Shown one piece after another: positions 1-64,000 of a stretch of DNA of 64,000 bases. Position numbers and translations under genes: made by a program. The DNA lies in assembly GCA_030615605.1 (NCBI GenBank), contig JAUWYY010000004.1, positions 124,001 through 188,000 on the forward strand. Reading direction: 5' to 3'. The notes under the pieces are model-generated. The model made no database searches. It had not been told where the DNA came from and saw only the letters and a program-made list of their open reading frames with translations. Source of the stretch: a bacterium. GTDB lineage: Bacteria > Armatimonadota > Zipacnadia > Zipacnadales > Zipacnadaceae. Each line of letters opens with the position of its first letter. Positions within the stretch are counted from its first letter, which is position 1.

Positions 1-350
1 GCAATGATTACGGCCAGGACGCCGCCGATAATTGCCGTACACAATATCGTCCAGGCCAGGAACGCCGGCCCTTGCAGGGCGCCTACGGCCATCAGCAGCT
101 TGATATCACCGCCTCCCAGGATGCGGCCCAACAGACAACTTACCAGAAACAAGCCCAGTCCCAGACCCACGCCCGCTATGCTGTGCACGAAACCGTCTAT
201 GCCGCCGGTCAGCGAATTGATGATTAGCCCCAGGACGATTGCCGGCATGGTCAGACGGTTGAATATCTTGCCCCATCGGACGTCAGTATAGACTGCTGCC
301 GCCACTAACAGCACTGTGAGGCTCGTCGTAATTATCGTGATGGTGATCAT
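1..350 (-). CDS. tadV: Prepilin peptidase, TadV/CpaA type (A24), partial
   Basis: This is the N-terminal part of a small membrane aspartic peptidase that would cleave Flp prepilin leader peptides at the cytoplasmic membrane; the 3' end lies beyond the window. The translation from the ATG at 350 alternates hydrophobic segments with short loops and carries the first catalytic-Asp region after segment one (VYTDVRWGKIFNRLT) and the diagnostic GGGDIKLL motif near residue 80. The gene lies 69 bases downstream of the last of five Flp-like pilins on the same strand, the usual Tad-locus order. No clear ribosome binding site precedes the ATG, so the start is less certain than the identity. Confidence 0.88.
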   Translation of the reverse strand, partial: MITITIITTSLTVLLVAAAVYTDVRWGKIFNRLTMPAIVLGLIINSLTGGIDGFVHSIAGVGLGLGLFLVSCLLGRILGGGDIKLLMAVGALQGPAFLAWTILCTAIIGGVLAVII

Positions 351-419
351 CAGTGTCAGTCGTCTACCTATATACTTCCCACGAATGGGCTTGCTGTAGA
401 CACGCCTTCGTGGTGCGCT

Positions 420-584
420 TCAACTAAGCGTGTCGGCGACATCAGTGATTGCTGCCGAAATAGCACTGGTCAGGACCGTCCAGGCAACTCCCGCCCCCAC
501 CACCAATACACCCAGGAGTAGAGCATACTCCACGGTCGAAACGCCTGCTTCATCTTTCCACAATTCGCGTGCCATTCGTATCAT
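420..584 (-). CDS. flp: Flp/Fap-type pilin (pilin 1, nearest the peptidase)
   Basis: A 54-residue Flp-family pilin. It has a short charged leader (MIRMARELWKDEAG) followed by VSTVEYALLL and one hydrophobic segment. Glycine sits at -1, Glu at +5 and Tyr at +6 relative to the expected cleavage, as in Tad pilins. The ORF is complete (ATG at 584, TGA at 420-422) and falls 13 bases after the stop of pilin 2 in the same transcription direction. Processing by the adjacent TadV-like peptidase and assembly by a Tad ATPase outside the window are inferred. Its first residues (MARELW) recur in two micro-ORFs upstream of pilins 2 and 3. Confidence 0.85.
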   Translation of the reverse strand: MIRMARELWKDEAGVSTVEYALLLGVLVVGAGVAWTVLTSAISAAITDVADTLS

Positions 585-597
585 CGGTCCCCCAACC

Positions 598-798
598 TTA
601 TCGGCAACTTACTCCCGTCACTCCACCGGCGGCGATGATCTGTTCGGTCTCTTCGCCCGTACTGACCATGACGTCGGCAAGGGGTTGCCATGTGACGCTG
701 AGCCCTACAATAAGTCCCGCAAGCAGTACGGCGTACTCGACCGTCGCCAAACCCTCTTCATCTGTAATTAGCGTCACAAACCAGTGTCGAATTTGCAT
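598..798 (-). CDS. flp: Flp/Fap-type pilin (pilin 2)
   Basis: A 66-residue Flp-family pilin. The leader MQIRHWFVTLITDEEG is followed by LATVEYAVLL, giving Gly -1, Glu +5 and Tyr +6. The C-terminal tail is longer than in the neighbours and contains a charged stretch (TGEETEQ). Its N-terminus is nearly identical to pilin 3 (MQIRHWFVTLI versus MQIRYWFVTLI), and the DNA just upstream of the two genes is also similar, so they are products of a recent tandem duplication. A GGCGATGAGCAACC stretch precedes the ATG. Confidence 0.87.
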   Translation of the reverse strand: MQIRHWFVTLITDEEGLATVEYAVLLAGLIVGLSVTWQPLADVMVSTGEETEQIIAAGGVTGVSCR

Positions 799-817
799 GG
801 TTGCTCATCGCCTACGA

Positions 818-862
818 CTACCACAGGTATTGCTCTCGAGACAATTCGCGTGCCATTCGCAT
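818..862 (-). other. Vestigial pilin start or leader micro-ORF upstream of pilin 2
   Basis: A 14-codon ORF (MRMARELSREQYLW) ends 20 bases before pilin 2. Its first residues match the N-terminus of pilin 1 (MIRMARELW), and the DNA (acaattcgcgtgccattcg on the plus strand) is identical over 19 bases. It is most simply the leftover 5' end of a pilin copy after duplication and deletion. A similar micro-ORF sits at 1107-1148. Whether it is translated is unknown. Confidence 0.45.
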
Positions 863-910
863 TATCTGCTTAACGATGTTATGGCGTCCTGCGTGCGACG
901 CCTAGGACGC

Positions 911-1087
911 CTAGTTGGAGCTGACCGATTGTCCGGCCTGTTCAGCAGGAGTGGTCAGAGCGCTGGCCAACACCTGCCATATGGCGCCTGCTCCAATAAT
1001 AAGCCCGGAAAGCAGTACGGCATATTCAACGGTTACCAGGCCATCTTCGTCCGCAATTAGCGTCACAAACCAGTATCGAATTTGCAT
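911..1087 (-). CDS. flp: Flp/Fap-type pilin (pilin 3)
   Basis: A 58-residue Flp-family pilin. The leader MQIRYWFVTLIADEDG is followed by LVTVEYAVLLSGLII, a single hydrophobic segment and a short polar tail ending SVSSN. Gly -1, Glu +5 and Tyr +6 are all present. It is a close paralogue of pilin 2, and the upstream non-coding DNA is duplicated with it. GGCGGTGAGCAACA before the ATG can serve as a weak ribosome binding site. Confidence 0.86.
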   Translation of the reverse strand: MQIRYWFVTLIADEDGLVTVEYAVLLSGLIIGAGAIWQVLASALTTPAEQAGQSVSSN

Positions 1088-1106
1088 TGTTGCTCACCGC
1101 CTATAA

Positions 1107-1148
1107 CTACCGCAAGTATTGTCCTAGCGACAATTCGCCTGCCGGCAT
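1107..1148 (-). other. Micro-ORF upstream of pilin 3, homologous to that at 818-862
   Basis: A 13-codon ORF (MPAGELSLGQYLR) ends 19 bases before pilin 3. It aligns with the micro-ORF before pilin 2 (MARELSREQYLW), keeping ELS and QYL. The matching position and sequence show that the duplicated unit is [micro-ORF - pilin], not the pilin alone. The frame is kept despite base changes, which is weak evidence for a role; it is otherwise a relic. Confidence 0.4.
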
Positions 1149-1490
1149 GTTCGTTTTATTATTCTGTTGAGAAAAAGAAAGGGGAGACTGACAGGGCAGA
1201 GTCCGAACAGCTAAATAGTCTGTTGCGGCCAGTTTCCCCGATCCAGGTGCTCTTTGCAGCTACAGGTTTCCTGTTAGACTCGGATAGCAACTGCTGGAGA
1301 GAAGACACTCGCGGTCCGATTTGGTACTTCTCCTATTCTATTTTGTTCTGTCTGTTTTATCAGCTTCGGACCTGTGCTTCGGTGTTAAGTTGTCCGGGTG
1401 CTGATAGCGAGTGTCATTCTCCCCTGAGCTTGCAGTGTCACAACCCGCAGATATCGCGGGGTGGTGAGAGGCGCGTGTTGGTATGCTATC
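1149..1490. other. Intergenic region between pilins 3 and 4
   Basis: About 340 bases with no convincing gene on either strand. On the minus strand a short CCCGC-gatatct-GCGGG hairpin (about 1446-1462) follows the stop of pilin 4 and could attenuate transcription. The middle part is A/T-richer and could hold a second promoter for pilins 1-3, but no good -35/-10 pair is visible. Confidence 0.4.
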
Positions 1491-1655
1491 TTACGGCGTG
1501 ATTGAAGTGGCTGCTGAGCTGACGCCGGTTGAGATGCCAGTCCTCAGAGCGGTCCAGATGCTAGCTGCACCGACGACCAGAACAGCCAACAGCAACGCGT
1601 ACTCTACCGTGGTGACACCATCTTCGTCTGTCCACAGAGCCTTGATCGTTTTCAC
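1491..1655 (-). CDS. flp: Flp/Fap-type pilin (pilin 4)
   Basis: A 54-residue Flp-family pilin with a GTG start. The leader MKTIKALWTDEDG is followed by VTTVEYALLLAVLVV, with Gly -1, Glu +5 and Tyr +6. The start is fixed by a strong AAGGGAGGG ribosome binding site six to seven bases upstream of the GTG. It is the first full pilin behind the promoter at 2024-2052, so it may be the major expressed subunit. Confidence 0.87.
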   Translation of the reverse strand: MKTIKALWTDEDGVTTVEYALLLAVLVVGAASIWTALRTGISTGVSSAATSITP

Positions 1656-1769
1656 TTTTTTCCCTCCCTTCTGTTGAGGGTAGGATGTTGGAACAGAAAG
1701 TAGCTGGATGCCCGTCGCTGTATCTCCCCTGTAGTTCCGCCAGGTCTCCCGCTGGTAAGGACGCTACCG

Positions 1770-1913
1770 TCAGAGTGACGTCCGGTGTAGGACGTTACCC
1801 ATTGCCCGCCAGCCCGCCAGTACTGCGGTAACTACCAGGGGGAAGAGCAACACGTACTGGGCAACTGCCAGTACTCCCTGCTGTGCGACTGCTTGGTGTA
1901 TAATCTGACCCAT
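1770..1913 (-). CDS. Divergent Flp-like small membrane protein without the conserved Glu
   Basis: A 47-residue ORF starting at ATG 1913 behind a good TGGAGGG ribosome binding site and about 100 bases downstream of a consensus promoter. It aligns with the pilin core: QQG-VLAVAQYVLLFPLVV against EDG-VTTVEYALLLAVLVV. The Glu-Tyr pair is replaced by AQY with a one-residue shift, so no Glu stands at +5. The charged leader is reduced to MGQIIHQAVAQQG. It could be a decayed pilin, a minor pilin-like subunit, or an unprocessed membrane peptide. The intact frame and good signals favour expression. Confidence 0.6.
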   Translation of the reverse strand: MGQIIHQAVAQQGVLAVAQYVLLFPLVVTAVLAGWRAMGNVLHRTSL

Positions 1914-2023
1914 GGGTATCCCTCCAGTTAATCTCCTAATACCTGCGCCCGACGAGTCTCTGCTTATTCTTTTTAGCTATTACTCAGACGCTTCGCTTAG
2001 GTGTATTTGAACTTATGCTGAGT

Positions 2024-2052
2024 ATTATAGCATAACTGGAGAATATTGTCAA
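2024..2052 (-). promoter_or_regulatory. Perfect-consensus sigma-70 promoter for the pilin array
   Basis: Reading leftward, TTGACA (2052-2047), a 17-base spacer and TATAAT (2029-2024) match both consensus hexamers exactly. Transcription would begin near 2017, giving a leader of about 100 bases before the first small ORF. No recognised riboswitch could be identified in that leader. The remaining DNA up to 2325 shows nothing further. Confidence 0.85.
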
Positions 2053-2325
2053 GGACCGCATGAAAATCTATCTTGTGATTAAAGTATACCTCAGCTTTCT
2101 TTCAGTTAAACCTATTTGCTGAAATCTTTTTCGTGCAGCATCGAAGACCCAGCGGTTAACGCCACCACTGGGGCAACGATGTGTCAGTTATCTTCGGTAG
2201 CATTTGTTGAATGTGAGAAGTCTCGGCACAATCAGAAGTCATAGAGGTACTGGGTTGGGGAATCGCGAATCCAGTATTGAGCAAGTGCACCATGCAGGGC
2301 CCACACCCTATCAGTATTCGATAGC

Positions 2326-3924
2326 ATGACTAAGCAACTACCCAAGGCGCAAGATTCCCGGGACCGTGAGGAAAGTCAGCAGGCCCGACTGAGTAGCCCA
2401 GCGGCGAGGTCCTTGCTTATCTTCGCTGTGGTGGCCGGGCTGGTGGCAGTTGGGGCGCGTTTTGTCTTTCGCACGCATCTGCCCCTGACCTGGGACAGTG
2501 TGCAGTTCGTGCTGGGAGTGGTGAACTACGATGTCGTCGCGCATCAGCCTCATCCGCCGGGATACTTTCTGTACGTCCACACTGCCCGGGTACTTGGTCT
2601 GGTGGGTCTGCCGCCTTACCTGGCTCTGGTGGCGATGAGTCTGTGCGCCGGTGGGCTTACTGTCGGGCTTGTGGCGTGGTGGGCAGGACGTTTGCTAGGG
2701 CCGCAGGGCGGGTTGGTTGCTGCGGCCCTGGCTCTGTTCAGTCCGTTGGCGTGGGTGTATGCCACCCGTGGTGACACCTATGCCATATCGGGCTTCTTCG
2801 CGCTGCTGGTCGGATACCTGTGCTGGCGGATGCTAACTGATCCGGAGCAGCCGGTGTGGCCGGCGGCTGTGGCTATGGGCCTTGCCGGTGGGTTCCGCCC
2901 GACGGATGTGCTGTTCTTGGCTCCTCTGTGGGTGTGGGCGATGCGCCGGCGGCTCTGGCGCCAGGCGGCGGTCGCAGGGGTGATCTTTGGTGTGATCACC
3001 TGTGCCTGGGTGGTACCTATGCTGGTAGCTACCGGGGGGATAGCCCGCTACCAAGAGGTCTCTGGGCATCTGTCACGCATGGTCATAGACCAGGCCCCGA
3101 TAGCCGGGAATATGCGAATGCTGGGGGTGTTCGGGTGGCATCTGATAGGCTCGACTGCTGGTCTGCTATTGGCGGCCTGGCCGCTGGTTTTGCTGGTGGG
3201 CCGAGAGTACTTGCCTCGGGTCATGGGCGACCGCCGGGCATGGCTGTTTTTCGCTATCTGGTTGGTTCCGGCGATCCTGTTCTATCTGTTAGTGCATTTG
3301 GGCCCGGCCGGCTACCTGTTGATTGTACTGGGGCCGGCGGTGTTGCTAGCAACTGCAGCGGTAATTCGTCTATCTAGCTCATTGAGCTTGGCACAGTTCG
3401 TGTTTTTGCTGCTGGTGATTGTCGTGCTCAATTGTGCCTTCACTGGGTCTGAGCTGATTGACGAAAACCAGCGCCTTGAGCACAGCTTTACCAACATTCA
3501 GCAGCTACTGGCTGGCTTCAGTGGCAGCGATACGTTGGCGATGACCGGACTGAGCGTGCGCGGAGAGACGCAGGCTGAGCACCCTATGCTCAAGTTCCGC
3601 CTGGCCATGTATCTGGCGCCACACATACCGGTATACATTTTTCCATTGGAGTGGCCTCGCTTGTACGGCGGCGACCCGCCTAACTATGCCCATCAGATGG
3701 AGGCTGGTCGGGTCAAGCCGCCGATTGTATACCACGGCATCCGCAATCTGGTGTTGCTCGATCCCAGACTGCAAGGATACCTGCCGGCGGCAACTCCGCG
3801 TAGACAAATCTGGGACGATGGCATGGTGCAAGCATATCTAGTCGAGCTGGATCCTACTGCTCCGCTTCGTCTGGGCACCGAGGGCCACATGGTCTTGACC
3901 GTGGCGCCCGGCGGCGCGCGGTAA
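2326..3924 (+). CDS. Polytopic membrane glycosyltransferase-like protein (GT-C fold)
   Basis: A 532-residue integral membrane protein. After a charged cytoplasmic N-terminus (about 30 residues) come about ten hydrophobic segments. The first periplasmic loop holds LTWDSVQFVLGV and HQPHPPGYFLYV, the acidic and HQPHPPGY signature of bacterial GT-C proteins that transfer sugars from lipid-phosphate donors. The C-terminal part (from about residue 385) is soluble. Substrate and acceptor cannot be read from the sequence. The ATG at 2326 lacks a clear ribosome binding site. The gene is monocistronic and convergent with groL across a shared hairpin at 3971-3995. Confidence 0.72.
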   Translation: MTKQLPKAQDSRDREESQQARLSSPAARSLLIFAVVAGLVAVGARFVFRTHLPLTWDSVQFVLGVVNYDVVAHQPHPPGYFLYVHTARVLGLVGLPPYLALVAMSLCAGGLTVGLVAWWAGRLLGPQGGLVAAALALFSPLAWVYATRGDTYAISGFFALLVGYLCWRMLTDPEQPVWPAAVAMGLAGGFRPTDVLFLAPLWVWAMRRRLWRQAAVAGVIFGVITCAWVVPMLVATGGIARYQEVSGHLSRMVIDQAPIAGNMRMLGVFGWHLIGSTAGLLLAAWPLVLLVGREYLPRVMGDRRAWLFFAIWLVPAILFYLLVHLGPAGYLLIVLGPAVLLATAAVIRLSSSLSLAQFVFLLLVIVVLNCAFTGSELIDENQRLEHSFTNIQQLLAGFSGSDTLAMTGLSVRGETQAEHPMLKFRLAMYLAPHIPVYIFPLEWPRLYGGDPPNYAHQMEAGRVKPPIVYHGIRNLVLLDPRLQGYLPAATPRRQIWDDGMVQAYLVELDPTAPLRLGTEGHMVLTVAPGGAR

Positions 3925-3964
3925 GCATTGCTAAGCTGCCGGATAGAGATATGAAGTTCGGCAA

Positions 3965-3997
3965 GGAAAAGGGCAGAGGCGTAGCGCCTCTGCCCTC
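3965..3997 (-). terminator. Rho-independent terminator of groS-groL, possibly bidirectional
   Basis: A perfect 11-base-pair stem (GGGCAGAGGCG / CGCCTCTGCCC) with a three-base loop lies between the two convergent genes. On the minus strand it is followed by TTTTCC, so it should terminate groL transcripts. On the plus strand the T-run is poor. Confidence 0.82.
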
Positions 3998-4042
3998 GTT
4001 GGCTTGAGTCCGAGTCCGACCCTGCCAGGTATCATCCTGGTG

Positions 4043-5689
<1,647 letters not shown>

Positions 5690-5752
5690 CTACTACTCGC
5701 CTCCTTATTATCTGTTTCTGATCTGTCGGCATAGGCTGTCACCCAAGCCGTT

Positions 5753-6037
5753 CTACTCCAGCTTAGCGTAGATCTGACTGCTGTCCAATATCAGGTACTC
5801 TTCGCCTTCGTCAGTGATCTCGGTTCCGCCGTACTTCGCGAAGATGACTTTGTCACCCTTTTCTACATCGGGTGATACTAGCGTGCCATCATCCAGCCGC
5901 TGGCCTTCGCCCACTTCGATTACTGTGCCCCGCTGCGGCTTTTCCTGGGCGGATTCCGGCAGATGGATACCTCCCTCGGTCGTCTCGGGCTCATCAATCT
6001 CAATCATCACCCTGTCGCCAAGAATCTTCAGCGCCAC
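5753..6037 (-). CDS. groS: Co-chaperonin GroES
   Basis: A 94-residue GroES that caps the GroEL ring. The translation LKILGDRVMIEIDEPETTEG and the mobile-loop region GGIHLPESAQEKPQRGTV are typical. The start is the GTG at 6037, preceded by AGGGAGG with good spacing; a longer in-frame extension upstream would run through the CIRCE and promoter region and is rejected. The normal family length of about 95 residues supports this start. Confidence 0.96.
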   Translation of the reverse strand: MALKILGDRVMIEIDEPETTEGGIHLPESAQEKPQRGTVIEVGEGQRLDDGTLVSPDVEKGDKVIFAKYGGTEITDEGEEYLILDSSQIYAKLE

Positions 6038-6090
6038 GATATGTAACCTCCCTTCGTAGCGAGTGTAACTCGCACTTGCCCAATAGTATT

Positions 6091-6117
6091 TTAGCACTCT
6101 CGACTGTCGACTGCTAA
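6091..6117 (-). promoter_or_regulatory. CIRCE operator (HrcA site) of groS-groL
   Basis: TTAGCACTC - nine bases - GACTGCTAA matches the CIRCE inverted repeat (TTAGCACTC-N9-GAGTGCTAA) with one mismatch in the second arm. It overlaps the start side of the groS promoter, so repression by HrcA, released on heat shock, is expected. hrcA is not in the window. Confidence 0.93.
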
Positions 6118-6144
6118 AATATCATAAATCCGCGCAGTTGTCAA
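6116..6144 (-). promoter_or_regulatory. Sigma-70 promoter of groS-groL
   Basis: Leftward TTGACA (6144-6139), a 17-base spacer and TATTTT (6121-6116). The -10 abuts and partly overlaps the CIRCE arm, placing the operator over the transcription start. Confidence 0.82.
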
Positions 6145-6291
6145 CCCGATGTCTGCCTGGCTTCGCCAACAATCTCCAGCAGGTACTGTGCAGCAGAGTG
6201 GGCAAAGCCCTGGCCGCATGACGTGATAGCCTTTTGGGAGCAAGTTATTGCTGATATCCCCGCACAATTCTCCATCAGGAGATGTCAATAC

Positions 6292-6320
6292 TTCAAATAG
6301 GACACTCATTGTGCTATAAT
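6292..6320 (+). promoter_or_regulatory. Sigma-70 promoter of secA
   Basis: TTCAAA (6292-6297), a 17-base spacer and a perfect TATAAT (6315-6320). The predicted start is about 15 bases before the secA ATG, so the leader is very short, in keeping with the absence of a strong ribosome binding site. Confidence 0.72.
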
Positions 6321-6342
6321 CATGTTGGGTGATTGAAGTCTT

Positions 6343-9300
6343 ATGGCTACTGGCTTGCAGGTACTGAAACGAATATTTGACTCTAACGAGCGCGAAGTGG
6401 CGCGACTGCAGCGTCGCGTCGACGAGATCAACAAGCTGGAGCCGCAGTTCCAAGGCCTCAGCGAGGAAGAGCTGCGCGCCAAGACTGAGGAGTTTAGATC
6501 GCGCCTGGCGGACGGAGAAACCCTCGACGATATTCTTCCGGAGGCCTTCGGTGCTGTGCGCGAGGCCGCCCAGCGCACGCTGGGCCAGCGCCACTTTGAC
6601 GTGCAGGTGATGGGTGCCATTGTACTGCACGAGGGTAAGATCGCCGAGATGAAGACGGGTGAGGGCAAGACGCTGACCGCCACTATGCCCCTTTACCTCA
6701 ATGCGTTGACCGGTCGCGGCGTCCAACTTGTTACCACCAACGACTACCTGGTGCGCTGGCAGGCCGACTGGATGGGGGGGATATACGAATTCCTGGGTAT
6801 GAGGTGTGGGTATATCCAGCAGGGCATGGATCCTGCCGAACGGCAGGCGAACTATGCCAAAGATATTACCTACGTCCAGAACAGCGAGCTGGGTTTTGAT
6901 TACCTGCGCGACAATATGACCGCCTACGCCCAGAACCTGGTGCTGCCTGATCTGTACTACGCCATTGTTGACGAGGTGGACAGCATCCTCATTGATGAGG
7001 CACGCACCCCGCTGATTATCTCAGGGATGCCCCAGAAGAGCAGCCAGTTCTATGGAGAGGTTGACCGGATTGTCTCGCGGCTGCAGCCGATTTTGGACCA
7101 GCAAAATGAGGAATACAAGAAAACTCACGACGGACAGGGTAGTCCGCAGGCTGATTACATCTATGATCCGAAGTTCCATCAGGCTGCCCTGACCGAAAAG
7201 GGGCAGGAAAAGGCGGAAAGGATGCTGGGACTCGACAACCTCAGCGACCCGCATTACTCGGATATCCGCCACCATATCGACAACTCCCTGAAGGCCCATA
7301 CGCTGTATGAGCGGGACGACGATTACGTGATTAAGGATAATGAGGTCGTCATTGTTGACGAGTTTACCGGACATCTGCAGCCGGGCCGCCGCTACAGTGA
7401 TGGGCTGCACCAGGCTATTGAGGCCAAAGAAGGCGTGCGTGTCCAGCAGGCCCGCCAGACCGTGGCCAGCATCACCTATCAGAACTTCTTCCGCCTCTAT
7501 GAGAAGTTGGCGGGGATGACCGGTACCGCCAAGACCGAAGAGGCGGAGTTTGTCCAGATCTATGGTATGCGGGTGGTGATAGTTCCCACCAATGAGCCGG
7601 TGATCCGTAAGGACTACCCCGACATTGTCTACAAGACCGAAGAGGCCAAGTATCGGGGAATTGTCACGGAGCTACTGCATATGTACATCCGCGAGCAGCC
7701 AGTGTTGTGTGGCTCGCGGTCAGTGGAAGTCTCCGAATATCTGGGGACTCGCCTGGTTCCCGATAAGCTGCGCCGCCACTGCCTGGTGCTGCTGTGCCAG
7801 TGGCAACTGCAGGACGGACAACGCGTGGATGGTGACAAGCAACAGGAATATACCGAGGCGCTGCGTACGTCTATTGATGAACTGAGTCGCCACGATCTGG
7901 CGGCAATAGCTCGCGACCTCGACCTGGACCCGGACGTGCAAGCCGAAGATAATATTGATTATCTAGTGGGTGTGCTTGACGTTGGAGGCGAAGAGATTGA
8001 TCCGGAGACTGTCCAACGCTATCAGACTCGCCTGGAGCAGGCACTGGAGGAGGGCATCCCCCACAATATTCTCAATGCCAAGTATCACGAAGAAGAGGGC
8101 CGCATCATCGCCCAGGCCGGCCAGCCCGGTCAAATTACTGTTGCCACCAATATGGCCGGCCGCGGTGTGGATATCGTGCTGGGCGGCAGACCGGAGGACG
8201 ACGATCAGGACTTCTATCCTGAGCAGTATGAGAAGGTGAAGAAGGTCGGCGGCCTGCACATACTTGGCACCGAGCGCCACGAAAGCCGTCGCATTGACAA
8301 TCAACTTCGAGGCCGCTCCGGACGACAGGGCGATCCGGGCAGTTCGCGATTCTACGTCAGCCTGGAAGACGAACTGATGCAGCTCTTCGGCCCGGACCGG
8401 TTCGGGATGTTCCTGCGCGGTTGGCCGGAGGAAGATGCCATAGAACACAGTATTGTCAGCAAGTCGCTTGAGCGTGCCCAGTCCAAAGTCGAGCTGCGCA
8501 ACTTTCAGATTCGTAAGAACACTCTGAAATACGACGATGTGATGGACAAGCAGCGCAAGGTCATCTACGAACAACGCCGCCGCGTGCTGGAGAGCGAGAA
8601 TATCCGCGACCATATCGTGGGTATGCTCGATCGAGCTGTGGATGGCGTGGTGGAGGCCTATGCCAGCCCTGAAATGCACCCCGAGGATCGCGACCTGGAT
8701 ATGCTCTATTCAGCGCTGGTCGAGGCCATCCCGGCGCTTGATTCGGTGCTTGCCCATGAAGATCTGCATGCGATAGACCCCAACCACATGGGGGATGAGA
8801 TTAAGGAAATCGTCCACGACCTGTACCGCCGGCGTGAGCAGGGCATCGGGCCGGAGATAATGCGGGAGATCGAGCGAAGCTGGCTGCTGCACACCGTGGA
8901 CCGATGGTGGATGGAGCATCTACGGGAGATGGACGATCTGCGCGATAGCATTGGGCTACGCGGCTACGGGCAGCGTGATCCGCTGATCGAGTATCAGAAA
9001 GAGGCCTACGAATACTTCGAACGGATGGTGGATCATATCGCCGAAGATATGACCCAGGCGATTATGATGACCGAAGAGAGCGTCGAGCAGGAAGAGCGAG
9101 ATCTGGGAGGACTGCAGACCAGCCAGGAGATGCTCGCGCCGGAACTGGTGGGGGCTGGCGTTGCGGCCGGCCAGGAGGGGGCCAGCGAAGGGACGATGGA
9201 ACAAGCTGCCGAGGACAGCCGAGGTGGCCCGACCACCTACCACGCCCCTACTGAGCCAGACCGTAACGACCCGTGCCCGTGTGGCAGCGGTAAGAAGTAC

Positions 9301-9345
9301 AAAAAGTGCTGCGTGCTCAAGGAAAACAATCCCTACGCACGATGA
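6343..9345 (+). CDS. secA: Preprotein translocase ATPase SecA with an NBD2 insertion
   Basis: A 1000-residue SecA, the ATPase that drives proteins through SecYEG. Walker A MKTGEGKT is near residue 105, the DEVDSILIDEARTPLI Walker B region near 210, and NMAGRGVDIVLGG and QLRGRSGRQGDPG mark the second ATPase domain. The C-terminus has a SEC-C zinc finger (CPCGSGKKYKKCC). It is longer than the usual 840-900 residues: about 100 residues interrupt NBD2 between VSEYLGTR (near 467) and GIPHNILNAKYH (near 570). Insertions at this point are known in some lineages, for example Thermus. The gene diverges from groS and is followed by a weak hairpin. Confidence 0.98.
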   Translation: MATGLQVLKRIFDSNEREVARLQRRVDEINKLEPQFQGLSEEELRAKTEEFRSRLADGETLDDILPEAFGAVREAAQRTLGQRHFDVQVMGAIVLHEGKIAEMKTGEGKTLTATMPLYLNALTGRGVQLVTTNDYLVRWQADWMGGIYEFLGMRCGYIQQGMDPAERQANYAKDITYVQNSELGFDYLRDNMTAYAQNLVLPDLYYAIVDEVDSILIDEARTPLIISGMPQKSSQFYGEVDRIVSRLQPILDQQNEEYKKTHDGQGSPQADYIYDPKFHQAALTEKGQEKAERMLGLDNLSDPHYSDIRHHIDNSLKAHTLYERDDDYVIKDNEVVIVDEFTGHLQPGRRYSDGLHQAIEAKEGVRVQQARQTVASITYQNFFRLYEKLAGMTGTAKTEEAEFVQIYGMRVVIVPTNEPVIRKDYPDIVYKTEEAKYRGIVTELLHMYIREQPVLCGSRSVEVSEYLGTRLVPDKLRRHCLVLLCQWQLQDGQRVDGDKQQEYTEALRTSIDELSRHDLAAIARDLDLDPDVQAEDNIDYLVGVLDVGGEEIDPETVQRYQTRLEQALEEGIPHNILNAKYHEEEGRIIAQAGQPGQITVATNMAGRGVDIVLGGRPEDDDQDFYPEQYEKVKKVGGLHILGTERHESRRIDNQLRGRSGRQGDPGSSRFYVSLEDELMQLFGPDRFGMFLRGWPEEDAIEHSIVSKSLERAQSKVELRNFQIRKNTLKYDDVMDKQRKVIYEQRRRVLESENIRDHIVGMLDRAVDGVVEAYASPEMHPEDRDLDMLYSALVEAIPALDSVLAHEDLHAIDPNHMGDEIKEIVHDLYRRREQGIGPEIMREIERSWLLHTVDRWWMEHLREMDDLRDSIGLRGYGQRDPLIEYQKEAYEYFERMVDHIAEDMTQAIMMTEESVEQEERDLGGLQTSQEMLAPELVGAGVAAGQEGASEGTMEQAAEDSRGGPTTYHAPTEPDRNDPCPCGSGKKYKKCCVLKENNPYAR

Positions 9346-9370
9346 GCCGCGCCCCTGCGTACGGTGAAGC

Positions 9371-9400
9371 CTAGATGATCTCCCATGCCTGGAAGTGGCC
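9371..9400 (-). pseudogene. Relic of a PurS-like C-terminus
   Basis: On the minus strand this encodes GHFQAWEII followed by a stop, matching the last residues of the intact PurS-like protein (PHFQAWEIL) 550 bases away; the DNA around it (gatctccca[t/c]gcctggaagtg) is nearly identical. A stop lies four codons upstream, so it is a fragment, evidence that this region was duplicated and decayed. Confidence 0.65.
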
Positions 9401-9421
9401 GGTTCTCACCCACTAACCGGC
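9398..9421 (+). terminator. Hairpin downstream of secA
   Basis: GCCGGTT and AACCGGC form a perfect 7-bp stem with a 10-base loop, 53 bases after the secA stop. No T-run follows, so it is at best a weak or Rho-assisted terminator. Confidence 0.35.
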
Positions 9422-9440
9422 GACAGCTAGTGCGCATTAC

Positions 9441-9665
9441 TCAGCGGAAGGCGGGTTGAGTGCGGGGACGAATGTCATAACCGTACTTGCGGGCGCGGGT
9501 CTCGAACGCTTGCTCTCCACCTTCCATGATCTTAGTGACCTGCCCAACGATCTCAGGTAGATCAACGGCACCTTGGGCTACGACATCACCCTCGGGGGGG
9601 GGCCGCAGAGCGCGACCAGCTACTGCACGTTTCGGCTTTAAGACTTCGTCTTGAACACCAAGCAG
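9441..9665 (-). pseudogene. Orphan ORF with a nine-base C tract, probably decayed
   Basis: The open frame ending at 9441 encodes a protein-like stretch (EGDVVAQGAVDLPEIVG, then QAFETRARKYGYDIRPR), but no ATG, GTG or TTG start lies in frame before it. On the minus strand it runs through a C9 tract (plus-strand G9 at 9594-9602), a classic slippage or sequencing-error site. It overlaps the 3' end of the DUF4177-like gene. The family is not recognised. It may be the remnant of a small gene in the purQ-purS transcript or a gene interrupted by an indel. Confidence 0.4.
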
Positions 9666-9874
9666 TTGAAGTCAATGGTGACCGGTTTCTGCCCAAAGAG
9701 CCCTGTGAGGCAACCTGGGGGTTGTGTCACTGCGATCTGAGCGATTTGGTCGAGCTCCCACCCCTGGCGTGCCCACTCATTGAGACGCTGTGCGATCAAC
9801 TGGGCAGGACCCTCGGTCTTGCCTCCCGTCACTGTGAGATTGGACGGGAGGAACTCTACGCCGTACTGTGCCAT
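9638..9874 (-). CDS. Small DUF4177-like protein
   Basis: A 78-residue soluble protein with a strand-helix-strand layout: an initial strand (MAQYGVEFL), a helix with RLNEWARQGWELDQI, and a final strand (FNCLVFKTK). LNEWARQGWEL resembles the core of DUF4177 (LNELGAEGWEL), a small family of unknown function. AAAGGAG ten bases upstream sets the ATG. It follows the PurS-like gene by 53 bases on the same strand, so it is probably co-transcribed. No function is assigned. Confidence 0.68.
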   Translation of the reverse strand: MAQYGVEFLPSNLTVTGGKTEGPAQLIAQRLNEWARQGWELDQIAQIAVTQPPGCLTGLFGQKPVTIDFNCLVFKTKS

Positions 9875-9927
9875 TTGCTATCCGCTCCTTTCATGGTTTC
9901 GGTGCTGCTTGGTTCACCCAGGATGAC

Positions 9928-10461
9928 CTATAGGATCTCCCACGCCTGGAAGTGCGGGTTGATCAGTACGCCCTGGTCGCGGGCGGTGGTCACCGTAATC
10001 TCCTCGGCGATTTGCCGGGCCTGGTCAGAGCTGTCGGCGGCCAGTAGCAGTACCCATAATATCCCCCGTCGGACTGCCGCAACCTGCCCACCGTAACCCA
10101 GCCGCTGGGTCAGCGCCTGCTGAATATCGTCGGCCTGGGCTCCTTCGGCATCAGTGACCAGCACTTCCACTCGCCACAAGCCCTCCTGCTGGCTGGGTCC
10201 GCCGCCTCGGTCTTGCGGAGAACGGATCTCGTAGCTGTGCTTGTTGGGGTTGACGAAGAGGTTGGTCTTCTCGGCCAGTTCGTGGGCAAGCTCATTGGCA
10301 AGCTGCGTATCGGTGGTATTCAGGTCGAGCGAGTAGTAATCGCTACGCCGCAGCTCTTTGAGCACCTCGTCATAGCCCAGACGCCGGCGAATAGACGAGG
10401 CGGCGGTCAGGGCGGTAACATCGGGGATCTTCAGGCTGACCAGCAGTTCAAGCGTCTGCAT
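9928..10461 (-). CDS. purS: Tandem (double-domain) PurS-like protein
   Basis: A 177-residue protein made of two PurS-like halves. Residues 1-78 contain SIRRRLGYDEVLKELRRSDYYSLDL; residues about 94-177 contain ALTQRLGYGGQVAAVRRGILWVLLL. Each has the strand-helix-strand pattern and the RLGY(D/G) signature. Bacterial PurS is normally a single domain of about 80 residues that bridges PurQ and PurL in the FGAM synthase complex. The gene is 70 bases downstream of purQ in the same direction, which supports the role. A fused pair would resemble a covalent PurS dimer. The second half is more divergent. Confidence 0.82.
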   Translation of the reverse strand: MQTLELLVSLKIPDVTALTAASSIRRRLGYDEVLKELRRSDYYSLDLNTTDTQLANELAHELAEKTNLFVNPNKHSYEIRSPQDRGGGPSQQEGLWRVEVLVTDAEGAQADDIQQALTQRLGYGGQVAAVRRGILWVLLLAADSSDQARQIAEEITVTTARDQGVLINPHFQAWEIL

Positions 10462-10531
10462 TTGAACCTCCCGGGTCTCTTCGAAGTTCTGCGTTGCTCA
10501 GTCCGGCATAGTGGTGTCTGGCTGTGGGCTA

Positions 10532-11392
10532 TCAGTGAACCGCTATGAGCAGGGCCTGGCGCAGGGACTCAAAGATCAGCCGGCCCGGCCCGGGTTGCTG
10601 CATAGCCTCAACCTCGCCCCAGGCCTGGCGCTTGCGCTGGCCCCAGTCGTTCTTCAGTTCGGAAGGAATCTGGCGGATGAAACTGGCCCGCTCCGGGTGC
10701 GGCATCATCGCCAGCACATTGCCCGCCGGATTGCACAGACCCGCGATATTATCCGTGGCCCCGTTGGGATTGATCTCGGGGCTGTCATCAACATGCCCGT
10801 CGGCATCACAATACTGAAAGACGATCTGGTCGTTACTATGCAACTGAGCGATGACCTGGGGATCGCGGGTGGTAAATCTACCCTCGCCGTGAGCTATGGG
10901 CACCGGCCAGATGTAGTCAGCAGGCATCTGGCTACTCAGTGCGCAACGCCCCGACTGGCAGCTATGCTTCAGATATACCCAGCGGCAGCAGAAGTCGCCA
11001 ATACGTCCGCCAGGGTCTGGGTAGTTGGGCGCTAGCCCCATCTGCACCTGACCGGGTTCAAGACCGGGGATAAGCCCGGCCTCGACCAGGACCTGAGCGC
11101 CGTTGCAGATACCCAGCACCGGCTTGTCATGTTCGATTACCTGCTCGAACATCGTGGTCACGATGGGTTCTTTGGTGGCAATCACGCCGGAGCGGACGCG
11201 GTCCTGGTAGGAGAAGCCGCCACCTATTATGTAACCGTGGTATTCAACCAGACCGGCCGGGTCGCGATTCCAGCGGAAGATGTCACAGGATATACCAGCG
11301 GCCTCCGCCGCCCGCTGGGATTCCCACTCGCAATTGGAGCCGGGAAATTGAATCAAGGCAACGCGCGGTCGCCCCTCGGGTGAGTATTCCAT
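10532..11392 (-). CDS. purQ: Phosphoribosylformylglycinamidine synthase, glutaminase subunit PurQ
   Basis: A 286-residue class I glutamine amidotransferase that supplies ammonia for FGAM synthesis in purine biosynthesis. It starts RVALIQFPGSNCE; the nucleophile lies in GICNGAQVL, and MMPHPER contains the catalytic His-x-Glu. IAHGEGRF is also conserved. It is longer than B. subtilis PurQ (about 227) but like the longer variants. The ATG at 11392 follows GGGAGGAG with normal spacing, so the in-frame ATG ten codons further upstream is not used. PurS follows; purL is not in the window. Confidence 0.95.
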   Translation of the reverse strand: MEYSPEGRPRVALIQFPGSNCEWESQRAAEAAGISCDIFRWNRDPAGLVEYHGYIIGGGFSYQDRVRSGVIATKEPIVTTMFEQVIEHDKPVLGICNGAQVLVEAGLIPGLEPGQVQMGLAPNYPDPGGRIGDFCCRWVYLKHSCQSGRCALSSQMPADYIWPVPIAHGEGRFTTRDPQVIAQLHSNDQIVFQYCDADGHVDDSPEINPNGATDNIAGLCNPAGNVLAMMPHPERASFIRQIPSELKNDWGQRKRQAWGEVEAMQQPGPGRLIFESLRQALLIAVH

Positions 11393-11431
11393 CAGCACTG
11401 CTCCTCCCTGCTCTGGCAACAATGTAGAGCA

Positions 11432-11460
11432 ATTATATCTGAAGACTTAGGTTTGAACAA
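11432..11460 (-). promoter_or_regulatory. Probable promoter of purQ-purS
   Basis: Leftward TTGTTC (11460-11455), a 17-base spacer and a perfect TATAAT (11437-11432), with a leader of about 30 bases before the purQ ribosome binding site. The -35 is poor, and no PurR or purine riboswitch signature was seen. Confidence 0.6.
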
Positions 11461-11486
11461 GCGCGACTGCGGCACATACATAACAG

Positions 11487-11515
11487 TTGACGTCAGACGG
11501 CTGAATGTCTACAAT
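11487..11515 (+). promoter_or_regulatory. Sigma-70 promoter of the polysaccharide export gene
   Basis: TTGACG (11487-11492), a 17-base spacer and TACAAT (11510-11515), about 45 bases before the ATG at 11568. It diverges from the purQ promoter within an intergenic region of 175 bases. Confidence 0.78.
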
Positions 11516-11567
11516 GAATAAGTGGCATGTCTAACAGTAGGAGGGGACGTGGGACGGAATCACTATT

Positions 11568-13247
11568 ATGAAGCGTACCACAACAGTAATTTCTTATGCG
11601 ACGACCCTCCACCTGCTATTCATATCAGGCTTACTGCTAACTGCTGGCATGTCGTCAACGGCGGGGCAGGGCCTGTTGGGTCCGGACTATCAACTGAGTC
11701 CGGGCGATGTGCTGCAGGTGGAGGTCTTCGGGAGTGCCGATATGTCGGGCGCCTACACAGTGGGGCCGGCGGGGACTATAACGATGCCCCAGCTTGGGCA
11801 GGTGTACCTGCGGAGTATGACCATGGAACAGGCGCGCCAGCACCTCACCGAGCGGCTCGGTGAGCTTCTGCGGCTGCCGTATGTCATTCTGAGCATCCGC
11901 GAAATCGAGTCGGTACGCAAGGTCTATGTCTCTGGCTATGTTAGCAGCCAGGAGCCGCTGATGCTGCCGTTTGGCGCAACGGTGGTGGACGCGGTGATTG
12001 GTGCGGGTCTTACTGAGCTTTCTGACCTGGGCCGTGTACGGGTGACTCATCCCGGCGAGCAGTCCAAAGTGTTGAATCTCAGCGGCATCCGCACCGAGCA
12101 GCCCATTGATATCACCGAGCGCGTCCAGTACGGAGACATAATATACGTGCCCAAGGTGCGCGAACGCATCGCAGTGCTGGGCTATGTCGAGAATCCCACG
12201 ACTGTTCGCATCCCGGTCGGCGAGCAGGTCCGGGTCCTGGAAGCAATTACGCGGCTGGCTGGCGGGCTATCGGCAGGCGCGGATAACTCGACTGCCCTGC
12301 TGATCCATCAGGACCAGCGCAGTGAGACAATAGACTTGTATCGGCTGATGAAAGAGGGGGATATCTCCGAGAACAAGGTGCTGCAGGCCGGTGATGTCCT
12401 AGTCATCAATGAGGCGAGCAGCATATCTATCGTTGGTGAGGTGGTCACTCCCGCTACCTTCCGCAGCGGCGAACCGGTCCGGGTGCTGCAGTTGTTGGCT
12501 AGTGCTCAGGGCTTTACCCCGAAGGCGGATTTGGCTGAGGCGCGAGTTTACTCCCAGGACGGCGAGATGCGCCCTGTTGACCTTGAGGCACTCTGGGAAG
12601 AGGGCGATCAGTCCCAGAACATCCAGCTCTTCCCCGGTGACATATTGGTGATTCCGGAAAAAGAGCCGGAAACAGTGCTGATTGCCGGTGCGGTCGAACA
12701 GCCACGAGTGTTGGATATTGCAGAAATCAAAGAGCGCGACCTGCTGTGCATCGTGACGCTGTCTGGTCCCACCGAGATGGCTGACCTGCGGCGTGTGACT
12801 GTCTACCGGCAGGAGAAGCCCATCAGCGTTGACGTCCAGGCCATGATGGACGAGGGGCAACTCTCGCAGAACATAGATGTCGAGCCCGGCGACATCGTGA
12901 TGATACCGGAGAAAGAAACGCTCTATGTGCTCGGCGCTGTGGGAGTTCAGGGCAAGTTCCCCTGGGAACCGGACCTGACCGCACTTGATGTGGTCGCGCG
13001 CAGTGGAGGGCTAAGCGAGACTGCCAACACGGAAGAAGTGCATATTCTGCGGCCGGATCCCGAAGCGGAAGAGTGGGAGCACATCGTAGTCTCGATAGGT
13101 GATTATAGAAAGGGAATTCCGCCTGACGAGGCGATTCTGAAGCCCGCGGATATAGTCTATGTGCCGCCTAAGAAGCCAAGCAAGTCACTGATGGACCAAC
13201 TCCGCGATCTACTGTGGATCGGTGCGATGATGCGCCTGTTTGACTGA
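11568..13247 (+). CDS. Polysaccharide export protein with five SLBB domains
   Basis: A 559-residue secreted protein of the Wza/OPX group. It has an N-terminal signal peptide (hydrophobic to about residue 30, no lipobox Cys), a polysaccharide-export domain at about 43-115 (LSPGDVLQVEVFGS, GTITMPQLGQVYL), then SLBB-type beta-grasp domains beginning near residues 119, 200, 286, 369 and 451, each with a VxGxV...P pattern. A C-terminal amphipathic or hydrophobic segment (LLWIGAMMRLF) ends the protein. OPX proteins usually have two SLBB domains, so five would make a longer periplasmic conduit. No capsule or EPS genes flank it. Confidence 0.85.
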   Translation: MKRTTTVISYATTLHLLFISGLLLTAGMSSTAGQGLLGPDYQLSPGDVLQVEVFGSADMSGAYTVGPAGTITMPQLGQVYLRSMTMEQARQHLTERLGELLRLPYVILSIREIESVRKVYVSGYVSSQEPLMLPFGATVVDAVIGAGLTELSDLGRVRVTHPGEQSKVLNLSGIRTEQPIDITERVQYGDIIYVPKVRERIAVLGYVENPTTVRIPVGEQVRVLEAITRLAGGLSAGADNSTALLIHQDQRSETIDLYRLMKEGDISENKVLQAGDVLVINEASSISIVGEVVTPATFRSGEPVRVLQLLASAQGFTPKADLAEARVYSQDGEMRPVDLEALWEEGDQSQNIQLFPGDILVIPEKEPETVLIAGAVEQPRVLDIAEIKERDLLCIVTLSGPTEMADLRRVTVYRQEKPISVDVQAMMDEGQLSQNIDVEPGDIVMIPEKETLYVLGAVGVQGKFPWEPDLTALDVVARSGGLSETANTEEVHILRPDPEAEEWEHIVVSIGDYRKGIPPDEAILKPADIVYVPPKKPSKSLMDQLRDLLWIGAMMRLFD

Positions 13248-13253
13248 CCTGAA

Positions 13254-14207
13254 TCACCGGGTCAGTTTCGCCAGAATTCGGGTCATCCGCTCGAGGCCGT
13301 GGAGTTCGACCAGGCTATTATAGTCAGCTACGACCAGACGTTCGGCCCCCAGGCTGGTCGCCAACTGCTTTTGCCTCGCCACGCTGGCAGTATCTTCCAG
13401 GTCACTGGTAACCCAAACCCATAACTGCTTCCCCCGTGCGGCAACCGCGGAGGCCGCATCAGTGTAGCCCGCCATCTTACTGTCTATCAAACTCTCATCG
13501 TCCCCTACAGCTAACAGGGATACTGCGTCTACTGCGGCACTCTCAGCCAGCAGTGCCCAGTCGTCAGCGCCGGTGTAGCGGAAGCTGGAGGAGGCCAGCG
13601 GCGGTGGCATAACTATTGAGCGCAAGCGCCGGTCTACCGCATGTATGGCGGCCCGGGCGGCCAGCAGAAACATGGCGATGCTCTGGCGCCGAAATTCCAG
13701 AACCTCTGGCGTGAGGCGCTTGGGCAGTTCTTTGTCATAGCTGCCGCGGAACAGCCGCTGGCAGTGCTCGCAGCGGCAGCTCCAGGTGCCCCGTGAGTAA
13801 TGAAAAGAGGGCTCATCCCACACAAATCCGTTGACCTCCAGCAGCCACGCCAGCGTGCGTATGCTGGAGTTGAACCATTCCAGGAAGCGAGGATCATTGG
13901 GGCAGGCTTTGGGGCAGCGCCGCCCGCGACTGTCAATCTGCAGAGTTTGTGGCCAGGTGTGGACGTACAGGCTGGGAATGCGAGGGTCAGGATCCAGCAG
14001 CCGGCCGTAGCCCCACGGGATAGCATAGCATTCCAGGCCGCTGCGCCGGGCCTCCAGTACAAATGCTGCCATCCGTTCGGCCTCCCAGCGCAGTTCATCC
14101 TCGTAGCATCCGATGAGCAAGCTGCTGACGCCGCTGCCCACGATTGCCTCGATATTTACCTCGTCCAGCGACTCTATTCCACCAGTGATGGCCAAGCCAA
14201 CATCCAT
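13254..14207 (-). CDS. TIM-barrel, glycosidase-like protein of unknown function
   Basis: A 317-residue cytoplasmic protein (no signal peptide) with alternating strands and helices suggesting a barrel. GFVWDEPSFHYSRG near residue 128 has an acidic pair at a strand end, and CRCEHCQRLF near 145 is a Cys-rich motif seen in putative glycoside hydrolases and agarase-like families of environmental bacteria. LLIGCYEDELRWEAERM and AIPWGYGRLLDPDP also fit that type. Reaction and substrate cannot be named. A CGGGAG site sets the ATG at 14207, 34 bases after the methyltransferase stop on the same strand. Confidence 0.5.
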   Translation of the reverse strand: MDVGLAITGGIESLDEVNIEAIVGSGVSSLLIGCYEDELRWEAERMAAFVLEARRSGLECYAIPWGYGRLLDPDPRIPSLYVHTWPQTLQIDSRGRRCPKACPNDPRFLEWFNSSIRTLAWLLEVNGFVWDEPSFHYSRGTWSCRCEHCQRLFRGSYDKELPKRLTPEVLEFRRQSIAMFLLAARAAIHAVDRRLRSIVMPPPLASSSFRYTGADDWALLAESAAVDAVSLLAVGDDESLIDSKMAGYTDAASAVAARGKQLWVWVTSDLEDTASVARQKQLATSLGAERLVVADYNSLVELHGLERMTRILAKLTR

Positions 14208-14241
14208 AGCAGCTACTCCCGTATGATTGAGCGATTGAGTG

Positions 14242-14970
14242 CTATGGCTTGCGCACTACTGCCACCAGCGAGGCCCCCCAGGGCAGCCCGCTGGTATGCA
14301 CAAAGAACGCTTCCAGTTCTTGGATAGCCAGAAAAAGCCGGTCGATTCCGTAAGGCAGTGGGGTGATGCCGGTTTTCCGGGCACTTGCGCCAACACACCG
14401 GATCCACAGCCGGTGAATCATCATCAAGGGCAACAGAAAGCTGGTTACATAGGTCAGCTTGAGTTCTTCGAAGCCAGCGGCCCGCAGCATCCTGCGCAGC
14501 GGCTTGCGATGATAGCGGCGCAAGTGACTGAGCACCTCATCGTGGGGGCTCCACAAGCACCGCAGAGCCGGCACAGTCAATACCGCCACACCGCCAGGAC
14601 GCAGCACGCGGTGGAATTCGCGGAGGGCCTGGTTGTCATCCTCGACATGTTCAATGACATCGCAGCTAGTCAGCACGTCAAAGGCGTTATCGGGAAAGTC
14701 CAGGCGCTCGACGCTACACTGCACCAGATTCCCTATCCCCCGCTGCCGGCAGAATGCCAGAGCCTCGGGCGATACGTCGCAGCCCCAGACCTCCCCCAGG
14801 TCTGTCAGCGAACTCATCAACGCTCCGGTTCCTGCTCCGGCATCCAGAATCTTCAACGGTGAGCTGCCCGCATATCTGCCAATCAAGCTGCGCACCAACC
14901 GGCGCCGCGCCACAAACCACCAGTAGGAGTCTTCCAGCTCGTACATTTGCTTCAGGTATACAGCATCCAT
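14242..14970 (-). CDS. SAM-dependent class I methyltransferase
   Basis: A 242-residue methyltransferase. Motif I is ILDAGAGTGALMSSL (about residue 40), followed by GCDVSPEALAFCRQRG and LTSCDVIEHVEDDNQAL, the UbiE/COQ5-like layout. HRVLRPGGVAVLTVPA is the post-motif III strand. The C-terminal third contains a hydrophobic stretch and resembles small membrane-associated methyltransferases often near glycosyltransferases. The substrate is unknown. It is divergent from lexA and probably co-transcribed with the barrel protein after it. Confidence 0.82.
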   Translation of the reverse strand: MDAVYLKQMYELEDSYWWFVARRRLVRSLIGRYAGSSPLKILDAGAGTGALMSSLTDLGEVWGCDVSPEALAFCRQRGIGNLVQCSVERLDFPDNAFDVLTSCDVIEHVEDDNQALREFHRVLRPGGVAVLTVPALRCLWSPHDEVLSHLRRYHRKPLRRMLRAAGFEELKLTYVTSFLLPLMMIHRLWIRCVGASARKTGITPLPYGIDRLFLAIQELEAFFVHTSGLPWGASLVAVVRKP

Positions 14971-14993
14971 GCTTATCTATTATGCACCTAGAA

Positions 14994-15029
14994 CGAACGT
15001 TTGACAAGTTTCGACAAATCTGCTAAACT
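14994..15029 (+). promoter_or_regulatory. lexA promoter with a short CGAACGTTTG palindrome over the -35
   Basis: TTGACA (15001-15006), a 17-base spacer and TAAACT (15024-15029). CGAACGTTTG (14994-15003) overlaps the -35; its halves match the arms of the Gram-positive SOS box (CGAAC-N4-GTTYG) but without the four-base spacer. Autoregulation by LexA is expected from the family; whether this is the operator is inference. Confidence 0.65.
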
Positions 15030-15069
15030 TTACAGGCAAGTTACCAGCTCTGCGAGGTGGTGAATAGCT

Positions 15070-15684
15070 ATGGCCAAAGACGAGATAACCCGGCGACGAC
15101 AACAGATTCTCGATTACTTGATCGAGACGGCTCAGGAACAGGGATATCCTCCCTCAATGCGCGAAATTGCCAAGGCTGTCGGTCTGAAGTCGCCTTCGAC
15201 GGTGCTATTTCACCTGCGCGTCTTGGAAAAGGCCGGTCTGATTGAGCGCACTCCGTCTCTGAACCGCGCAATCAGATCTGTCACCGGGGGTTCCGAGCCC
15301 CGGGCTGAAGCCAAGTATGTGCCGGTCGTCGGCACAGTAGCGGCTGGCCAGCCCCTGTTGGCCGTAGAGAACATCGAAAGCCGGGTGCCTGTCCCGGAAG
15401 AGATGTTTCCCGGCCAGAACCTGTTTATGCTGCGGGTCAGCGGCGATAGCATGATTGAAGCGGGCATCCTCGACGGTGACATGGTCGTTGTCAGCCAGCA
15501 AAGCACGGCCGAAGCCGGCGAGATAGTGGTGGCACTTCTCGAAGACGAGGCCACCGTCAAGCATTTCTATCCTCGCGAAGATGCCATTGAGCTGCGCCCG
15601 GCAAACCCTGCCATGGAGCCTATTGTCAGCGACCGGGCCAAGGTCATCGGCAAGGTCGTCGGCGTGATCCGCACCGTCACCTAA
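15070..15684 (+). CDS. lexA: SOS repressor LexA
   Basis: A 204-residue LexA. The N-terminal winged helix (RRRQQILDYLIETAQEQGYP, then MREIAKAVGLKSPSTV) binds SOS operators; the C-terminal S24 peptidase domain self-cleaves when RecA is active. The Ala-Gly cleavage site is in VAAGQPLLA (about residue 91), the catalytic Ser in GDSMIEAG (about 127) and the Lys in ATVKHFYP (about 164). GAGGTGGTGAATAGCT precedes the ATG. The gene stands alone, with a hairpin repeat downstream. Confidence 0.97.
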   Translation: MAKDEITRRRQQILDYLIETAQEQGYPPSMREIAKAVGLKSPSTVLFHLRVLEKAGLIERTPSLNRAIRSVTGGSEPRAEAKYVPVVGTVAAGQPLLAVENIESRVPVPEEMFPGQNLFMLRVSGDSMIEAGILDGDMVVVSQQSTAEAGEIVVALLEDEATVKHFYPREDAIELRPANPAMEPIVSDRAKVIGKVVGVIRTVT

Positions 15685-15705
15685 CCCGCCAAATTCATAA
15701 ACGGC

Positions 15706-15757
15706 TTTCGCGGAAAACCCGCTTTTTGAAAAAAGCCGGTTTTTCCGCACCTTTCCG
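15706..15757. repeat. Hairpin repeat copy A, downstream of lexA
   Basis: A long imperfect inverted repeat (GCGGAAAACCCGCTTTTT / AAAAAGCCGGTTTTTCCGC), 22 bases after the lexA stop. Read on the minus strand it begins AAAGGTGCGGAAAAACCGGC and closely matches the hairpin in the ileS leader (31184-31226). It could also act as a terminator for lexA. Confidence 0.6.
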
Positions 15758-15982
15758 GCAAAAACTTCAAGAGCGGAACAGTACGACAGATAGCATACTG
15801 TTATTCCTCACAGGGGGCGAATAGTCTCCATTAAAAGGCCCCCTACAACCGACTTTGCGACTACAAGACATCTTTGTATTTGGATTTATGAATGATCCGC
15901 GCTGAACTGCGTAGGCAGGATGAACTAATAAGCCCCTGCCTGGGCATCACTGGCATCCATGCTGGCAAGCTGAGTGACACAA

Positions 15983-17290
15983 TTATTGTGATGCCGTGCT
16001 TGGCCCTCGGCGCAACAATATCAAAGTGGCATCATCGCGGTCCCACTCGGAGCTAAACTTATGGCTTTCTCGTAGAATCTCGTCGCTGATCTCCTCGATT
16101 GATCCTCCGGCCGCCTTCACACTGCGAGCGACCTGGACGACTCTTTGCACGCCGAACTCCTCCCCGGCCCGGTTGCGCAGCTCAGTTATGCCGTCGGTGT
16201 AGCAGATGAGCAGGTCTCCAAGCTCAATCTGTGTCTCACGCTGCTGGTAGTTGGCATCGCGGCGACCACCGATGACGATTCCGCCGCTGGAAAGCTCTTG
16301 ACAATAATTGTCTGTTCGCAACAGTACAGGAGGATGATGGCCGCAGGAGACGAATGTAAGTTTGCCTGTATCAGGCTGCAACATGCTGATGAATAACGGG
16401 GCATAGCTGTAGGGCTGGAGCACATCGTAGACCGTCTGGTTGATCCGATTGGCTATGGCGGCGGGTGGCAGACCGGCAAAGGCTGCTCCCCGTACCTGTG
16501 AATATATCAAGGACAGGTGGACAAGTCCGTAGGCACTCTTGCCCGGCATATCACCCAGGCAGACCAAGTACTGGCCGTTGGGCAGCTTTGCTACTTCATA
16601 TAGATCTCCGCCCACCCAGCGGGCTGGCTCAAAGCGGAGGGCAAGTTGCCAGCCGGGCAACTGGGGCAGGCTGGTTGACAGAATCGTGTCCTGCACAGTC
16701 CGGGCCAGTTGCAATTCGTGGGTGAATTGCGCAGTAGCCTGATATTGGCGGTCCAGTGCTCGCACTAAGAATCCGCTGATTACGGCAATCAAGAACAAAA
16801 ACAGTGCGCCCTGGTCCCACAGCACGTTTGAGGCCACATTGCCAAGTGCAGTGGGATAGGTTGCTACGTAACTGACCAGGGTAAACAAGACCAAAGCTCC
16901 TGCGGCTGTGCACAGCGAGCCGACCAGTTGGAACCATATTGCCCCAATAAGTACTATGAGATAGTAGACTTGGAAGAGTGACTGCTGCTGAGCCGGACCG
17001 ATCAGGAGAATAGCAGAGCTGACCAACAGCAGATCTAGAGCAAGCGCTATCGGCCGCTGGTAGGGAATGGAGCGTCCCGTCCCAAATGCTAGGAACAGGG
17101 CTATCGTGAAGACTGTTGCAGCTATCAGCAGTATCCAGACGCCAGTGCGCACCTGGGGGTTGAACGGCGGTAGTGTTCCGGCGACAACGAAGGCGATGAT
17201 AAAGGCAGTGCGGAACAAGCCGACAAAGATATCGGTCTCCCACAGAGGCAGGAGTCGGTCGGGTGCCCCGGTAGAGGTGGTGTGATGCAG
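15983..17290 (-). CDS. Membrane-bound SpoIIE/PP2C-type serine phosphatase
   Basis: A protein of about 435 residues: six or so transmembrane segments in residues 20-190, a short coiled linker, then a SpoIIE (PPM) phosphatase domain of the RsbU kind. RWVGGDLYEVAKLPNG, LVCLGDMPGKSAYGLV, SCGHHPPVLLR and LLICYTDGITELRN carry the metal-binding acidic residues. It probably dephosphorylates an anti-sigma-factor antagonist, though no such partner is nearby. The GTG at 17299 lies inside a perfect AAAGGAGGTG ribosome binding site, so the in-frame CTG at 17290, eight bases from GGAGG, is the more likely start. Confidence 0.85.
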   Translation of the reverse strand: MHHTTSTGAPDRLLPLWETDIFVGLFRTAFIIAFVVAGTLPPFNPQVRTGVWILLIAATVFTIALFLAFGTGRSIPYQRPIALALDLLLVSSAILLIGPAQQQSLFQVYYLIVLIGAIWFQLVGSLCTAAGALVLFTLVSYVATYPTALGNVASNVLWDQGALFLFLIAVISGFLVRALDRQYQATAQFTHELQLARTVQDTILSTSLPQLPGWQLALRFEPARWVGGDLYEVAKLPNGQYLVCLGDMPGKSAYGLVHLSLIYSQVRGAAFAGLPPAAIANRINQTVYDVLQPYSYAPLFISMLQPDTGKLTFVSCGHHPPVLLRTDNYCQELSSGGIVIGGRRDANYQQRETQIELGDLLICYTDGITELRNRAGEEFGVQRVVQVARSVKAAGGSIEEISDEILRESHKFSSEWDRDDATLILLRRGPSTASQ

Positions 17291-17409
17291 TTGGCTCACC
17301 TCCTTTGCGGTTATCTGTTCTGACGGCTGTGACTATTTCATAGTTCCGTGCGACAGGGACTTATTCCTGCCTGGCACTTGTAGATGTTCAGCATACGGGA
17401 GAAGTTTGT

Positions 17410-18078
17410 ATGCTACGCGGCACGACCAATAACTCAGAGGGTGGCGAGTTCGCTGAGCAGCGGCGAAGGATGGTCGAAGGCCAGTTGCGCCGGCGGGGAA
17501 TCGCTGACGAGCGGGTTCTGACGGCGATGGGCAAAGTCCCACGCGAGCAGTTTATTCCGGAGCACCAGCGTCGCTTTGCCTACGATGACAGCGCCCTGTC
17601 TATTGGTGAGGGCCAGACCATATCCCAACCGTATATGGTGGCCAAGATGCTGGAGCTGCTGGCCTGCCGGCCCGAGCATCGCGTGCTAGAGGTGGGCGCA
17701 GGCTCAGGCTACCAGGCGGCGCTCCTTGGAGAGCTGGCAGCGGAGGTCTACGCGATCGAGATCGTCGAAACGTTGGCCGAGAGTGCGCGCCAGGTCCTGT
17801 CCCGCCTGGGCTATGAGAATGTTAGCATCGTGGTGGGCGATGGAACACTGGGCTATGCAGAGGCGGCGCCCTATGATCGGGTTATCGTGGCGGCGGCGGC
17901 CCCGCAGCTTCCCCCGCCACTGGCCGAGCAGCTTGCCGAAGGCGGACGACTGGTGGCGCCAGTGGGTAGCCGGGGCGTGCAGACCTGTACAATAGCCAGT
18001 AAAGAGGACGGGGAACTACATATTGAGAAAAGTATTGGGTGCGTCTTTGTGCCACTGATCGGCCAGCACGGCTGGTAG
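17410..18078 (+). CDS. pcm: Protein-L-isoaspartate O-methyltransferase
   Basis: A 222-residue enzyme that methylates isoaspartyl residues for repair of aged proteins, using SAM. QRRRMVEGQLRRRGI, VPREQFIPEH and ALSIGEGQTISQPYMVAKM are PCMT signatures, and VLEVGAGSGYQAALL is the SAM site. GGGAG eight bases before the ATG supports the start. It is followed after 27 bases by a PHP-like gene on the same strand, so the two are probably co-transcribed. Confidence 0.95.
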   Translation: MLRGTTNNSEGGEFAEQRRRMVEGQLRRRGIADERVLTAMGKVPREQFIPEHQRRFAYDDSALSIGEGQTISQPYMVAKMLELLACRPEHRVLEVGAGSGYQAALLGELAAEVYAIEIVETLAESARQVLSRLGYENVSIVVGDGTLGYAEAAPYDRVIVAAAAPQLPPPLAEQLAEGGRLVAPVGSRGVQTCTIASKEDGELHIEKSIGCVFVPLIGQHGW

Positions 18079-18105
18079 CTGCATCGAGGAAGCGAGGAGC
18101 GAGCA

Positions 18106-18852
18106 ATGCGTCTGATCTCTTATGATGCTCACGTCAATATCGACAGAGCCTCGCGGGTATCTGACCCGGGCCAGTTCGTGCGCGCCGCCGAAGCTGCTGG
18201 TCTGCAGGCGGTTGCCCTGGTGACCAGTTACGCGCCTTCTGAGAACAGTGCCGATAAGTGCGCCGAGCGACTGAAGGCAGCTGACTCGGGCAGCCCGGTA
18301 CAGGTCGTCCCGGCGATCCAGACGGAAATACTGGATACCTCGGGACGAATCCGCGCTCCGTCCAGCGCCTGCCAGTCCTTTCCCTTGGTGCTGGCCCATC
18401 TGAGCGAGCGCACCGCCGCGATCGGCCATGATGTGCCGGTCCGCTGGGAACAACTGATGGACAACATCTTTGCCTCCCTGATGGGCGCGGTCGAGACGGG
18501 GTTGGTTAATGTTCTAGCCTATCCCTTTAATCTGGGTCGGTTCCCTGCGCCGATCACTCCCGGTGAACTGCCTACCGCGCGGCTGGAGGAGCTGGGAGAT
18601 GCAATGGCTGCGACGGAGGTAGCCTGCGAGTTGTGCAATCGGGCCTGGTGGTGGTATCCCGACCTGCCGGTGGATGAATTCACCGAAGAATTTGCCCAGG
18701 TCCTGCAAGCCTTCTCGCGCTGCGGCGTGAAGTTTATTGCCGGCAGTGATTGCTGCGATATCGACGGCGTAGGCAACCTTCGTTACATACAGCGGCTGAT
18801 GCAGCAAGCTGGCGTCCAGCGATCTCAACTGGTTGATATAGCCCGGCTTTGA
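18106..18852 (+). CDS. PHP-like protein with degenerate metal-binding motifs
   Basis: A 248-residue protein with the outline of the PHP (polymerase and histidinol phosphatase) barrel: an N-terminal DAHVNIDRAS where DxHxH is expected, FVRAAEAAGLQAVALVTSY, VQVVPAIQTEI, and C-terminal FIAGSDCCDIDGVG where GSDAH is expected. Several His ligands are therefore replaced, so it may have lost hydrolase activity or bind fewer metals. AGGAG upstream fixes the start. It follows pcm. A PHP assignment rests on order and shape of motifs, not on an intact active site. Confidence 0.55.
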   Translation: MRLISYDAHVNIDRASRVSDPGQFVRAAEAAGLQAVALVTSYAPSENSADKCAERLKAADSGSPVQVVPAIQTEILDTSGRIRAPSSACQSFPLVLAHLSERTAAIGHDVPVRWEQLMDNIFASLMGAVETGLVNVLAYPFNLGRFPAPITPGELPTARLEELGDAMAATEVACELCNRAWWWYPDLPVDEFTEEFAQVLQAFSRCGVKFIAGSDCCDIDGVGNLRYIQRLMQQAGVQRSQLVDIARL

Positions 18853-18868
18853 GCAGGGAAGCTGCCAG

Positions 18869-21079
18869 CTATTGCCCGCCGAGTTGCTCTCGTGTTCTCA
18901 GCCCCCAGGGCTGGTCGCCACGCGTCGGCCAGTCAGGGCCGTAATCCTTCTTCACTGGTGGGCGCGGGACCAGTTGTCCTAGCCAGCCGGCGTGGGGATT
19001 TTTGAAATTGAAGCTGAGGCCGACGATCTCCAGGGGCCGGACCCGGACGTAGACAGCCTGCTGGCGGTTGGTCCGCGCTTCGTCACTCAAGGAGAACAGT
19101 CCCTGGAAGCGTCGCTCGACAAATTGTTCCGAATAAGATAGCCGCAGCAGGTGCATCTGCAGGGGAAGTGCTTGCAGCAGTACCGCGACATCTATTGGCC
19201 TCGAGGTATTGTTCCACATAAATAGGACGCCTTCGTTTTTTCGCATAAACGAGCGGTAGACAATCGGTTCACCTAGCCGTCCGGAAAAGTCCTCTTTGCC
19301 GGCCAGTCCCCGCAGCGGCACCGTACCAGCCAGCTCGCGCGTCAGTTCCCGTATCATAGCGAATAGCGGTGAGGAGTTCGCCGCCTCCTCCTGTGAGGAC
19401 AGTAGGTCCACTGGAAACGTGGCAGCGGTGCAGCCCTGGGCAAAGCCGCTGATCAGCAGCCGACCCAGCATCAGTGCGTCCAGGCGGGCCTCACCTGTCC
19501 CTTTGGCAGGCAAGCAGTCCAGGAACAGCGGGAGGCGCAATTGTCGCTGAGTGAGCCTTTGTCGCAGGCTGGCAAAGTCATATCGCTCATCGAAATCTGT
19601 CCAAAACGAGCCGGGCTCCCGGCGCAAATCACCATCTAGTTCTTCGGTCAGGATTGCACTATGTGGTAGATCACTGATGTGTAAGCCGACGGAAGCGACG
19701 GCTGTGCCCATGCCCGCGTCCAGGGCCTCCGCAAACTGGGGTGAGGGCATTAGTCCCTCATCGGAAGTGACTACTGGCAGCGGCGGACTGATGATGGCAG
19801 CCTGCGAGAGTTCGCTCCGTATCTGCTCAGTAGCAGAAGCTACCGCGGCAGCGATAGCGCTGCCGCTGCTTTGCTGCATTGAAGCAGGCAGGTACAGACC
19901 CACCAGAGAGGTCGTCCAGTTGACTTGCGCTGCGTTGGCCCCGGCCAGCATCGCGGAGGCATCACTGCCCAGCGGCAGTGAGAGGATGGTTTGGCCAGCT
20001 ACTTTAGTTGGCCCCTGAATGGCTGCAGAGACAGATGCAGGATCTTCAGGCATGCGAAGATGCAAGAACTGAGCTATCTGACGGACATCAGGTAGAGAAG
20101 AGGCAAGTGACTGCGGGTCAGCGCAGATGCCGACGGCGGGATAGCGCGGCTCGCAGACTACCTCGATGGGGACCTCGACCGTCTCGGAGCCGGAAGACAA
20201 TTTGACCTTGATCCAGTGATTGCCAACCTGCAGCATCTGGACAGGCGGGCGGAACAGCGTGGTTCCGCCGCCGGCGAAAGGCACGGTGAAAGTGGGCATA
20301 TAAGCCCCGGGTGGGCCCTGCAGGCTAATGGTCAGGTCCTTTTCAACATTGCCGCGGTTGGTGACCAGAACCTCCATCTCATGGCGGACGCCCTGGGCCA
20401 CCGTTACCTTTGCCGGGAAGGTGATACGCAGGCCACTTACGTCTGTGACCATCTCCCGGTCGGTGCCCACCGTGCGCCAGCGCCCGTCCAGACTGTCCGG
20501 CGGCTCCCAGCCGACCGGTAGCGGCTCTGGACTGGTTGCTGCCGGCAGCTCGGCCAGCGGGCCCGGCTTGCGCTCGGGAGGCGTCCAGTCGCCCAGTTGT
20601 ATCTGTTCAACTATCCACTGGCCTTCTCCGCCGACGGCACCGATCGCCAGATGCATCGCCTCAGTCGTGGGGGCTACTAGCCCCAGTTCAATCCTGTGCG
20701 CCCTGTCGTCTTTGGGTTCCAGGTGCCACAGTGCTGTTATCTGAGTGGGTGATTCGGGAATGTCTGACACCAGGCTGATAGCAAGCGCGCCGCTACCCGA
20801 GCGCCTCTGTACTCGCATCGAAAGGGTCACAGGCTCGGTCATAATGGGCAGCGGTTGCGATACTACCCACGCCCCAGCCGGTGAGGACGGCGTGATGACA
20901 AACGCCGGTTTCTGGTCAGCATCGGTCTCAATGATAATCTCGGCAGCAGATCGTACCGGACCTACCACTGTCCAGCCATTGCGATCCAACTTGAACTGCT
21001 GGTCGGTGTCTGCCGCGCCGACTGCACTGGCAATAAGTAAGGTCAATAGCATTGGAACGACGGCGAGTGTTGCCTTCAT
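18869..21079 (-). CDS. Large secreted protein, translationally coupled to a T2S F-type protein
   Basis: A protein of about 736 residues with a signal peptide (MKATLAVVPMLLTLLIASAV, then GAAD). The N-terminal part looks beta-rich; the region about 215-310 (VTVAQGVRHEMEVLVTNRGN) resembles an Ig-like or NEW3-type domain; the rest has barrel-like alternation but no recognised catalytic motif. Its ATG at 21079 overlaps the upstream stop as ATGA, indicating translational coupling; another ATG three codons earlier is possible. Export and a cell-surface role are inferred. It is convergent with the PHP-like gene. Confidence 0.6.
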   Translation of the reverse strand: MKATLAVVPMLLTLLIASAVGAADTDQQFKLDRNGWTVVGPVRSAAEIIIETDADQKPAFVITPSSPAGAWVVSQPLPIMTEPVTLSMRVQRRSGSGALAISLVSDIPESPTQITALWHLEPKDDRAHRIELGLVAPTTEAMHLAIGAVGGEGQWIVEQIQLGDWTPPERKPGPLAELPAATSPEPLPVGWEPPDSLDGRWRTVGTDREMVTDVSGLRITFPAKVTVAQGVRHEMEVLVTNRGNVEKDLTISLQGPPGAYMPTFTVPFAGGGTTLFRPPVQMLQVGNHWIKVKLSSGSETVEVPIEVVCEPRYPAVGICADPQSLASSLPDVRQIAQFLHLRMPEDPASVSAAIQGPTKVAGQTILSLPLGSDASAMLAGANAAQVNWTTSLVGLYLPASMQQSSGSAIAAAVASATEQIRSELSQAAIISPPLPVVTSDEGLMPSPQFAEALDAGMGTAVASVGLHISDLPHSAILTEELDGDLRREPGSFWTDFDERYDFASLRQRLTQRQLRLPLFLDCLPAKGTGEARLDALMLGRLLISGFAQGCTAATFPVDLLSSQEEAANSSPLFAMIRELTRELAGTVPLRGLAGKEDFSGRLGEPIVYRSFMRKNEGVLFMWNNTSRPIDVAVLLQALPLQMHLLRLSYSEQFVERRFQGLFSLSDEARTNRQQAVYVRVRPLEIVGLSFNFKNPHAGWLGQLVPRPPVKKDYGPDWPTRGDQPWGLRTREQLGGQ

Positions 21080-22248
21080 GGCATCCATTCTTCAGCTCGT
21101 TCAAAGATAGCGTTGATGTAGGCTGTATATGCGAAATACAAGGCTGCCGCCACCGGCACGGCCGTTGCGACCGCGAAGCCGACCAGGCCGCCGGTGACCA
21201 GCTTGTTGATGATATTGCGGCGCTCAAGAGTGGCCGCTTCGGACAGCCGGCGGAGCGCGTCCTCGTACAGTCCGGTCTGCTGAGCGGTGGATAGCGCTCC
21301 TTTCTCGCGATCGGTGAGTGCCTTGCAGTCGGCCAGGGCCTGCTCAACGGGTACTCGTCCCTGAATCTTGGCGGCAGCGATGCGCAACTGGGCGTCCATT
21401 GGTCGGATCCCTGACGCCTGCGCAGCAAGATTTAGCGAGGTGGGCAGATCCCCGCCGGATCTGGTCATAACGTACATTGTTTCGAGGATGCGGGCGCGGG
21501 CGGCGCGCATCCCGAACGGGGCCAGCCAGGGCAGCGCACCAATGACATCGTCAAGCAAGTCCTTGACCCGCGGGACCGCCGCGACGACCCGGGCGGCTTG
21601 CACCAGCACAACCAAGCCCGCAATTATGGGCAGCAGCACCGTCAGGAATAGCCCCACATACCAACTGAACCCCCGCGCAATGATCCAGGGGAAAGGGGCC
21701 ACAAGCATCGCCACGACAAACACCAGCCCGTGGTAGAGCTTAGGCAGGCGCATCTTTTGGCGCAGGTCGTGTTCTTCCTCATAGTGCCCGGCGATTGCGG
21801 CACAGATCTGATCGAGATTGCCCGAAGTCTCGCCGGCCTTGAGCATTGCCCGGATATGACCGGGGAAGATCTGGGGATACTTAGCCAGAATCTCCGAGGC
21901 ATCTTCCCCATCGCCGAGCTTCGGCGAAACCTCGGCCAGAATGCTCTCCAGCCTCCGATCAACGCGCCCTTTGAGCGACTCGGTGGCCTCATATATCGGC
22001 ACGCCCGCTTCCAGCAATTCGGCCAGTTGCGCGTAGAAGTCAGCGAGGTGCCGGGCCGAGACCGGACGCAGCGGGTAAAGAGGCGAGTAGCGGGCCGGTG
22101 CCGGCCGCTCGGACTTTTGCTCCAGCCTCTGAATGTCCAAACCCTGCCGACGCAGCTTGACGGTCGCCATCATCCGCGATTCTGCCTCGATGACGTCCGC
22201 GACCGGGCGGCCTTCGGGATCCGTTGCCTGGTATTCAAACTTTGGCAT
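21076..22248 (-). CDS. Type II secretion / type IV pilus inner-membrane protein (GspF/PilC family)
   Basis: A 390-residue protein with two T2SSF domains. The N-terminus FEYQATDPEGRPVADVIEAE is typical of GspF/PilC, and the first domain (RHLADFYAQLAELLEAGVPI, LKAGETSGNLDQIC) and second domain (RARILETMYVMTRSGGDLPT) are each followed by hydrophobic segments. It would be the inner-membrane platform of a pilus or secretion machine; partner ATPase and secretin are not adjacent. GAGG eight bases before the ATG at 22248 favours this start over one 28 codons upstream. Confidence 0.88.
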   Translation of the reverse strand: MPKFEYQATDPEGRPVADVIEAESRMMATVKLRRQGLDIQRLEQKSERPAPARYSPLYPLRPVSARHLADFYAQLAELLEAGVPIYEATESLKGRVDRRLESILAEVSPKLGDGEDASEILAKYPQIFPGHIRAMLKAGETSGNLDQICAAIAGHYEEEHDLRQKMRLPKLYHGLVFVVAMLVAPFPWIIARGFSWYVGLFLTVLLPIIAGLVVLVQAARVVAAVPRVKDLLDDVIGALPWLAPFGMRAARARILETMYVMTRSGGDLPTSLNLAAQASGIRPMDAQLRIAAAKIQGRVPVEQALADCKALTDREKGALSTAQQTGLYEDALRRLSEAATLERRNIINKLVTGGLVGFAVATAVPVAAALYFAYTAYINAIFERAEEWMP

Positions 22249-22428
22249 TACTTGTGCCTCGCGGGACCGGCCTGGCCGGGCCAGTTCCTGGCTCATTGCG
22301 TAGGGTGCGGAAGTATGGTCGCTGCGGGTCACTCTCGATGACGCCGGTCAGTGTGAGTAGGCCGACTCTCTTTGCTTTTCCCCGTATGAGTGTAGTAGAC
22401 CTTCCAGCGGGTGGTGGGCAGATCAAGC

Positions 22429-22458
22429 CGCCTGCACCTCTTATCAGTAGTGCAGGCG
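22429..22458. repeat. Perfect 9-bp inverted repeat
   Basis: CGCCTGCAC, 12 bases, GTGCAGGCG. It lies between two divergent genes, with no T-run on either side. It could be an operator or a structured leader element of the gene at 22576. Confidence 0.4.
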
Positions 22459-22575
22459 TCTCGCCCGCGGCCTGTCAGCAAGAAGGAAAAGCCCACGAAA
22501 GGAAGAATATGGTATTGCACAATTTGGTGTGCAGCACTAAGCATCTAGAGACACAGAACGTGGAGGCGAATACGT

Positions 22576-23355
22576 ATGAACACATTCGAATTTGTGCGGA
22601 GTTCGCTCCCGGTGGCGGTGGCCGCTGCTAGTCCCGTTGCTATAGAGATGGCACAATACTGTCACTTCACCGTGCGTGAGCAAGTCGGGGTGGGCGTAGT
22701 TGTCCTGGCTGGGGCACTAGGCGTACATTGGGTCTCTATGCAACGTCGGGAAGAGAAGCATGAAACGGTACGCAAACAAGAGAAACTGGAACGAGTCTTG
22801 AACACAGTGGTGCTTCGAACGGCCGAGAGGGAGCACACACTAGATCCAATAGGTGACTTGGACGTTCGGATGAATGTTATGATACCGTATCGCCGACGAC
22901 TTAGGGGATTCGTCTACCAGACAGCTTATGATAGGCCAGCGAGGCACAAACCTCGCGAGGATGTCATACTACATATGTACTGCTGCAGTAGGAATTCGAA
23001 AGGGCGCTCCTCGCTGTGGGCAGGATGGAAATCGGGGGAGGGATGCGTCGGAAGACTGTGGAAGCAAGGAGACCATATTGTGGCAGCAGCACTGCCTGAG
23101 GGAGCAGATTTGAATGACTATAACTTGACTAAGCGACAAGCGCAATACACTCGGGATACACGATGCCTGATATCGGTCGCTATCACGGAGGGCATTGGCC
23201 CAGACTTGAGGCGAAGAGGCATACTCAACATTTCGAGCAGCAACGAGTACGCCATCGAAGCCTGGACCGAAGACGGCCAACCCCGCCAGTCGGTTACTTC
23301 CTACCTCGTAGAACTCGCACATACAATTAACGACGAGAATCTCTTGCCAGCCTAA
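22576..23355 (+). CDS. Membrane-anchored GAF-like sensor protein
   Basis: A 259-residue protein. Residues about 12-55 hold one or two hydrophobic segments, then a charged coiled linker (RREEKHETVRKQEKLERVL), then a C-terminal domain with GAF-like features: SGEGCVGRLWKQGDHIVAAAL, an RDTRCLISVAI strand and RGILNISSS. A cytoplasmic ligand-sensing role is inferred; no output domain is attached, so a partner would be needed. GGAGG nine bases upstream sets the ATG. The DNA is A/T-richer than its neighbours, and its position between unrelated genes suggests acquisition. Confidence 0.6.
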   Translation: MNTFEFVRSSLPVAVAAASPVAIEMAQYCHFTVREQVGVGVVVLAGALGVHWVSMQRREEKHETVRKQEKLERVLNTVVLRTAEREHTLDPIGDLDVRMNVMIPYRRRLRGFVYQTAYDRPARHKPREDVILHMYCCSRNSKGRSSLWAGWKSGEGCVGRLWKQGDHIVAAALPEGADLNDYNLTKRQAQYTRDTRCLISVAITEGIGPDLRRRGILNISSSNEYAIEAWTEDGQPRQSVTSYLVELAHTINDENLLPA

Positions 23356-23381
23356 TGAGCTCCATCCTGCCACATGATCAG

Positions 23382-23546
23382 TCAAGTATTCTTTCCAAGT
23401 GCTTCATCCACGAGTTTGCGAATCTCGCTCCTGTACTTCTTTGCTTCCTGAAAGTCACGAGCCGTAAAATGCCTGCCCACAAGAGTAGCTTGCTTCCGTT
23501 CATCTTTTTCCCTAATGTTCGATTCCTGCTTCGTGGTGTTCGGCAT
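23382..23546 (-). CDS. Small basic protein of unknown function
   Basis: A complete 54-residue ORF with ATG at 23546 behind AAGGGAGAG. It is highly charged and helical: MPNTTKQESNIREKDERKQ, then GRHFTARDFQEAKKYRSEI and VDEALGKNT. No cysteine or membrane segment. It converges on the GAF-like gene with only 26 bases between stops and shares its lower GC. A possible -10 TATAAT lies near 23633-23638. It resembles small DNA- or protein-binding accessory proteins, but no family is recognised. Confidence 0.6.
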   Translation of the reverse strand: MPNTTKQESNIREKDERKQATLVGRHFTARDFQEAKKYRSEIRKLVDEALGKNT

Positions 23547-23793
23547 CGTACTCTCCCTTCTGCTTTGACGTTCTAGTCATCTCATGAGTTCACCAAGAGC
23601 CCATTACGCATCTTCGCGAAAAGACCTGTAGGTATTATACCCAGGCACATACTTGTCATGTTCGCCCGAACCCGCCAGCGGCACTCTTTGTCACGTCTAT
23701 CCCTTGTTCGCCGTCGGTGCTGGAAGTCCTTCCTACTCTACCTATCGGCAGAACAATTATATCACCTAAAACGCTCACGAGCGGTGATGTGTT

Positions 23794-24870
23794 TCATATA
23801 TTACGCCGGCGCAGCTTCGCCGCTAGACCGAGTACGCCCAGAGCAAGCAGCACCGTGGTGGTTGGCTCGGGGGTGAAGACGAATACATCGTGGCCAGCGT
23901 CCAGCCAACTCCACGAGCCGGGGCGCAGTTGCAGGTAGGTCTCTTCCCACTCCCAATGCTGTGTCGGCGGGGGAACGCCGATATAGGTACCGGACAGCAA
24001 AGCGTTATCCTCGGGCCACCAGTAGTAGTCCTTGACGCCCCCGTACGAAGATACATAGCTCGTCGTCGTCGCTCCATAATCCACAGCAGCCTGGAACCAT
24101 TCGTCACTGGTCATAGCATCCGCAGCGGTCTCGGCCAGCGCGAGGGTGAGCAGGCCGACATAGTCCGGGTAGTCACCGCTTATTCCGATACCGAGACCTT
24201 GCTCAGGCACGGTCATCATCACGTACAGGCCGTTGTTGCTGGCTGGTGCGCTGGCGTTCATATCGTTGCTGCCGCCCACGAACCCGCCAGCGTGACAGGT
24301 ATCGTAGATGGTCAGCACGGTGGCGGAAGTATGCAACTCAAAGTCATGGAAGGCGGCCGCAATCTGGTCATCGTTAACGTATGTGTATGCCAGTCTTCCG
24401 ATAGTCTCCTCGCCCGCGTAAGGCTCACTGTCGTAGGCGGCGTCGGGCGCGCCGTCGGGGCGATACTCGTTCGGGTGCGGGTCGTTATCAGCAGGGCCAG
24501 GTACTGTCCCGTCGTCAGCATCAGAATCGGTTGAGCCTGTGCCGCCGTGGGCCATATAATGGAAGATTAGCAGATCGTCTTCGCCCACATAGCCGGCGAA
24601 GCTGGCGATACCGCTAACGATATCGTTACCGGGGGCGTTATCGTGGAGGACCACGTGTATGCCCGTATCCCAGGTGGCCGAGCCGGTCACGCTGACGGGA
24701 CTGTACGCGCTCCACTCCGGGAAGTCGTCGAGTGCGTCCCACATATAGTCGTTGGAGTAGGTGAAATCATCGCAGGCGACGCCGTAATAGTAATAGTCGG
24801 CTCCCGCCGGCAGGGCCAGCAGGACAGCAAACATCACCACGGTGGCAGCCGCTATCGCTATCTTCTTCAT
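23794..24870 (-). CDS. Secreted caspase-like (C14-type) protein with PEP-CTERM anchor
   Basis: A 358-residue exported protein. Residues 1-24 are a signal peptide (MKKIAIAAATVVMFAVLLAL). The catalytic His is in FHYMAHGG (His108) and the catalytic Cys in IYDTCHAGG (Cys192), the HG and DxCxxG pattern of caspases, metacaspases and gingipain-like peptidases. The C-terminus is a PEP-CTERM tail: PEP at 334-336, a hydrophobic segment and RRR. An exosortase would process it and leave it at the surface. The segment between His and Cys is rich in Asp, possibly Ca-binding. The promoter at 24912-24940 would start near 24905, which excludes the longer ORF start. Confidence 0.85.
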   Translation of the reverse strand: MKKIAIAAATVVMFAVLLALPAGADYYYYGVACDDFTYSNDYMWDALDDFPEWSAYSPVSVTGSATWDTGIHVVLHDNAPGNDIVSGIASFAGYVGEDDLLIFHYMAHGGTGSTDSDADDGTVPGPADNDPHPNEYRPDGAPDAAYDSEPYAGEETIGRLAYTYVNDDQIAAAFHDFELHTSATVLTIYDTCHAGGFVGGSNDMNASAPASNNGLYVMMTVPEQGLGIGISGDYPDYVGLLTLALAETAADAMTSDEWFQAAVDYGATTTSYVSSYGGVKDYYWWPEDNALLSGTYIGVPPPTQHWEWEETYLQLRPGSWSWLDAGHDVFVFTPEPTTTVLLALGVLGLAAKLRRRNI

Positions 24871-24911
24871 ATCTCTGAGAGATGCCGTACAAGAATCAAC
24901 TACACGCACGG

Positions 24912-24940
24912 ATTATATATCCAGCGGCGAGCGTGGTCAA
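24912..24940 (-). promoter_or_regulatory. Sigma-70 promoter of the caspase-like gene
   Basis: Leftward TTGACC (24940-24935), 17-base spacer, TATAAT (24917-24912). The expected start is about 35 bases before the ATG. The near-consensus hexamers predict strong expression. Confidence 0.82.
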
Positions 24941-24961
24941 CCCAGCCGACGGCCTGCTGTC

Positions 24962-24999
24962 AAAAAGAACATGGCTCAGGCGTTGTGAACCTGGGCCAT
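24962..24999 (-). terminator. Rho-independent terminator downstream of the ddl/flavoprotein relic
   Basis: On the minus strand ATGGCCCAGG, a nine-base loop and CCTGAGCCAT form a stem with one mismatch, followed by GTTCTTTTTG. It insulates the caspase-like gene's promoter from the ileS-ddl transcript. Confidence 0.75.
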
Positions 25000-25131
25000 T
25001 CATTTGCTCTCTCTTTGTCAGCGGCGGCTAGCTCCGCTGGCGGCGGCACAGCTTCGCACCCAAGCCGACGGAGGGAAGTGCGACCCAACCTGCACTAACG
25101 GGCGGAGCCGGGAACGGGCGAGTCGCCTGTC

Positions 25132-25363
25132 CTACCGGTCGAGGTGTTTCCGTATGGCCTGGGCGGCGGCTATGCCAGAGGCCCGCTATCGGGCTCCGCG
25201 TCAGGCCGGCGCCGTCCCCGCAGGCATAGAGGCCCGCAACTTCTGTCTCCAGGTCGGTGGTTAGCGTCAGCTTGCCGTCGCAGAACGCACCTGCCCCACC
25301 GAAGCCCTCCGGCATGACCGACCCGCGACGGATTCTGTAGCCAAAAGCATACCTGAGCTCCGG
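25132..25363 (-). pseudogene. C-terminal relic of an NAD(FAD)-utilising dehydrogenase
   Basis: The minus strand encodes the end of a flavoprotein: PELRYAFGYRIRRGSV, GFGGAGAFCDGKLTLTTDLE, GLYACGDGAGLTRSPIAG. The last is the usual FAD-binding C-terminal motif (GLYACGDGAG). After SPIAG the frame shifts, and the expected SGIAAAQAIRKHLDR ending continues in another frame to a stop at 25132. Nothing upstream of about 25363 continues the protein. Both truncation and frameshift mark it as a pseudogene at the end of the ddl operon. Confidence 0.8.
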
Positions 25364-25431
25364 ATGGGGCCGAAGGTGAAGAGCAATAGATGCCGGTCGG
25401 GGGTAAACAGCTACTGGCTGGTTGCCAGCAA

Positions 25432-26391
25432 CTACATCCGCGTGGTGGCGCTGGCCAGGATTTCCAGGATGACCTCGTCGTAACTCATTCCGGCTGCGGT
25501 GGCTGCCGCGGGGATGTCAGAGAGTTCGGTTAGACCGGGCACGCTGTGAAGCTCGTGGATCCAGAGTTGCCCCTGGCTGTCCAAATGCATATCCGCTCGG
25601 TTGATGCCGAGGCAGCCCAACTCCTGATGTGCTTGTACGGCAATCTCTTGCGCGGTTTGCGTTGCTTGCGGGGAGATACGCGCCGGGGCGATAAAGTCAG
25701 TCAGGCCCTTGGTGTATTTGGCTTCGTAGTCGTAGAACTCCTTGTGGGGGACCAGCTCGAGGACGGGCAGCGCTCGTAGATTCTCTCCAACCCCCAGCAC
25801 GCCGACCGTGATCTCGGTGCCATCGCAGAATCGCTCGACCAGCGCCTCCCCATACTCTGCGAGCAGCTTGGCCAGTGCCTGTCGCAGACTGTCTTCATCT
25901 TTGGGAATACTGACATTCAAACTGGAGCCCTCCGCCAGTGGCTTGGTTACCACGGGCAAACCGAGGTTATCTATCACAGCACTAACCTGATCATTCAGGT
26001 CGGCTTGCTTGCTTACGTGCACGAAGTCGGGAGTGGGCAGGCCGACAGCCCGCAGCAGCCGCTTGGTGAGCAGCTTGTTCAACGTCAGGGCGCTCGCCAA
26101 CATACCCGACCCAGCATAGGGGATACCGGCATAGTCAAGCAGTGCGGGAATCGTGCCGTCTTCGCCGGTGCCACCGTGCAAGGCGTTGAAGACGACATCT
26201 ACATCTGCTTCGCGCAGTTGATCGATCAAATCGGAGCCCGGGTCAATGCTCACCGCATCGAAGCCCTGGCGGGCCAATGCCTCCAGGACACCCTGGCCGG
26301 AACGCAACGATACTTCCCGCTCGCCAGACTGCCCGCCGCGCAGAACACCAATACGCTTGTCGCCTAGCACGCCCAGGAGCGCTTGCGGCAT
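25432..26391 (-). CDS. ddl: D-alanine--D-alanine ligase
   Basis: A 319-residue ATP-grasp ligase that makes D-Ala-D-Ala for peptidoglycan. GGQSGEREVSLRSGQGV, NALHGGTGEDGTIPALLDYA and GIPYAGSG are signatures of the family, with KPLAEGSSLNVS in the ATP-grasp domain. Near the C-terminus the metal-binding E-x-N motif reads HELHSVPG, with His in place of the usual Asn, which is unusual. GGGGAG sets the ATG, five bases after lgt. Last intact gene of the ileS operon. Confidence 0.93.
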   Translation of the reverse strand: MPQALLGVLGDKRIGVLRGGQSGEREVSLRSGQGVLEALARQGFDAVSIDPGSDLIDQLREADVDVVFNALHGGTGEDGTIPALLDYAGIPYAGSGMLASALTLNKLLTKRLLRAVGLPTPDFVHVSKQADLNDQVSAVIDNLGLPVVTKPLAEGSSLNVSIPKDEDSLRQALAKLLAEYGEALVERFCDGTEITVGVLGVGENLRALPVLELVPHKEFYDYEAKYTKGLTDFIAPARISPQATQTAQEIAVQAHQELGCLGINRADMHLDSQGQLWIHELHSVPGLTELSDIPAAATAAGMSYDEVILEILASATTRM

Positions 26392-26395
26392 CGTT

Positions 26396-27358
26396 CTACT
26401 CCCCTTCTGGTTCTATCCTGCGGCTGCGCACGAGTATCCAGACTAGCGCGATCACTCCGATAATAATGCTGGCAGTCTGCGCTTCGGTGAGCGGTGCAAG
26501 GGGTGCAAAGACATTAGCACTGGCGCCTCTCCGGAAGAACTCAACTGTGAACCGGTAGATCGAATACAGCAAGAGATAGCCCAGGAATAGATTACCCCGG
26601 ACTTTGATGCGTGGCTGGAGCCGGGCCAGTATGACAAAGATTATCAAACTGGCGACGGAGGCGTAGAGCTGAGTAGGATGACGGGAGAAGCCGCCTGCGC
26701 CGGCCTCGGTCCCACTGGGGAAAGTGACGGCCCAGGGCAAGTGGCTTTCGGTCCCGTAACAGCAGCCGTTGAGGAAGCAGCCAATTCGAGCAAATGCGTA
26801 GCCCAGGGATAGCGCGGGCGCGCTCAGGTCAGTCAGCAGCGGGAACGATATATTGCGGGCGCGGGCAAATACGTAGCCAGCGATTATGGCAGCGGCCACG
26901 CCGCCGTGGTAAGCCAGGCCGCCCTGCCACACGTACAGGATAGTCGCTGGTGCGGAGCCATACTCGGGCAGGTGCAGGAGCACATAAAGCAACCGGGCGC
27001 CGACCACGCCACTCAGCAGAATGACCAGGGCAAAGTCAATCCAGTCTTCCAGATTGAAACCGTGGACGCGGCCAGTTCTGGTCAGCCACCAGACACCCGC
27101 GGCCAGGCCGATCAAGAGCATAACCCCGTATGAGTGTACGTAGATTGGGGCCAGTTTGTTGACAGCAAAGATCACAAGGCCCGCGCCTGCCAGCACGAAC
27201 ACAGCCGAGAGCATCCAGTTGGTCGCTGCAAGAGGCTGAGACGCTGTTCTGCGACTCTCCAGCCACTGCACGAGGACTGCGACCAGTGCCAGGATGAGGA
27301 CGATGATCGGGTAGGCCCACCACGGCCACGGACCGGTTTCAACCAGAACTGGACGCAC
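26396..27358 (-). CDS. lgt: Prolipoprotein diacylglyceryl transferase
   Basis: A 320-residue inner-membrane enzyme that transfers diacylglyceryl from phosphatidylglycerol to the lipobox Cys of prolipoproteins. Seven or so membrane segments; GGLAYHGGVAAAI and RIGCFLNGCCYGTESHLPWA are Lgt signatures, and SRHPTQLYAS is the C-terminal motif. The GTG start at 27358 overlaps the lspA stop by one base (TAGTG), so translation is coupled to the signal peptidase that acts next on the same substrates. Confidence 0.96.
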   Translation of the reverse strand: MRPVLVETGPWPWWAYPIIVLILALVAVLVQWLESRRTASQPLAATNWMLSAVFVLAGAGLVIFAVNKLAPIYVHSYGVMLLIGLAAGVWWLTRTGRVHGFNLEDWIDFALVILLSGVVGARLLYVLLHLPEYGSAPATILYVWQGGLAYHGGVAAAIIAGYVFARARNISFPLLTDLSAPALSLGYAFARIGCFLNGCCYGTESHLPWAVTFPSGTEAGAGGFSRHPTQLYASVASLIIFVILARLQPRIKVRGNLFLGYLLLYSIYRFTVEFFRRGASANVFAPLAPLTEAQTASIIIGVIALVWILVRSRRIEPEGE

Positions 27359-27876
27359 TAGCTGTCCTTTCCGTGACTGTTGGAGTGAGCTGGTGGCGCT
27401 GGCTGTGTATTGGTAGGGTTGTCGCGTGGGTTAGTTCGGGCTATGAGGAACAGAGCAATCACCACCAGTATTGCGCCACAGGTAATGCCGATGTCCGCAA
27501 CATTGAACACCGGCCAGAAATGCAGGTCAATAAAGTCAAGTACGTAGCCCAGCCGCAGGCGGTCAGTTAGATTGCCGGCAGCCCCGCCGAGGGCCATACC
27601 CAGTCCGGCTGCGAGCAGTCTATTGGATTGAGCCATCTGCGGGCCCCAGACGGCAATGAAGATAATTATTACGGCGGCCAAAGCAATTAGAGCTGTGGTG
27701 GCTGTCGGAAACATTCCGAAGGCAGCCCCGGTATTACGCTGGACAGTGAAGCTGAGGTAGGCTCCCAATAGTGGTCGGGACTCTCCGGCGAGCAGCAGCC
27801 GGGCAGCGGCGAACTTGGTAAGCTGGTCGGCTGCCAATATCAGCAGACCAACTGCATACATAAGAAAGCGGCTCAC
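27358..27876 (-). CDS. lspA: Lipoprotein signal peptidase (SPase II)
   Basis: A 172-residue inner-membrane aspartic peptidase that removes signal peptides from diacylglyceryl-modified prolipoproteins. Four membrane segments; TVQRNTGAAFGMF, GNLTDRLRLGYVLDFIDLHF and FNVADIGI carry the catalytic Asp pair. A hydrophilic tail (about 30 residues, rich in Pro, Asn) is an extension. Starts with GTG after GGAGAG. Clustered with ileS and lgt, the common ileS-lspA arrangement. Confidence 0.96.
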   Translation of the reverse strand: MSRFLMYAVGLLILAADQLTKFAAARLLLAGESRPLLGAYLSFTVQRNTGAAFGMFPTATTALIALAAVIIIFIAVWGPQMAQSNRLLAAGLGMALGGAAGNLTDRLRLGYVLDFIDLHFWPVFNVADIGITCGAILVVIALFLIARTNPRDNPTNTQPAPPAHSNSHGKDS

Positions 27877-27935
27877 GCGTCACTCTCCGAACTAGCTGGT
27901 TCATCCGTAAACAGATCGAGGAGGACTGCTTGTTC

Positions 27936-28313
27936 TTATCTTGGGCCCACTTCTGTGTGGCACTTAGTGCACATAGTGGCTTCCGGCAGAGCTTCCAGGC
28001 GCTTCTTGGGAATGTTCTTGCCACAGACTTCACAGATACCGTAAGTGCCCTCTTCGATGCTTTGCCGAGCTTGGTCGATGGTGATGAGCATATTACGTAA
28101 ATTGCCACTCATTGCTGCGTTTTGGCTGCGTGTCATAGCTTGAAGAGCCGCATCGCCACCACCCTCGAAGTCCTGTTGCGCCACCTCGCGGCTGAGTCGG
28201 TCGCGGCCACTGCTCTCACCCTCGAGACGCTTGATGTTCTCGGCTATCTCTGCACGTTTTTCTTCCAGCGTCTGCTTGTATTTGTTTAGATCCAGCTTCC
28301 GTTTACGAGCCAC
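27936..28313 (-). CDS. DksA/TraR-family zinc-finger protein
   Basis: A 125-residue protein with an N-terminal coiled-coil (LNKYKQTLEEKRAEIAENIK) and a C4 zinc finger: CEVCGK...TMCTKCH, with Cys at 94, 97, 115 and 118. GTYGICEVCGKNIPKKRLEA is typical of the TraR/DksA family, which binds the RNA polymerase secondary channel in proteobacteria; the role here is uncertain. GTG at 28313 follows AGGAGG, so a 16-residue longer ORF start is rejected. It lies between ileS and lspA, a common context for these proteins. Confidence 0.9.
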   Translation of the reverse strand: MARKRKLDLNKYKQTLEEKRAEIAENIKRLEGESSGRDRLSREVAQQDFEGGGDAALQAMTRSQNAAMSGNLRNMLITIDQARQSIEEGTYGICEVCGKNIPKKRLEALPEATMCTKCHTEVGPR

Positions 28314-28361
28314 AACAGCTCTCCTCCTAATTGTGGGTTGCTTCACAGCACCAAACGTCAA

Positions 28362-31145
28362 TTACTGCTGATTTTCCGGCCACTGGTTAATCCGCTGCAC
28401 ACAACGAGGGCACAGTGTCGGGTGTTCGGGACTTGTGCCGATACCCTCGTCGTACAGCCAGCATCGTTCGCATTTCTCACCGCGAGCCTGGGCCACTTCT
28501 ACCTGTAGCTCACTCATTCCTTCGGCCAGTGGTCTTGCTTGCGCGGCGGAGACCACGAATATCATTCTCAGGTCATCGCCAAAACTCGCCAATAGCTGTT
28601 GTTCATCTTCTGGAGCGTAGATGGTGATGGCTGCGGTCAGCGGCTGGTCAATCTCCCCGTCTTCTTTGGCCTGTTCCAGAGCAGCGCTGACCTGGGTCCG
28701 CATTTGCATCAGGCGCTCCCAGCGAACCCTCAGCTCTTCGTCGTCGAATCGTTCGTCAACCCGGGGCCAATCTGCTAACTGGGCGCTGACTGGCAGTGAG
28801 AGGTCAGTTTCTCGGCAGTGTTCCCATATCTCGTCAGCGGTAAACGTCAGCACCGGCGCAATCATTTTGGTGAGGGCCAATAGTAACTGCCACAGCGCCG
28901 TCTGAGCCGACCGACGGGCTGGTGAGTCGGGCAGATCGGTGTATAGAGTGTCCTTGAGCACATTCAGGTAGAATGCACTCAGATCATTAGCGCAAAAGCC
29001 ATGCACGTCGTGGTAGAACAGGTGCAGGTCCCAGCGGTCAAACGCCTCGGTCATTCGCTTGATAACTCGATTCAGTCTCAGCAATGCCCAGCGGTCGATC
29101 TCGCGCATCTGGTCCGGTGCCAGGCCATCGGTGGCCGGGTCGAAGTCCCGCAGGTTGGCCAGCAGGAACCTGGCGGTGTTGCGGATGCGCCGGTAGGCTT
29201 CAGCGACTTGCTGAAGGATATCCTCAGAATGGTGCATCTTCTGGCGGAAGTCGGCATAGGTGAACCACAGGCGCAGCACGTCGGCCCCATACTTGTTGTA
29301 GATCTCGGCCGGATCAATGATATTGCCCTTGCTCTTGGAGAGCTTCTGTCCGCCGTCGTCCACGAAGAAGCCGTGGCCGACCACAGTTTTATAAGGGGCC
29401 GGATCGCCCAGGCCTGCGGCGACCCACAAAGAGGTCTGAAACCAGCATTGATACTGGTCATCGCCCTCCAGATAAAGGTCGGCGGGATAGCTCAGTTCGG
29501 GGTGGGGGCGCATCACGCAATAGTGACTGCAGCCCGAGTCAACCCACACCGACATAATATCGGGTTCCTTGATGAAAGAGTCCGCCCCGCATTCCGGGCA
29601 GGTAGTCCCAGGGGGGATCAGTTCTGCTGCCTCGCGGGCGAACCAGACGTCGGCACCGTGCTCGGCAACCAGATCGCGCACGTGGGCAACTGTCTCTTCA
29701 GTTAGTAGAGCTTCGCCGCAGTCGGTGCAGTAGAATACCGGAATCGGCACACCCCAGGAGCGCTGCCGGCTGATGCACCAGTCGGGCCGGCTTTCGACCA
29801 TACCAGCAATGCGGCTCTCACCCCAGGCGGGAATCCAGGTGGTCTCGGCAATTTCGGTCAGTGCTTGGTCGCGAAGCTGGTCAATATCCATAAACCACTG
29901 CAGCGTAGCCCGATAGATGACAGGCAGATGACAGCGCCAGCAGTGGGGATATTCGTGTTCAATTGTGGTGCGAGCCAGCAATGCACCGCAAGCTTCCAGC
30001 AACTCCAGGACTTTCTCGTTGGCTTCGTCACAGACTAAGCCTGCTAGCTCGGGGCCGGCCTCGTCAGTAAATCTACCGCAATCGTCGAGCGGGCTGATGA
30101 TATCCAGATCGCACTCCAGGCTGACCTGGTAGTCTTCCAGTCCGTGGCCAGGAGCAGTGTGCACCGCGCCGGTGCCCTGCTCGAGCGTGACATGATCAGC
30201 CAGCACGAGCGGCGAGATCCGGTCGTAAAGTGGGTGCTGAACCGCCAGCCCAACCAGGTCCTTACCAGGCCTGGTCGCGACCACTTCGTAGTCAGAGAGT
30301 CCAATCTGCTGCATAGACTCGCTCAGCAATTCCTGGGCCATCAGATAGTAATCATCTTTCGCTTTCACGAGTGCATACTCGTAGTGCTCGCCCACGGCGA
30401 TACCCGTATTGCCGGGGATGGTCCATGGGGTGGTGGTCCAGATAACTACGTGAGCCCTGGCGCCCTGCGGCAGTTGGTCGAAACACTGGTCGGCATCGCG
30501 CAGCTCGAAGGCCACATAGATGGCGTCTGAGGTCCTGGTAACATACTCGATTTCATCCTCGGCCAGCGCCGTCTCGCAGTGGTAGCACCAGTAGACCGGC
30601 CGCAGGCTCCGATAGACCAGCCCCTGCAGCGCGATCTTCCCGAATGCTTCTATCTGGCGGGCCTGGTAGTCTTTGTCAAGGGTCAGATAGGGGTTATGCC
30701 AATCACCGCGAACGCCCAGTCGCTGGAACTGTTCTCGCTGGATTTCGACGTATTTCAAAGCTAGCTCCTGGCATTTGCTCCGCCATTCCAGGACTGGCAC
30801 CTCGTGGCGGTCAATGCCGTACTCGGTCTGCACCGCCTGCTCGGTGGGCAAGCCCTGGGTATCCCAGCCGGGCACGTAGGGGCAGTCATAGCCGCGCATC
30901 GTCTTGTACTTGATAGTGATGTCTTTGAGAATCTTGTTCAGCGCCTGGCCCAGGTGAATGTTGCCGTTAGCGTAAGGGGGGCCATCGTGCAGAATCCAGG
31001 TCGGCGCGCCCCGCCTGCTCTCCCGCACCTGCTGGTAGATGTTTATTTGCTGCCACCAATCGAGAATCTCCGGTTCGCGCTCGGGAAGCTTAGCGCGCAT
31101 CGGGAAATCAGTCTTGAGTAGATTTAGTGTTTTGGTGTAATCCAT
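28362..31145 (-). CDS. ileS: Isoleucyl-tRNA synthetase
   Basis: A 927-residue class Ia synthetase of normal length that charges tRNA-Ile. The HIGH-type motif is in HDGPPYANGNIHLGQAL (about residue 52), and the KMSKS-type loop is KLSKSKGNI (about 601). The CP1 editing domain includes VIWTTTPWTIPGN. A C-terminal zinc finger (CERCWLYDEG ... CPRC) is retained. First gene of a leftward operon behind the promoter at 31347-31375, with a leader of about 200 bases carrying a stable hairpin. Confidence 0.98.
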   Translation of the reverse strand: MDYTKTLNLLKTDFPMRAKLPEREPEILDWWQQINIYQQVRESRRGAPTWILHDGPPYANGNIHLGQALNKILKDITIKYKTMRGYDCPYVPGWDTQGLPTEQAVQTEYGIDRHEVPVLEWRSKCQELALKYVEIQREQFQRLGVRGDWHNPYLTLDKDYQARQIEAFGKIALQGLVYRSLRPVYWCYHCETALAEDEIEYVTRTSDAIYVAFELRDADQCFDQLPQGARAHVVIWTTTPWTIPGNTGIAVGEHYEYALVKAKDDYYLMAQELLSESMQQIGLSDYEVVATRPGKDLVGLAVQHPLYDRISPLVLADHVTLEQGTGAVHTAPGHGLEDYQVSLECDLDIISPLDDCGRFTDEAGPELAGLVCDEANEKVLELLEACGALLARTTIEHEYPHCWRCHLPVIYRATLQWFMDIDQLRDQALTEIAETTWIPAWGESRIAGMVESRPDWCISRQRSWGVPIPVFYCTDCGEALLTEETVAHVRDLVAEHGADVWFAREAAELIPPGTTCPECGADSFIKEPDIMSVWVDSGCSHYCVMRPHPELSYPADLYLEGDDQYQCWFQTSLWVAAGLGDPAPYKTVVGHGFFVDDGGQKLSKSKGNIIDPAEIYNKYGADVLRLWFTYADFRQKMHHSEDILQQVAEAYRRIRNTARFLLANLRDFDPATDGLAPDQMREIDRWALLRLNRVIKRMTEAFDRWDLHLFYHDVHGFCANDLSAFYLNVLKDTLYTDLPDSPARRSAQTALWQLLLALTKMIAPVLTFTADEIWEHCRETDLSLPVSAQLADWPRVDERFDDEELRVRWERLMQMRTQVSAALEQAKEDGEIDQPLTAAITIYAPEDEQQLLASFGDDLRMIFVVSAAQARPLAEGMSELQVEVAQARGEKCERCWLYDEGIGTSPEHPTLCPRCVQRINQWPENQQ

Positions 31146-31183
31146 GCCTCGCTCCAGGCGGGCTTAGGAATTCAGTAATAACT

Positions 31184-31226
31184 GGTGCGAAGAAGCCGCC
31201 CATAGAATAAGCCGGTTCTTCGCACC
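31184..31226 (-). repeat. Hairpin repeat copy B, in the ileS leader
   Basis: GGTGCGAAGAA and TTCTTCGCACC form a perfect 11-bp stem, extended inward by CCG/CGG pairing. It lies about 40 bases before the ileS start. It shares AAAGGTGCG(A/G)A..AACCGGCTT with the element downstream of lexA. It may control ileS expression, but the T-box conserved sequence is absent. Confidence 0.65.
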
Positions 31227-31346
31227 TTTTTCGCTGCAGCCCTGTAGAGGCAAGTGCAACGCAGATGCCCAAAAAGAATTTCAAATGTGATCAACGCGGG
31301 TGCAAACGGTTTGGGTGAAACTGCCTAAGATGACAATTGACGTAGA

Positions 31347-31375
31347 ATTGTAGCAATATCATCGGCGGGAGTCAA
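31347..31375 (-). promoter_or_regulatory. Sigma-70 promoter of the ileS operon
   Basis: Leftward TTGACT (31375-31370), 17-base spacer, TACAAT (31352-31347). Transcription would start near 31340, giving a leader of about 195 bases. Confidence 0.8.
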
Positions 31376-31423
31376 GGGTCTCAGGGCAACTGATACCTCG
31401 ACATCAGCGGCAGGCGGAGGTGT

Positions 31424-31452
31424 TTGACGATGACCAGGTTTATTGTTATACT
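31424..31452 (+). promoter_or_regulatory. Sigma-70 promoter of the yvcK-like gene
   Basis: TTGACG (31424-31429), 17-base spacer, TATACT (31447-31452), with about 150 bases of leader before the ATG at 31610. It diverges from the ileS promoter 50 bases away. No structure was recognised in the leader. Confidence 0.78.
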
Positions 31453-31609
31453 CAATATACCGAATTTGTGCCGTCGTAGTGCTGCGCGCCCGAAGTAGGC
31501 AACAAACCCGTCACTACCAAGCGATACTGCAAGGGCTACCGCTGGCTCTTCTTTTGTGGTGGAAGCAAGCTGCAATAGTAGATGAGACTGATCGGGGAGA
31601 CAGTGAGCA

Positions 31610-32905
31610 ATGAACATTGATGCCGGCAAAGTTGCCCGCCCTCTACGTTGGCTGATTCCGGGGCTGGGCATCAAGCGCTGGTATGCCCTTATTCTGGTTG
31701 GGCTATTGTTGGCAGTAGTAGGGGCCGTACTCTTTTTCAACTTGCTCGCGTATGACTGGGCCGCGGCAGTCGGCTTGGATTATGCCGTGCCATTCGGCGC
31801 GCTGAGCATTGCCCTGGGCTTCGCTGCTGTGATATTCGGGGTCCGCGGCGTGATCAAGGTCATCGCGCGCACATTCTTGCCTGCCGAGGAACAACGGCTG
31901 GTAGATGTGATGATCTCGCGGCGCAATGCCGCCGTAGGGCTGGCTTGTGTGGTGGTGGGGGGTGGAACGGGACTGGGGAGTCTACTGCGCGGACTCAAAC
32001 AGCGTACCACCAACATCACGGCAGTAGCGACTGTCTCTGACGAAGGCGGCAGCTCGGGACGACTGCGGGAGGAGATGGGCGTGCTTCCGCCTGGCGACCT
32101 GCGCAGTTGTTTAGTGGCGCTGGCCGACTCTGAACCGACGATGACGCGGCTGTTCTCGCACCGTTTTGGGCCGGAGGACGGCCCGCTCAGTGGGCACAGC
32201 TTCGGGAATCTGTTTATCGCGGCGCTGACCGAAATCACCGGCGATATTGAAGAAGCTGTCATTGCCAGCAGCCAGATTATGGCGATCCGTGGCCGAGTGC
32301 TGCCGCCGACTCTGCAAAATGTGACGCTGTGTGCTAAGCTGCACAGTGGTCAATCGGTGCGCGGAGAGCTGGCCGTGGCGAGCGCTGGTGGTCAGGAGAT
32401 AGAGCGGGTTTACCTGGATCCGCCGAATCCGGCTGCTGTACCTGATGTTGTAGAAGCTATTGAGCAAGCACAGTTGGTAGTACTGGGCCCGGGCAGCGTT
32501 TTTACCAGTATCGTGCCGAACTTGCTGGTGCCGGAGGTGGCCGCAGCACTGGTCCGTACTGATGCGGTTCGGGTGTTGGTCTGTAACGTGATGACCCAGC
32601 CCGGCGAGACTGACAGCTTTGGTGCTGTTGACCATGTTGAGGCTATCCGTCGGCACGTCGCGGAGCGGGTCTTCGATTACGTACTGCTCAATGATGCGAA
32701 GCCCTCTGCCGAGGTGCTGGCTCGGTATGAAGAAGAGGGAGCAGGCTTTGTGACACCGGCTGCCAAGGAGATCGCCAAGCTGGGCTTCATTCCGGTCTAT
32801 CGCGATCTGGTCTCTGCTGATAGCCTGGCACGACACGACCCCCAAAAGTTGAGTGATGCACTGCTGGAGATCGCAGCTAAACACAGCGACAGCTTCCCTA
32901 TCTAG
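31610..32905 (+). CDS. yvcK: YvcK/CofD-family protein with N-terminal membrane segments
   Basis: A 431-residue protein. Two hydrophobic segments in residues 24-85 anchor a C-terminal YvcK (UPF0052) domain starting VVVGGGTGLGSLLRGLK (about 115), with SDEGGSSGRLREEMGVLPPG and LFSHRFGPEDGPLSGHSFGN following. YvcK binds UDP-GlcNAc-type ligands and is needed for gluconeogenic growth and cell-wall control in B. subtilis. The placement just before gap-pgk-tpiA fits a link to central carbon flux. GGGGAGACAG precedes the ATG. Confidence 0.92.
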   Translation: MNIDAGKVARPLRWLIPGLGIKRWYALILVGLLLAVVGAVLFFNLLAYDWAAAVGLDYAVPFGALSIALGFAAVIFGVRGVIKVIARTFLPAEEQRLVDVMISRRNAAVGLACVVVGGGTGLGSLLRGLKQRTTNITAVATVSDEGGSSGRLREEMGVLPPGDLRSCLVALADSEPTMTRLFSHRFGPEDGPLSGHSFGNLFIAALTEITGDIEEAVIASSQIMAIRGRVLPPTLQNVTLCAKLHSGQSVRGELAVASAGGQEIERVYLDPPNPAAVPDVVEAIEQAQLVVLGPGSVFTSIVPNLLVPEVAAALVRTDAVRVLVCNVMTQPGETDSFGAVDHVEAIRRHVAERVFDYVLLNDAKPSAEVLARYEEEGAGFVTPAAKEIAKLGFIPVYRDLVSADSLARHDPQKLSDALLEIAAKHSDSFPI

Positions 32906-32990
32906 CAACCGGCACAGCGGCCTACAGTTGGCTTGAATGATTTCACAAATGCGTAGTCAGTAACTTCAATTCTGTCAGGAGGTATGTAAA

Positions 32991-34007
32991 GTGGCTGTAA
33001 AAGTAGGTATCAATGGCTTTGGACGCATCGGACGACAGGTCTTCAAGATCATCCAGGAGCGGTTTGCCGACGAGCTTGACGTCGTTGCCGTCAACGATCT
33101 GACGGATAATGAGACGCTTGTCCATCTGTTGAAGTATGACAGCGTTTACGGAAAGTATCCCGGAACAGTGGAGGCCAGCGGAGAAGCAATTACCGTGGAC
33201 GGCAAGAGTATTGCGTCACTGGAGATCCGCGACCCTAAGCAGTTGCCGTGGGAAGATATGGGCGTGGATATCGTGCTGGAGTCAACCGGCGTTTTCCGGG
33301 AGGTGGACAAGGTTGCCTGGCACCTGGAGGCCGGGGCAAGCAAAGTGATAATCTCGGCACCGGCCAAGGGCGAGTGCTGCACGGTGGTGCTGGGCGTTAA
33401 CACCGACACTTACGATTCAGCCAGCGACCACATTCTCTCCAATGCTTCCTGCACCACCAACTGCCTGGCGCCGATGTGCAAGGTGCTGAACGATAGCTTT
33501 GGCATCAGGCGGGGCCTGATGACCACCATCCACTCCTATACCAGCGACCAGCGGCTCCTGGACTTCCCCCACTCAGATTTGCGCCGGGCGCGAGCGGCCG
33601 CGCTCAACATCATCCCTACAAGTACTGGTGCAGCCGCAGCTATTGGTCTGGTCATCCCCGAACTCGCTGGCAAGATGGATGGGATGGCCCTGCGGGTTCC
33701 TACGCCGACCGGCTCTGTGGTTGACCTGGTTGTGGAAGTCGAGCAGGCGACCGACCAGGACGCGGTCAACGCCGCCTTCCAGGCTGCTGCAGCCGAAGGC
33801 GACCTGGCTCCCTACCTCGACTACTGCGACGAGCCCATCGTTCTGCAGGATATCGTGGGCGATCCCGCCTCGTGTATCTTCGATTCGCTGGAGACAATGG
33901 TCCTGGGTGGCACTCTGGTCAAGGTCCTGGGCTGGTATGACAATGAGTGGGGCTACTCCAGCCGCACCGCTGAGCTAATGAAGCTGATTGCAGACCGGGG
34001 CTGGTAG
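32991..34007 (+). CDS. gap: Glyceraldehyde-3-phosphate dehydrogenase
   Basis: A 338-residue type I GAPDH of glycolysis and gluconeogenesis, converting glyceraldehyde-3-phosphate to 1,3-bisphosphoglycerate with NAD(P). VGINGFGRIGRQVF is the nucleotide-binding start and SNASCTTNCLAP contains the catalytic Cys (about residue 154). GTG start after AGGAGG. pgk follows after 14 bases, so the two form an operon. Confidence 0.98.
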   Translation: MAVKVGINGFGRIGRQVFKIIQERFADELDVVAVNDLTDNETLVHLLKYDSVYGKYPGTVEASGEAITVDGKSIASLEIRDPKQLPWEDMGVDIVLESTGVFREVDKVAWHLEAGASKVIISAPAKGECCTVVLGVNTDTYDSASDHILSNASCTTNCLAPMCKVLNDSFGIRRGLMTTIHSYTSDQRLLDFPHSDLRRARAAALNIIPTSTGAAAAIGLVIPELAGKMDGMALRVPTPTGSVVDLVVEVEQATDQDAVNAAFQAAAAEGDLAPYLDYCDEPIVLQDIVGDPASCIFDSLETMVLGGTLVKVLGWYDNEWGYSSRTAELMKLIADRGW

Positions 34008-34021
34008 ACTACGAGCGAAAG

Positions 34022-35227
34022 TTGACGGAGATGAACAAGAAGATTGTCCGTGACGTAGACGCCAGCGGCAAGCGGGTGCTGATGCGGGTGGATTTCAACG
34101 TCCCTATGGAAGACGGACAGATAACCGATGATACCCGCATCCGCGCTGCGCTGCCCACTATCAATTATCTGCGAGAAGAAGGAGCGTTGGTCATTTTATG
34201 CGCTCACCTGGGCCGTCCTAAGGGCCAGATAGTGCCTGAGCACAGCCTGGCGCCGGTGGCGGCCCGGCTCTCGGGGCTGCTCGACGATGAGGCGACCTTT
34301 GTAGATGACTGCCTCGGCGAGCAGGTTGCTGAGGCGGTTGGGGCAGCCCAGCCGGATGATGTCATCCTCTTGGAAAACACCCGCTACTACCCGGGTGAAA
34401 CGTCCAAGGATAAGCAGGAGATGCTGGCCTTCGCCGAGAAGCTGGCGGCACCGGCCCAGATGTACGTCAACGACGCCTTCGGGGCCAGCCACCGCAAGCA
34501 TGCTTCCACTTTCGGAGTCACCAAGTTCCTCAGCCCGTGCGTGGCAGGACTGTTAGTCGAAGAGGAACTCACCAAGCTCCAATGCGTGGTGGATGCCGAC
34601 CAGCCGGGCTTCATCGCAGTGCTGGGCGGGGCTAAGGTTGAGGATAAGATCGGGGTGGTCAAGCAGTTGTTGCCCCGAGTAGAAAGCCTGCTCATCGGCG
34701 GGGCGATGGCCTGGGCCTTTTTCAAAGCTGAAGATATGGAAGTCGGCGAATCACTGTGCACCGAAGAAAGCGTAGCCGGCGCTCGGGATATTCTGGCGAC
34801 GATGTCCGATTACCTGGACACTATGATGCTGCCGGTTGATGTGCATATGAAGAACGTCAGCACCGGCGAGACGAAGTACGCCCCTGCTGACGGTATCGAA
34901 CCGGGCTGGGATGCGCTGGATATTGGCCCCGAGACGCAGCAGAAATATGCCGAGATTGTCCGCAGTGCTCAGGTGGTTTTCTGGAACGGGCCGATGGGCT
35001 ATTTTGAAGAGCCGCCCTTTGACCAGGGCACGCTTGCCGTGGCTAAAGCCATGGGTGAGTGCGCTGGCTACAATGTAGTCGGCGGCGGCGATTCGGTGGC
35101 TGCAATCACCCAGATGGGCCTGGCCGATGAGATGGATCACGTCTCCACCGGCGGCGGGGCGTCGTTGGAATTTATTGAGAACAATGGCACACTGCCTGCG
35201 GTGGAGGCATTGGATGATAGCGAATAG
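34022..35227 (+). CDS. pgk: Phosphoglycerate kinase
   Basis: A 401-residue kinase producing ATP from 1,3-bisphosphoglycerate. RVLMRVDFNVPM, LLCAHLGRPKG-like (VILCAHLGRPKGQ), GGAKVEDKIGVV and VGGGDSVAAITQMG are conserved. The likely start is TTG at 34022; an in-frame ATG at 34031 has GGAG directly abutting it, too close to serve it. It follows gap in the same transcript. Confidence 0.97.
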   Translation: MTEMNKKIVRDVDASGKRVLMRVDFNVPMEDGQITDDTRIRAALPTINYLREEGALVILCAHLGRPKGQIVPEHSLAPVAARLSGLLDDEATFVDDCLGEQVAEAVGAAQPDDVILLENTRYYPGETSKDKQEMLAFAEKLAAPAQMYVNDAFGASHRKHASTFGVTKFLSPCVAGLLVEEELTKLQCVVDADQPGFIAVLGGAKVEDKIGVVKQLLPRVESLLIGGAMAWAFFKAEDMEVGESLCTEESVAGARDILATMSDYLDTMMLPVDVHMKNVSTGETKYAPADGIEPGWDALDIGPETQQKYAEIVRSAQVVFWNGPMGYFEEPPFDQGTLAVAKAMGECAGYNVVGGGDSVAAITQMGLADEMDHVSTGGGASLEFIENNGTLPAVEALDDSE

Positions 35228-35256
35228 TGGTTAGTGGCGAGTGGATAGTGGTTAGT
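35224..35256 (+). repeat. Short direct repeat ATAGTGGTTAGT
   Basis: ATAGTGGTTAGT occurs at 35224-35235 and 35245-35256, just after the pgk stop, followed by a GTTAG..CTAAC inverted pair. Such low-complexity repeats are found at gene insertion points; it marks the junction before the methyltransferase that separates pgk from tpiA. Confidence 0.6.
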
Positions 35257-35304
35257 TAACGGCTAACGACGCGGAACGACAGCCTGCCGTGGTGACGAAC
35301 TACA

Positions 35305-36129
35305 ATGGATCAGACAATGAGTCGTTTTGGCGGATATGAGGATCTGCCATTCATAAGCGAACTGTACGACCCTGTGTACACTAATGCTGCGCGCCCAGAT
35401 GTGGACTTCTACATTGGATATTCGCGGGCCGCAGACGGTGCAACTTTAGAACTGGGGTGCGGTACCGGCAGGATTCTGATACCAACAGCGGCAGCAGGAT
35501 GCGAAATCGTTGGGCTGGATATCTCGGAGCACATGTTGGCCACGTGCCGCAAGAAGCTCCAACTCCAGCCAGAGAATCTGTGCAAGCGCGTGCGGTTAGT
35601 CCAGGGCAACATGGCATCGTTCAACCTGGACGGTACCTTTGACCTGGTAACAATGCCTTTTCGTTCGTTCCAGCATCTGCTCTCAGTCGACGAGCAACTT
35701 TCCTGCCTCCGCTGCGTGAACCAGCATTTGGCGCCGGGCGGCAAGTTGGTGTTGGACGTCTTCCAGGTGAAGCCTTCGGGAATGCACGATGCAAGGTGGA
35801 CTCAGGAATCCAAAGACTTCGACGACGTGGAACTGCCAGGAGGCCGGAGGCTGAGCCGCACGCATCGAATTGCTGCGTTTCACCGTGCTGAGCAGTACAA
35901 TGACGTGGAAATAATCTACTATGTAACCCACCCGGACGGGCAGACTGAACGGCTGGTACAGTTCTTTCCGTTTCGATACTTCTTTCGTTACGAGATCGAG
36001 CACCTATTGGCGCGATGCGGCTTCCAAGTTGTCAGGCTATTCGGAGATTTCGACGAGTCGCCGCTGTCCGATGACTCGCCAGACATGATCTTCGTAGCGC
36101 GGCGGTGCGAGACTGCAGAAGCCAGGTAA
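35305..36129 (+). CDS. SAM-dependent class I methyltransferase
   Basis: A 274-residue methyltransferase. Motif I is ATLELGCGTGRILIPTA (about residue 48), followed by VGLDISEHMLATCRKKL, FDLVTMPFRSFQHLL and LAPGGKLVLDVFQ. It has a C-terminal beta-rich extension (VTHPDGQTERLVQFFPFRYF). The substrate is unknown. It interrupts the usual gap-pgk-tpiA cluster and is flanked by short repeats on the left, so it is probably an insertion. Confidence 0.83.
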   Translation: MDQTMSRFGGYEDLPFISELYDPVYTNAARPDVDFYIGYSRAADGATLELGCGTGRILIPTAAAGCEIVGLDISEHMLATCRKKLQLQPENLCKRVRLVQGNMASFNLDGTFDLVTMPFRSFQHLLSVDEQLSCLRCVNQHLAPGGKLVLDVFQVKPSGMHDARWTQESKDFDDVELPGGRRLSRTHRIAAFHRAEQYNDVEIIYYVTHPDGQTERLVQFFPFRYFFRYEIEHLLARCGFQVVRLFGDFDESPLSDDSPDMIFVARRCETAEAR

Positions 36130-36205
36130 TTCACTGGGCACTGCGGTGACGTCGGTTGATCGTATAACAGGCATTGATCTAGATCGTGAAAGGTATTGCA
36201 CAATC

Positions 36206-37015
36206 ATGCGCACCCCCATAATGGCTGGAAACTGGAAAATGAACTGCGATAACGACGAGGCCTGGGAATTGGCTGCGGCGATTGCCGACGAGAAAGGTGA
36301 CGTCGAGGGCTGCGAGGTGGTTCTGTGCCCACCAGCCACAGCACTGACTACTGTGCTGGCCGCTATCGAGGATACCAACATTGGTCTGGGTGCCCAGAAT
36401 ATCTTCTGGGAGGAAAGCGGCGCCTATACCGGCGAGCTTTCCGGGCCGATGCTGCTGTCCTGCGGTTGCCAGTATGTCATCATTGGCCACTCCGAGCGAC
36501 GCGGGCGCTTCGGCAGCGCCGATGAGGATTTCACCCCGGAGTTGCAGCAGGTCTTCGGCGACACCGATGCCAGCGTCAACCGCAAGCTGCCGGCAGCACT
36601 CTCCCACGGCCTGCTGCCTATCGTTTGCGTTGGTGAGCTGCTCAGCGAGCGCCAGGAGGGCCAGACTGACGAGGTAGTTAGCGGGCAGGTCACAGCAGCG
36701 CTGACTGGGCTGGAGGCCAGTGAAGTGGATTGGGTTATCCTTGCCTACGAGCCGGTGTGGGCTATCGGCACCGGCGAGGTCTGTGAGGCTGAGGAGGCCA
36801 ACCGGGTCATCGGCGTCATCCGCGCTACGCTGGCCGAGGTTGTCGGTGGAGAGGTTGCCGAAAGGGTGCGCATCCTGTACGGGGGCAGCGTCAACCCAGC
36901 CAATGTCGAGGGCTTAATGGAACAGTCGGAGATTGATGGAGGGCTGGTCGGAGGTGCCTCGCTTCAGGCTGAGTCGTTCTGTGAGTTGATCGCCGCCGCC
37001 GCTGCCAGCAAGTAG
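36206..37015 (+). CDS. tpiA: Triosephosphate isomerase
   Basis: A 269-residue TIM. AGNWKMN contains the catalytic Lys, IIGHSERRGRFG the His, and AYEPVWAIGTG the Glu; YGGSVNPANV is the phosphate-binding end. An upstream in-frame ATG would add 20 residues; the ATG at 36206, preceded by AAAGG, gives the usual N-terminus and is preferred. The third glycolytic gene of the cluster. Confidence 0.97.
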   Translation: MRTPIMAGNWKMNCDNDEAWELAAAIADEKGDVEGCEVVLCPPATALTTVLAAIEDTNIGLGAQNIFWEESGAYTGELSGPMLLSCGCQYVIIGHSERRGRFGSADEDFTPELQQVFGDTDASVNRKLPAALSHGLLPIVCVGELLSERQEGQTDEVVSGQVTAALTGLEASEVDWVILAYEPVWAIGTGEVCEAEEANRVIGVIRATLAEVVGGEVAERVRILYGGSVNPANVEGLMEQSEIDGGLVGGASLQAESFCELIAAAAASK

Positions 37016-37103
37016 CACCACGGGCCGACATACAAACCAGATCACTAACTTCTCCGACTCCAGCCGCCACCACTGACTGCTTTACCTGCTAGCATTGCGA
37101 CAC

Positions 37104-37815
37104 TCACTGGCGGCGGTAGGAAGTCAACTCGGAAAAATCAACCAGCGCGCCCATAGCGTGATTGGTCGTCTCGATGCCTGCTTCTTCGATGGCTGCGCCG
37201 GGATTCAGGCCGGCGTAGAGTATAACGCCGGCCCGCTCCAGGGGCACGGCTATTTCCAGGAGCGGATGACTGGGCCGGCCTACTGAGGCCACCCCCCGAA
37301 TGCCGGCTTGTGCTCTGCCAGTTCCAGCAATCCTCCGAACTGCGACTCCATTGAGATGCCGTAGTTGAGCAGGATGCCATTGATGGTCACGCTGCAGACG
37401 GTGCCGATAGCGACCATTCCCGCCGGCACTTGAGCGTCACCGACACGCTGCCCTGACCGGTAGACAGCAATCAGATCACTGGTACACAAGCCGGCCCGGA
37501 ACACCGGGCGTATGACCTGCAATGCAACATCCAGCGCTTCCTCCGACAGTAGCGAGATGTTCAGAATCACCTTGCCCTGGCGGGTGGCCAGATCAAGAGT
37601 GGTCTGATAAGTTAGCCGCTCCAAAGTGGAGATGACCAGGGTCACTCGGTCAGGCCGGCCTCGTCAAGTTGCTGAAGCTGGTAGCGAACGGCCCGGTCGG
37701 TCAGGTCTACGCCGAGGTTAGCCAGCTCTTGGGCCAGGCGACTGCTGCCCAGCGGCTCGCCGTGGGTATCTAGAGCGCGGAGAATGGCCAGTTTCTTCCT
37801 GTTAATTTCCGGCAC
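37104..37815 (-). pseudogene. nrpR: NrpR-type nitrogen regulator split into three overlapping frames
   Basis: Three ORFs in series match one NrpR protein. 37815-37642 (57 residues, GTG after AGGAGG) is the winged helix: GEPLGSSRLAQELANLGVDL and DRAVRYQLQQLDEAGLT. 37645-37280 (GTG start overlapping the first stop as GTGA) is the ligand-binding domain: LERLTYQTTLDLATRQGKVI, MVAIGTVCSVTINGILLNYG. 37292-37104 continues it in another frame after a G6 run: AGVILYAGLNPGAAIEEAGI, NHAMGALVDFSEL. About 25 linker residues between HTH and sensor domain are missing. NrpR represses nitrogen genes in methanogens. It is either decayed or assembled from separate subunits. Confidence 0.8.
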
Positions 37816-37877
37816 ACTTTTCCTCCTAGGCGCGCTATTTATGGTTAGCGTGGACTGATCCCGGCCACTTCGGGGAA

Positions 37878-37906
37878 AGTGTATCGGAAAGATTGGGCTG
37901 TGTCAA
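37878..37906 (-). promoter_or_regulatory. Promoter of the nrpR relic
   Basis: Leftward TTGACA (37906-37901), 17-base spacer, TACACT (37883-37878). The -10 is flanked by two GGAAA half-sites (plus strand 37874-37878 and 37886-37890). Confidence 0.7.
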
Positions 37907-37942
37907 GGGCCTCTCAAGTGAAAACTTGCCGGTAGTATTCCG

Positions 37943-37971
37943 TTGACAGTAGGAAGGAGGGGCCTTAGAGT
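37943..37971 (+). promoter_or_regulatory. Probable promoter of the glutamate synthase gene
   Basis: TTGACA (37943-37948), 17-base spacer, TAGAGT (37966-37971). The start would be near 37978, about 30 bases before the NrpR-type palindrome and 128 before the ATG. Confidence 0.55.
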
Positions 37972-38007
37972 ACGAGTAGTATTTTCCGGAACACCTGTCG
38001 GTTGGGA

Positions 38008-38027
38008 TACGGAAACGTATTTCCGTA
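38008..38027 (+). promoter_or_regulatory. NrpR-type operator (GGAA-N6-TTCC)
   Basis: TACGGAAACGTATTTCCGTA has perfect eight-base arms and contains GGAA-ACGTAT-TTCC, exactly the operator form known for NrpR in Methanococcus. It lies just downstream of the predicted glutamate synthase start, as in the archaeal nif and glnA cases. Extra TTCC-containing half-sites occur at about 37934-37941 and 37980-37991. Confidence 0.72.
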
Positions 38028-38105
38028 AGTAGATGGACGACTGCTGTTTTGTCAGTGCGTGCAGATCCTGATGTGAATAGCTCAAGTAGCGAAAGGGTGT
38101 TAGTG

Positions 38106-39683
38106 ATGACTCTATCAGTTCCTAATGCAAGCGATGCAACACAGACCAGGCGTCGTACACGTAATTCATATTCGCGGCTCAGTGGGATGTGCGCGACCTG
38201 CGAGGATGGCTGTCCCGGGCTCTGCGAAATCGGTATTTCGGCGTTCCGCGCCGTGGAGGCCATCTACCCCCAGGCGTTCGGCGAGATAACCGCTGGGTCG
38301 GAAAAGGCATACCCAGTGGACCTGTCTCACTTCACGATTAACGGCGGCGTGGTGGGAGCAGTCGGGGTTGAGCCAGATTCTGACAAGGCGGTTTTCCCCG
38401 CGGTGAACCTGGAAGTGAGTCTAGGCCACGACGACGGTATCAAGCTGGGATTGCCCTTCGTGATGCCCGGGCTCGGCTCAACCGACATCGCCGCCAAGAA
38501 CTGGGACGGTCTGGCGGCTGGAGCGGGGCTAACCGGCACTCTGATCACCGTTGGCGAGAATGTCTGCGGCGTGGATGACGAGGCGGACTTGAAGGATGGC
38601 CGCGTTGTCCATTCGCCTGAGTTGCGCCACGGGATTCGCACATTTACTGACTGGCAGACCGACGGTCTGGGCGGTGTGGTCCTCCAGGAGAACGTGGAGG
38701 ACAACCGCATGGGGGTGATCGAGTACGGTATTCAGGAACTGGGCGTCGAGATCGTGGAGCTCAAGTGGGGCCAGGGAGCTAAGAACATCGGCGGGGAGGT
38801 CAAAGTGCAGCACCTGGCTAAAGCCCAACGACTCAAGCGGCGGGGCTACATCGTGCTGCCTGACCCGGACGACCCCGGAGTAATTGAAGCATACGAGCGC
38901 GGTGCTATCCGCGAGTTCGAGCGCCATTCGCGTATCGGCATGGTGACCGAAGAGGGCTTTATGGAGCGTGTCGGCCAGCTTCGCGAGGCCGGTGCCAGAT
39001 ATGTCTTCCTCAAGACCGGGGCCTACCGGCCCGCCGCCCTGGCTCAGGCCATCAAATTCTGCTCGCAGGCACAGATTGACGTCCTGACCGTGGATGCGGC
39101 CGGTGGTGGCACTGGTATGAGCCCGTGGCGGATGATGAATGAGTGGGGCATGCCACTGATCGAGACGGTCACCCTCGCCCGCCAGTACTGCGATCGCCTG
39201 GCCCAGAAGGGCGAATACGTGCCCGATCTGGTGGTGGCAGGTGGCTTCGCCTTCGAGGACCAGATCTTCAAGGCCCTGGCAATGGGCGCGCCCTACGTCA
39301 AGGCCATCGGCATGGCGCGCGCCCCGCTGGCTGCGGCAATGGTCGGGAAGAACATCGGTCTGGAACTGGCGTCGGGCGAACTCGATCCGCTCCACGAGAA
39401 GTACGGCAGCCGGCTCGACAGCATCTTCCTGCTCTACCACGAGCTTAAGGACCGGCTGGGCCCGCGCATCGAGGAGTTGCCCAGCGGTGGGATGGGCGTC
39501 TACCATTACTACCAACGCCTGGCCCAGGGCCTGCGCCAGTTGATGTGCGGCGCGCGTAAGTTTAGCCTGGAATACCTCGAGCGCGATGACATCGCGGCGC
39601 TGACTCGTCAGGCCGCCGAACTCAGCGGGATCACCTATGTAATGGATCTGGACCGGGAGGAAGTGGACGAAATCCTTGGCTAG
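38106..39683 (+). CDS. FMN-binding glutamate synthase domain protein (GltB central domain)
   Basis: A 525-residue protein corresponding to the FMN/Fe-S synthase domain of glutamate synthase, without the glutaminase domain, like archaeal-type GltB. The N-terminus has clustered Cys (MCATCEDGCPGLCEIG). VELKWGQGAKNIGGEVKVQH and VDAAGGGTGMSPWRMMNEWG are FMN- and 2-oxoglutarate-site signatures. It would make glutamate from 2-oxoglutarate and ammonia (from a separate glutaminase). The ATG at 38106 follows AAAGGGTG and gives a sensible N-terminus. Probably under NrpR-type control; ends at a clear terminator. Confidence 0.9.
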   Translation: MTLSVPNASDATQTRRRTRNSYSRLSGMCATCEDGCPGLCEIGISAFRAVEAIYPQAFGEITAGSEKAYPVDLSHFTINGGVVGAVGVEPDSDKAVFPAVNLEVSLGHDDGIKLGLPFVMPGLGSTDIAAKNWDGLAAGAGLTGTLITVGENVCGVDDEADLKDGRVVHSPELRHGIRTFTDWQTDGLGGVVLQENVEDNRMGVIEYGIQELGVEIVELKWGQGAKNIGGEVKVQHLAKAQRLKRRGYIVLPDPDDPGVIEAYERGAIREFERHSRIGMVTEEGFMERVGQLREAGARYVFLKTGAYRPAALAQAIKFCSQAQIDVLTVDAAGGGTGMSPWRMMNEWGMPLIETVTLARQYCDRLAQKGEYVPDLVVAGGFAFEDQIFKALAMGAPYVKAIGMARAPLAAAMVGKNIGLELASGELDPLHEKYGSRLDSIFLLYHELKDRLGPRIEELPSGGMGVYHYYQRLAQGLRQLMCGARKFSLEYLERDDIAALTRQAAELSGITYVMDLDREEVDEILG

Positions 39684-39742
39684 GGCAAGGGCAGCAAGGC
39701 CTGATGCCGGCGTTCTATAGTCCGACACCGAGGAGAACAACC

Positions 39743-39780
39743 AGCGGGTGACGAGGGGTGAACCTTGTCACCCGCTCTTT
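39743..39780 (+). terminator. Rho-independent terminator of the glutamate synthase gene
   Basis: AGCGGGTGAC and GTCACCCGCT form a perfect 10-bp stem with a 14-base loop, followed by CTTTATT, 60 bases after the stop. It separates the convergent trpB gene. Confidence 0.82.
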
Positions 39781-39800
39781 ATTGGTGGCATTAGTTGGAG

Positions 39801-41165
39801 CTAGGCTGTTCCAGGGACCTCGGGCACCTCGGCCAGGGCCCTGTCAATCTCCTCCTGGGGTAGCTCGTAGTCTTCGAGCTCGCCACTCAGGTAGGCATCG
39901 TACGCGCCCAGGTCGAAGAAGCCGTGTCCACTGTAGGCGATGACAATGCACTTCTCCTCGCCAGTTTCCTTGCACTTGAGCGCCTCGTCAATGCCGGCCT
40001 TGACGCAGTGGGCCGTCTCGGGAGCGGTCAACGAGCCCTCGGTGCGGGCAAAGGTAATCGCGGCCTCAAAGACCTCGTTCTGGTGGAATGCCCGCGCCTC
40101 AATAACTCCCTGATTAACCAGCAGGCACATCAGTGGCGCATCGCCGTGATACCGCAGCCCACCAGCGTGAATAGGCGGTGGTACGAAGCTGTGGCCGAGG
40201 GTGTACATCTTCAGCAGCGGGGTCAGTTGCGCGGTATCGCCGAAGTCATAACGGTACGGTGCCCGGGTCAGCGTCGGACAAGCGGTCGGCTCAGTCGCGA
40301 TGATGTCAATATCCTGGCCACCCAGCTTGTCTTTGACAAATGGGAAGGCCATGCCCGCGAAGTTCGAGCCACCGCCCACGCAGCCGACAATAACGTCGGC
40401 TTTCTCCCCGACCAGGTCGAGCTGCTTCTTTGTCTCCAGGCCCACAATGGTCTGGTGCAGCAGGACGTGGTTGAGCACGCTGCCCAACGAGTACTTGGTA
40501 TCGTCGTGAGTAGCGGCATCCTCCATTGCTTCGGAGATGGCAATGCCCAGGCTCCCGGGGGAGTCGGGGTCCTGCTCGAGGATCGCGCGCCCAGAGTTGG
40601 TCTTATCGGTCGGCGAGGGGAAGCACTCCGCCCCCCACGCCTCCATCAGCATCCGCCGGTACGGCTTCTGCTCGTAGCTAACCTTCACCATATAGACTGT
40701 GATGGTCAGGTCGAACAGAGCCCCGGCAAACGCTAGCGCGCTACCCCACTGCCCGGCACCAGTCTCAGTGGCGATGCGGGTGACGCCCTCCTGCTTGTTG
40801 TAGTAGGCCTGAGCGACAGCGGTGTTGGGCTTGTGGCTGCCCGCTGGGCTGAAGCTCTCGTTCTTGTAGTAGATGCGCGCCGGAGTACCCAGATATTCCT
40901 CCAGCCGATGTGCCCGGAATAGCGGGCTGGGCCGCCAGAGCTTGTAGATCCGCAGAATATCGTCGGGGATCTCGATCCACGGCTCCATACTTACTTCCTG
41001 CTTGATCAGCTCCATCGGAAAGATCGGCGCCAGGTCCTCCGGCCCGATCGGCTGGCCGGTCCCCGGATTTAGTGGTGGCGCCAGCGGGGCAGGTAGATCG
41101 GGGTTGATGTTGTACCACCGCTGGGGCATCTCACTTTCGGGCAGAATTATCTTGGTCTGGTCCAT
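39801..41165 (-). CDS. trpB: Tryptophan synthase beta-like enzyme, TrpB2 type
   Basis: A 454-residue PLP enzyme of the TrpB2 group, which makes tryptophan from indole and serine but is not tied to TrpA in the usual way. [20 protein letters not shown] at the N-terminus is typical of TrpB2. The PLP Lys is in [17 protein letters not shown] (about residue 112), and [11 protein letters not shown] binds the phosphate. No other trp gene is near. GAAGGAGG before the ATG sets the start. An upstream inverted repeat lies in the leader. Confidence 0.94.
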
Positions 41166-41285
41166 TTCTTATTCCCTCCTTCGGGTATCTTTTGTACGAG
41201 TCATGGGCCAACTGTAAGGTTGCTCCGCAGTTGCGTCCATACACAACCACAATTACCTATATTCACCTCTGCTGTTATTTCTTCC

Positions 41286-41324
41286 TTCTCGGGTTGACGG
41301 CAATCGAGGGTCGTCAGCCGAGAA
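41286..41324. repeat. Long imperfect inverted repeat upstream of trpB2
   Basis: TTCTCGG-gt-TGACG ... CGTCA-g-CCGAGAA, arms of 12 bases with small bulges, 120 bases before the trpB2 start. It has no T-run. It may be a structured leader or end the transcript of the MocA-type gene upstream. Confidence 0.45.
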
Positions 41325-41400
41325 GCAATAGGCCGTGACCCTATCAGGCCCAGAACGTGCTATCTAAAGATCATGGGCCGGCTGAGCCGAGCCTGGCCAA

Positions 41401-42438
41401 CTATCTGTCCATCTCCTCGAGCCTTACTGGTCTCCCTTCGGCCAGGGATTTTTCGATGGTGAACATTACCCGGTGGGTCTTGAAGGCCTCGGCAAAGTTG
41501 ATGGACGAGTCCCGGTCCTCCAGCAGGCACTGGGCGAAGTGGTCCACCTGCGGCGGGTAGGGGTGATCCAGCACATCGCCGGATTCAGCCTGCGTGGTGG
41601 GCACCGTGATCCACTCGTCGGGTCTTGTGCCAGCGATCTGGGTGGACCACAGCTTGTCGTTCCACAGCGTGCCCTCACTGCCGATCAGGTGGACATTAAA
41701 CACGTAGGGCTGGCGGCAGTCAATGCACGAGACGCACTTGCCACAGGTGTCGTCGGCGAATTTGAGAATCGCCACGGAAGTAGTGTCGTATTCGTACTCC
41801 TGCAAGTCGGGCGCAGTCGTCTTCGTTGAATACGCAAAGACTTCCTCGACCTCGCGGTCGGCAAAATACAGTAGCGCATCGAGGGCATGTACTCCCGCGG
41901 TGATCAGCGCGCTGCCACCAATCTCCTTCTTCACGTTCCATTCGTACTGCGCGTACCAGGGCCCGACGCCGTGGTAGTAGTCCACCTCGAAGTGGTGGAC
42001 GTCGCCAAGCAGGCCCTGCGCCATCACTGACCTGACCAGGTCGAAGTGCGGGATGAAGCGCAGCTCAAAGTAGACGGTGGACTTGACGCCCGCCGCCTCA
42101 ATGGCCTTTCGCATCTCCAGGAGGCTATCATAGTCAATGGCCAGCGGCTTTTCAATCATCAGGTGCTTGCCGGCCTCGGCCGCTTTGATAGCCTGAGGCG
42201 GATGCAGAGGATGGGGCGTGCAGATATCCACCACGTCGAGGTCGGGATGCTGCAGAAACTCCTCGTAGTCGTGGTAGAGCGCAGCGTCATTGCCGCACAT
42301 CTCGCGAATCTCTTCCGCACTGAGCTCCTTACTTGAGCACAGCGCGGTGACCTCCATATGGGGGTTGGCTATGAATGCGGGCAGATGTCCGCTGGCCGCC
42401 CAACCCAGTCCGACTACACCGACGTTGATAGATGCCAT
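41401..42438 (-). CDS. Gfo/Idh/MocA-family oxidoreductase
   Basis: A 345-residue NAD(P)-dependent dehydrogenase probably acting on a sugar or inositol derivative. NVGVVGLGWAASGHLPAF is the Rossmann motif; EKPLAIDYDSLLEMRKAIEA holds the EKP motif of the family; GGSALITAGVHALDALLYFA is the usual substrate-side segment. GAGGAG upstream favours the ATG at 42438 over one six codons earlier. The substrate is not predictable. Confidence 0.92.
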   Translation of the reverse strand: MASINVGVVGLGWAASGHLPAFIANPHMEVTALCSSKELSAEEIREMCGNDAALYHDYEEFLQHPDLDVVDICTPHPLHPPQAIKAAEAGKHLMIEKPLAIDYDSLLEMRKAIEAAGVKSTVYFELRFIPHFDLVRSVMAQGLLGDVHHFEVDYYHGVGPWYAQYEWNVKKEIGGSALITAGVHALDALLYFADREVEEVFAYSTKTTAPDLQEYEYDTTSVAILKFADDTCGKCVSCIDCRQPYVFNVHLIGSEGTLWNDKLWSTQIAGTRPDEWITVPTTQAESGDVLDHPYPPQVDHFAQCLLEDRDSSINFAEAFKTHRVMFTIEKSLAEGRPVRLEEMDR

Positions 42439-42480
42439 ACGGATCACACTCCTCATTGTCTTACCAGATTTGGCACGGTA

Positions 42481-43890
42481 TCACTTGCGCCGCCAGATAG
42501 TGCCTGCTGGAGTATCCTCCAGAATGATGCCTTCAGCGGCGAGTTGGTCGCGGATTTCGTCGGCGCGGGGGAAGTCCCTTTTCTCGCGAGCCTGTTCGCG
42601 CTCGGCAACAAGCGCGTCGATCTCTGCGTCGGCCTGTGAGTCTGATCGCGCAGCCTCGAGTTGCTCGGTCATCAGCCCCAGCACGCTGTCGGCCTGCACC
42701 AGGAAGTCGAGCATCACGGTGCGGTCCTGATCGTGCAGTTCACCGCCATCATGCAGCGTGTTCACCTGCTTGATCAGCTCGAAGACCACGCCCAGCGCCC
42801 CAGGGACATTAAGATCGTCGTCCATCACTTGCTCAAACTTAGCCTGGGCTTCTTCAATACGCTCTGCAGCTTCTTCTGACCTACCCTCAGGCAGCGGCAG
42901 TTTCGGCAGCCGCTCGATGAAGGTGTTGAGCCGCTGCATAGCCCGTTCACTCTGCTCCAGGCCTTCCACGGTGAAATTGAGCTGCTGGCGGTAGTGGGCG
43001 GTGAGCAGTTGATGGCGGATAGCTTGAGAACTGTAACCTTCTTCCAGCAGGTCACGCAGCGTGTAGAAGTTGCCCAGCGACTTGGACATCTTCTCGCCTT
43101 CGACAATCAGGTGCTCGCCGTGTAGCCAGAAGCGCACGAACTGCTGGCTGGTGGCGGCTTCGCTCTGGGCGATTTCGTTTTCGTGATGGGGGAAGATGAG
43201 GTCAACTGCCCCGGTGTGGATGTCGAGGGTCGGCCCCAGGTACTCCATAGACATCACTGAGCATTCGATGTGCCAGCCGGGCCGGCCGGGGCCCCAGGGG
43301 CTGTCCCAGGACGGTTCACCGGGCTTAGCCGCCTTCCACAGCACAAAGTCGCCGGCCTCTTCCCGGTTATATTCGTCGTTCAGGCGGCTGTAGTCGCGGT
43401 TGCCCAGCTCTTCGGGCTGGATTCCCGACAGCTTGCCGTAATCGGGAAAGCTGGAAATATCGAAGTACATATTCCCCTCCACCTCGTAAGCGTGGCCCTT
43501 GTCGAGTAACGTCTGGACGAGCACCTGCATCTGCTCGATGTGGTCGGTAGCGCGCGGATATTCCCAGGCCCGCTGGATGTTGAGCGTCTCGAGGTCATCA
43601 AAGAAGTACTCGGTGTACTGTTGAGTGTATTCGGACAGGCTGACGCCCTGGGTCAGCGCTCCACTGATTGTCTTGTCATCCACATCGGTGATGTTCATCA
43701 CGTGGCGGACTTCCCAGCCCTTGTAGGCCAGGTAGCGACAGAGGATATCGCTGAGCACGAAGGTGCGCAGATTGCCGATATGGGGGAAATCGTAAACGGT
43801 CGGCCCGCAGGAGTAGACACGGGCGGTCTTGCCGTCAGCCGGCTTAAACGGCTGTTGCTGGCGGGTTACAGTGTTATACAGCTCCAGCAT
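42481..43890 (-). CDS. cysS: Cysteinyl-tRNA synthetase
   Basis: A 469-residue class I synthetase of normal length. YSCGPTVYDFPHIGNLRTFV contains the zinc Cys and HIGH-type motif; HIECSVMSMEYLG and HHENEIAQSEA supply further zinc ligands; GEKMSKSLGNF is the KMSKS loop. Preceded by a short Cys-containing ORF whose stop is 20 bases upstream. Confidence 0.98.
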   Translation of the reverse strand: MLELYNTVTRQQQPFKPADGKTARVYSCGPTVYDFPHIGNLRTFVLSDILCRYLAYKGWEVRHVMNITDVDDKTISGALTQGVSLSEYTQQYTEYFFDDLETLNIQRAWEYPRATDHIEQMQVLVQTLLDKGHAYEVEGNMYFDISSFPDYGKLSGIQPEELGNRDYSRLNDEYNREEAGDFVLWKAAKPGEPSWDSPWGPGRPGWHIECSVMSMEYLGPTLDIHTGAVDLIFPHHENEIAQSEAATSQQFVRFWLHGEHLIVEGEKMSKSLGNFYTLRDLLEEGYSSQAIRHQLLTAHYRQQLNFTVEGLEQSERAMQRLNTFIERLPKLPLPEGRSEEAAERIEEAQAKFEQVMDDDLNVPGALGVVFELIKQVNTLHDGGELHDQDRTVMLDFLVQADSVLGLMTEQLEAARSDSQADAEIDALVAEREQAREKRDFPRADEIRDQLAAEGIILEDTPAGTIWRRK

Positions 43891-43910
43891 TGGTCAGATG
43901 CTCCTTCAGC

Positions 43911-44066
43911 TTATTTGCTTGACGACGCCACGAGCAAGTAGGCGGTCGCGTCCTCAGCATCCTCTAGGGTGACAAGCATAGACACAACGCTGTTGTTGTC
44001 ACGCTCGTACACGACCCCTGCAAGGCAGGCGCGCAAAGAGCAATGGCAATATTCGGCTTCACGCAA
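43911..44066 (-). CDS. Possible 51-residue ORF before cysS
   Basis: The frame from TTG 44066 to TAA 43911 encodes LREAEYCHCSLRACLAGVVY, then ERDNNSVVSMLVTLEDAEDA and TAYLLVASSSK. The composition is protein-like and the last part looks like a real protein end. It has three Cys near the N-terminus and only a weak start. It could be the remnant of a larger gene or a small coding leader of cysS. The remaining DNA to 44203 shows nothing. Confidence 0.35.
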   Translation of the reverse strand: MREAEYCHCSLRACLAGVVYERDNNSVVSMLVTLEDAEDATAYLLVASSSK

Positions 44067-44203
44067 TCACCGCCAACCTATCCTCGTGCCGTTTAGGGAG
44101 AAACACGCTCACCAGTTGGATCGACTACAGCCGGAAATAGCCGGCGCATGCCGCGAAAAATGAGACCATCCCGCCTAGGCAATCCCCACCGGCTCAATGT
44201 CAA

Positions 44204-45826
44204 TCAGTGGTTGAACCGCCACCCAGGGTCAATAACCACCCAAGCGCCTTCGATCTTCTCGAGTTTCGTCTCGCCGTGGCAGTAAGCGTGGCCCCAGCTA
44301 ATGGACGCCTCTTCTCTGTCGGGGCTAAACTCAGGTTCAGGCAGGCTAAGAGAATACAGCCTCCCCGTGCCGTACTTGTTCCGGTACGCTTCAGCTTCCT
44401 CTGGTGTCAGAGAGAGAAACCTGTCACTATGGTTGGGGAACGCCTGTCGCTGCTGCGTTATCACCATGATGGTTGACGCTTTTGGCAGTGATTCGCGGAT
44501 AGCTTCAAACACCGCCTGCTGTACCAATGCCTCATCATTGTCGGGAACGGAAGCGGCCAGTGGGTCCACATCACTCCCGTCCGGTTCCCCATCCCCATCG
44601 GTGTCGGCATTCTGGTAATCAGTCAACAGCCACTCCTCGGTTATGTCTGTCAACCCGTCCTGATCGGTGTCGCGCGTCAGGCTGCCGTCTATCAGGAATA
44701 CGTGGGGCCCTCTTCGATCCTCGGCGGAGGGCGGTCCATAATATTGCTCGTGGCATGGTATCACGGGCGCACACGACGTCGCAACATATGTGCGCTCCCC
44801 GACCACCGCCACAGCTTGGGTCTGCCCCCCGGTGCCTAGCCACCCCAGAAACAGGGGTTCGGACCACGTCTTCAGGTCCTGAGAAGTTACCAGGCAAGCC
44901 GCGCCCATTACCGGCTGATAGGTCTCGACTATTGCGGAAGCTACTGTCTTTGGCTGGATCCACAGGGAGCAAATGTTGAACGCTGGCCACGGCAGCGGGC
45001 AGATCACCTTCCACTCACCGGCACTACCCACAATGAGCTTGCCATGCTTGTCGGACAGAACCTCGCCTAGGGCTGTTAAGCCAACTTCTCCCCGGTAGCC
45101 AAGATGTGGGCAAGAGTCGGAAAACTTGCTTTCCTCACAGTGAATTGGCGAGAGGTGGCTCCAGCCTTGGGTGGGCCGATAGTGAGAAATGAGAGCAGGC
45201 CAACCCGCGTGCGTAATGGGGACAGCAAGCAAGCTGAACCCCCCGGATCCATCACCTGTAAGGCTGATATCACGTAGCCCGGTGTAGCCCGGGACCACTT
45301 CAGGCTCGGTCCACTCGCCAGAGGCCATCTTACGAGCCGCAAAGCAGCGGTCTTTGCTCACCCAGGCTACTGCCACCAGGTCTGACGTTCCCGACTCTGC
45401 GACGGTCGGATTAGCGGCGATGGCGACGGTGCGCCTGACGCGCTCGCACCGATTACCACGGTGAAACTTCGCTTCAATCTCCCAACTATCTCCGTCGGGC
45501 GACGAGGCGACGATGACCAGTTCTTCTGTGGGCTGCGACGCTGACCAGGCAAGGTACAGGTGGCCGTCTGGCGCAGCGGCCAGGGACAGCCGCCAAGGGC
45601 TCGATGGGTTGACGAGCACCCTCTTTCCCGGGCGGAATCGCCAGGTTGCCAAGTTGTCCCTGATTACCTCGGAAACGGGCCGTGCCCGCGCTGGCGAGAC
45701 AACCGGTGAACTCTGTTGAGCCTCAGGACCTTGCGCAGGCATACGGGCGGGGCCTTTCCGACAACCTAAGACAGAAAGGGCGAGCAGTGCCGCTGGGATG
45801 AGCATGCACCATTTCTTGCTCAGCAT
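44204..45826 (-). CDS. Secreted lipoprotein with sialidase-like repeats and a Ca-binding (TSP3-like) region
   Basis: A 540-residue lipoprotein: signal peptide with lipobox (ALLALSVLGCRKG), a beta-rich central domain with bladelike repeats (LYLAWSASQPTEELVIVASS, and TSQDLKTWSEPLFLG, as in BNR/sialidase propellers), then DTDQDGLTDITEEW and ADTDGDGEPDGSDVDPLA, thrombospondin-type-3-like Ca sites. A C-terminal domain of about 110 residues follows. It has no recognisable catalytic motif. The ATG at 45826 gives a proper signal sequence; the longer ORF start does not. It follows the DUF6599-like gene by 11 bases. Confidence 0.75.
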   Translation of the reverse strand: MLSKKWCMLIPAALLALSVLGCRKGPARMPAQGPEAQQSSPVVSPARARPVSEVIRDNLATWRFRPGKRVLVNPSSPWRLSLAAAPDGHLYLAWSASQPTEELVIVASSPDGDSWEIEAKFHRGNRCERVRRTVAIAANPTVAESGTSDLVAVAWVSKDRCFAARKMASGEWTEPEVVPGYTGLRDISLTGDGSGGFSLLAVPITHAGWPALISHYRPTQGWSHLSPIHCEESKFSDSCPHLGYRGEVGLTALGEVLSDKHGKLIVGSAGEWKVICPLPWPAFNICSLWIQPKTVASAIVETYQPVMGAACLVTSQDLKTWSEPLFLGWLGTGGQTQAVAVVGERTYVATSCAPVIPCHEQYYGPPSAEDRRGPHVFLIDGSLTRDTDQDGLTDITEEWLLTDYQNADTDGDGEPDGSDVDPLAASVPDNDEALVQQAVFEAIRESLPKASTIMVITQQRQAFPNHSDRFLSLTPEEAEAYRNKYGTGRLYSLSLPEPEFSPDREEASISWGHAYCHGETKLEKIEGAWVVIDPGWRFNH

Positions 45827-45837
45827 GGGCCTGGGTT

Positions 45838-46375
45838 CTACTCTTGTTTCTGGTAGCGCTTCTTTATCTTGTTGGAGATGAAAGTCAAGAAGGACTTGAC
45901 AGTGGCGCGGTCGGCGCTGCCGCTGCCCTGCATGCCGATCGCACACAGGTAGTTGCGCTGCCAGAACATGCCCGTAATGCTACCGGCCGCTTGTGCCACG
46001 AAGGCCTGCTGCTTGATACTGTTATACAGTTGATATGTGCCGCAGTCTTTCTGGGTTTCGCGGTGGGGCAGGAAATATCCCTTGGCCTGTTGCCAGTTGC
46101 CGAAGCGGTACATATCTACAGTTATCCGCTGGTCGCCTTTCTTGTATATGCGCTGGTGGGCCGAATGCAGGCCTTTTTCGCGCAGGGCAGGTACAGCTCC
46201 GTCGTAGATGGGGTAGAGCTGCTCGTTGGTGACGCCGTCGCGGTCAGTTTCTGGGAAGATTTGCCAGCAGCAACTCCCCGCCAGGACCAAGCGACGGCAG
46301 CGACTCCCCAGCAATACCAAACGGCAGCAGCGCCAGCCCGGCTAGGATCAGTATTAGCTTAGCAGGTCTACCCAT
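45838..46375 (-). pseudogene. Secreted DUF6599-like protein interrupted by a frameshift
   Basis: The ATG at 46375 begins a clear signal peptide (MGRPAKLILILAGLALLPFG) and continues to a stop at 46244 (GGELLLANLPRN). The mature domain lies in the next frame: ETDRDGVTNEQLYPIYDGAV, KGDQRITVDMYRFGNWQQAK, and ends KKRYQKQE at 45838. Joining LANLP to ETDRDG with a one-base change restores a single protein resembling DUF6599 (GGAELY/ITVEIYDMG-type motifs). It is therefore a recent frameshift or an assembly error. It lies between tatA and the lipoprotein gene in one transcript. Confidence 0.7.
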
Positions 46376-46395
46376 GACGCCTGTGCACCCCGATC

Positions 46396-46608
46396 TTACC
46401 CGACTGGGGTATTACTTGAATTGTCTGATTCGTCGGGTGGTTCTTCGGTCAGGCTCTTGACTTCGTCCACGGCCTCGCGCGAGGCCTGCTTGAACTCGCG
46501 GATGCCCTGGCCGAGCCCGCGCATAATCTCGGGTATCTTCTTGGCGCCGAACAGAATCAACACCAGCACCAGGATAATCGCAAGTTCCTGTCCTCCTAAT
46601 CCGAACAT
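46396..46608 (-). CDS. tatA: Twin-arginine translocase subunit TatA/E
   Basis: A 70-residue protein: one N-terminal membrane helix ([13 protein letters not shown]), the hinge [20 protein letters not shown], an amphipathic helix, and an acidic tail. It forms the pore-like component of the Tat pathway for folded proteins. GAGGAGG nine bases before the ATG supports the start. TatC is not nearby. Confidence 0.94.
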
Positions 46609-46776
46609 CGCTGTATTCCTCCTCTGTCTTCAATCCGGCTTCTGCCCTAATTATCGGATATTCCCGAGCAAATAGCAAGCTGGGAGATTAGAAAAAGGTT
46701 TACCCCGAATGGATGTGCTTCCTCGATCCCGGGCAGTTGACAGCCCCACGGTCGGCTAAACCGGGGTGGTGACCTC

Positions 46777-46899
46777 TTGATCCGAGCTTCATCGGCACGG
46801 CCCAGACCCATCTGGGCAGCAGTGAAGATATGGCTCATATGGCTGTTGCTGATGGGGACTTTGCCATTGTGCTGGCGAGCCTCGTTGATAATCTCGGCC
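46777..46899 (-). pseudogene. Possible C-terminal relic of a beta-hydroxyacid dehydrogenase
   Basis: The frame reads AEIINEARQHNGKVPISNSH, then MSHIFTAAQMGLGRADEARI, similar in pattern to the C-terminal helices of 3-hydroxyisobutyrate / tartronate-semialdehyde reductase-like proteins (helix, short PLP/PVS loop, helix, GLGDED). No start or Rossmann domain precedes it. The assignment is tentative. Confidence 0.35.
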
Positions 46900-46937
46900 C
46901 CTACAATCCAGAATATCTACCTTTGAGTGTAAATTGA

Positions 46938-47876
46938 TTAATCCAGTGGTGTCAAGCTCGTATCGGCCAGCAGGTCTTCGACAGAGCTGCGATCGAGCAG
47001 CCCCGCGCCAAAGACTGAGGCATTGGCGGTGCCGGCGGCTACGGCCCATTTTAGCTGTTCGGTCAGAGGCAACCCCTCGACAGTGGCCGCCGCCAGGCCA
47101 GCAACCATCGCATCACCGCCGTTCACGGAACTGACTACCTCCACTTGGGGGGCCTCGACCAGCCAACAGCCTGACGGTGCCACTGCGATAGCGCCTACAG
47201 CGCCCAGAGAAGTGAGCACCAGTTCAATGCCTTGCTGGATCAACTCGCCAGCGCCCTGCTGCACGCCCTGTGGTACGGCCAGTTGGCGGCCCACCAGTGC
47301 CTGCAACTCAGCGAGATTCGGAGTGATGATGGTAGGTGCTGCTGCAATGCTTTGGGCAAGCAGGGCGTCGTGGGCGTCCACAATCACGGGGACGCCAGCC
47401 TGCTTCGCCGCGGCAACCAGATCGCGGTAGAGGGTATCGGGACTCCCCCGAGGGGTGCTGCCGGCGATGATAGCTATCTGGGCCTCTTCAGCCAGCAGTT
47501 TTGTCCAGCGCTGCTCCAGGCGGCGCAGCTCGCGGGGGCTGACTAACGGTCCCAGCTCATCCACGCGTGTCTCGGTGTGAGCGACGGGATCAATGAAGTT
47601 CTGGACAAGGCGGGATTCCTCGGCAGTTTTAACAAAGGCGGGCTTTATCTCCAGGCGGCGCAGCTTAGCTACAACGAAGCGTCCGACCGTGCCGCCGGCA
47701 AAGCCAGTGACGGTGGATTTATGGCCCAGGATGCTCAGTGCTCTGGCCACATTTACGCCCTTGCCTCCGGCAACTACTTGGAAGTCGCTAGTGTGATGAA
47801 ACTTGCCGGGCTGGAAGTTAGCGACCTGGTAGGTACGGTCCATCGCCGCGTTGCAACACAGGATCAGGATCATCAT
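46938..47876 (-). CDS. PfkB-family sugar kinase (1-phosphofructokinase/tagatose-6-P kinase type)
   Basis: A 312-residue ribokinase-fold kinase of the FruK/LacC subgroup. ILCCNAAMDRTYQVANFQPG is the N-terminal signature (NPAxD family), VVAGGKGVNVARALSILGHK binds the sugar, and VSSVNGGDAMVAGLAAA contains the catalytic Asp in GDAMVAG. AGGAG seven bases before ATG 47876 sets the start. It is preceded by a terminator, so it is transcribed apart from the aminotransferase or by readthrough. Confidence 0.9.
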   Translation of the reverse strand: MMILILCCNAAMDRTYQVANFQPGKFHHTSDFQVVAGGKGVNVARALSILGHKSTVTGFAGGTVGRFVVAKLRRLEIKPAFVKTAEESRLVQNFIDPVAHTETRVDELGPLVSPRELRRLEQRWTKLLAEEAQIAIIAGSTPRGSPDTLYRDLVAAAKQAGVPVIVDAHDALLAQSIAAAPTIITPNLAELQALVGRQLAVPQGVQQGAGELIQQGIELVLTSLGAVGAIAVAPSGCWLVEAPQVEVVSSVNGGDAMVAGLAAATVEGLPLTEQLKWAVAAGTANASVFGAGLLDRSSVEDLLADTSLTPLD

Positions 47877-47894
47877 CCAGCACTCCTGAGTGGG

Positions 47895-47930
47895 ATAAAA
47901 AACGGGACACCCAGCCAAGATGCCCCGTTC
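47895..47930 (-). terminator. Rho-independent terminator downstream of the aminotransferase
   Basis: On the minus strand AACGGGGCA, a short loop region and TGTCCCGTT are followed by TTTTAT. It lies 57 bases after the aminotransferase stop and directly before the pfkB-like start. Confidence 0.78.
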
Positions 47931-47986
47931 GCTACCCAGTTTCGGCTGTCCTATTGCTCAGCCGGCGAGTGTTATTGATGGCAAAG

Positions 47987-49144
47987 TCAACTGAGCAGCT
48001 TATGTATCCGGCCTATCGCTTCGTTGATGTTCTCCACCGAATTGGCATACGCTAAACGTAGGTAGCCCTCGCCGTACTGACCGAAGGCGGTACCTGACAG
48101 CACTGCAACGCTGGCTTCTTCCAGGATCATATCGGCCAGCTCACGGCAGTCGTAACCTGTTTCGGTGATGTTGGGGAAGACATAGAAAGCCCCGTGCGGG
48201 CGCAGGCAACTGATGCCGGGGATCTCGTTCAGTCCATCCACGATGACATCGCGGCGCTGCTTGAACTCCGCGACCATCGCCAGGCTCGGTTCCATTGGTC
48301 CCTGGAGGGCCGCGATGCCGGCGCGCTGTACGAAGCTGGTGGTGCAGGAGGTGCAGTTGGTCTGCAGCTTGGCAATTTGGGCGGCCAGCTCCTTATTCAT
48401 TATTCCGTAACCCAGGCGCCAGCCGGTCATCGCAACGCTCTTTGAGAAGCAATCCAGCAGTATCGTGCGCTCTTTCATTCCGTCAACCGCCGCAATGCTG
48501 TGGTGCTTGCCTTCATAGAGGATAGTCTCATAAGCCTCGTCGGACATTACGATGAGGTCGTTTTCGATAGCTACTTCTGAAATGGCTTCCAAGTCTTCCT
48601 GGGTTAGGACCCCACCGGTCGGATTCTGGGGCGAGTTGAGGATAATCATGCGGGTATTGTCGGTGACCAGGTCTGCCAGTTCCTCCGAGTCGAGGCGGAA
48701 TTCAATTTCCTCCCGCAGCGTAATCGGCACTGGCTTACCCCCGCAGAAATTGATCATCGACTCATAGATGGGGTAGCCTGGGTTGGGATGGATAACTTCA
48801 TCGCCGTGGTCAACCAGAGCAGTGATGGCCCAGTAGATAATAGGCTTGGCGCCCGGTACTACTACCACCTCATCAGGGTCAACGGGGAAGCCCCGGCTCT
48901 GCTGGATGTGGTCGCCGATGACCTGGCGCAATTCCGGATCGCCCGCGCTGGGCCCATAATGGGTCCAACCGGAGTTGAGGGCATCACATGCCGCATCGAT
49001 GATATGTTGGGGAGTGTCAAAATCGGGCTCGCCGATCTCCAGATGGATAATGGGCTTGCCTTCGGCTTCAAGTTGTTTGGCACGGGCAAGTACGTCAAAA
49101 GCAGTCTCGGTGCCCAGTCGGCTCATACGCTCTGACAGTCGCAT
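47987..49144 (-). CDS. Class I/II PLP aminotransferase (aspartate-type)
   Basis: A 385-residue fold-type I aminotransferase. IIHLEIGEPDFDTPQHI and WTHYGPSAGDPELRQVIGDH open the large domain; NSPQNPTGGVL, MSDEAYETILYEG and DCFSKSVAMTGWRLGYG (PLP Lys) are conserved. Likely aspartate or related amino acid specificity, not resolvable further. The ATG at 49144 is eight bases from AGGAGG; the GTG three codons earlier lies within the ribosome binding site and is rejected. Confidence 0.94.
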   Translation of the reverse strand: MRLSERMSRLGTETAFDVLARAKQLEAEGKPIIHLEIGEPDFDTPQHIIDAACDALNSGWTHYGPSAGDPELRQVIGDHIQQSRGFPVDPDEVVVVPGAKPIIYWAITALVDHGDEVIHPNPGYPIYESMINFCGGKPVPITLREEIEFRLDSEELADLVTDNTRMIILNSPQNPTGGVLTQEDLEAISEVAIENDLIVMSDEAYETILYEGKHHSIAAVDGMKERTILLDCFSKSVAMTGWRLGYGIMNKELAAQIAKLQTNCTSCTTSFVQRAGIAALQGPMEPSLAMVAEFKQRRDVIVDGLNEIPGISCLRPHGAFYVFPNITETGYDCRELADMILEEASVAVLSGTAFGQYGEGYLRLAYANSVENINEAIGRIHKLLS

Positions 49145-49191
49145 GCACGTCACCTCCTAAAGTGAGAAGCAGCCAGAAAAGATGATAGTTG

Positions 49192-50220
49192 CTAATATCT
49201 GTGACGAGATGGTTTGAATGAGTGTCGCCGCAGTGTCTCAACTTCTTCGAGAACTCGGCCAGTACCGACTGCCACTGAGGATATTGGGTCCTCGGGAACG
49301 TTGACAGGAATGCTGGTTTCCAGCTCCAGCAGTCGGTCCATGCCCGACAACAGGGCTATTCCTCCGGTCAAGGTTATGCCGCGTTCGATGATGTCAGCGG
49401 CCAGCTCCGGCGGGGTACGTTCAAGAATGGATTTGACTGCATCGACTACCTGCGAAAGATTCTCGCTGATAGCCTCACGGACCTCCGCCGAGTTGACCGT
49501 GATAGTCTGGGGCAGGCCGGTAATCACATCCCGGCCCCGCACCTCCATATCTTGCTCGTCAGCAACGCGTACTGCTGAACCAATTTCCATCTTTACCATC
49601 TCTGCTGTGCGCTCGCCGATATCGAGGTTATACACGCGACGAATATGCCGAGTGATAGCTTCGTCGAGTTTGTTACCGCCGATCCTAAGCGAATCGCTGA
49701 CCACCACGCCTCCCAGTGAGATCACCGCTATGTCGGTAGTGCCGCCGCCAATGTCAACGACCATGTTTCCGCCGGGCATAGCAATAGGCAAGTTAGCGCC
49801 GATTGCGGCAGCCATCGGCTCTTCGATTGGAATGGCATCGCGCGCTCCCGCTGAGCGTGCGGCGTCCAGGGCAGCGCGGTGCTCCACGCTGGTCGCACCC
49901 GAGGGGATGCAGATTACGACCAGAGGTCGGAAGATGCGCCCGCGTGTCCCACAGGCCTTACGGATAAGGTAAGCCAGCATCTCCCGAGTGATTGAATAGT
50001 CGGCGATAACGCCGTCGCGTAAGGGGCGAGTGGCTACGATGTTGCCCGGGGTCCGACCCAGCATAGCCTGAGCTTGCTGGCCGACGGCACGCACCTCGCG
50101 GGTGCGCTGGTCAATGGCTACTACCGACGGCTCACGGATGACAATTCCTCGCCGCCAGGCGTAGACGACAATATTGGACGTGCCCAGGTCAATTCCCAGG
50201 CGATCTCCTAGGCCAAGCAT
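49192..50220 (-). CDS. mreB: Rod-shape actin homologue MreB/Mbl
   Basis: A 342-residue bacterial actin. IDLGTSNIVVYAWRRGIV is phosphate-1, VVDIGGGTTDIAVISLGGVV phosphate-2, and LTGGIALLSGMDRLL the adenosine motif. Directs side-wall peptidoglycan synthesis at the membrane. Its start lies inside the 3' end of murA (13-base overlap), so the two are co-translated, similar to the murA-mbl vicinity in Gram-positives. AAGGAACTGCT precedes the ATG. Confidence 0.97.
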   Translation of the reverse strand: MLGLGDRLGIDLGTSNIVVYAWRRGIVIREPSVVAIDQRTREVRAVGQQAQAMLGRTPGNIVATRPLRDGVIADYSITREMLAYLIRKACGTRGRIFRPLVVICIPSGATSVEHRAALDAARSAGARDAIPIEEPMAAAIGANLPIAMPGGNMVVDIGGGTTDIAVISLGGVVVSDSLRIGGNKLDEAITRHIRRVYNLDIGERTAEMVKMEIGSAVRVADEQDMEVRGRDVITGLPQTITVNSAEVREAISENLSQVVDAVKSILERTPPELAADIIERGITLTGGIALLSGMDRLLELETSIPVNVPEDPISSVAVGTGRVLEEVETLRRHSFKPSRHRY

Positions 50221-51506
50221 AGCAGTTCCTTGTTGTTATCGCTGTTGCGGCGCACCATCGGTGCGCCGGCGGCTCGGAGCTTGGCTTCGAAGTTCTCATA
50301 TCCTCGGTCCAGGAATTCAGCGCCCTCAATGACGGTTTGGCCCTCGGCGCACAAGGCCGCCAGAACCAGAGCCGCAGCCGCCCGCACATCAGTAGCCTCC
50401 ACGGGTGCGCCGGTTAGTTCAGGTACGCCCTTGATAATGGCTAGCTGTCCAGTGATGCGAATATCGGCGCCCATACGGGCCAGTTCATCAGTGTAGTGGT
50501 AGCGGGCGTCGAATATGGTCTCTTCCAGCACACTGGTACCCATTGCCCGCGCGACCAGTGCGCCGTGCGCCGGCTGCAGATCAGTGGGGAATCCCGGGTA
50601 TGGCGCGGTGGTGATATCAACAGGACGAGGACGGTCATTGCTAGCGATGACGCGAAGCTCACTTCCGTTGGTCTCCACCCGTACGCCAGATTCACGCAGG
50701 CGGTCAATAACCATCGTCAAGTGATCCGGACGCACATTCTTGAAGAGGACGTTACCGCCGGTTATGGCGACAGCATACATGAAGGTGCCTGCTTCTATTC
50801 GATCAGGGATAGACCTAAAGCGTGTCCCTTCGAGCCTCTCGACTCCCCTGATAGTGAGCATATTGCTGCCGACGCCATCGATGTGGGCACCACATTGCTT
50901 GAGGAATTGCCCGCAGGCTATCACTTCTGGCTCACAGGAGGCATTCTCGATGATGGTGGTACCCTCGGCAAGGGTGGCGGCCAGCATTGCGTTTACTGTT
51001 GCTCCGACGCTGCACCAACGCGGATCAAGGTATATGCGGTTGCCATGCAGGCCGCGGGGAGCTTGAGCCCGCATAACACCGTAGGTCTCTTTCACTTCCG
51101 CTCCCAGCGCCTTGAATCCATCAATATGAAAATCAACTGGTCGCGAGCCGATTACGCATCCGCCGGGCAGCGGCACGTGAGCTTCACCCAATCGTCCCAG
51201 AAGAGGGCCAGCTACATAAAACGAGCCCCGCATCTGGCGCACCAGATGGTACGGGGCCTGACAGGAGCTAATATCGGTAGCATCAATCTTCAGCACGCCT
51301 GGCCCAATGAAAGTGCACTTGATGCCCACAGCTCGCAGCATCTGGAGCATAGTATCAACATCGTGAATGGCAGGTACATTTTCGATAATGGTCTCGCCTT
51401 CTATGAGCATGGCCGCTGCCAACAGGGGAAGCGTGCCATTCTTGGAGCCGCTTATCGGAATAGTACCCGTCAGCGGTTCGCTCTTGGAGACCAGTAGTTG
51501 TTGCAT
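50208..51506 (-). CDS. murA: UDP-N-acetylglucosamine 1-carboxyvinyltransferase
   Basis: A 432-residue MurA, first committed step of peptidoglycan synthesis (PEP to UDP-GlcNAc). GTIPISGSKNGTLPLLAAAM, PLPGGCVIGSRPVDFHIDGF with catalytic Cys (about residue 117), and GYENFEAKLRAAGA near the end. The normal Cys is kept, so fosfomycin sensitivity would be expected from the family. The ATG at 51506 follows GGGAGGG; an ORF start 21 codons upstream has no signal. Confidence 0.97.
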   Translation of the reverse strand: MQQLLVSKSEPLTGTIPISGSKNGTLPLLAAAMLIEGETIIENVPAIHDVDTMLQMLRAVGIKCTFIGPGVLKIDATDISSCQAPYHLVRQMRGSFYVAGPLLGRLGEAHVPLPGGCVIGSRPVDFHIDGFKALGAEVKETYGVMRAQAPRGLHGNRIYLDPRWCSVGATVNAMLAATLAEGTTIIENASCEPEVIACGQFLKQCGAHIDGVGSNMLTIRGVERLEGTRFRSIPDRIEAGTFMYAVAITGGNVLFKNVRPDHLTMVIDRLRESGVRVETNGSELRVIASNDRPRPVDITTAPYPGFPTDLQPAHGALVARAMGTSVLEETIFDARYHYTDELARMGADIRITGQLAIIKGVPELTGAPVEATDVRAAAALVLAALCAEGQTVIEGAEFLDRGYENFEAKLRAAGAPMVRRNSDNNKELLCLA

Positions 51507-51664
51507 AATGGTTCCCTCCCGGTAGCATAATCTGCCTCGGACGAATTGGGCCCGAGGTGTTGCTGCCACGGCCTCTCAGTATAGCGTATACGGGGCAGTT
51601 TTGCAAGCGTGGCGCTGGGAAGACCGTATGGCAATTAAGCGCAGCCAACTTGTTGTGGTATGAT

Positions 51665-53320
51665 TCAGACCGGCGTCGCGCAACCGTAGGAATTGCCAGC
51701 TTTAGTTAGTCGAACGCGCAGCGGCGTTTGCGCGTCTGTGGAAGCCTCCGGCACTTCCAATAGATAGCCGTCAACAATCGCCAGCAGCCCGGCATGAGGG
51801 ACAGCCAGTACATCGTCATTGTTGATGGTAAGATGGTCACCGACCTTGTACTGGCGAACTTCCTCGCAACTTGTTGTGACTATTTCAAACTCCTCCGGGT
51901 GAATATCTCGGGTGGCACGGATGAATAGTTCAAAGGAGAATTCGTCTTCCAGTTTCTCGGTTTCCGTTCCCTGGGGTCCAACCAGAGCCAAACAGACCAT
52001 CGGATCAGCCACGACGACTGCGGCACCTTCCTTTATGTTGCTGATGCGCAACTGGCGGGTGGCCCGCATAGCTACGGTTTCAGCCGCCAGAACCTTGCCG
52101 CTGCCGGTGCAACAGGGGCAAGGGGTTTGCAGCTTCTGGGAAAGATTACTCTCAGTGCGCTTCCGCGTCATCTCCACCAGACCCAGTCGAGTGATATGCT
52201 GGATGCGGGTGCGCTTCCGATCCTTGGCAAAAGCTTCGCGCAGCGCGCTACTGACCTGTTTGCGGTGTTTGGCTTTGTCCATATCAATAAAGTCGATAAC
52301 AATGATTCCGCCGATACCCCGCAGCCGTAGCTGCTGGGCGATCTCCTCGGCTGCCTCTACGTTTGTACGCAACACCGTTTCTTCCAGGCTGCCGGTGCCG
52401 GTGAACTTGCCGGTATTGACATCTATGGCGGTGAGCGCTTCGGTTGGGTCAATGGCGATATAGCCGCCGTGGGGCAGCCATACTTTGCGGCGGAGCGCCT
52501 TGGATATTTCCTGCTCAACTTCGTAGTGGTCGAATATGGGCTCGTGGCTTCTGTATAGCTCAACTCGATTGCGCAGTTCCGGTACCACACTGTCCAGTAG
52601 ATTTAAGACGCGGTCGTAGGTTACTTTGTCGTTGACGATGAATTGCTCGGTTTCCTCAGAGAAGGTATCGCGTACAACTTCGAATACCAGGCTGAGGTCT
52701 TCGTGCAGCAGGGCTGGAGCAGTGCTCTGCTGGGCCTTGTTTTGGATCGAGCGCCACAGCTTCATCAGAAACTTGACATCGTCTTCCAGTTCCTTGTAGT
52801 CAGCGCCCTCAGCTTGCGTACGCACGATGACGCCGAATCCTTCTGGCCGGACCCGCGAGGCCAGGCTACGCAGCCGTTTTTGCTCGGCGTCGTCTTCGAT
52901 TTTCTTGGAGACGCCCACCTTTGTGCTCGACTCGGGCATGAGCACCAGGTGGCGGCCAGGGAGTGACAGGTGCCGCGTAGCCCGGGCGCCTTTGCTGGCC
53001 AGCGGGCCCTTAGTGACTTGCACCATTATCTGCTGGCCGGCGCTGAGTACCGACGATATCGGCGGTGTGCGACCAAATCTGTTCTGTGGCTCAGGTTGGA
53101 TCGCATCGGAGACGTGCAGGAAGACATTCTTCTCAATGCCACAATCAACAAAGGCAGCATCCAGCCCGGGTACTACGTCTGAGACCCGGCCCAGATAGAT
53201 GTTGCCGACCACCCGTTCCTCTTCTTCCTGCTCATATAGCACTTCGGCCAGGCGGCCCTCTTCGAGCATGGCCACCCGCGTCTGTCTTTCATCCACATCT
53301 ACGATAATCTTTTCACTCAT
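51665..53320 (-). CDS. rng: Ribonuclease G/E family endoribonuclease
   Basis: A 551-residue RNase E/G catalytic protein without the long RNase E C-terminal scaffold. An S1 domain (VVGNIYLGRVSDVVPGLDAA), AIDVNTGKFTG and IIVIDFIDMDKAKHRKQV (catalytic Asp pair), and the zinc-link CPCCTGSG are all present, plus an extra C-terminal domain of about 110 residues. It processes rRNA and mRNA. It is downstream of the TIGR03960-TIGR03936 radical-SAM pair, a common arrangement. Confidence 0.95.
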   Translation of the reverse strand: MSEKIIVDVDERQTRVAMLEEGRLAEVLYEQEEEERVVGNIYLGRVSDVVPGLDAAFVDCGIEKNVFLHVSDAIQPEPQNRFGRTPPISSVLSAGQQIMVQVTKGPLASKGARATRHLSLPGRHLVLMPESSTKVGVSKKIEDDAEQKRLRSLASRVRPEGFGVIVRTQAEGADYKELEDDVKFLMKLWRSIQNKAQQSTAPALLHEDLSLVFEVVRDTFSEETEQFIVNDKVTYDRVLNLLDSVVPELRNRVELYRSHEPIFDHYEVEQEISKALRRKVWLPHGGYIAIDPTEALTAIDVNTGKFTGTGSLEETVLRTNVEAAEEIAQQLRLRGIGGIIVIDFIDMDKAKHRKQVSSALREAFAKDRKRTRIQHITRLGLVEMTRKRTESNLSQKLQTPCPCCTGSGKVLAAETVAMRATRQLRISNIKEGAAVVVADPMVCLALVGPQGTETEKLEDEFSFELFIRATRDIHPEEFEIVTTSCEEVRQYKVGDHLTINNDDVLAVPHAGLLAIVDGYLLEVPEASTDAQTPLRVRLTKAGNSYGCATPV

Positions 53321-53421
53321 GGTAAGTTAACTTCCCAACTCGGACGGCGGCGGCTTTCTTCTGCAGGCCCCGGGACTCTTGCCCGGCGCTTGCAGACCGC
53401 CTCTGTTTTCGTCCAGAATAA

Positions 53422-54105
53422 TTAGGCTACATACAGCTTTACTCGCGTTATCAGCTTGACCGGCAGGCTGGTGTGCCCGGTGAGTCTGCCCAACACCTGA
53501 AGAACTTCTGCAGGCTTGACCAGATCATCCTGAGCCAGGCTCAAGCTCATTTGAAGTTGCAATTCTTGACTGCTTGCCACCGCCAGCTTGTGCGTGCCCG
53601 GGCGGATGTCCACCGTACACAGGCTGCTCTTGGTTTCGCGTCTGATATTGATGCTATCTCTCTCCAGAAAATCGCGCACTGCTTTCGCCAGCTCATCGGC
53701 CCCAACCTTATCAGGGTCAATATCAATCGCATAGTCAACCTGATTCAGATCGGCAAACGGTGAGCGCTTCTGCCGGGGCAGGACCTGGGCGCTGAGCAGA
53801 TTGAGACCACGCGGTAACTGCTTGTGCAGCCGCTTGCCGACTGCTGCTGAGTCTATGTCCTCCGCCAGATCGACGCCGCACAGCTCATGCAGGCCGGCTA
53901 CCCCGACGGGCAGTGGCCGGACGAAAGTGAGCTTGGCACGGGGATGAAACCCCTTGCTGTAAGCCACCGGCAGCTTGGCTCGCCTTAGCGCGCGGTCGAA
54001 GGCAGTGGCCACGTCCAGATGGCCCAGAAAGCGCAAACGGCCCACCTTCTCATATTCGACCCGTGCGTAGGTACGCTGTTTTTCACTAGCAGGCTGGTTA
54101 CTCAC
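53422..54105 (-). CDS. Radical SAM-linked protein, TIGR03936/DUF2344
   Basis: A 227-residue protein. ARVEYEKVGRLRFLGHLDVA, KLPVAYSKGFHPRAKLTFVR and LPVGVAGLHELCGVDL match the DUF2344 family, which nearly always accompanies or is fused to TIGR03960 radical SAM proteins next to RNase G. Exact function is not established; an RNA or ribosome-related modification is suspected from context. Begins with GTG three bases after the upstream stop. Confidence 0.92.
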   Translation of the reverse strand: MSNQPASEKQRTYARVEYEKVGRLRFLGHLDVATAFDRALRRAKLPVAYSKGFHPRAKLTFVRPLPVGVAGLHELCGVDLAEDIDSAAVGKRLHKQLPRGLNLLSAQVLPRQKRSPFADLNQVDYAIDIDPDKVGADELAKAVRDFLERDSINIRRETKSSLCTVDIRPGTHKLAVASSQELQLQMSLSLAQDDLVKPAEVLQVLGRLTGHTSLPVKLITRVKLYVA

Positions 54106-54107
54106 TC

Positions 54108-55991
54108 TTAACCCCCCCTTGGCGGCTGCAGAGTGCCCATCATAGCTGGGCAGGGCAGTAGTTCCTCAAGCCCGCAGCCATGGCAACCAGCCACACGGCA
54201 ATCGGGAGTAGCCAGTCCCTGCTGAGCGCGAGCGTACTCGCGCTGCAGGAATTGGCGGGAGACACCCAGATCAATGTGATCCCACGGCAACTGTTGATTC
54301 AGGTTCCACTGGCGCTGCGCCTCAGTGGCAAGGTCTTTGCCGACAGCAGCAAAGGCTTGCTCCCAGCGTGCGTAAGAGAAATTCTCATGCCAGGCTTCCA
54401 GGACGCCGCCCTCGGCATAGACCTGTTCAATTATCGGTCCCAGGCTGCGGTCGCCCCGGCTCAGCAATGATTCAACCAGCATCGACTGGCTGTCGGGATA
54501 GGACAGCTTGAACTCCTTTTGCTTATTCAGACGCTGGCGCAGTAAATCTTGTTTCCGGGACAACTCCGCCGGATCACTGACCTGCAGCCACTGGAACGGA
54601 GTATGCGGCTTGGGAATAAGCGTGGCCAGACTGACGTTGATTTGCAAATGACGGCGTCGCCGGCCCAGCTTTGCGCGACCGATCTGTGCTACTTGCTCAA
54701 GCAGGTCGGCGATGGCCAGGATGTCCTGGTCGGTTTCGGTGGGCAGACCGATCATAAAGTACAGTTTGATCGTCTCCCAGCCAGCCTCAAAGGCGGCCTC
54801 GGTCGCATTGCGCAGGTCCTGGTCGGTCACGCCCTTATTGATGACGTCGCGCAGCCGCTGAGACCCGGCTTCGGGGGCAAGCGTCAGCCCCGCTTTTCGC
54901 ACTCTTTGGACTTTCTCGGCTAGCTCGATGCTGAAGTTGTCAATGCGCAGCGAGGGAAGCCCGATAGAGACGCGCTGGCCGCTGAGGTCTTCATGCAGAC
55001 CATCAATGATTTCGTTGATACAGTTGTGATCGGGGCAGTTGAGGGCAGCCAGGGAGATCTCATCGAAGCCGGTGTTGGCGATGATCTGGGTAGCTGCTTC
55101 TCGAATGGTCTCTACGCTGCGCTCACGCGTCGGGCGATAGAATATGCCGGCCTGACAGAAGCGACAGCCTCGGGTGCAGCCGCGGGCAATCTCGATTTGG
55201 CCACGGTCGTGGACGATCTCGGTCCAGGGCACGACGGGCGCTTTGGGAATAGCAGCGTGGGCGAAATCCTCAACAATGCGTCGCTTTACCGTTGGCCTGG
55301 CCTCGGGCGCTGCCGGCCTGGGTATCAGCAGGCCCTCGCCCGACTCCTCTGGCTCGTAGAGGCTGGGCACGTACAGACCGGGAATCGCAGCCAGTTCGCG
55401 CAGCAGCTCCTCGCGGTCGCTGGAGCTGCGTGTCTCGCGATTAGGGTGGTCCTGCTGCCAGCGGTCGTAGGTATTCAGTATCTCCCCGACAGCTTCTTCG
55501 CCTTCGCCAATCAGAAAGGCATCGAAGAAACCGGCCAGCGGCTCGGGGTTGCAGGTGCAGACACCTCCGCCGAGGACCAACGGCTCGCCCGGCTGCCGCT
55601 GGTCGGAGCGAATAGCGACCCCGCCCAACTCCAGCATAGCCAGCACGGTAGTGTAGGTCAGCTCGTACTGGAGAGTGATCCCGACGATGTCGAAGTCAAC
55701 AAGGGGCTGGCCGGTCTCCAGGCCGCTTAGCAGTAATCCCCGCTGGCGCATAAGCTCAACAGCATCGGCTTGCGGATAGAAAACGCGCTCGCAGACAGCC
55801 TCAGGGCGGGAGTTTATTACGTGGTAGAGAATCTGCGAACCCAGGTGCGACATCCCGATTTCATAGACATCAGGATAGCACAGCGCGAAGTGGATTCGCA
55901 CTTGTGCAGGGTCCTTGACTACCGCATTATACTCGCCGCCCAGGTATCTTGCTGGTCCCTGGACCTCGGCTAAAACTCTTTCCGGTAACAT
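54108..55991 (-). CDS. B12-binding-domain radical SAM protein, TIGR03960 type
   Basis: A 627-residue radical SAM enzyme. An N-terminal Rossmann/B12-like domain (YEIGMSHLGSQILYHVINSR) is followed by the radical SAM core with RGCTRGCRFCQAGIFYRPTR (CxxxCxxC) near residue 280, and ends with a Cys-rich C-terminus (CRVAGCHGCGLEELLPC). Immediately upstream of its DUF2344 partner and rng. Its chemistry is not established. Confidence 0.93.
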   Translation of the reverse strand: MLPERVLAEVQGPARYLGGEYNAVVKDPAQVRIHFALCYPDVYEIGMSHLGSQILYHVINSRPEAVCERVFYPQADAVELMRQRGLLLSGLETGQPLVDFDIVGITLQYELTYTTVLAMLELGGVAIRSDQRQPGEPLVLGGGVCTCNPEPLAGFFDAFLIGEGEEAVGEILNTYDRWQQDHPNRETRSSSDREELLRELAAIPGLYVPSLYEPEESGEGLLIPRPAAPEARPTVKRRIVEDFAHAAIPKAPVVPWTEIVHDRGQIEIARGCTRGCRFCQAGIFYRPTRERSVETIREAATQIIANTGFDEISLAALNCPDHNCINEIIDGLHEDLSGQRVSIGLPSLRIDNFSIELAEKVQRVRKAGLTLAPEAGSQRLRDVINKGVTDQDLRNATEAAFEAGWETIKLYFMIGLPTETDQDILAIADLLEQVAQIGRAKLGRRRRHLQINVSLATLIPKPHTPFQWLQVSDPAELSRKQDLLRQRLNKQKEFKLSYPDSQSMLVESLLSRGDRSLGPIIEQVYAEGGVLEAWHENFSYARWEQAFAAVGKDLATEAQRQWNLNQQLPWDHIDLGVSRQFLQREYARAQQGLATPDCRVAGCHGCGLEELLPCPAMMGTLQPPRGG

Positions 55992-56049
55992 TTTCAGCTA
56001 CTAACCGAATCCTATATCACTTGCCGCAGAAGCTAATGGCGAGAGAACC

Positions 56050-56124
56050 TTAGTGCTCTTTTCTCTGGCTCTGTCTCCTGCGGTATTTGGCAATTTGCTG
56101 GTACAGCAGATACTTGTTGGTCAT
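56050..56124 (-). CDS. Possible 24-residue basic peptide downstream of dapL
   Basis: The ORF starts ATG 56124, 16 bases after the dapL stop, and encodes MTNKYLLYQQIAKYRRRQSQ then RKEH. It is strongly basic. No convincing ribosome binding site precedes it. It could be a chance ORF. The rest of the gap to 55992 shows nothing. Confidence 0.25.
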   Translation of the reverse strand: MTNKYLLYQQIAKYRRRQSQRKEH

Positions 56125-56139
56125 CCAGCTCTGTGCGAC

Positions 56140-57327
56140 TTACCACAAATCAGGCATATTGCAGGCGATATTGTCAATCGCGTGCTGGATTTGCCCCAGC
56201 TTATCGGGGCCACCGAGCGTCAGCGACATGCGAAAGAAGCCCTCACCGGTTGCTCCGTAAGCGCTGCCCGGGGTGACCAGCACGCTGCACTGTTCCAGCA
56301 GTGCCTGGGCAAACTGGGCACTGCTCTCAAAGCTGGGGGGCACCGGCGCCCATACGTAGAAAGTAGCCTGCGGCTTTTCCAGACTCCAACCCAGTGAATT
56401 GAGGCCCTCGATAAGGGCCTCGCTACGGCGCTGGTACTCAGCACGCATCTGAGAAACGTGACTATCGAAATTAGTCAGCGCGACAACTGCCGCCCGCTGG
56501 ATAGCCACAAATGTTCCCGAATCCACGTTGCTCTTCACCGCCGAAAGCGCGTCAATGTGGTCGCAGCCGCCCCAGGCCCAGCCCACCCGCCAGCCCGTCA
56601 TATTGAAGGTCTTGGAAAGCGAGTGAAATTCAATGGCAAGCTCCTTGGCACCCGGCACCTGCAGGATGCTGGGGGCCTGGTAGCCGTCGAAAGTGACCTC
56701 GTTGTAGGCAGCGTCCTGGACGATCAGCAGCTCATTGTCCCGCGCAAAATCTACTAGCTCCTCGAAGAACTCCAGGGTTGCCGCCGCTCCGGTCGGGTTG
56801 TTTGGGTAATTGACGAATAGCAGCTTGGCCTGCCGGGCTACGTTGGCAGGAATGGCCGCTAGGTCGGGTAGAAAACCGTTCTCTGGGAGCAGCGGCACAG
56901 GGAAAGCTGTCCCCCCACACCAGATAGTCTGGACCCCGTAGACGGGATAAGCTGGCTCGGGGACAAGCACCACGTCAGCCGGGTCAATGTAAGCCCACAC
57001 AATGTGCGCCAGGGCTTCTTTGGCCCCCAGACAGCTCTGTATCTCGCCGTTAGGGTCAATCTCCATTCCGTAGCGGGTAGCGGCAAAATCGCTGATTGCC
57101 TGCTTGAATTCAGGAATCCCGTAGCCACTTTCGTCGTATTGATGGGTGGCAGGGTCTTGTGCGGCTTGGTAGAGCGCCTCAATCACGAAGTCGGGCGTGG
57201 GCATATCCGGGTCGCCGATGCCAAAGTCTATTATCGGGCGGCCCTCGGCCAGCATCTGAGACTTGGTTCGGGCGATCTCACGGAAGGGATAGGGCGGAAT
57301 CCGTTGCAGTCGCTCAGCTAGTTCCAT
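56140..57327 (-). CDS. dapL: LL-diaminopimelate aminotransferase
   Basis: A 395-residue fold-type I aminotransferase that converts tetrahydrodipicolinate directly to LL-diaminopimelate, bypassing DapDCE. ERLQRIPPYPFREIARTKSQ, IDFGIGDPDMPTPDFVIEAL and YPNNPTGAAATLEFFEELVD are typical; the PLP Lys is in FHSLSKTFNMTGWRVGWAWG. It follows dapF by 25 bases, which confirms the pathway. The ATG at 57327 gives the usual N-terminus; the longer ORF would overlap dapF. Confidence 0.92.
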   Translation of the reverse strand: MELAERLQRIPPYPFREIARTKSQMLAEGRPIIDFGIGDPDMPTPDFVIEALYQAAQDPATHQYDESGYGIPEFKQAISDFAATRYGMEIDPNGEIQSCLGAKEALAHIVWAYIDPADVVLVPEPAYPVYGVQTIWCGGTAFPVPLLPENGFLPDLAAIPANVARQAKLLFVNYPNNPTGAAATLEFFEELVDFARDNELLIVQDAAYNEVTFDGYQAPSILQVPGAKELAIEFHSLSKTFNMTGWRVGWAWGGCDHIDALSAVKSNVDSGTFVAIQRAAVVALTNFDSHVSQMRAEYQRRSEALIEGLNSLGWSLEKPQATFYVWAPVPPSFESSAQFAQALLEQCSVLVTPGSAYGATGEGFFRMSLTLGGPDKLGQIQHAIDNIACNMPDLW

Positions 57328-57352
57328 AGAAAAGGAGTCCCTTGGTTCGGTG

Positions 57353-58222
57353 TTACTTCCGGGCCGGCGCAATCAGTTGTTCATTGAGCTGTCCGGTAAA
57401 TACTTCGGTGATTGGGCCGGTCATAAATACATGTTCGTTTTGGTGCCATTCGATCCGTAGGCACCCGCCCCGCAACTCCACCTCGACCTGGCGATCAGTG
57501 CGATCAGTCAGCACTGCGGCCACCACCGAAGCTGAAGCGCCCGTCCCGCAGGCCAGTGTCTGTCCGGCGCCCCGCTCCCACACCCGCATCTTGACGTGCG
57601 CCCGGTCGAGCACGGTTACAAATTCCACGTTGATGCGCTCGGGAAATAGCTCGTGATTTTCGATAAGAGGACCGATGTCGCCCACGGGAAACCGGTCAAC
57701 GTCATCAACGAATATCACGCAATGGGGGTTGCCCATCGATACACAAGTAATCTCGAAGCTATCACCGTTGACTTCAAGTGGCTGGTCAATGACTGGCTCA
57801 TTGGCTGGCTCTCCGAGCATGGGTATCTCACAGCGGTTCAGGCGGGGGATGCCCATGTCTACGGTTGCTGCGACGACTGAATCATCCTCGACGGTCAGCG
57901 CTACGCGCAGGACACCAGCGCCGGTCTCCACGCTGATTGTGGTGTTGTCAGTCATGCCGCGGTCATGAACGTATTTGGCCAGCCCGCGAATACCGTTGCC
58001 ACACATTTCCGCTTCGCTGCCGTCGGAGTTGAATATGCGCATGCGAAAATCGGCGGTCTCCGAGGGCATAATCAGAATAATGCCATCCCCGCCTACACCA
58101 AAGTGGCGGTCGGACAGTATCCGGGCCAATTCGGCCAGGTCATATTCTTCGATCTGCTCGGTGAACGCATTGAGATAGATGTAGTCATTCCCCAAGCCGT
58201 GAAGTTTCGCAAATTCAGTCAT
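57353..58222 (-). CDS. dapF: Diaminopimelate epimerase
   Basis: A 289-residue PLP-independent racemase that makes meso-diaminopimelate for lysine and peptidoglycan. KLHGLGNDYIYLNAF, SEAEMCGNGIRGLAKYVHDR and GAGQTLACGTGASASVVAAV carry the two catalytic Cys. The start at 58222 overlaps the hfq stop by 8 bases. Arranged with dapL and hfq in one leftward transcript. Confidence 0.97.
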   Translation of the reverse strand: MTEFAKLHGLGNDYIYLNAFTEQIEEYDLAELARILSDRHFGVGGDGIILIMPSETADFRMRIFNSDGSEAEMCGNGIRGLAKYVHDRGMTDNTTISVETGAGVLRVALTVEDDSVVAATVDMGIPRLNRCEIPMLGEPANEPVIDQPLEVNGDSFEITCVSMGNPHCVIFVDDVDRFPVGDIGPLIENHELFPERINVEFVTVLDRAHVKMRVWERGAGQTLACGTGASASVVAAVLTDRTDRQVEVELRGGCLRIEWHQNEHVFMTGPITEVFTGQLNEQLIAPARK

Positions 58223-58463
58223 CGCTATTCTCTGTTTCTTCGTCAATGGGCGGAGTTGGCTCGGCGATAGCTATGATAGCAATAGCACTTTTGTAGACCA
58301 GAAGCTCCGTGTCTTTAAGTTCAACCCTGACCGTGAATTGATCAAAACCCTTTATCAGGCCGCAGATCTCTTTGCCGTTGGACAGCAGGATGCTGGCCTG
58401 TTTCTCTTGCTTGCGCAGTTCGTTGAGAAAGTTGTCCTGAACCTTGACCTTCTCTGTGGACAT
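58215..58463 (-). CDS. hfq: RNA chaperone Hfq
   Basis: An 82-residue Sm-like RNA chaperone. VQDNFLNELRKQEKQASILL (Gln9 in the proximal RNA site), SNGKEICGLIKGFDQFTVRV (Sm1) and ELLVYKSAIAIIAIAE (Sm2). The usual YKHAIS reads YKSAIA here: the proximal-pore His is replaced by Ser59. A short acidic tail follows. Located directly after miaA, as in mutL-miaA-hfq of many bacteria. Confidence 0.93.
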   Translation of the reverse strand: MSTEKVKVQDNFLNELRKQEKQASILLSNGKEICGLIKGFDQFTVRVELKDTELLVYKSAIAIIAIAEPTPPIDEETENSDD

Positions 58464-58490
58464 GTTTCCACTCGTTGCGGCACTATCTTA

Positions 58491-59453
58491 CTATCTGTGA
58501 GCCGTTAAATCACGTCCTGCTTGGATGAGCAGTTCGGCCGCCTTTTTCCACCGTTGCTGAACTGACCAGGTCAGCCAGTCGAAGCTTGTCCTGTTGCGAA
58601 ACCACGTCAGTTGGCGCTTGGCGAACTGCCTGATGTCGCGCTTGATCTCGGTGAGAGCTTCGTCCAGCTCGCCTCCGTGTTCCAGATGCTCCAGGAGGTG
58701 ACGATAGCCGATGGCTTGCATTGACTGCATCTGGCGATGGTAGCCAGCCCTGTGCAACCGTCGCACTTCGCCCGGCCACCCGCGCTTCATCATTTCGTCA
58801 ACGCGCCGCTCGATTCTCTCATACAGTAGTGCTCGGGGGCAGGTCAGCACGTAAGATAACATATTATACTTGACTGGGGGCGTCTCGTCAACGCACTGCT
58901 GGCCGGAAAGCGGCTGGCCGGTCAGCTCGTACACCTCCAGCGCGCGGACGATCCGGCGCAGGTCTTGTGGCTCGATGCGGGCAGCGGCCTCCGGGTCAAC
59001 TTCTCTCAGACGGTGATGCATCTTTTCGGTGCCCAGCTCCGCTGCCTTCTCTTCCAGGCGGTGGCGGGTTTGCTCATCGCGGGGACCGGGCGGAAAGTCA
59101 AAATGTTCGACGACTGCCTGGATATACAGTCCTGTCCCACCGCACAGGATGGGCAGCAGGCCGCGGCGATGAATGTCAACTATTGCCCGTTGCGCGTCTT
59201 GCTGAAACAGTGCCACATTGTAATCCTCATCCGGGTCAACGATATCAATGAGGTGGAATGCGGTCTGGCGCTGCTCCTGGGGTGTGGGTTTGGCGGTGCC
59301 GATATCCATTCCCCGGTAGATCTGCATCGAATCCGCCGAGATTATCTCCCCGCCGACCGCTCCCGCGACTTCAATAGCCGCAGCGGTCTTGCCTGTGGCT
59401 GTCGGGCCGGCAATCACTAGCAGAGGAATCGGGCTATCTTCCAGAATCATCAC
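58491..59453 (-). CDS. miaA: tRNA dimethylallyltransferase
   Basis: A 320-residue enzyme that prenylates A37 of tRNAs reading UNN codons. P-loop GPTATGKTAAAIEV, SADSMQIYRGMDIGTAKPT and PILCGGTGLYIQAVVEHFDF are family signatures. GTG at 59453 directly follows the mutL stop (TGAGTGATG), with an alternative ATG one codon later, so translation is coupled to mutL. Confidence 0.97.
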   Translation of the reverse strand: MMILEDSPIPLLVIAGPTATGKTAAAIEVAGAVGGEIISADSMQIYRGMDIGTAKPTPQEQRQTAFHLIDIVDPDEDYNVALFQQDAQRAIVDIHRRGLLPILCGGTGLYIQAVVEHFDFPPGPRDEQTRHRLEEKAAELGTEKMHHRLREVDPEAAARIEPQDLRRIVRALEVYELTGQPLSGQQCVDETPPVKYNMLSYVLTCPRALLYERIERRVDEMMKRGWPGEVRRLHRAGYHRQMQSMQAIGYRHLLEHLEHGGELDEALTEIKRDIRQFAKRQLTWFRNRTSFDWLTWSVQQRWKKAAELLIQAGRDLTAHR

Positions 59454-61259
59454 TCAGTCGCCGCGTGCGTCTCTATGGAACTTGCGATTGATTTCGTCAG
59501 CCGGCATGCTGACAATCACCGGATCACCATGGGGACAAATGGCCGGGGTCTCGCTCTCCAGTAGCTCACCCACCAGCTTATGCATCTCTTCGTCGCTGAG
59601 TCGCTGCCCGGCCTTGACCGCGGCATGGCAGGAAATACTGGCGAGGACCTCTTCGCGCAAGCTCACCATCTTGGTGCTGCTCTGCCAGGCAGCCAGGTCG
59701 GCGAGAATAGCTTCGACAACCGCGCCGGGGCTGCTTTCGGTAAGCTGAGCCGGCACCGAGCGCAGGATGTAGCTGCTCCCGCCAAAGGGCTCTACCTCGA
59801 AGCCCATCTCCGCCAGCAGCTCACAGTGGTCTTCAATCGCTGCCGCCTGCTCCGGGCCCAACTCCAGAGTCACCGGCATGGCCAGAAGCTGGCGAGTCAG
59901 GCGCCGGGGTTGGGCCACCAGCCGATCGAATATGACTCGTTCGGCAGCGCGGTGCTGATCTACCAGCAGCAGGTCGTCGCCATACTCAACGATCAGATAC
60001 GTTGCACCAATTTGTCCCAGTATATTGAGCTGCCGTCGTTCGGTATCTATCTCTTCCGTGGTAGTCTTTGCTGGGGCAGGGCCCGCCACCGCAGCCGGAG
60101 CCGCGTGAATGTCAAGCCCATCCTCACGCTCGTCTATCTGGTCGAAGAAGGGATTGACGCGCAGGCGCTTGACCCGGCTGCTCTGCTGAAAGTCGACTGG
60201 GGCGAGGCGTCCCGCAGGTAACCCCGCACCCTTGCGAGGCTGGGCATCTGTTGACGGTAGCGGCCGCAAGCCGGCTTCGGCCAGAGCATTCTCCACCGCT
60301 TGCTGGACCAGATTATGCATCTCGCCCGGGTTGCTGAAGCGCACCTCAATCTTGGTGGGGTGAACATTCGGATCTACCCGCCCCGGGTCCATTTCTATCA
60401 TAATGACCGCGACAGGTTGCTTCTGCTGAGGCAGCAGCATACCGTAAGCTTCGGTGAGCGCGTGGCTGAGCATGCGCGAGCGCACAAAGCGGTGGTTGAC
60501 AAAGAAAAGCTGATGGCGGCGGGTCGCCCGAGTTACTTGCGGCGTGGAGATGTAGCCGTGACTGCGCAGACCATCGCTCTCCAGGTTGACGGCCACGAGC
60601 TGGCGCGTGGTGTTACTGCCATAGACAGCAGCGACTACCGATTCGAGGTCACCGGAGCCGGGCGTACTCAGCAGGATTGCTTCGTTGTGGGTAACTTGAA
60701 AGGCTATCTCGGGATGGGCCAGGGCCAGGCGGGATACCCAGTCCATACAGTGGCCCCGCTCGGTGGCCGTCGTGGCCAGAAACTTGCGCCGCGCCGGCGT
60801 GTTGTAGAAGAGATTGGCCACCTGCACAGTCGTGCCGGGCGGGCAGCCAACCGCGCGCAGATCACTGACCTCGCCACCCTCCACCAACAGCGCCGTGCCC
60901 TCGACGTCGTCGTGGCGGCGGGTGGTAATCTTCATCTGGCAGACCGCCCCGATGCTAGGCAGGGCCTCTCCCCGGAAACCCAGGGTGGCAATCGCATCCA
61001 GATCGCTATCCTGGGCTATCTTGGAGGTGGCAAAGCGCTGGACGGCGAGGACGACATCCTCCTGCGACATACCCGCTCCATCATCGCGCACCTCAATGAG
61101 CTTTTTGCCACCGTCAGCCAGCACAGTCTCGATGCGGCTGGCTTCAGCATCAATGCTGTTTTCCAGCAGCTCCTTGACCACCGAAGCGGGTCGTTCGACC
61201 ACCTCACCAGCGGCGATGCGATTGGCTAGATTTTCGGGCAGGATCCGGACTTGGGTCAT
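59454..61259 (-). CDS. mutL: DNA mismatch repair protein MutL
   Basis: A 601-residue MutL. The N-terminal GHKL ATPase has NRIAAGEVVERPASVVKELL and GFRGEALPSIGAV. The C-terminal domain has VDQHRAAERVIFDRL, close to the endonuclease motif DQHA(x)2E(x)4E but with Arg in place of Ala and Asp in place of the last Glu, plus ISCHAAVKAGQ and AICPHGDPV. Endonuclease activity is therefore likely but not certain. mutS is not in the window. First of the mutL-miaA-hfq set. Confidence 0.97.
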   Translation of the reverse strand: MTQVRILPENLANRIAAGEVVERPASVVKELLENSIDAEASRIETVLADGGKKLIEVRDDGAGMSQEDVVLAVQRFATSKIAQDSDLDAIATLGFRGEALPSIGAVCQMKITTRRHDDVEGTALLVEGGEVSDLRAVGCPPGTTVQVANLFYNTPARRKFLATTATERGHCMDWVSRLALAHPEIAFQVTHNEAILLSTPGSGDLESVVAAVYGSNTTRQLVAVNLESDGLRSHGYISTPQVTRATRRHQLFFVNHRFVRSRMLSHALTEAYGMLLPQQKQPVAVIMIEMDPGRVDPNVHPTKIEVRFSNPGEMHNLVQQAVENALAEAGLRPLPSTDAQPRKGAGLPAGRLAPVDFQQSSRVKRLRVNPFFDQIDEREDGLDIHAAPAAVAGPAPAKTTTEEIDTERRQLNILGQIGATYLIVEYGDDLLLVDQHRAAERVIFDRLVAQPRRLTRQLLAMPVTLELGPEQAAAIEDHCELLAEMGFEVEPFGGSSYILRSVPAQLTESSPGAVVEAILADLAAWQSSTKMVSLREEVLASISCHAAVKAGQRLSDEEMHKLVGELLESETPAICPHGDPVIVSMPADEINRKFHRDARGD

Positions 61260-61274
61260 ATTCTTAATGAGGGG

Positions 61275-61763
61275 CTACTTGAGTTGCCTCCACATGCCGT
61301 AGGTCAGTGGCTCAAACCCCAGGGCCTGCCAAAACGCTATAGCTGCTTCATTGCTGGTGGCTGCACTTAACCTGACCTCAACGGCGTCCTGCTGTGCAAA
61401 CCACTGACTAACGGCCTCTGCGAGTCGGCGTCCGATGCCACGACGACGGTGGGCGGCTGCCACAGCCAGGTCGGTTATGAACCCCTTGCGCCGCGGTGCC
61501 ATGGTCGGGAAACTGCTCCCGAGCCTGCCGTGGATGAATCCTAGGACTTCACCCTCTACTTCCGCTACCAGAAGCACGCGCTCCTCCTGGGCGAGCGTTT
61601 CCTCCATCCACTCGCGGTATTTCTCTGGCCCATCAGGAGCCGGTTCCCAGGCCTGGTCGTTAAGCGACTGGTAAAGATTGATCATCTCGAGCCACAAACT
61701 CGACACTTGCTGTAGGTCACTATGCTTACCCTCGCGGATGGTTACGGCCACAGGTTGTCTCAT
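61275..61763 (-). CDS. GNAT-family N-acetyltransferase
   Basis: A 162-residue acetyl-CoA transferase. VTIREGKHSDLQQVSSLWLE begins the fold, LLVAEVEGEVLGFIHGRL is strands 3-4, FITDLAVAAAHRRRGIGRRL holds the acetyl-CoA loop (RRRGIG), and EAAIAFWQALGFEP ends it. Substrate unknown. ATGA overlap with the upstream isomerase-like gene shows coupling. Confidence 0.92.
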   Translation of the reverse strand: MRQPVAVTIREGKHSDLQQVSSLWLEMINLYQSLNDQAWEPAPDGPEKYREWMEETLAQEERVLLVAEVEGEVLGFIHGRLGSSFPTMAPRRKGFITDLAVAAAHRRRGIGRRLAEAVSQWFAQQDAVEVRLSAATSNEAAIAFWQALGFEPLTYGMWRQLK

Positions 61764-62620
61764 CGTGACTCACCGTTGTTGTTCGCGCCCGCTGCCGGCA
61801 GGCCAGTCTCGGCGGCTGCGATGTATTCGCGCAGTTGGGCTGCATCGTGCGGCAGGATCTCTTCAGGCTCAAAGGCAGCAATCCACTCGCCGGACAGCGC
61901 GCCTTGGTAATCAATGGAGGCCAGCAGCTTGACCGCCTCGTCATGAGGCACCATACCCTCGCCCATAAGGGTGATGGTTGTGTCACCGGGATTGTCGGCT
62001 GGCCAGGTGCCGTCGTGGATGTGGGTGTGCCTGACGTAATTGCGAACGTGCTCGAAGGCCTCCGCCATCGTCTCTCCCTGGCGAATGCAGTGCATCATAT
62101 CCCAGTTGATGGCGATGTGGGGATGGCTCACGCGTGCGACCACCTCGACGGCATCTTCGGCACGCGAATAAGCATCATGGGTCTCCAGGCAGACATAGAC
62201 GCCGCGGTCTTTGGCGAAATCGGCGACTGCGGCCAGCGACTCGTTCACGTACTTCTTAGCATCCGCAAAGTCCATTGCCTCAGGAGTAGGCCCGCCGAAG
62301 ACTCGTATAGCAGGAGCGCCACAGTCAGCGGCCAGTTCAATATGCTGCCTGGTGACCTCTATCATCTGCTGGCGGTCCCTTTCGTCAGCGAGCGCGTAGC
62401 GGCACGAGGTAGCCAGACAGCACATCTGGATGCTCGCATCGGCGAACTGCGCCTTGATGCGGGCGCGTTCTTTCTTGGTGGTGGAAACTTCGATGCCATG
62501 GTTATGGCCTTCTTGTGCCCGTGGCTCGATGGCCTCATAGCCATAGCGTATCGCTGTGGCCAGAGCCTTGTCCAGCTCATATTCGGGACAGACGAAGGTC
62601 ATAAAGGAAAGGTGCATCAT
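61760..62620 (-). CDS. Sugar phosphate isomerase/epimerase-like TIM barrel
   Basis: A 286-residue xylose-isomerase-like barrel (AP endonuclease family 2). KALATAIRYGYEAIEPRAQE, CLETHDAYSRAEDAVEVVAR, NWDMMHCIRQGE, VRHTHIHDGTWPADN and GEWIAAFEPEE carry the metal-binding Glu, Asp, His residues of the family. Typical of carbohydrate catabolism; substrate not predictable. AAGGAG favours the ATG at 62620. Confidence 0.9.
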   Translation of the reverse strand: MMHLSFMTFVCPEYELDKALATAIRYGYEAIEPRAQEGHNHGIEVSTTKKERARIKAQFADASIQMCCLATSCRYALADERDRQQMIEVTRQHIELAADCGAPAIRVFGGPTPEAMDFADAKKYVNESLAAVADFAKDRGVYVCLETHDAYSRAEDAVEVVARVSHPHIAINWDMMHCIRQGETMAEAFEHVRNYVRHTHIHDGTWPADNPGDTTITLMGEGMVPHDEAVKLLASIDYQGALSGEWIAAFEPEEILPHDAAQLREYIAAAETGLPAAGANNNGESR

Positions 62621-62638
62621 CAAGTCTCCTTTTGGTCG

Positions 62639-63268
62639 TCAGACAGGGTTAGATAAATAGGGGCTGCTGCTCAAACAATATCTGAGCGGCAACTCGGCCC
62701 CACGCTCCGGGCCTAGACCGATGCGCGTGGTGATGGTGACTGGGCCGTCAACCGGTGGCTGGTTACTAATATAGAGCGGATTGGTGGTGATGTCGCCAAA
62801 GTTGTGGCGCAGGTTGATGTTCATAGCCTGAGTCAGCTTCGCCGGGCCATTAGTCAATTCCTGCGTATCCTGGCAACCTCGCCGCTGCTCCATCAACTCC
62901 TGGCCGCAGACCGGCTCCACGGCACGAATGAGGATGGCCTCGCCGATTCCCTCGGGTTGGGTGACGATGTTCAGGCAATGATGCATTCCGTAGATGAGGT
63001 AGACATAGATTGTACCGGGCACGCCGAACATCGGGGCATTGCGCTCGGTGCGACCGCGTGCGGCGTGGCAGCCGGGATCGCCCTGCAGGTACGCCTCAGT
63101 CTCGACGATAATTCCGGCGGTGATCCCTTCGGCCTCGCGGTGGACCAACATTCGGCCCAGCAGTTCCTGAGCTACCAAGGTGGTGTCACGGTCGTAGAAA
63201 TCGCGGGATAAGGGCTTACCGAGGTCTAATTCAGGTGGCGAGTTGCTCTGAGTCTCCATACCGGTCAT
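62639..63268 (-). CDS. 3-methyladenine DNA glycosylase (AAG/MPG family)
   Basis: A 209-residue base-excision repair enzyme. LSRDFYDRDTTLVAQELLGR, GIIVETEAYLQGDPGCHAAR (catalytic Glu), FGVPGTIYVYLIYGMHHCLN and ELTNGPAKLTQAMNI are AAG signatures. The start is uncertain: no ribosome binding site; ATG 63268 or 63259 gives normal length, while the 63358 start would add a Pro/His-rich run. Confidence 0.93.
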   Translation of the reverse strand: MTGMETQSNSPPELDLGKPLSRDFYDRDTTLVAQELLGRMLVHREAEGITAGIIVETEAYLQGDPGCHAARGRTERNAPMFGVPGTIYVYLIYGMHHCLNIVTQPEGIGEAILIRAVEPVCGQELMEQRRGCQDTQELTNGPAKLTQAMNINLRHNFGDITTNPLYISNQPPVDGPVTITTRIGLGPERGAELPLRYCLSSSPYLSNPV

Positions 63269-63363
63269 GTGTTCAGATGCTGGTGGAATTTGACTTATAC
63301 TAACACACCCGGGCTGCTGTGTCGAGTGGCCGCAAGGGGGGTGTAGGGGACTCCGCACGTTCT

Positions 63364-63392
63364 TGACAATGGTGGAAAGTTGCCCTATGATA
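63364..63392 (+). promoter_or_regulatory. Sigma-70 promoter of tRNA-Leu
   Basis: TTGACA (63364-63369), 17-base spacer, TATGAT (63387-63392). Transcription should begin around 63399, about 12 bases before the mature tRNA. Confidence 0.85.
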
Positions 63393-63410
63393 TAGACAGT
63401 CGCAGAGGTG

Positions 63411-63497
63411 CCGAAGTGGTGGAATTGGTAGACACGCTGTCCTCAGGAGGCAGTGGGCTTTGGCCCGTGCCGGTTCGACTCCGGCCTTCGGCACCAC
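63411..63497 (+). tRNA. tRNA-Leu (anticodon CAG)
   Basis: An 87-base class II tRNA with encoded CCA. Acceptor stem GCCGAAG / CTTCGGC, discriminator A; D-arm AATTGGTAGA; anticodon stem CTGTC / GGCAG with loop CTCAGGA, anticodon CAG; variable arm GTGGGCTTTGGCCC; T-arm CCGG-TTCGACT-CCGG. Reads CUG codons. A short CCCCTTTT follows downstream. Confidence 0.96.
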
Positions 63498-63702
63498 CTG
63501 GTTCTGCCCCCTTTTGTGCGTCCCCGTCGTCTACCCTGGTGCCGTGCAGGTGTTGATGGAGCGATGGTGAAGAGAGTACAATGCAGTGAGGCTACACAGA
63601 GCACTTGACTATGGACCACCAGCGTCGGAAAGCGAAGCGAGAACGACCGAACCGTCGTCGTGAAGGGCATATCATTCTGGTGGCGTCACATGGAGGCCGC
63701 CC

Positions 63703-64000
63703 ATGGACCCGGCCGTTCGGAACTACCTATACCGCAATCCCCACTTGTATGAGTTGGTATTCCCCGACCCAGACCAAGCTACCGCGCGGATGTGCTTGCG
63801 CATGTTCGAGAGATTCCTCCCCAGGCCTCCCCGATCGATTCTCGACATCGGATGTGGAACAGCCCGCGACCTGGACATACTCTCGCAGATCTGCTCCGAC
63901 TGCTGGGGCGTAGACTACGTGGACGAACAGATCACGTATGCCCAACAGATCAGGCCGCACCTGAATCTGCTGGTTGGTGACATGCGCACGGTGCGCCTCA
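63703..64000 (+). CDS. SAM-dependent methyltransferase, partial at the window end
   Basis: The first 99 codons of a class I methyltransferase: MDPAVRNYLYRNPHLYELVF, then motif I ILDIGCGTARDLDILSQICS (about residue 47), WGVDYVDEQITYAQQIRP and NLLVGDMRTVRL. GGAGG six bases before the ATG fixes the start. The 3' end is outside the window. The 200 bases between it and tRNA-Leu contain no other gene. Confidence 0.85.
   Translation, partial: MDPAVRNYLYRNPHLYELVFPDPDQATARMCLRMFERFLPRPPRSILDIGCGTARDLDILSQICSDCWGVDYVDEQITYAQQIRPHLNLLVGDMRTVRL

Follow-up and report, generated by a model that had tools for sequence, protein, structure and literature searches.

A caspase-like peptidase with a signal peptide and a PEP-CTERM tail, predicted to be displayed by exosortase, in a bacterium of the class Zipacnadia

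Caspases provide the protein-cutting fold behind cell suicide in animals, and their bacterial homologues have mostly been discussed as stress or cell-death enzymes. The cargo of the PEP-CTERM/exosortase system, on the other side of the present comparison, is largely without known function, and the proteins of such surface layers mostly have no recognisable domains. A 2012 survey covering 671 prokaryotic metacaspases placed 98 in the membrane (many of these probably carrying a signal peptide), 30 in the extracellular space, seven in membrane plus extracellular space and only seven in the cell interior, with 529 undetermined, and it raised the idea of surface or fratricidal roles for those that are extracellular or membrane-linked (PMC3501461). 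Given these figures, the preliminary description of the locus reported here overstated matters in calling caspase-fold proteases mostly cytoplasmic in bacteria. Secreted bacterial caspase homologues are already known; what is new is their predicted anchoring by way of exosortase and the recurrence of that arrangement. In the openly accessible literature we found nothing joining PEP-CTERM or exosortase with a metacaspase, and co-mentions of PEP-CTERM and "caspase" were seemingly incidental, as judged by title and term count. Since close relatives and a differently built second copy exist, the caspase-like arrangement with its predicted exosortase sorting is real and conserved, and it is apparently undescribed.

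The protein in question is encoded within a 64-kb stretch of DNA (hereafter, the window) from a member of Zipacnadia, a class within Armatimonadota recovered from anoxic sediments (PMC10290634). With the bacterial metacaspases/orthocaspases (C14B, e.g., GSU0716, PDB 3bij), it shares a predicted alpha/beta caspase-like fold, the His-Gly and Cys-His-x-Gly motifs of the dyad, a DDxL helix and the Asp cluster of the Ca site, and GSU0716 is its best match by both sequence profile and fold. However, it lies below the Pfam C14 threshold, bears a signal peptide and a PEP-CTERM tail, and belongs to a family with an insert (DEGST..RP..NDPxP..PY) and a C-terminal HWxWxExYxQLRP block of its own, both absent from the C14 domains aligned. 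In common with other PEP-CTERM/exosortase (EpsH) substrates it has the N-terminal signal, PEP motif, transmembrane helix and Arg cluster, and exosortases and exopolysaccharide (EPS) genes are present in the genome; the difference lies in the cargo, which here is a caspase-clan peptidase. By analogy, the closest functional counterpart would be the gingipains (C25), clan CD cysteine peptidases that are exported and held at the surface by means of a sorting signal at the C-terminus, although these belong to another family and are cargo of another sorting machinery (T9SS); Pfam C25 did not match the window protein at E 10.

The gene occupies positions 23794..24870 (-) of the window, stop codon included, and encodes 358 amino acids from an ATG at 24870. 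Sequence features indicate a putative signal peptide at residues 1-24 (24799..24870 (-)), which reads MKKIAIAAATVVMFAVLLALPAGA and is followed by DYYYY; it has a KK n-region, a hydrophobic core with hydropathy of up to 2.5 in 19-residue windows, and a cleavage site between AGA and D. Residues 25-332 make up an acidic mature domain, and residues 333-358 (23797..23874 (-)) form the PEP-CTERM tail, in which TPEP is followed by a hydrophobic helix and RRR; the protein scored 24.5 bits against Pfam PF07589 (gathering score, 20.7) and 19.1 against NCBIfam TIGR02595 (cut-off, 16). A sigma-70 promoter, TTGACC-17-TATAAT, lies upstream at 24912..24940 (-) and agrees with the consensus at 11 of 12 positions. 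Thus, the observation made in the preliminary description, of signal peptide, catalytic dyad and PEP-CTERM tail in one 358-residue protein with its own strong promoter, was confirmed. Sites of the form TTGACN-N(15-17)-TATAAT number three in the 64-kb window versus 0.02 expected, and further near-consensus promoters (TTGACN-N17-TATAAT) are found at 2024-2052 (-) and 58863-58891 (-). Among the homologues, comparable promoter boxes precede two genes (L015 and L013) and are missing from two others (L010 and L012). The ATG is favoured as the start because a longer reading from GTG (24909) would begin just past the -10 box, ahead of the point where transcription is expected to start. The neighbours of the gene are ileS, lspA, lgt, ddl and a gene for a type II secretion system (T2SS) F protein. 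Between the latter and the caspase-like gene, a 259-aa open reading frame at 22576-23355 (+) has no Pfam match, and at 25196-25321 (-) there is a remnant-like match to an FAD oxidoreductase, in fragments only, compared to 474 aa in the sister genome (L038:6304-7725). Contact-dependent killing, suggested in the preliminary description, or a role as programmed-death effector is argued by analogy with other caspase homologues and was raised for extracellular metacaspases in the 2012 survey (PMC3501461), but no immunity gene, toxin domain, delivery system or other secretion partner was seen beside the gene, in the window or at the homologous loci, and we consider such a function very improbable.

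Caspase-like character could not be established from the single protein. Pfam C14 (PF00656) gave no match to it even at E 10, the best C14 match within its family (hereafter, family 1: the window protein and six homologues) had an E value of 0.0049, and phmmer of the window protein against the PDB returned chance matches only. A direct search of the genome with C14 came up empty, missing two caspase-like proteins that were revealed only by the family profile. The profile search against C14 proposed in the preliminary description therefore failed for the window protein alone, but a profile built from the seven family-1 sequences matched GSU0716 (E 2.2e-9), metacaspase-4 (E 5e-6) and several further metacaspases, both catalytic blocks (His and Cys) falling in register. 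A profile of the six homologues, from which signal and tail had been removed, detected the core of the window protein at E 8.7e-64 compared to E 0.08 for the best of 500 shuffles, and homology between the window protein and the family is therefore not due to chance. NCBIfam NF047832 (caspase_w_EACC1; EACC1-associated caspases) matched weakly over the Cys region (E 1e-4), and its 21.8 bits against a cut-off of 140 place the window protein outside that family. We also modelled the structure with AlphaFold. From the seven family members alone the model was poor (pLDDT 39.5), its top six structural matches being 3bij and metacaspase 4, and it was replaced by a run on a 30-sequence alignment, which gave a pTM of 0.78 and a pLDDT of 68; since that alignment contained known C14 domains, this model is not fully independent. 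Foldseek comparison of the 30-sequence model to the PDB showed that all 50 of 50 matches with E < 1e-3 were clan CD structures, among them 3bij, metacaspases 9 and 4, legumain, MALT1 and caspase 9, at modest TM-scores of 0.4-0.5. With Pfam C14 unable to recognise the window protein on its own, it is the profile of the family and the predicted structure that carry its assignment to the caspases, and from the fold we infer a clan CD cysteine peptidase closest to the bacterial metacaspases/orthocaspases.

The predicted catalytic residues are His108 (HYMAHGG; 24547..24549 (-)), at the end of strand 3, and Cys192 (YDTCHAGG; 24295..24297 (-)), at the end of strand 4. This dyad, named in the preliminary description, is kept in all members covering the respective columns, and Cys192 is invariant (30/30). 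In the metacaspase TbMCA2, the Ca site consists of Asp173, 189, 190 and 220, and Asp211 lies in the proposed S1 pocket (PMC4357240). By alignment, the counterparts of the Ca-site residues are Asp119, Asp167, Asp168 and Asp203, none of which varies within family 1; Asp167-Asp168 (24367..24372 (-)) correspond to TbMCA2 Asp189/190, and the equivalence of Asp203 is a presumed one, as it lies 11 residues after the Cys, not seven. The conservation of this Asp cluster leads us to predict Ca2+ control for the family, and the enzyme is probably Ca2+-dependent. Asp190 (24301..24303 (-)), two residues before the Cys, aligns with TbMCA2 Asp211 and tentatively suggests a preference of the window protein for basic P1 residues. 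In the other six of the seven family-1 members, however, Gly or Ala stands at this position, so Arg/Lys specificity should not be generalised to the family.

The six homologues of the window protein, at 35-44% identity, bring the family to seven of the 41 genomes of the order; the six other genomes are Zipacnadia/WS1 (Armatimonadota), the named relatives being Candidatus Zipacnadia and WS1 bacteria. A single-protein search of the genome contig collection found nothing, whereas an alignment-based search did find relatives. Every complete homologue keeps signal peptide, domain and tail, and all seven members match PEP-CTERM at E < 1. One homologue, in sister genome G006 (L042:6083-7139; also L014 and L022), is split into two overlapping frames of 135 and 249 aa, through either a frameshift or an assembly error. 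Sister genome G001 has the same locus, with ileS, a dksA-like gene, lspA, lgt and ddl followed by the caspase-like gene, whose product is 37% identical to the window protein compared to 56-78% for the neighbouring genes; sequence comparison thus portrays the window protein as a fast-diverging, presumed surface protein. Such rapid divergence, together with one relative that has Cys-Tyr instead of Cys-His after the nucleophile, would suit a catalytically dead caspase-fold protein serving as a binding or structural module at the surface. However, His108 and Cys192 have been retained throughout a family whose sequence has otherwise largely diverged, and pseudo-enzyme status is unlikely. A conserved operon partner was sought and none was found, synteny being limited to the sister genome of the same genus. 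Viral contigs and plasmids contained no relatives, and there is therefore no sign of mobility. Ordinary C14 proteins exceeded the cut-off in 121 of 291 genomes of the phylum, and this survey found none in the genus or family of the window organism.

The preliminary description named two outcomes that would refute its reading, a fold that is not caspase-like and a genome without exosortase, and neither was observed. The modelled fold is caspase-like, and the genome encodes two exosortases (E 2.5e-62 and 5.8e-50), both with intact Cys/Arg/His motifs (PCSG/ECSG, NAAR/NVVR, FFH/MVH) and each with a DUF3485 (EpsI-like) gene nearby. Exosortase 2 lies within an EPS gene cluster, together with a sugar transferase gene and genes whose translations read as glycosyltransferase and sugar-nucleotide dehydrogenase. 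Adjoining it, L084:6199-6813 (+) encodes an exported protein with a PEP-like tail (PEP..SRRR) missed by PF07589. An exosortase is also present in six of the seven other Zipacnadia/WS1 genomes carrying a relative; none was found in G029, a homologue-bearing genome that is 93% complete. Anchoring and display of the window protein at the surface are accordingly predicted from its tail and this machinery.

The search for further PEP-CTERM substrates recommended in the preliminary description yielded five proteins over the cut-off in the genome, including the window protein. Three of the five are peptidases, namely two caspase-like proteins and a subtilase (S8; contig 12, L086:3985-5868 (-)), and sister genome G006 encodes a PEP-CTERM protein with a Peptidase_C39-like domain (L027:1495-2556 (-)). 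Such a set would suit a nutritional surface protease, one of several anchored peptidases with which a fermentative anaerobe mainly digests protein buried in the sediment, the enzyme then having no part in signalling or in the matrix. The anaerobic, marine-sediment habit of Zipacnadia agrees with this, and of 64 MAGs, 57 were found to have one or more extracellular peptidases, with S8A a common type (PMC10290634). However, clan CD peptidases usually process proteins with narrow specificity and do not serve for general digestion (Table 2 of PMC4357240), and the sporadic distribution of family 1 within the order would be odd for core nutrition; we regard a nutritional role as possible but not as the probable one.

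The second caspase-like protein (contig 11, 15047-15990 (-); L085:6039-6974) represents a paralogous family 2, with the motifs GHG and DMCYAG, an EF-hand-like loop (NSQDGYLYADE) and orthologues in two other genomes (L048 and L049). Its gene shares a contig with exosortase 2, and a polysaccharide export gene lies 1.2 kb from its start. The adjoining L085:4966-5724 (-) encodes an exported protein whose PEP-like tail (ELPP..RGRRR) was also missed by PF07589. The position of the family-2 gene is consistent with a maturation or self-processing enzyme that shapes the matrix by cutting other PEP-CTERM/EPS-layer proteins or itself. Outside the tail, the PEP-CTERM proteins of this genome and of relatives contain 1.3-6.5% Lys/Arg compared to about 7-12% for ordinary proteins, a composition that looks protective against a protease of this kind, but this scarcity may simply mirror an acidic extracellular composition, and the window gene itself lies outside any EPS cluster. 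A maturation role in this narrow sense can be entertained only tentatively. Lys/Arg depletion was also considered as a peptidase-specific signature of self-protection and was rejected, as non-caspase PEP-CTERM proteins of these genomes are depleted too.

Relatives from Desulfobulbaceae and other Deltaproteobacteria (L043-L046) carry GHGG/GHSG, D[AV]CYAGG, an EF-hand-like loop and a VP[LI]P-type tail; the region holding the EF-hand in these other groups is shortened in the window family. The 279-aa protein of a Desulfobulbaceae MAG (L043:7758-8594 (+)) exceeds both the C14 (28.4 bits; cut-off, 21.4) and the PEP-CTERM Pfam thresholds and matches NF047832 at E 2.6e-10; judged by these profiles, it is the cleanest proof that the combination of caspase and PEP-CTERM exists. 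An exosortase was seen in two of the four deltaproteobacterial genomes with a relative and in neither of the other two, including the MAG bearing L043. Among 395 genomes of the phylum of the Desulfobulbaceae relative, the sole match was the query genome itself.

Taken together, these results are best explained by an orthocaspase that is displayed by exosortase, probably depends on Ca2+ and has matrix or environmental proteins as its substrates for processing, and we consider this explanation likely. The signal peptide would take the preprotein across the inner membrane, where the C-terminal PEP-CTERM helix and Arg cluster would retain it; one of the two exosortases would then cut at the PEP motif and pass the enzyme to the cell surface or the exopolysaccharide layer. 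With sorting signals and machinery both present, export and exosortase cleavage are the most likely course, and fold and conservation make catalysis the most likely next step. Extracellular Ca2+, acting through the conserved Asp cluster, would probably activate the His108/Cys192 dyad, and the active enzyme may cleave matrix or environmental proteins, plausibly after Arg/Lys, with the second PEP-CTERM caspase-like protein and the PEP-CTERM subtilase acting alongside. Processing of such proteins by the window enzyme is plausible. Fold, dyad, export signal, PEP-CTERM tail, promoter and the exosortases of the genome all agree with the preliminary description, whose interpretation is partly supported. 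A more far-reaching proposal, which we put forward as conceivable though rather doubtful, is that there is an unrecognised class of exosortase-displayed caspase-clan peptidases comprising three or more sequence groups (family 1 and the EF-hand family 2 of Zipacnadia, and the VPLP-tailed deltaproteobacterial proteins), that they carry out Ca2+-triggered processing of the exopolysaccharide/PEP-CTERM layer, and that losing the S1 Asp has shifted P1 specificity in the majority of family-1 members.

The arrangement joins caspase-clan peptidases to the exosortase sorting signal, and it occurs in both paralogous families of a single genome as well as in Deltaproteobacteria. It supplies a concrete predicted enzymatic activity for a surface layer whose proteins are mostly without recognisable domains, and it presents a case of caspase-fold enzymes that probably work outside the cell.
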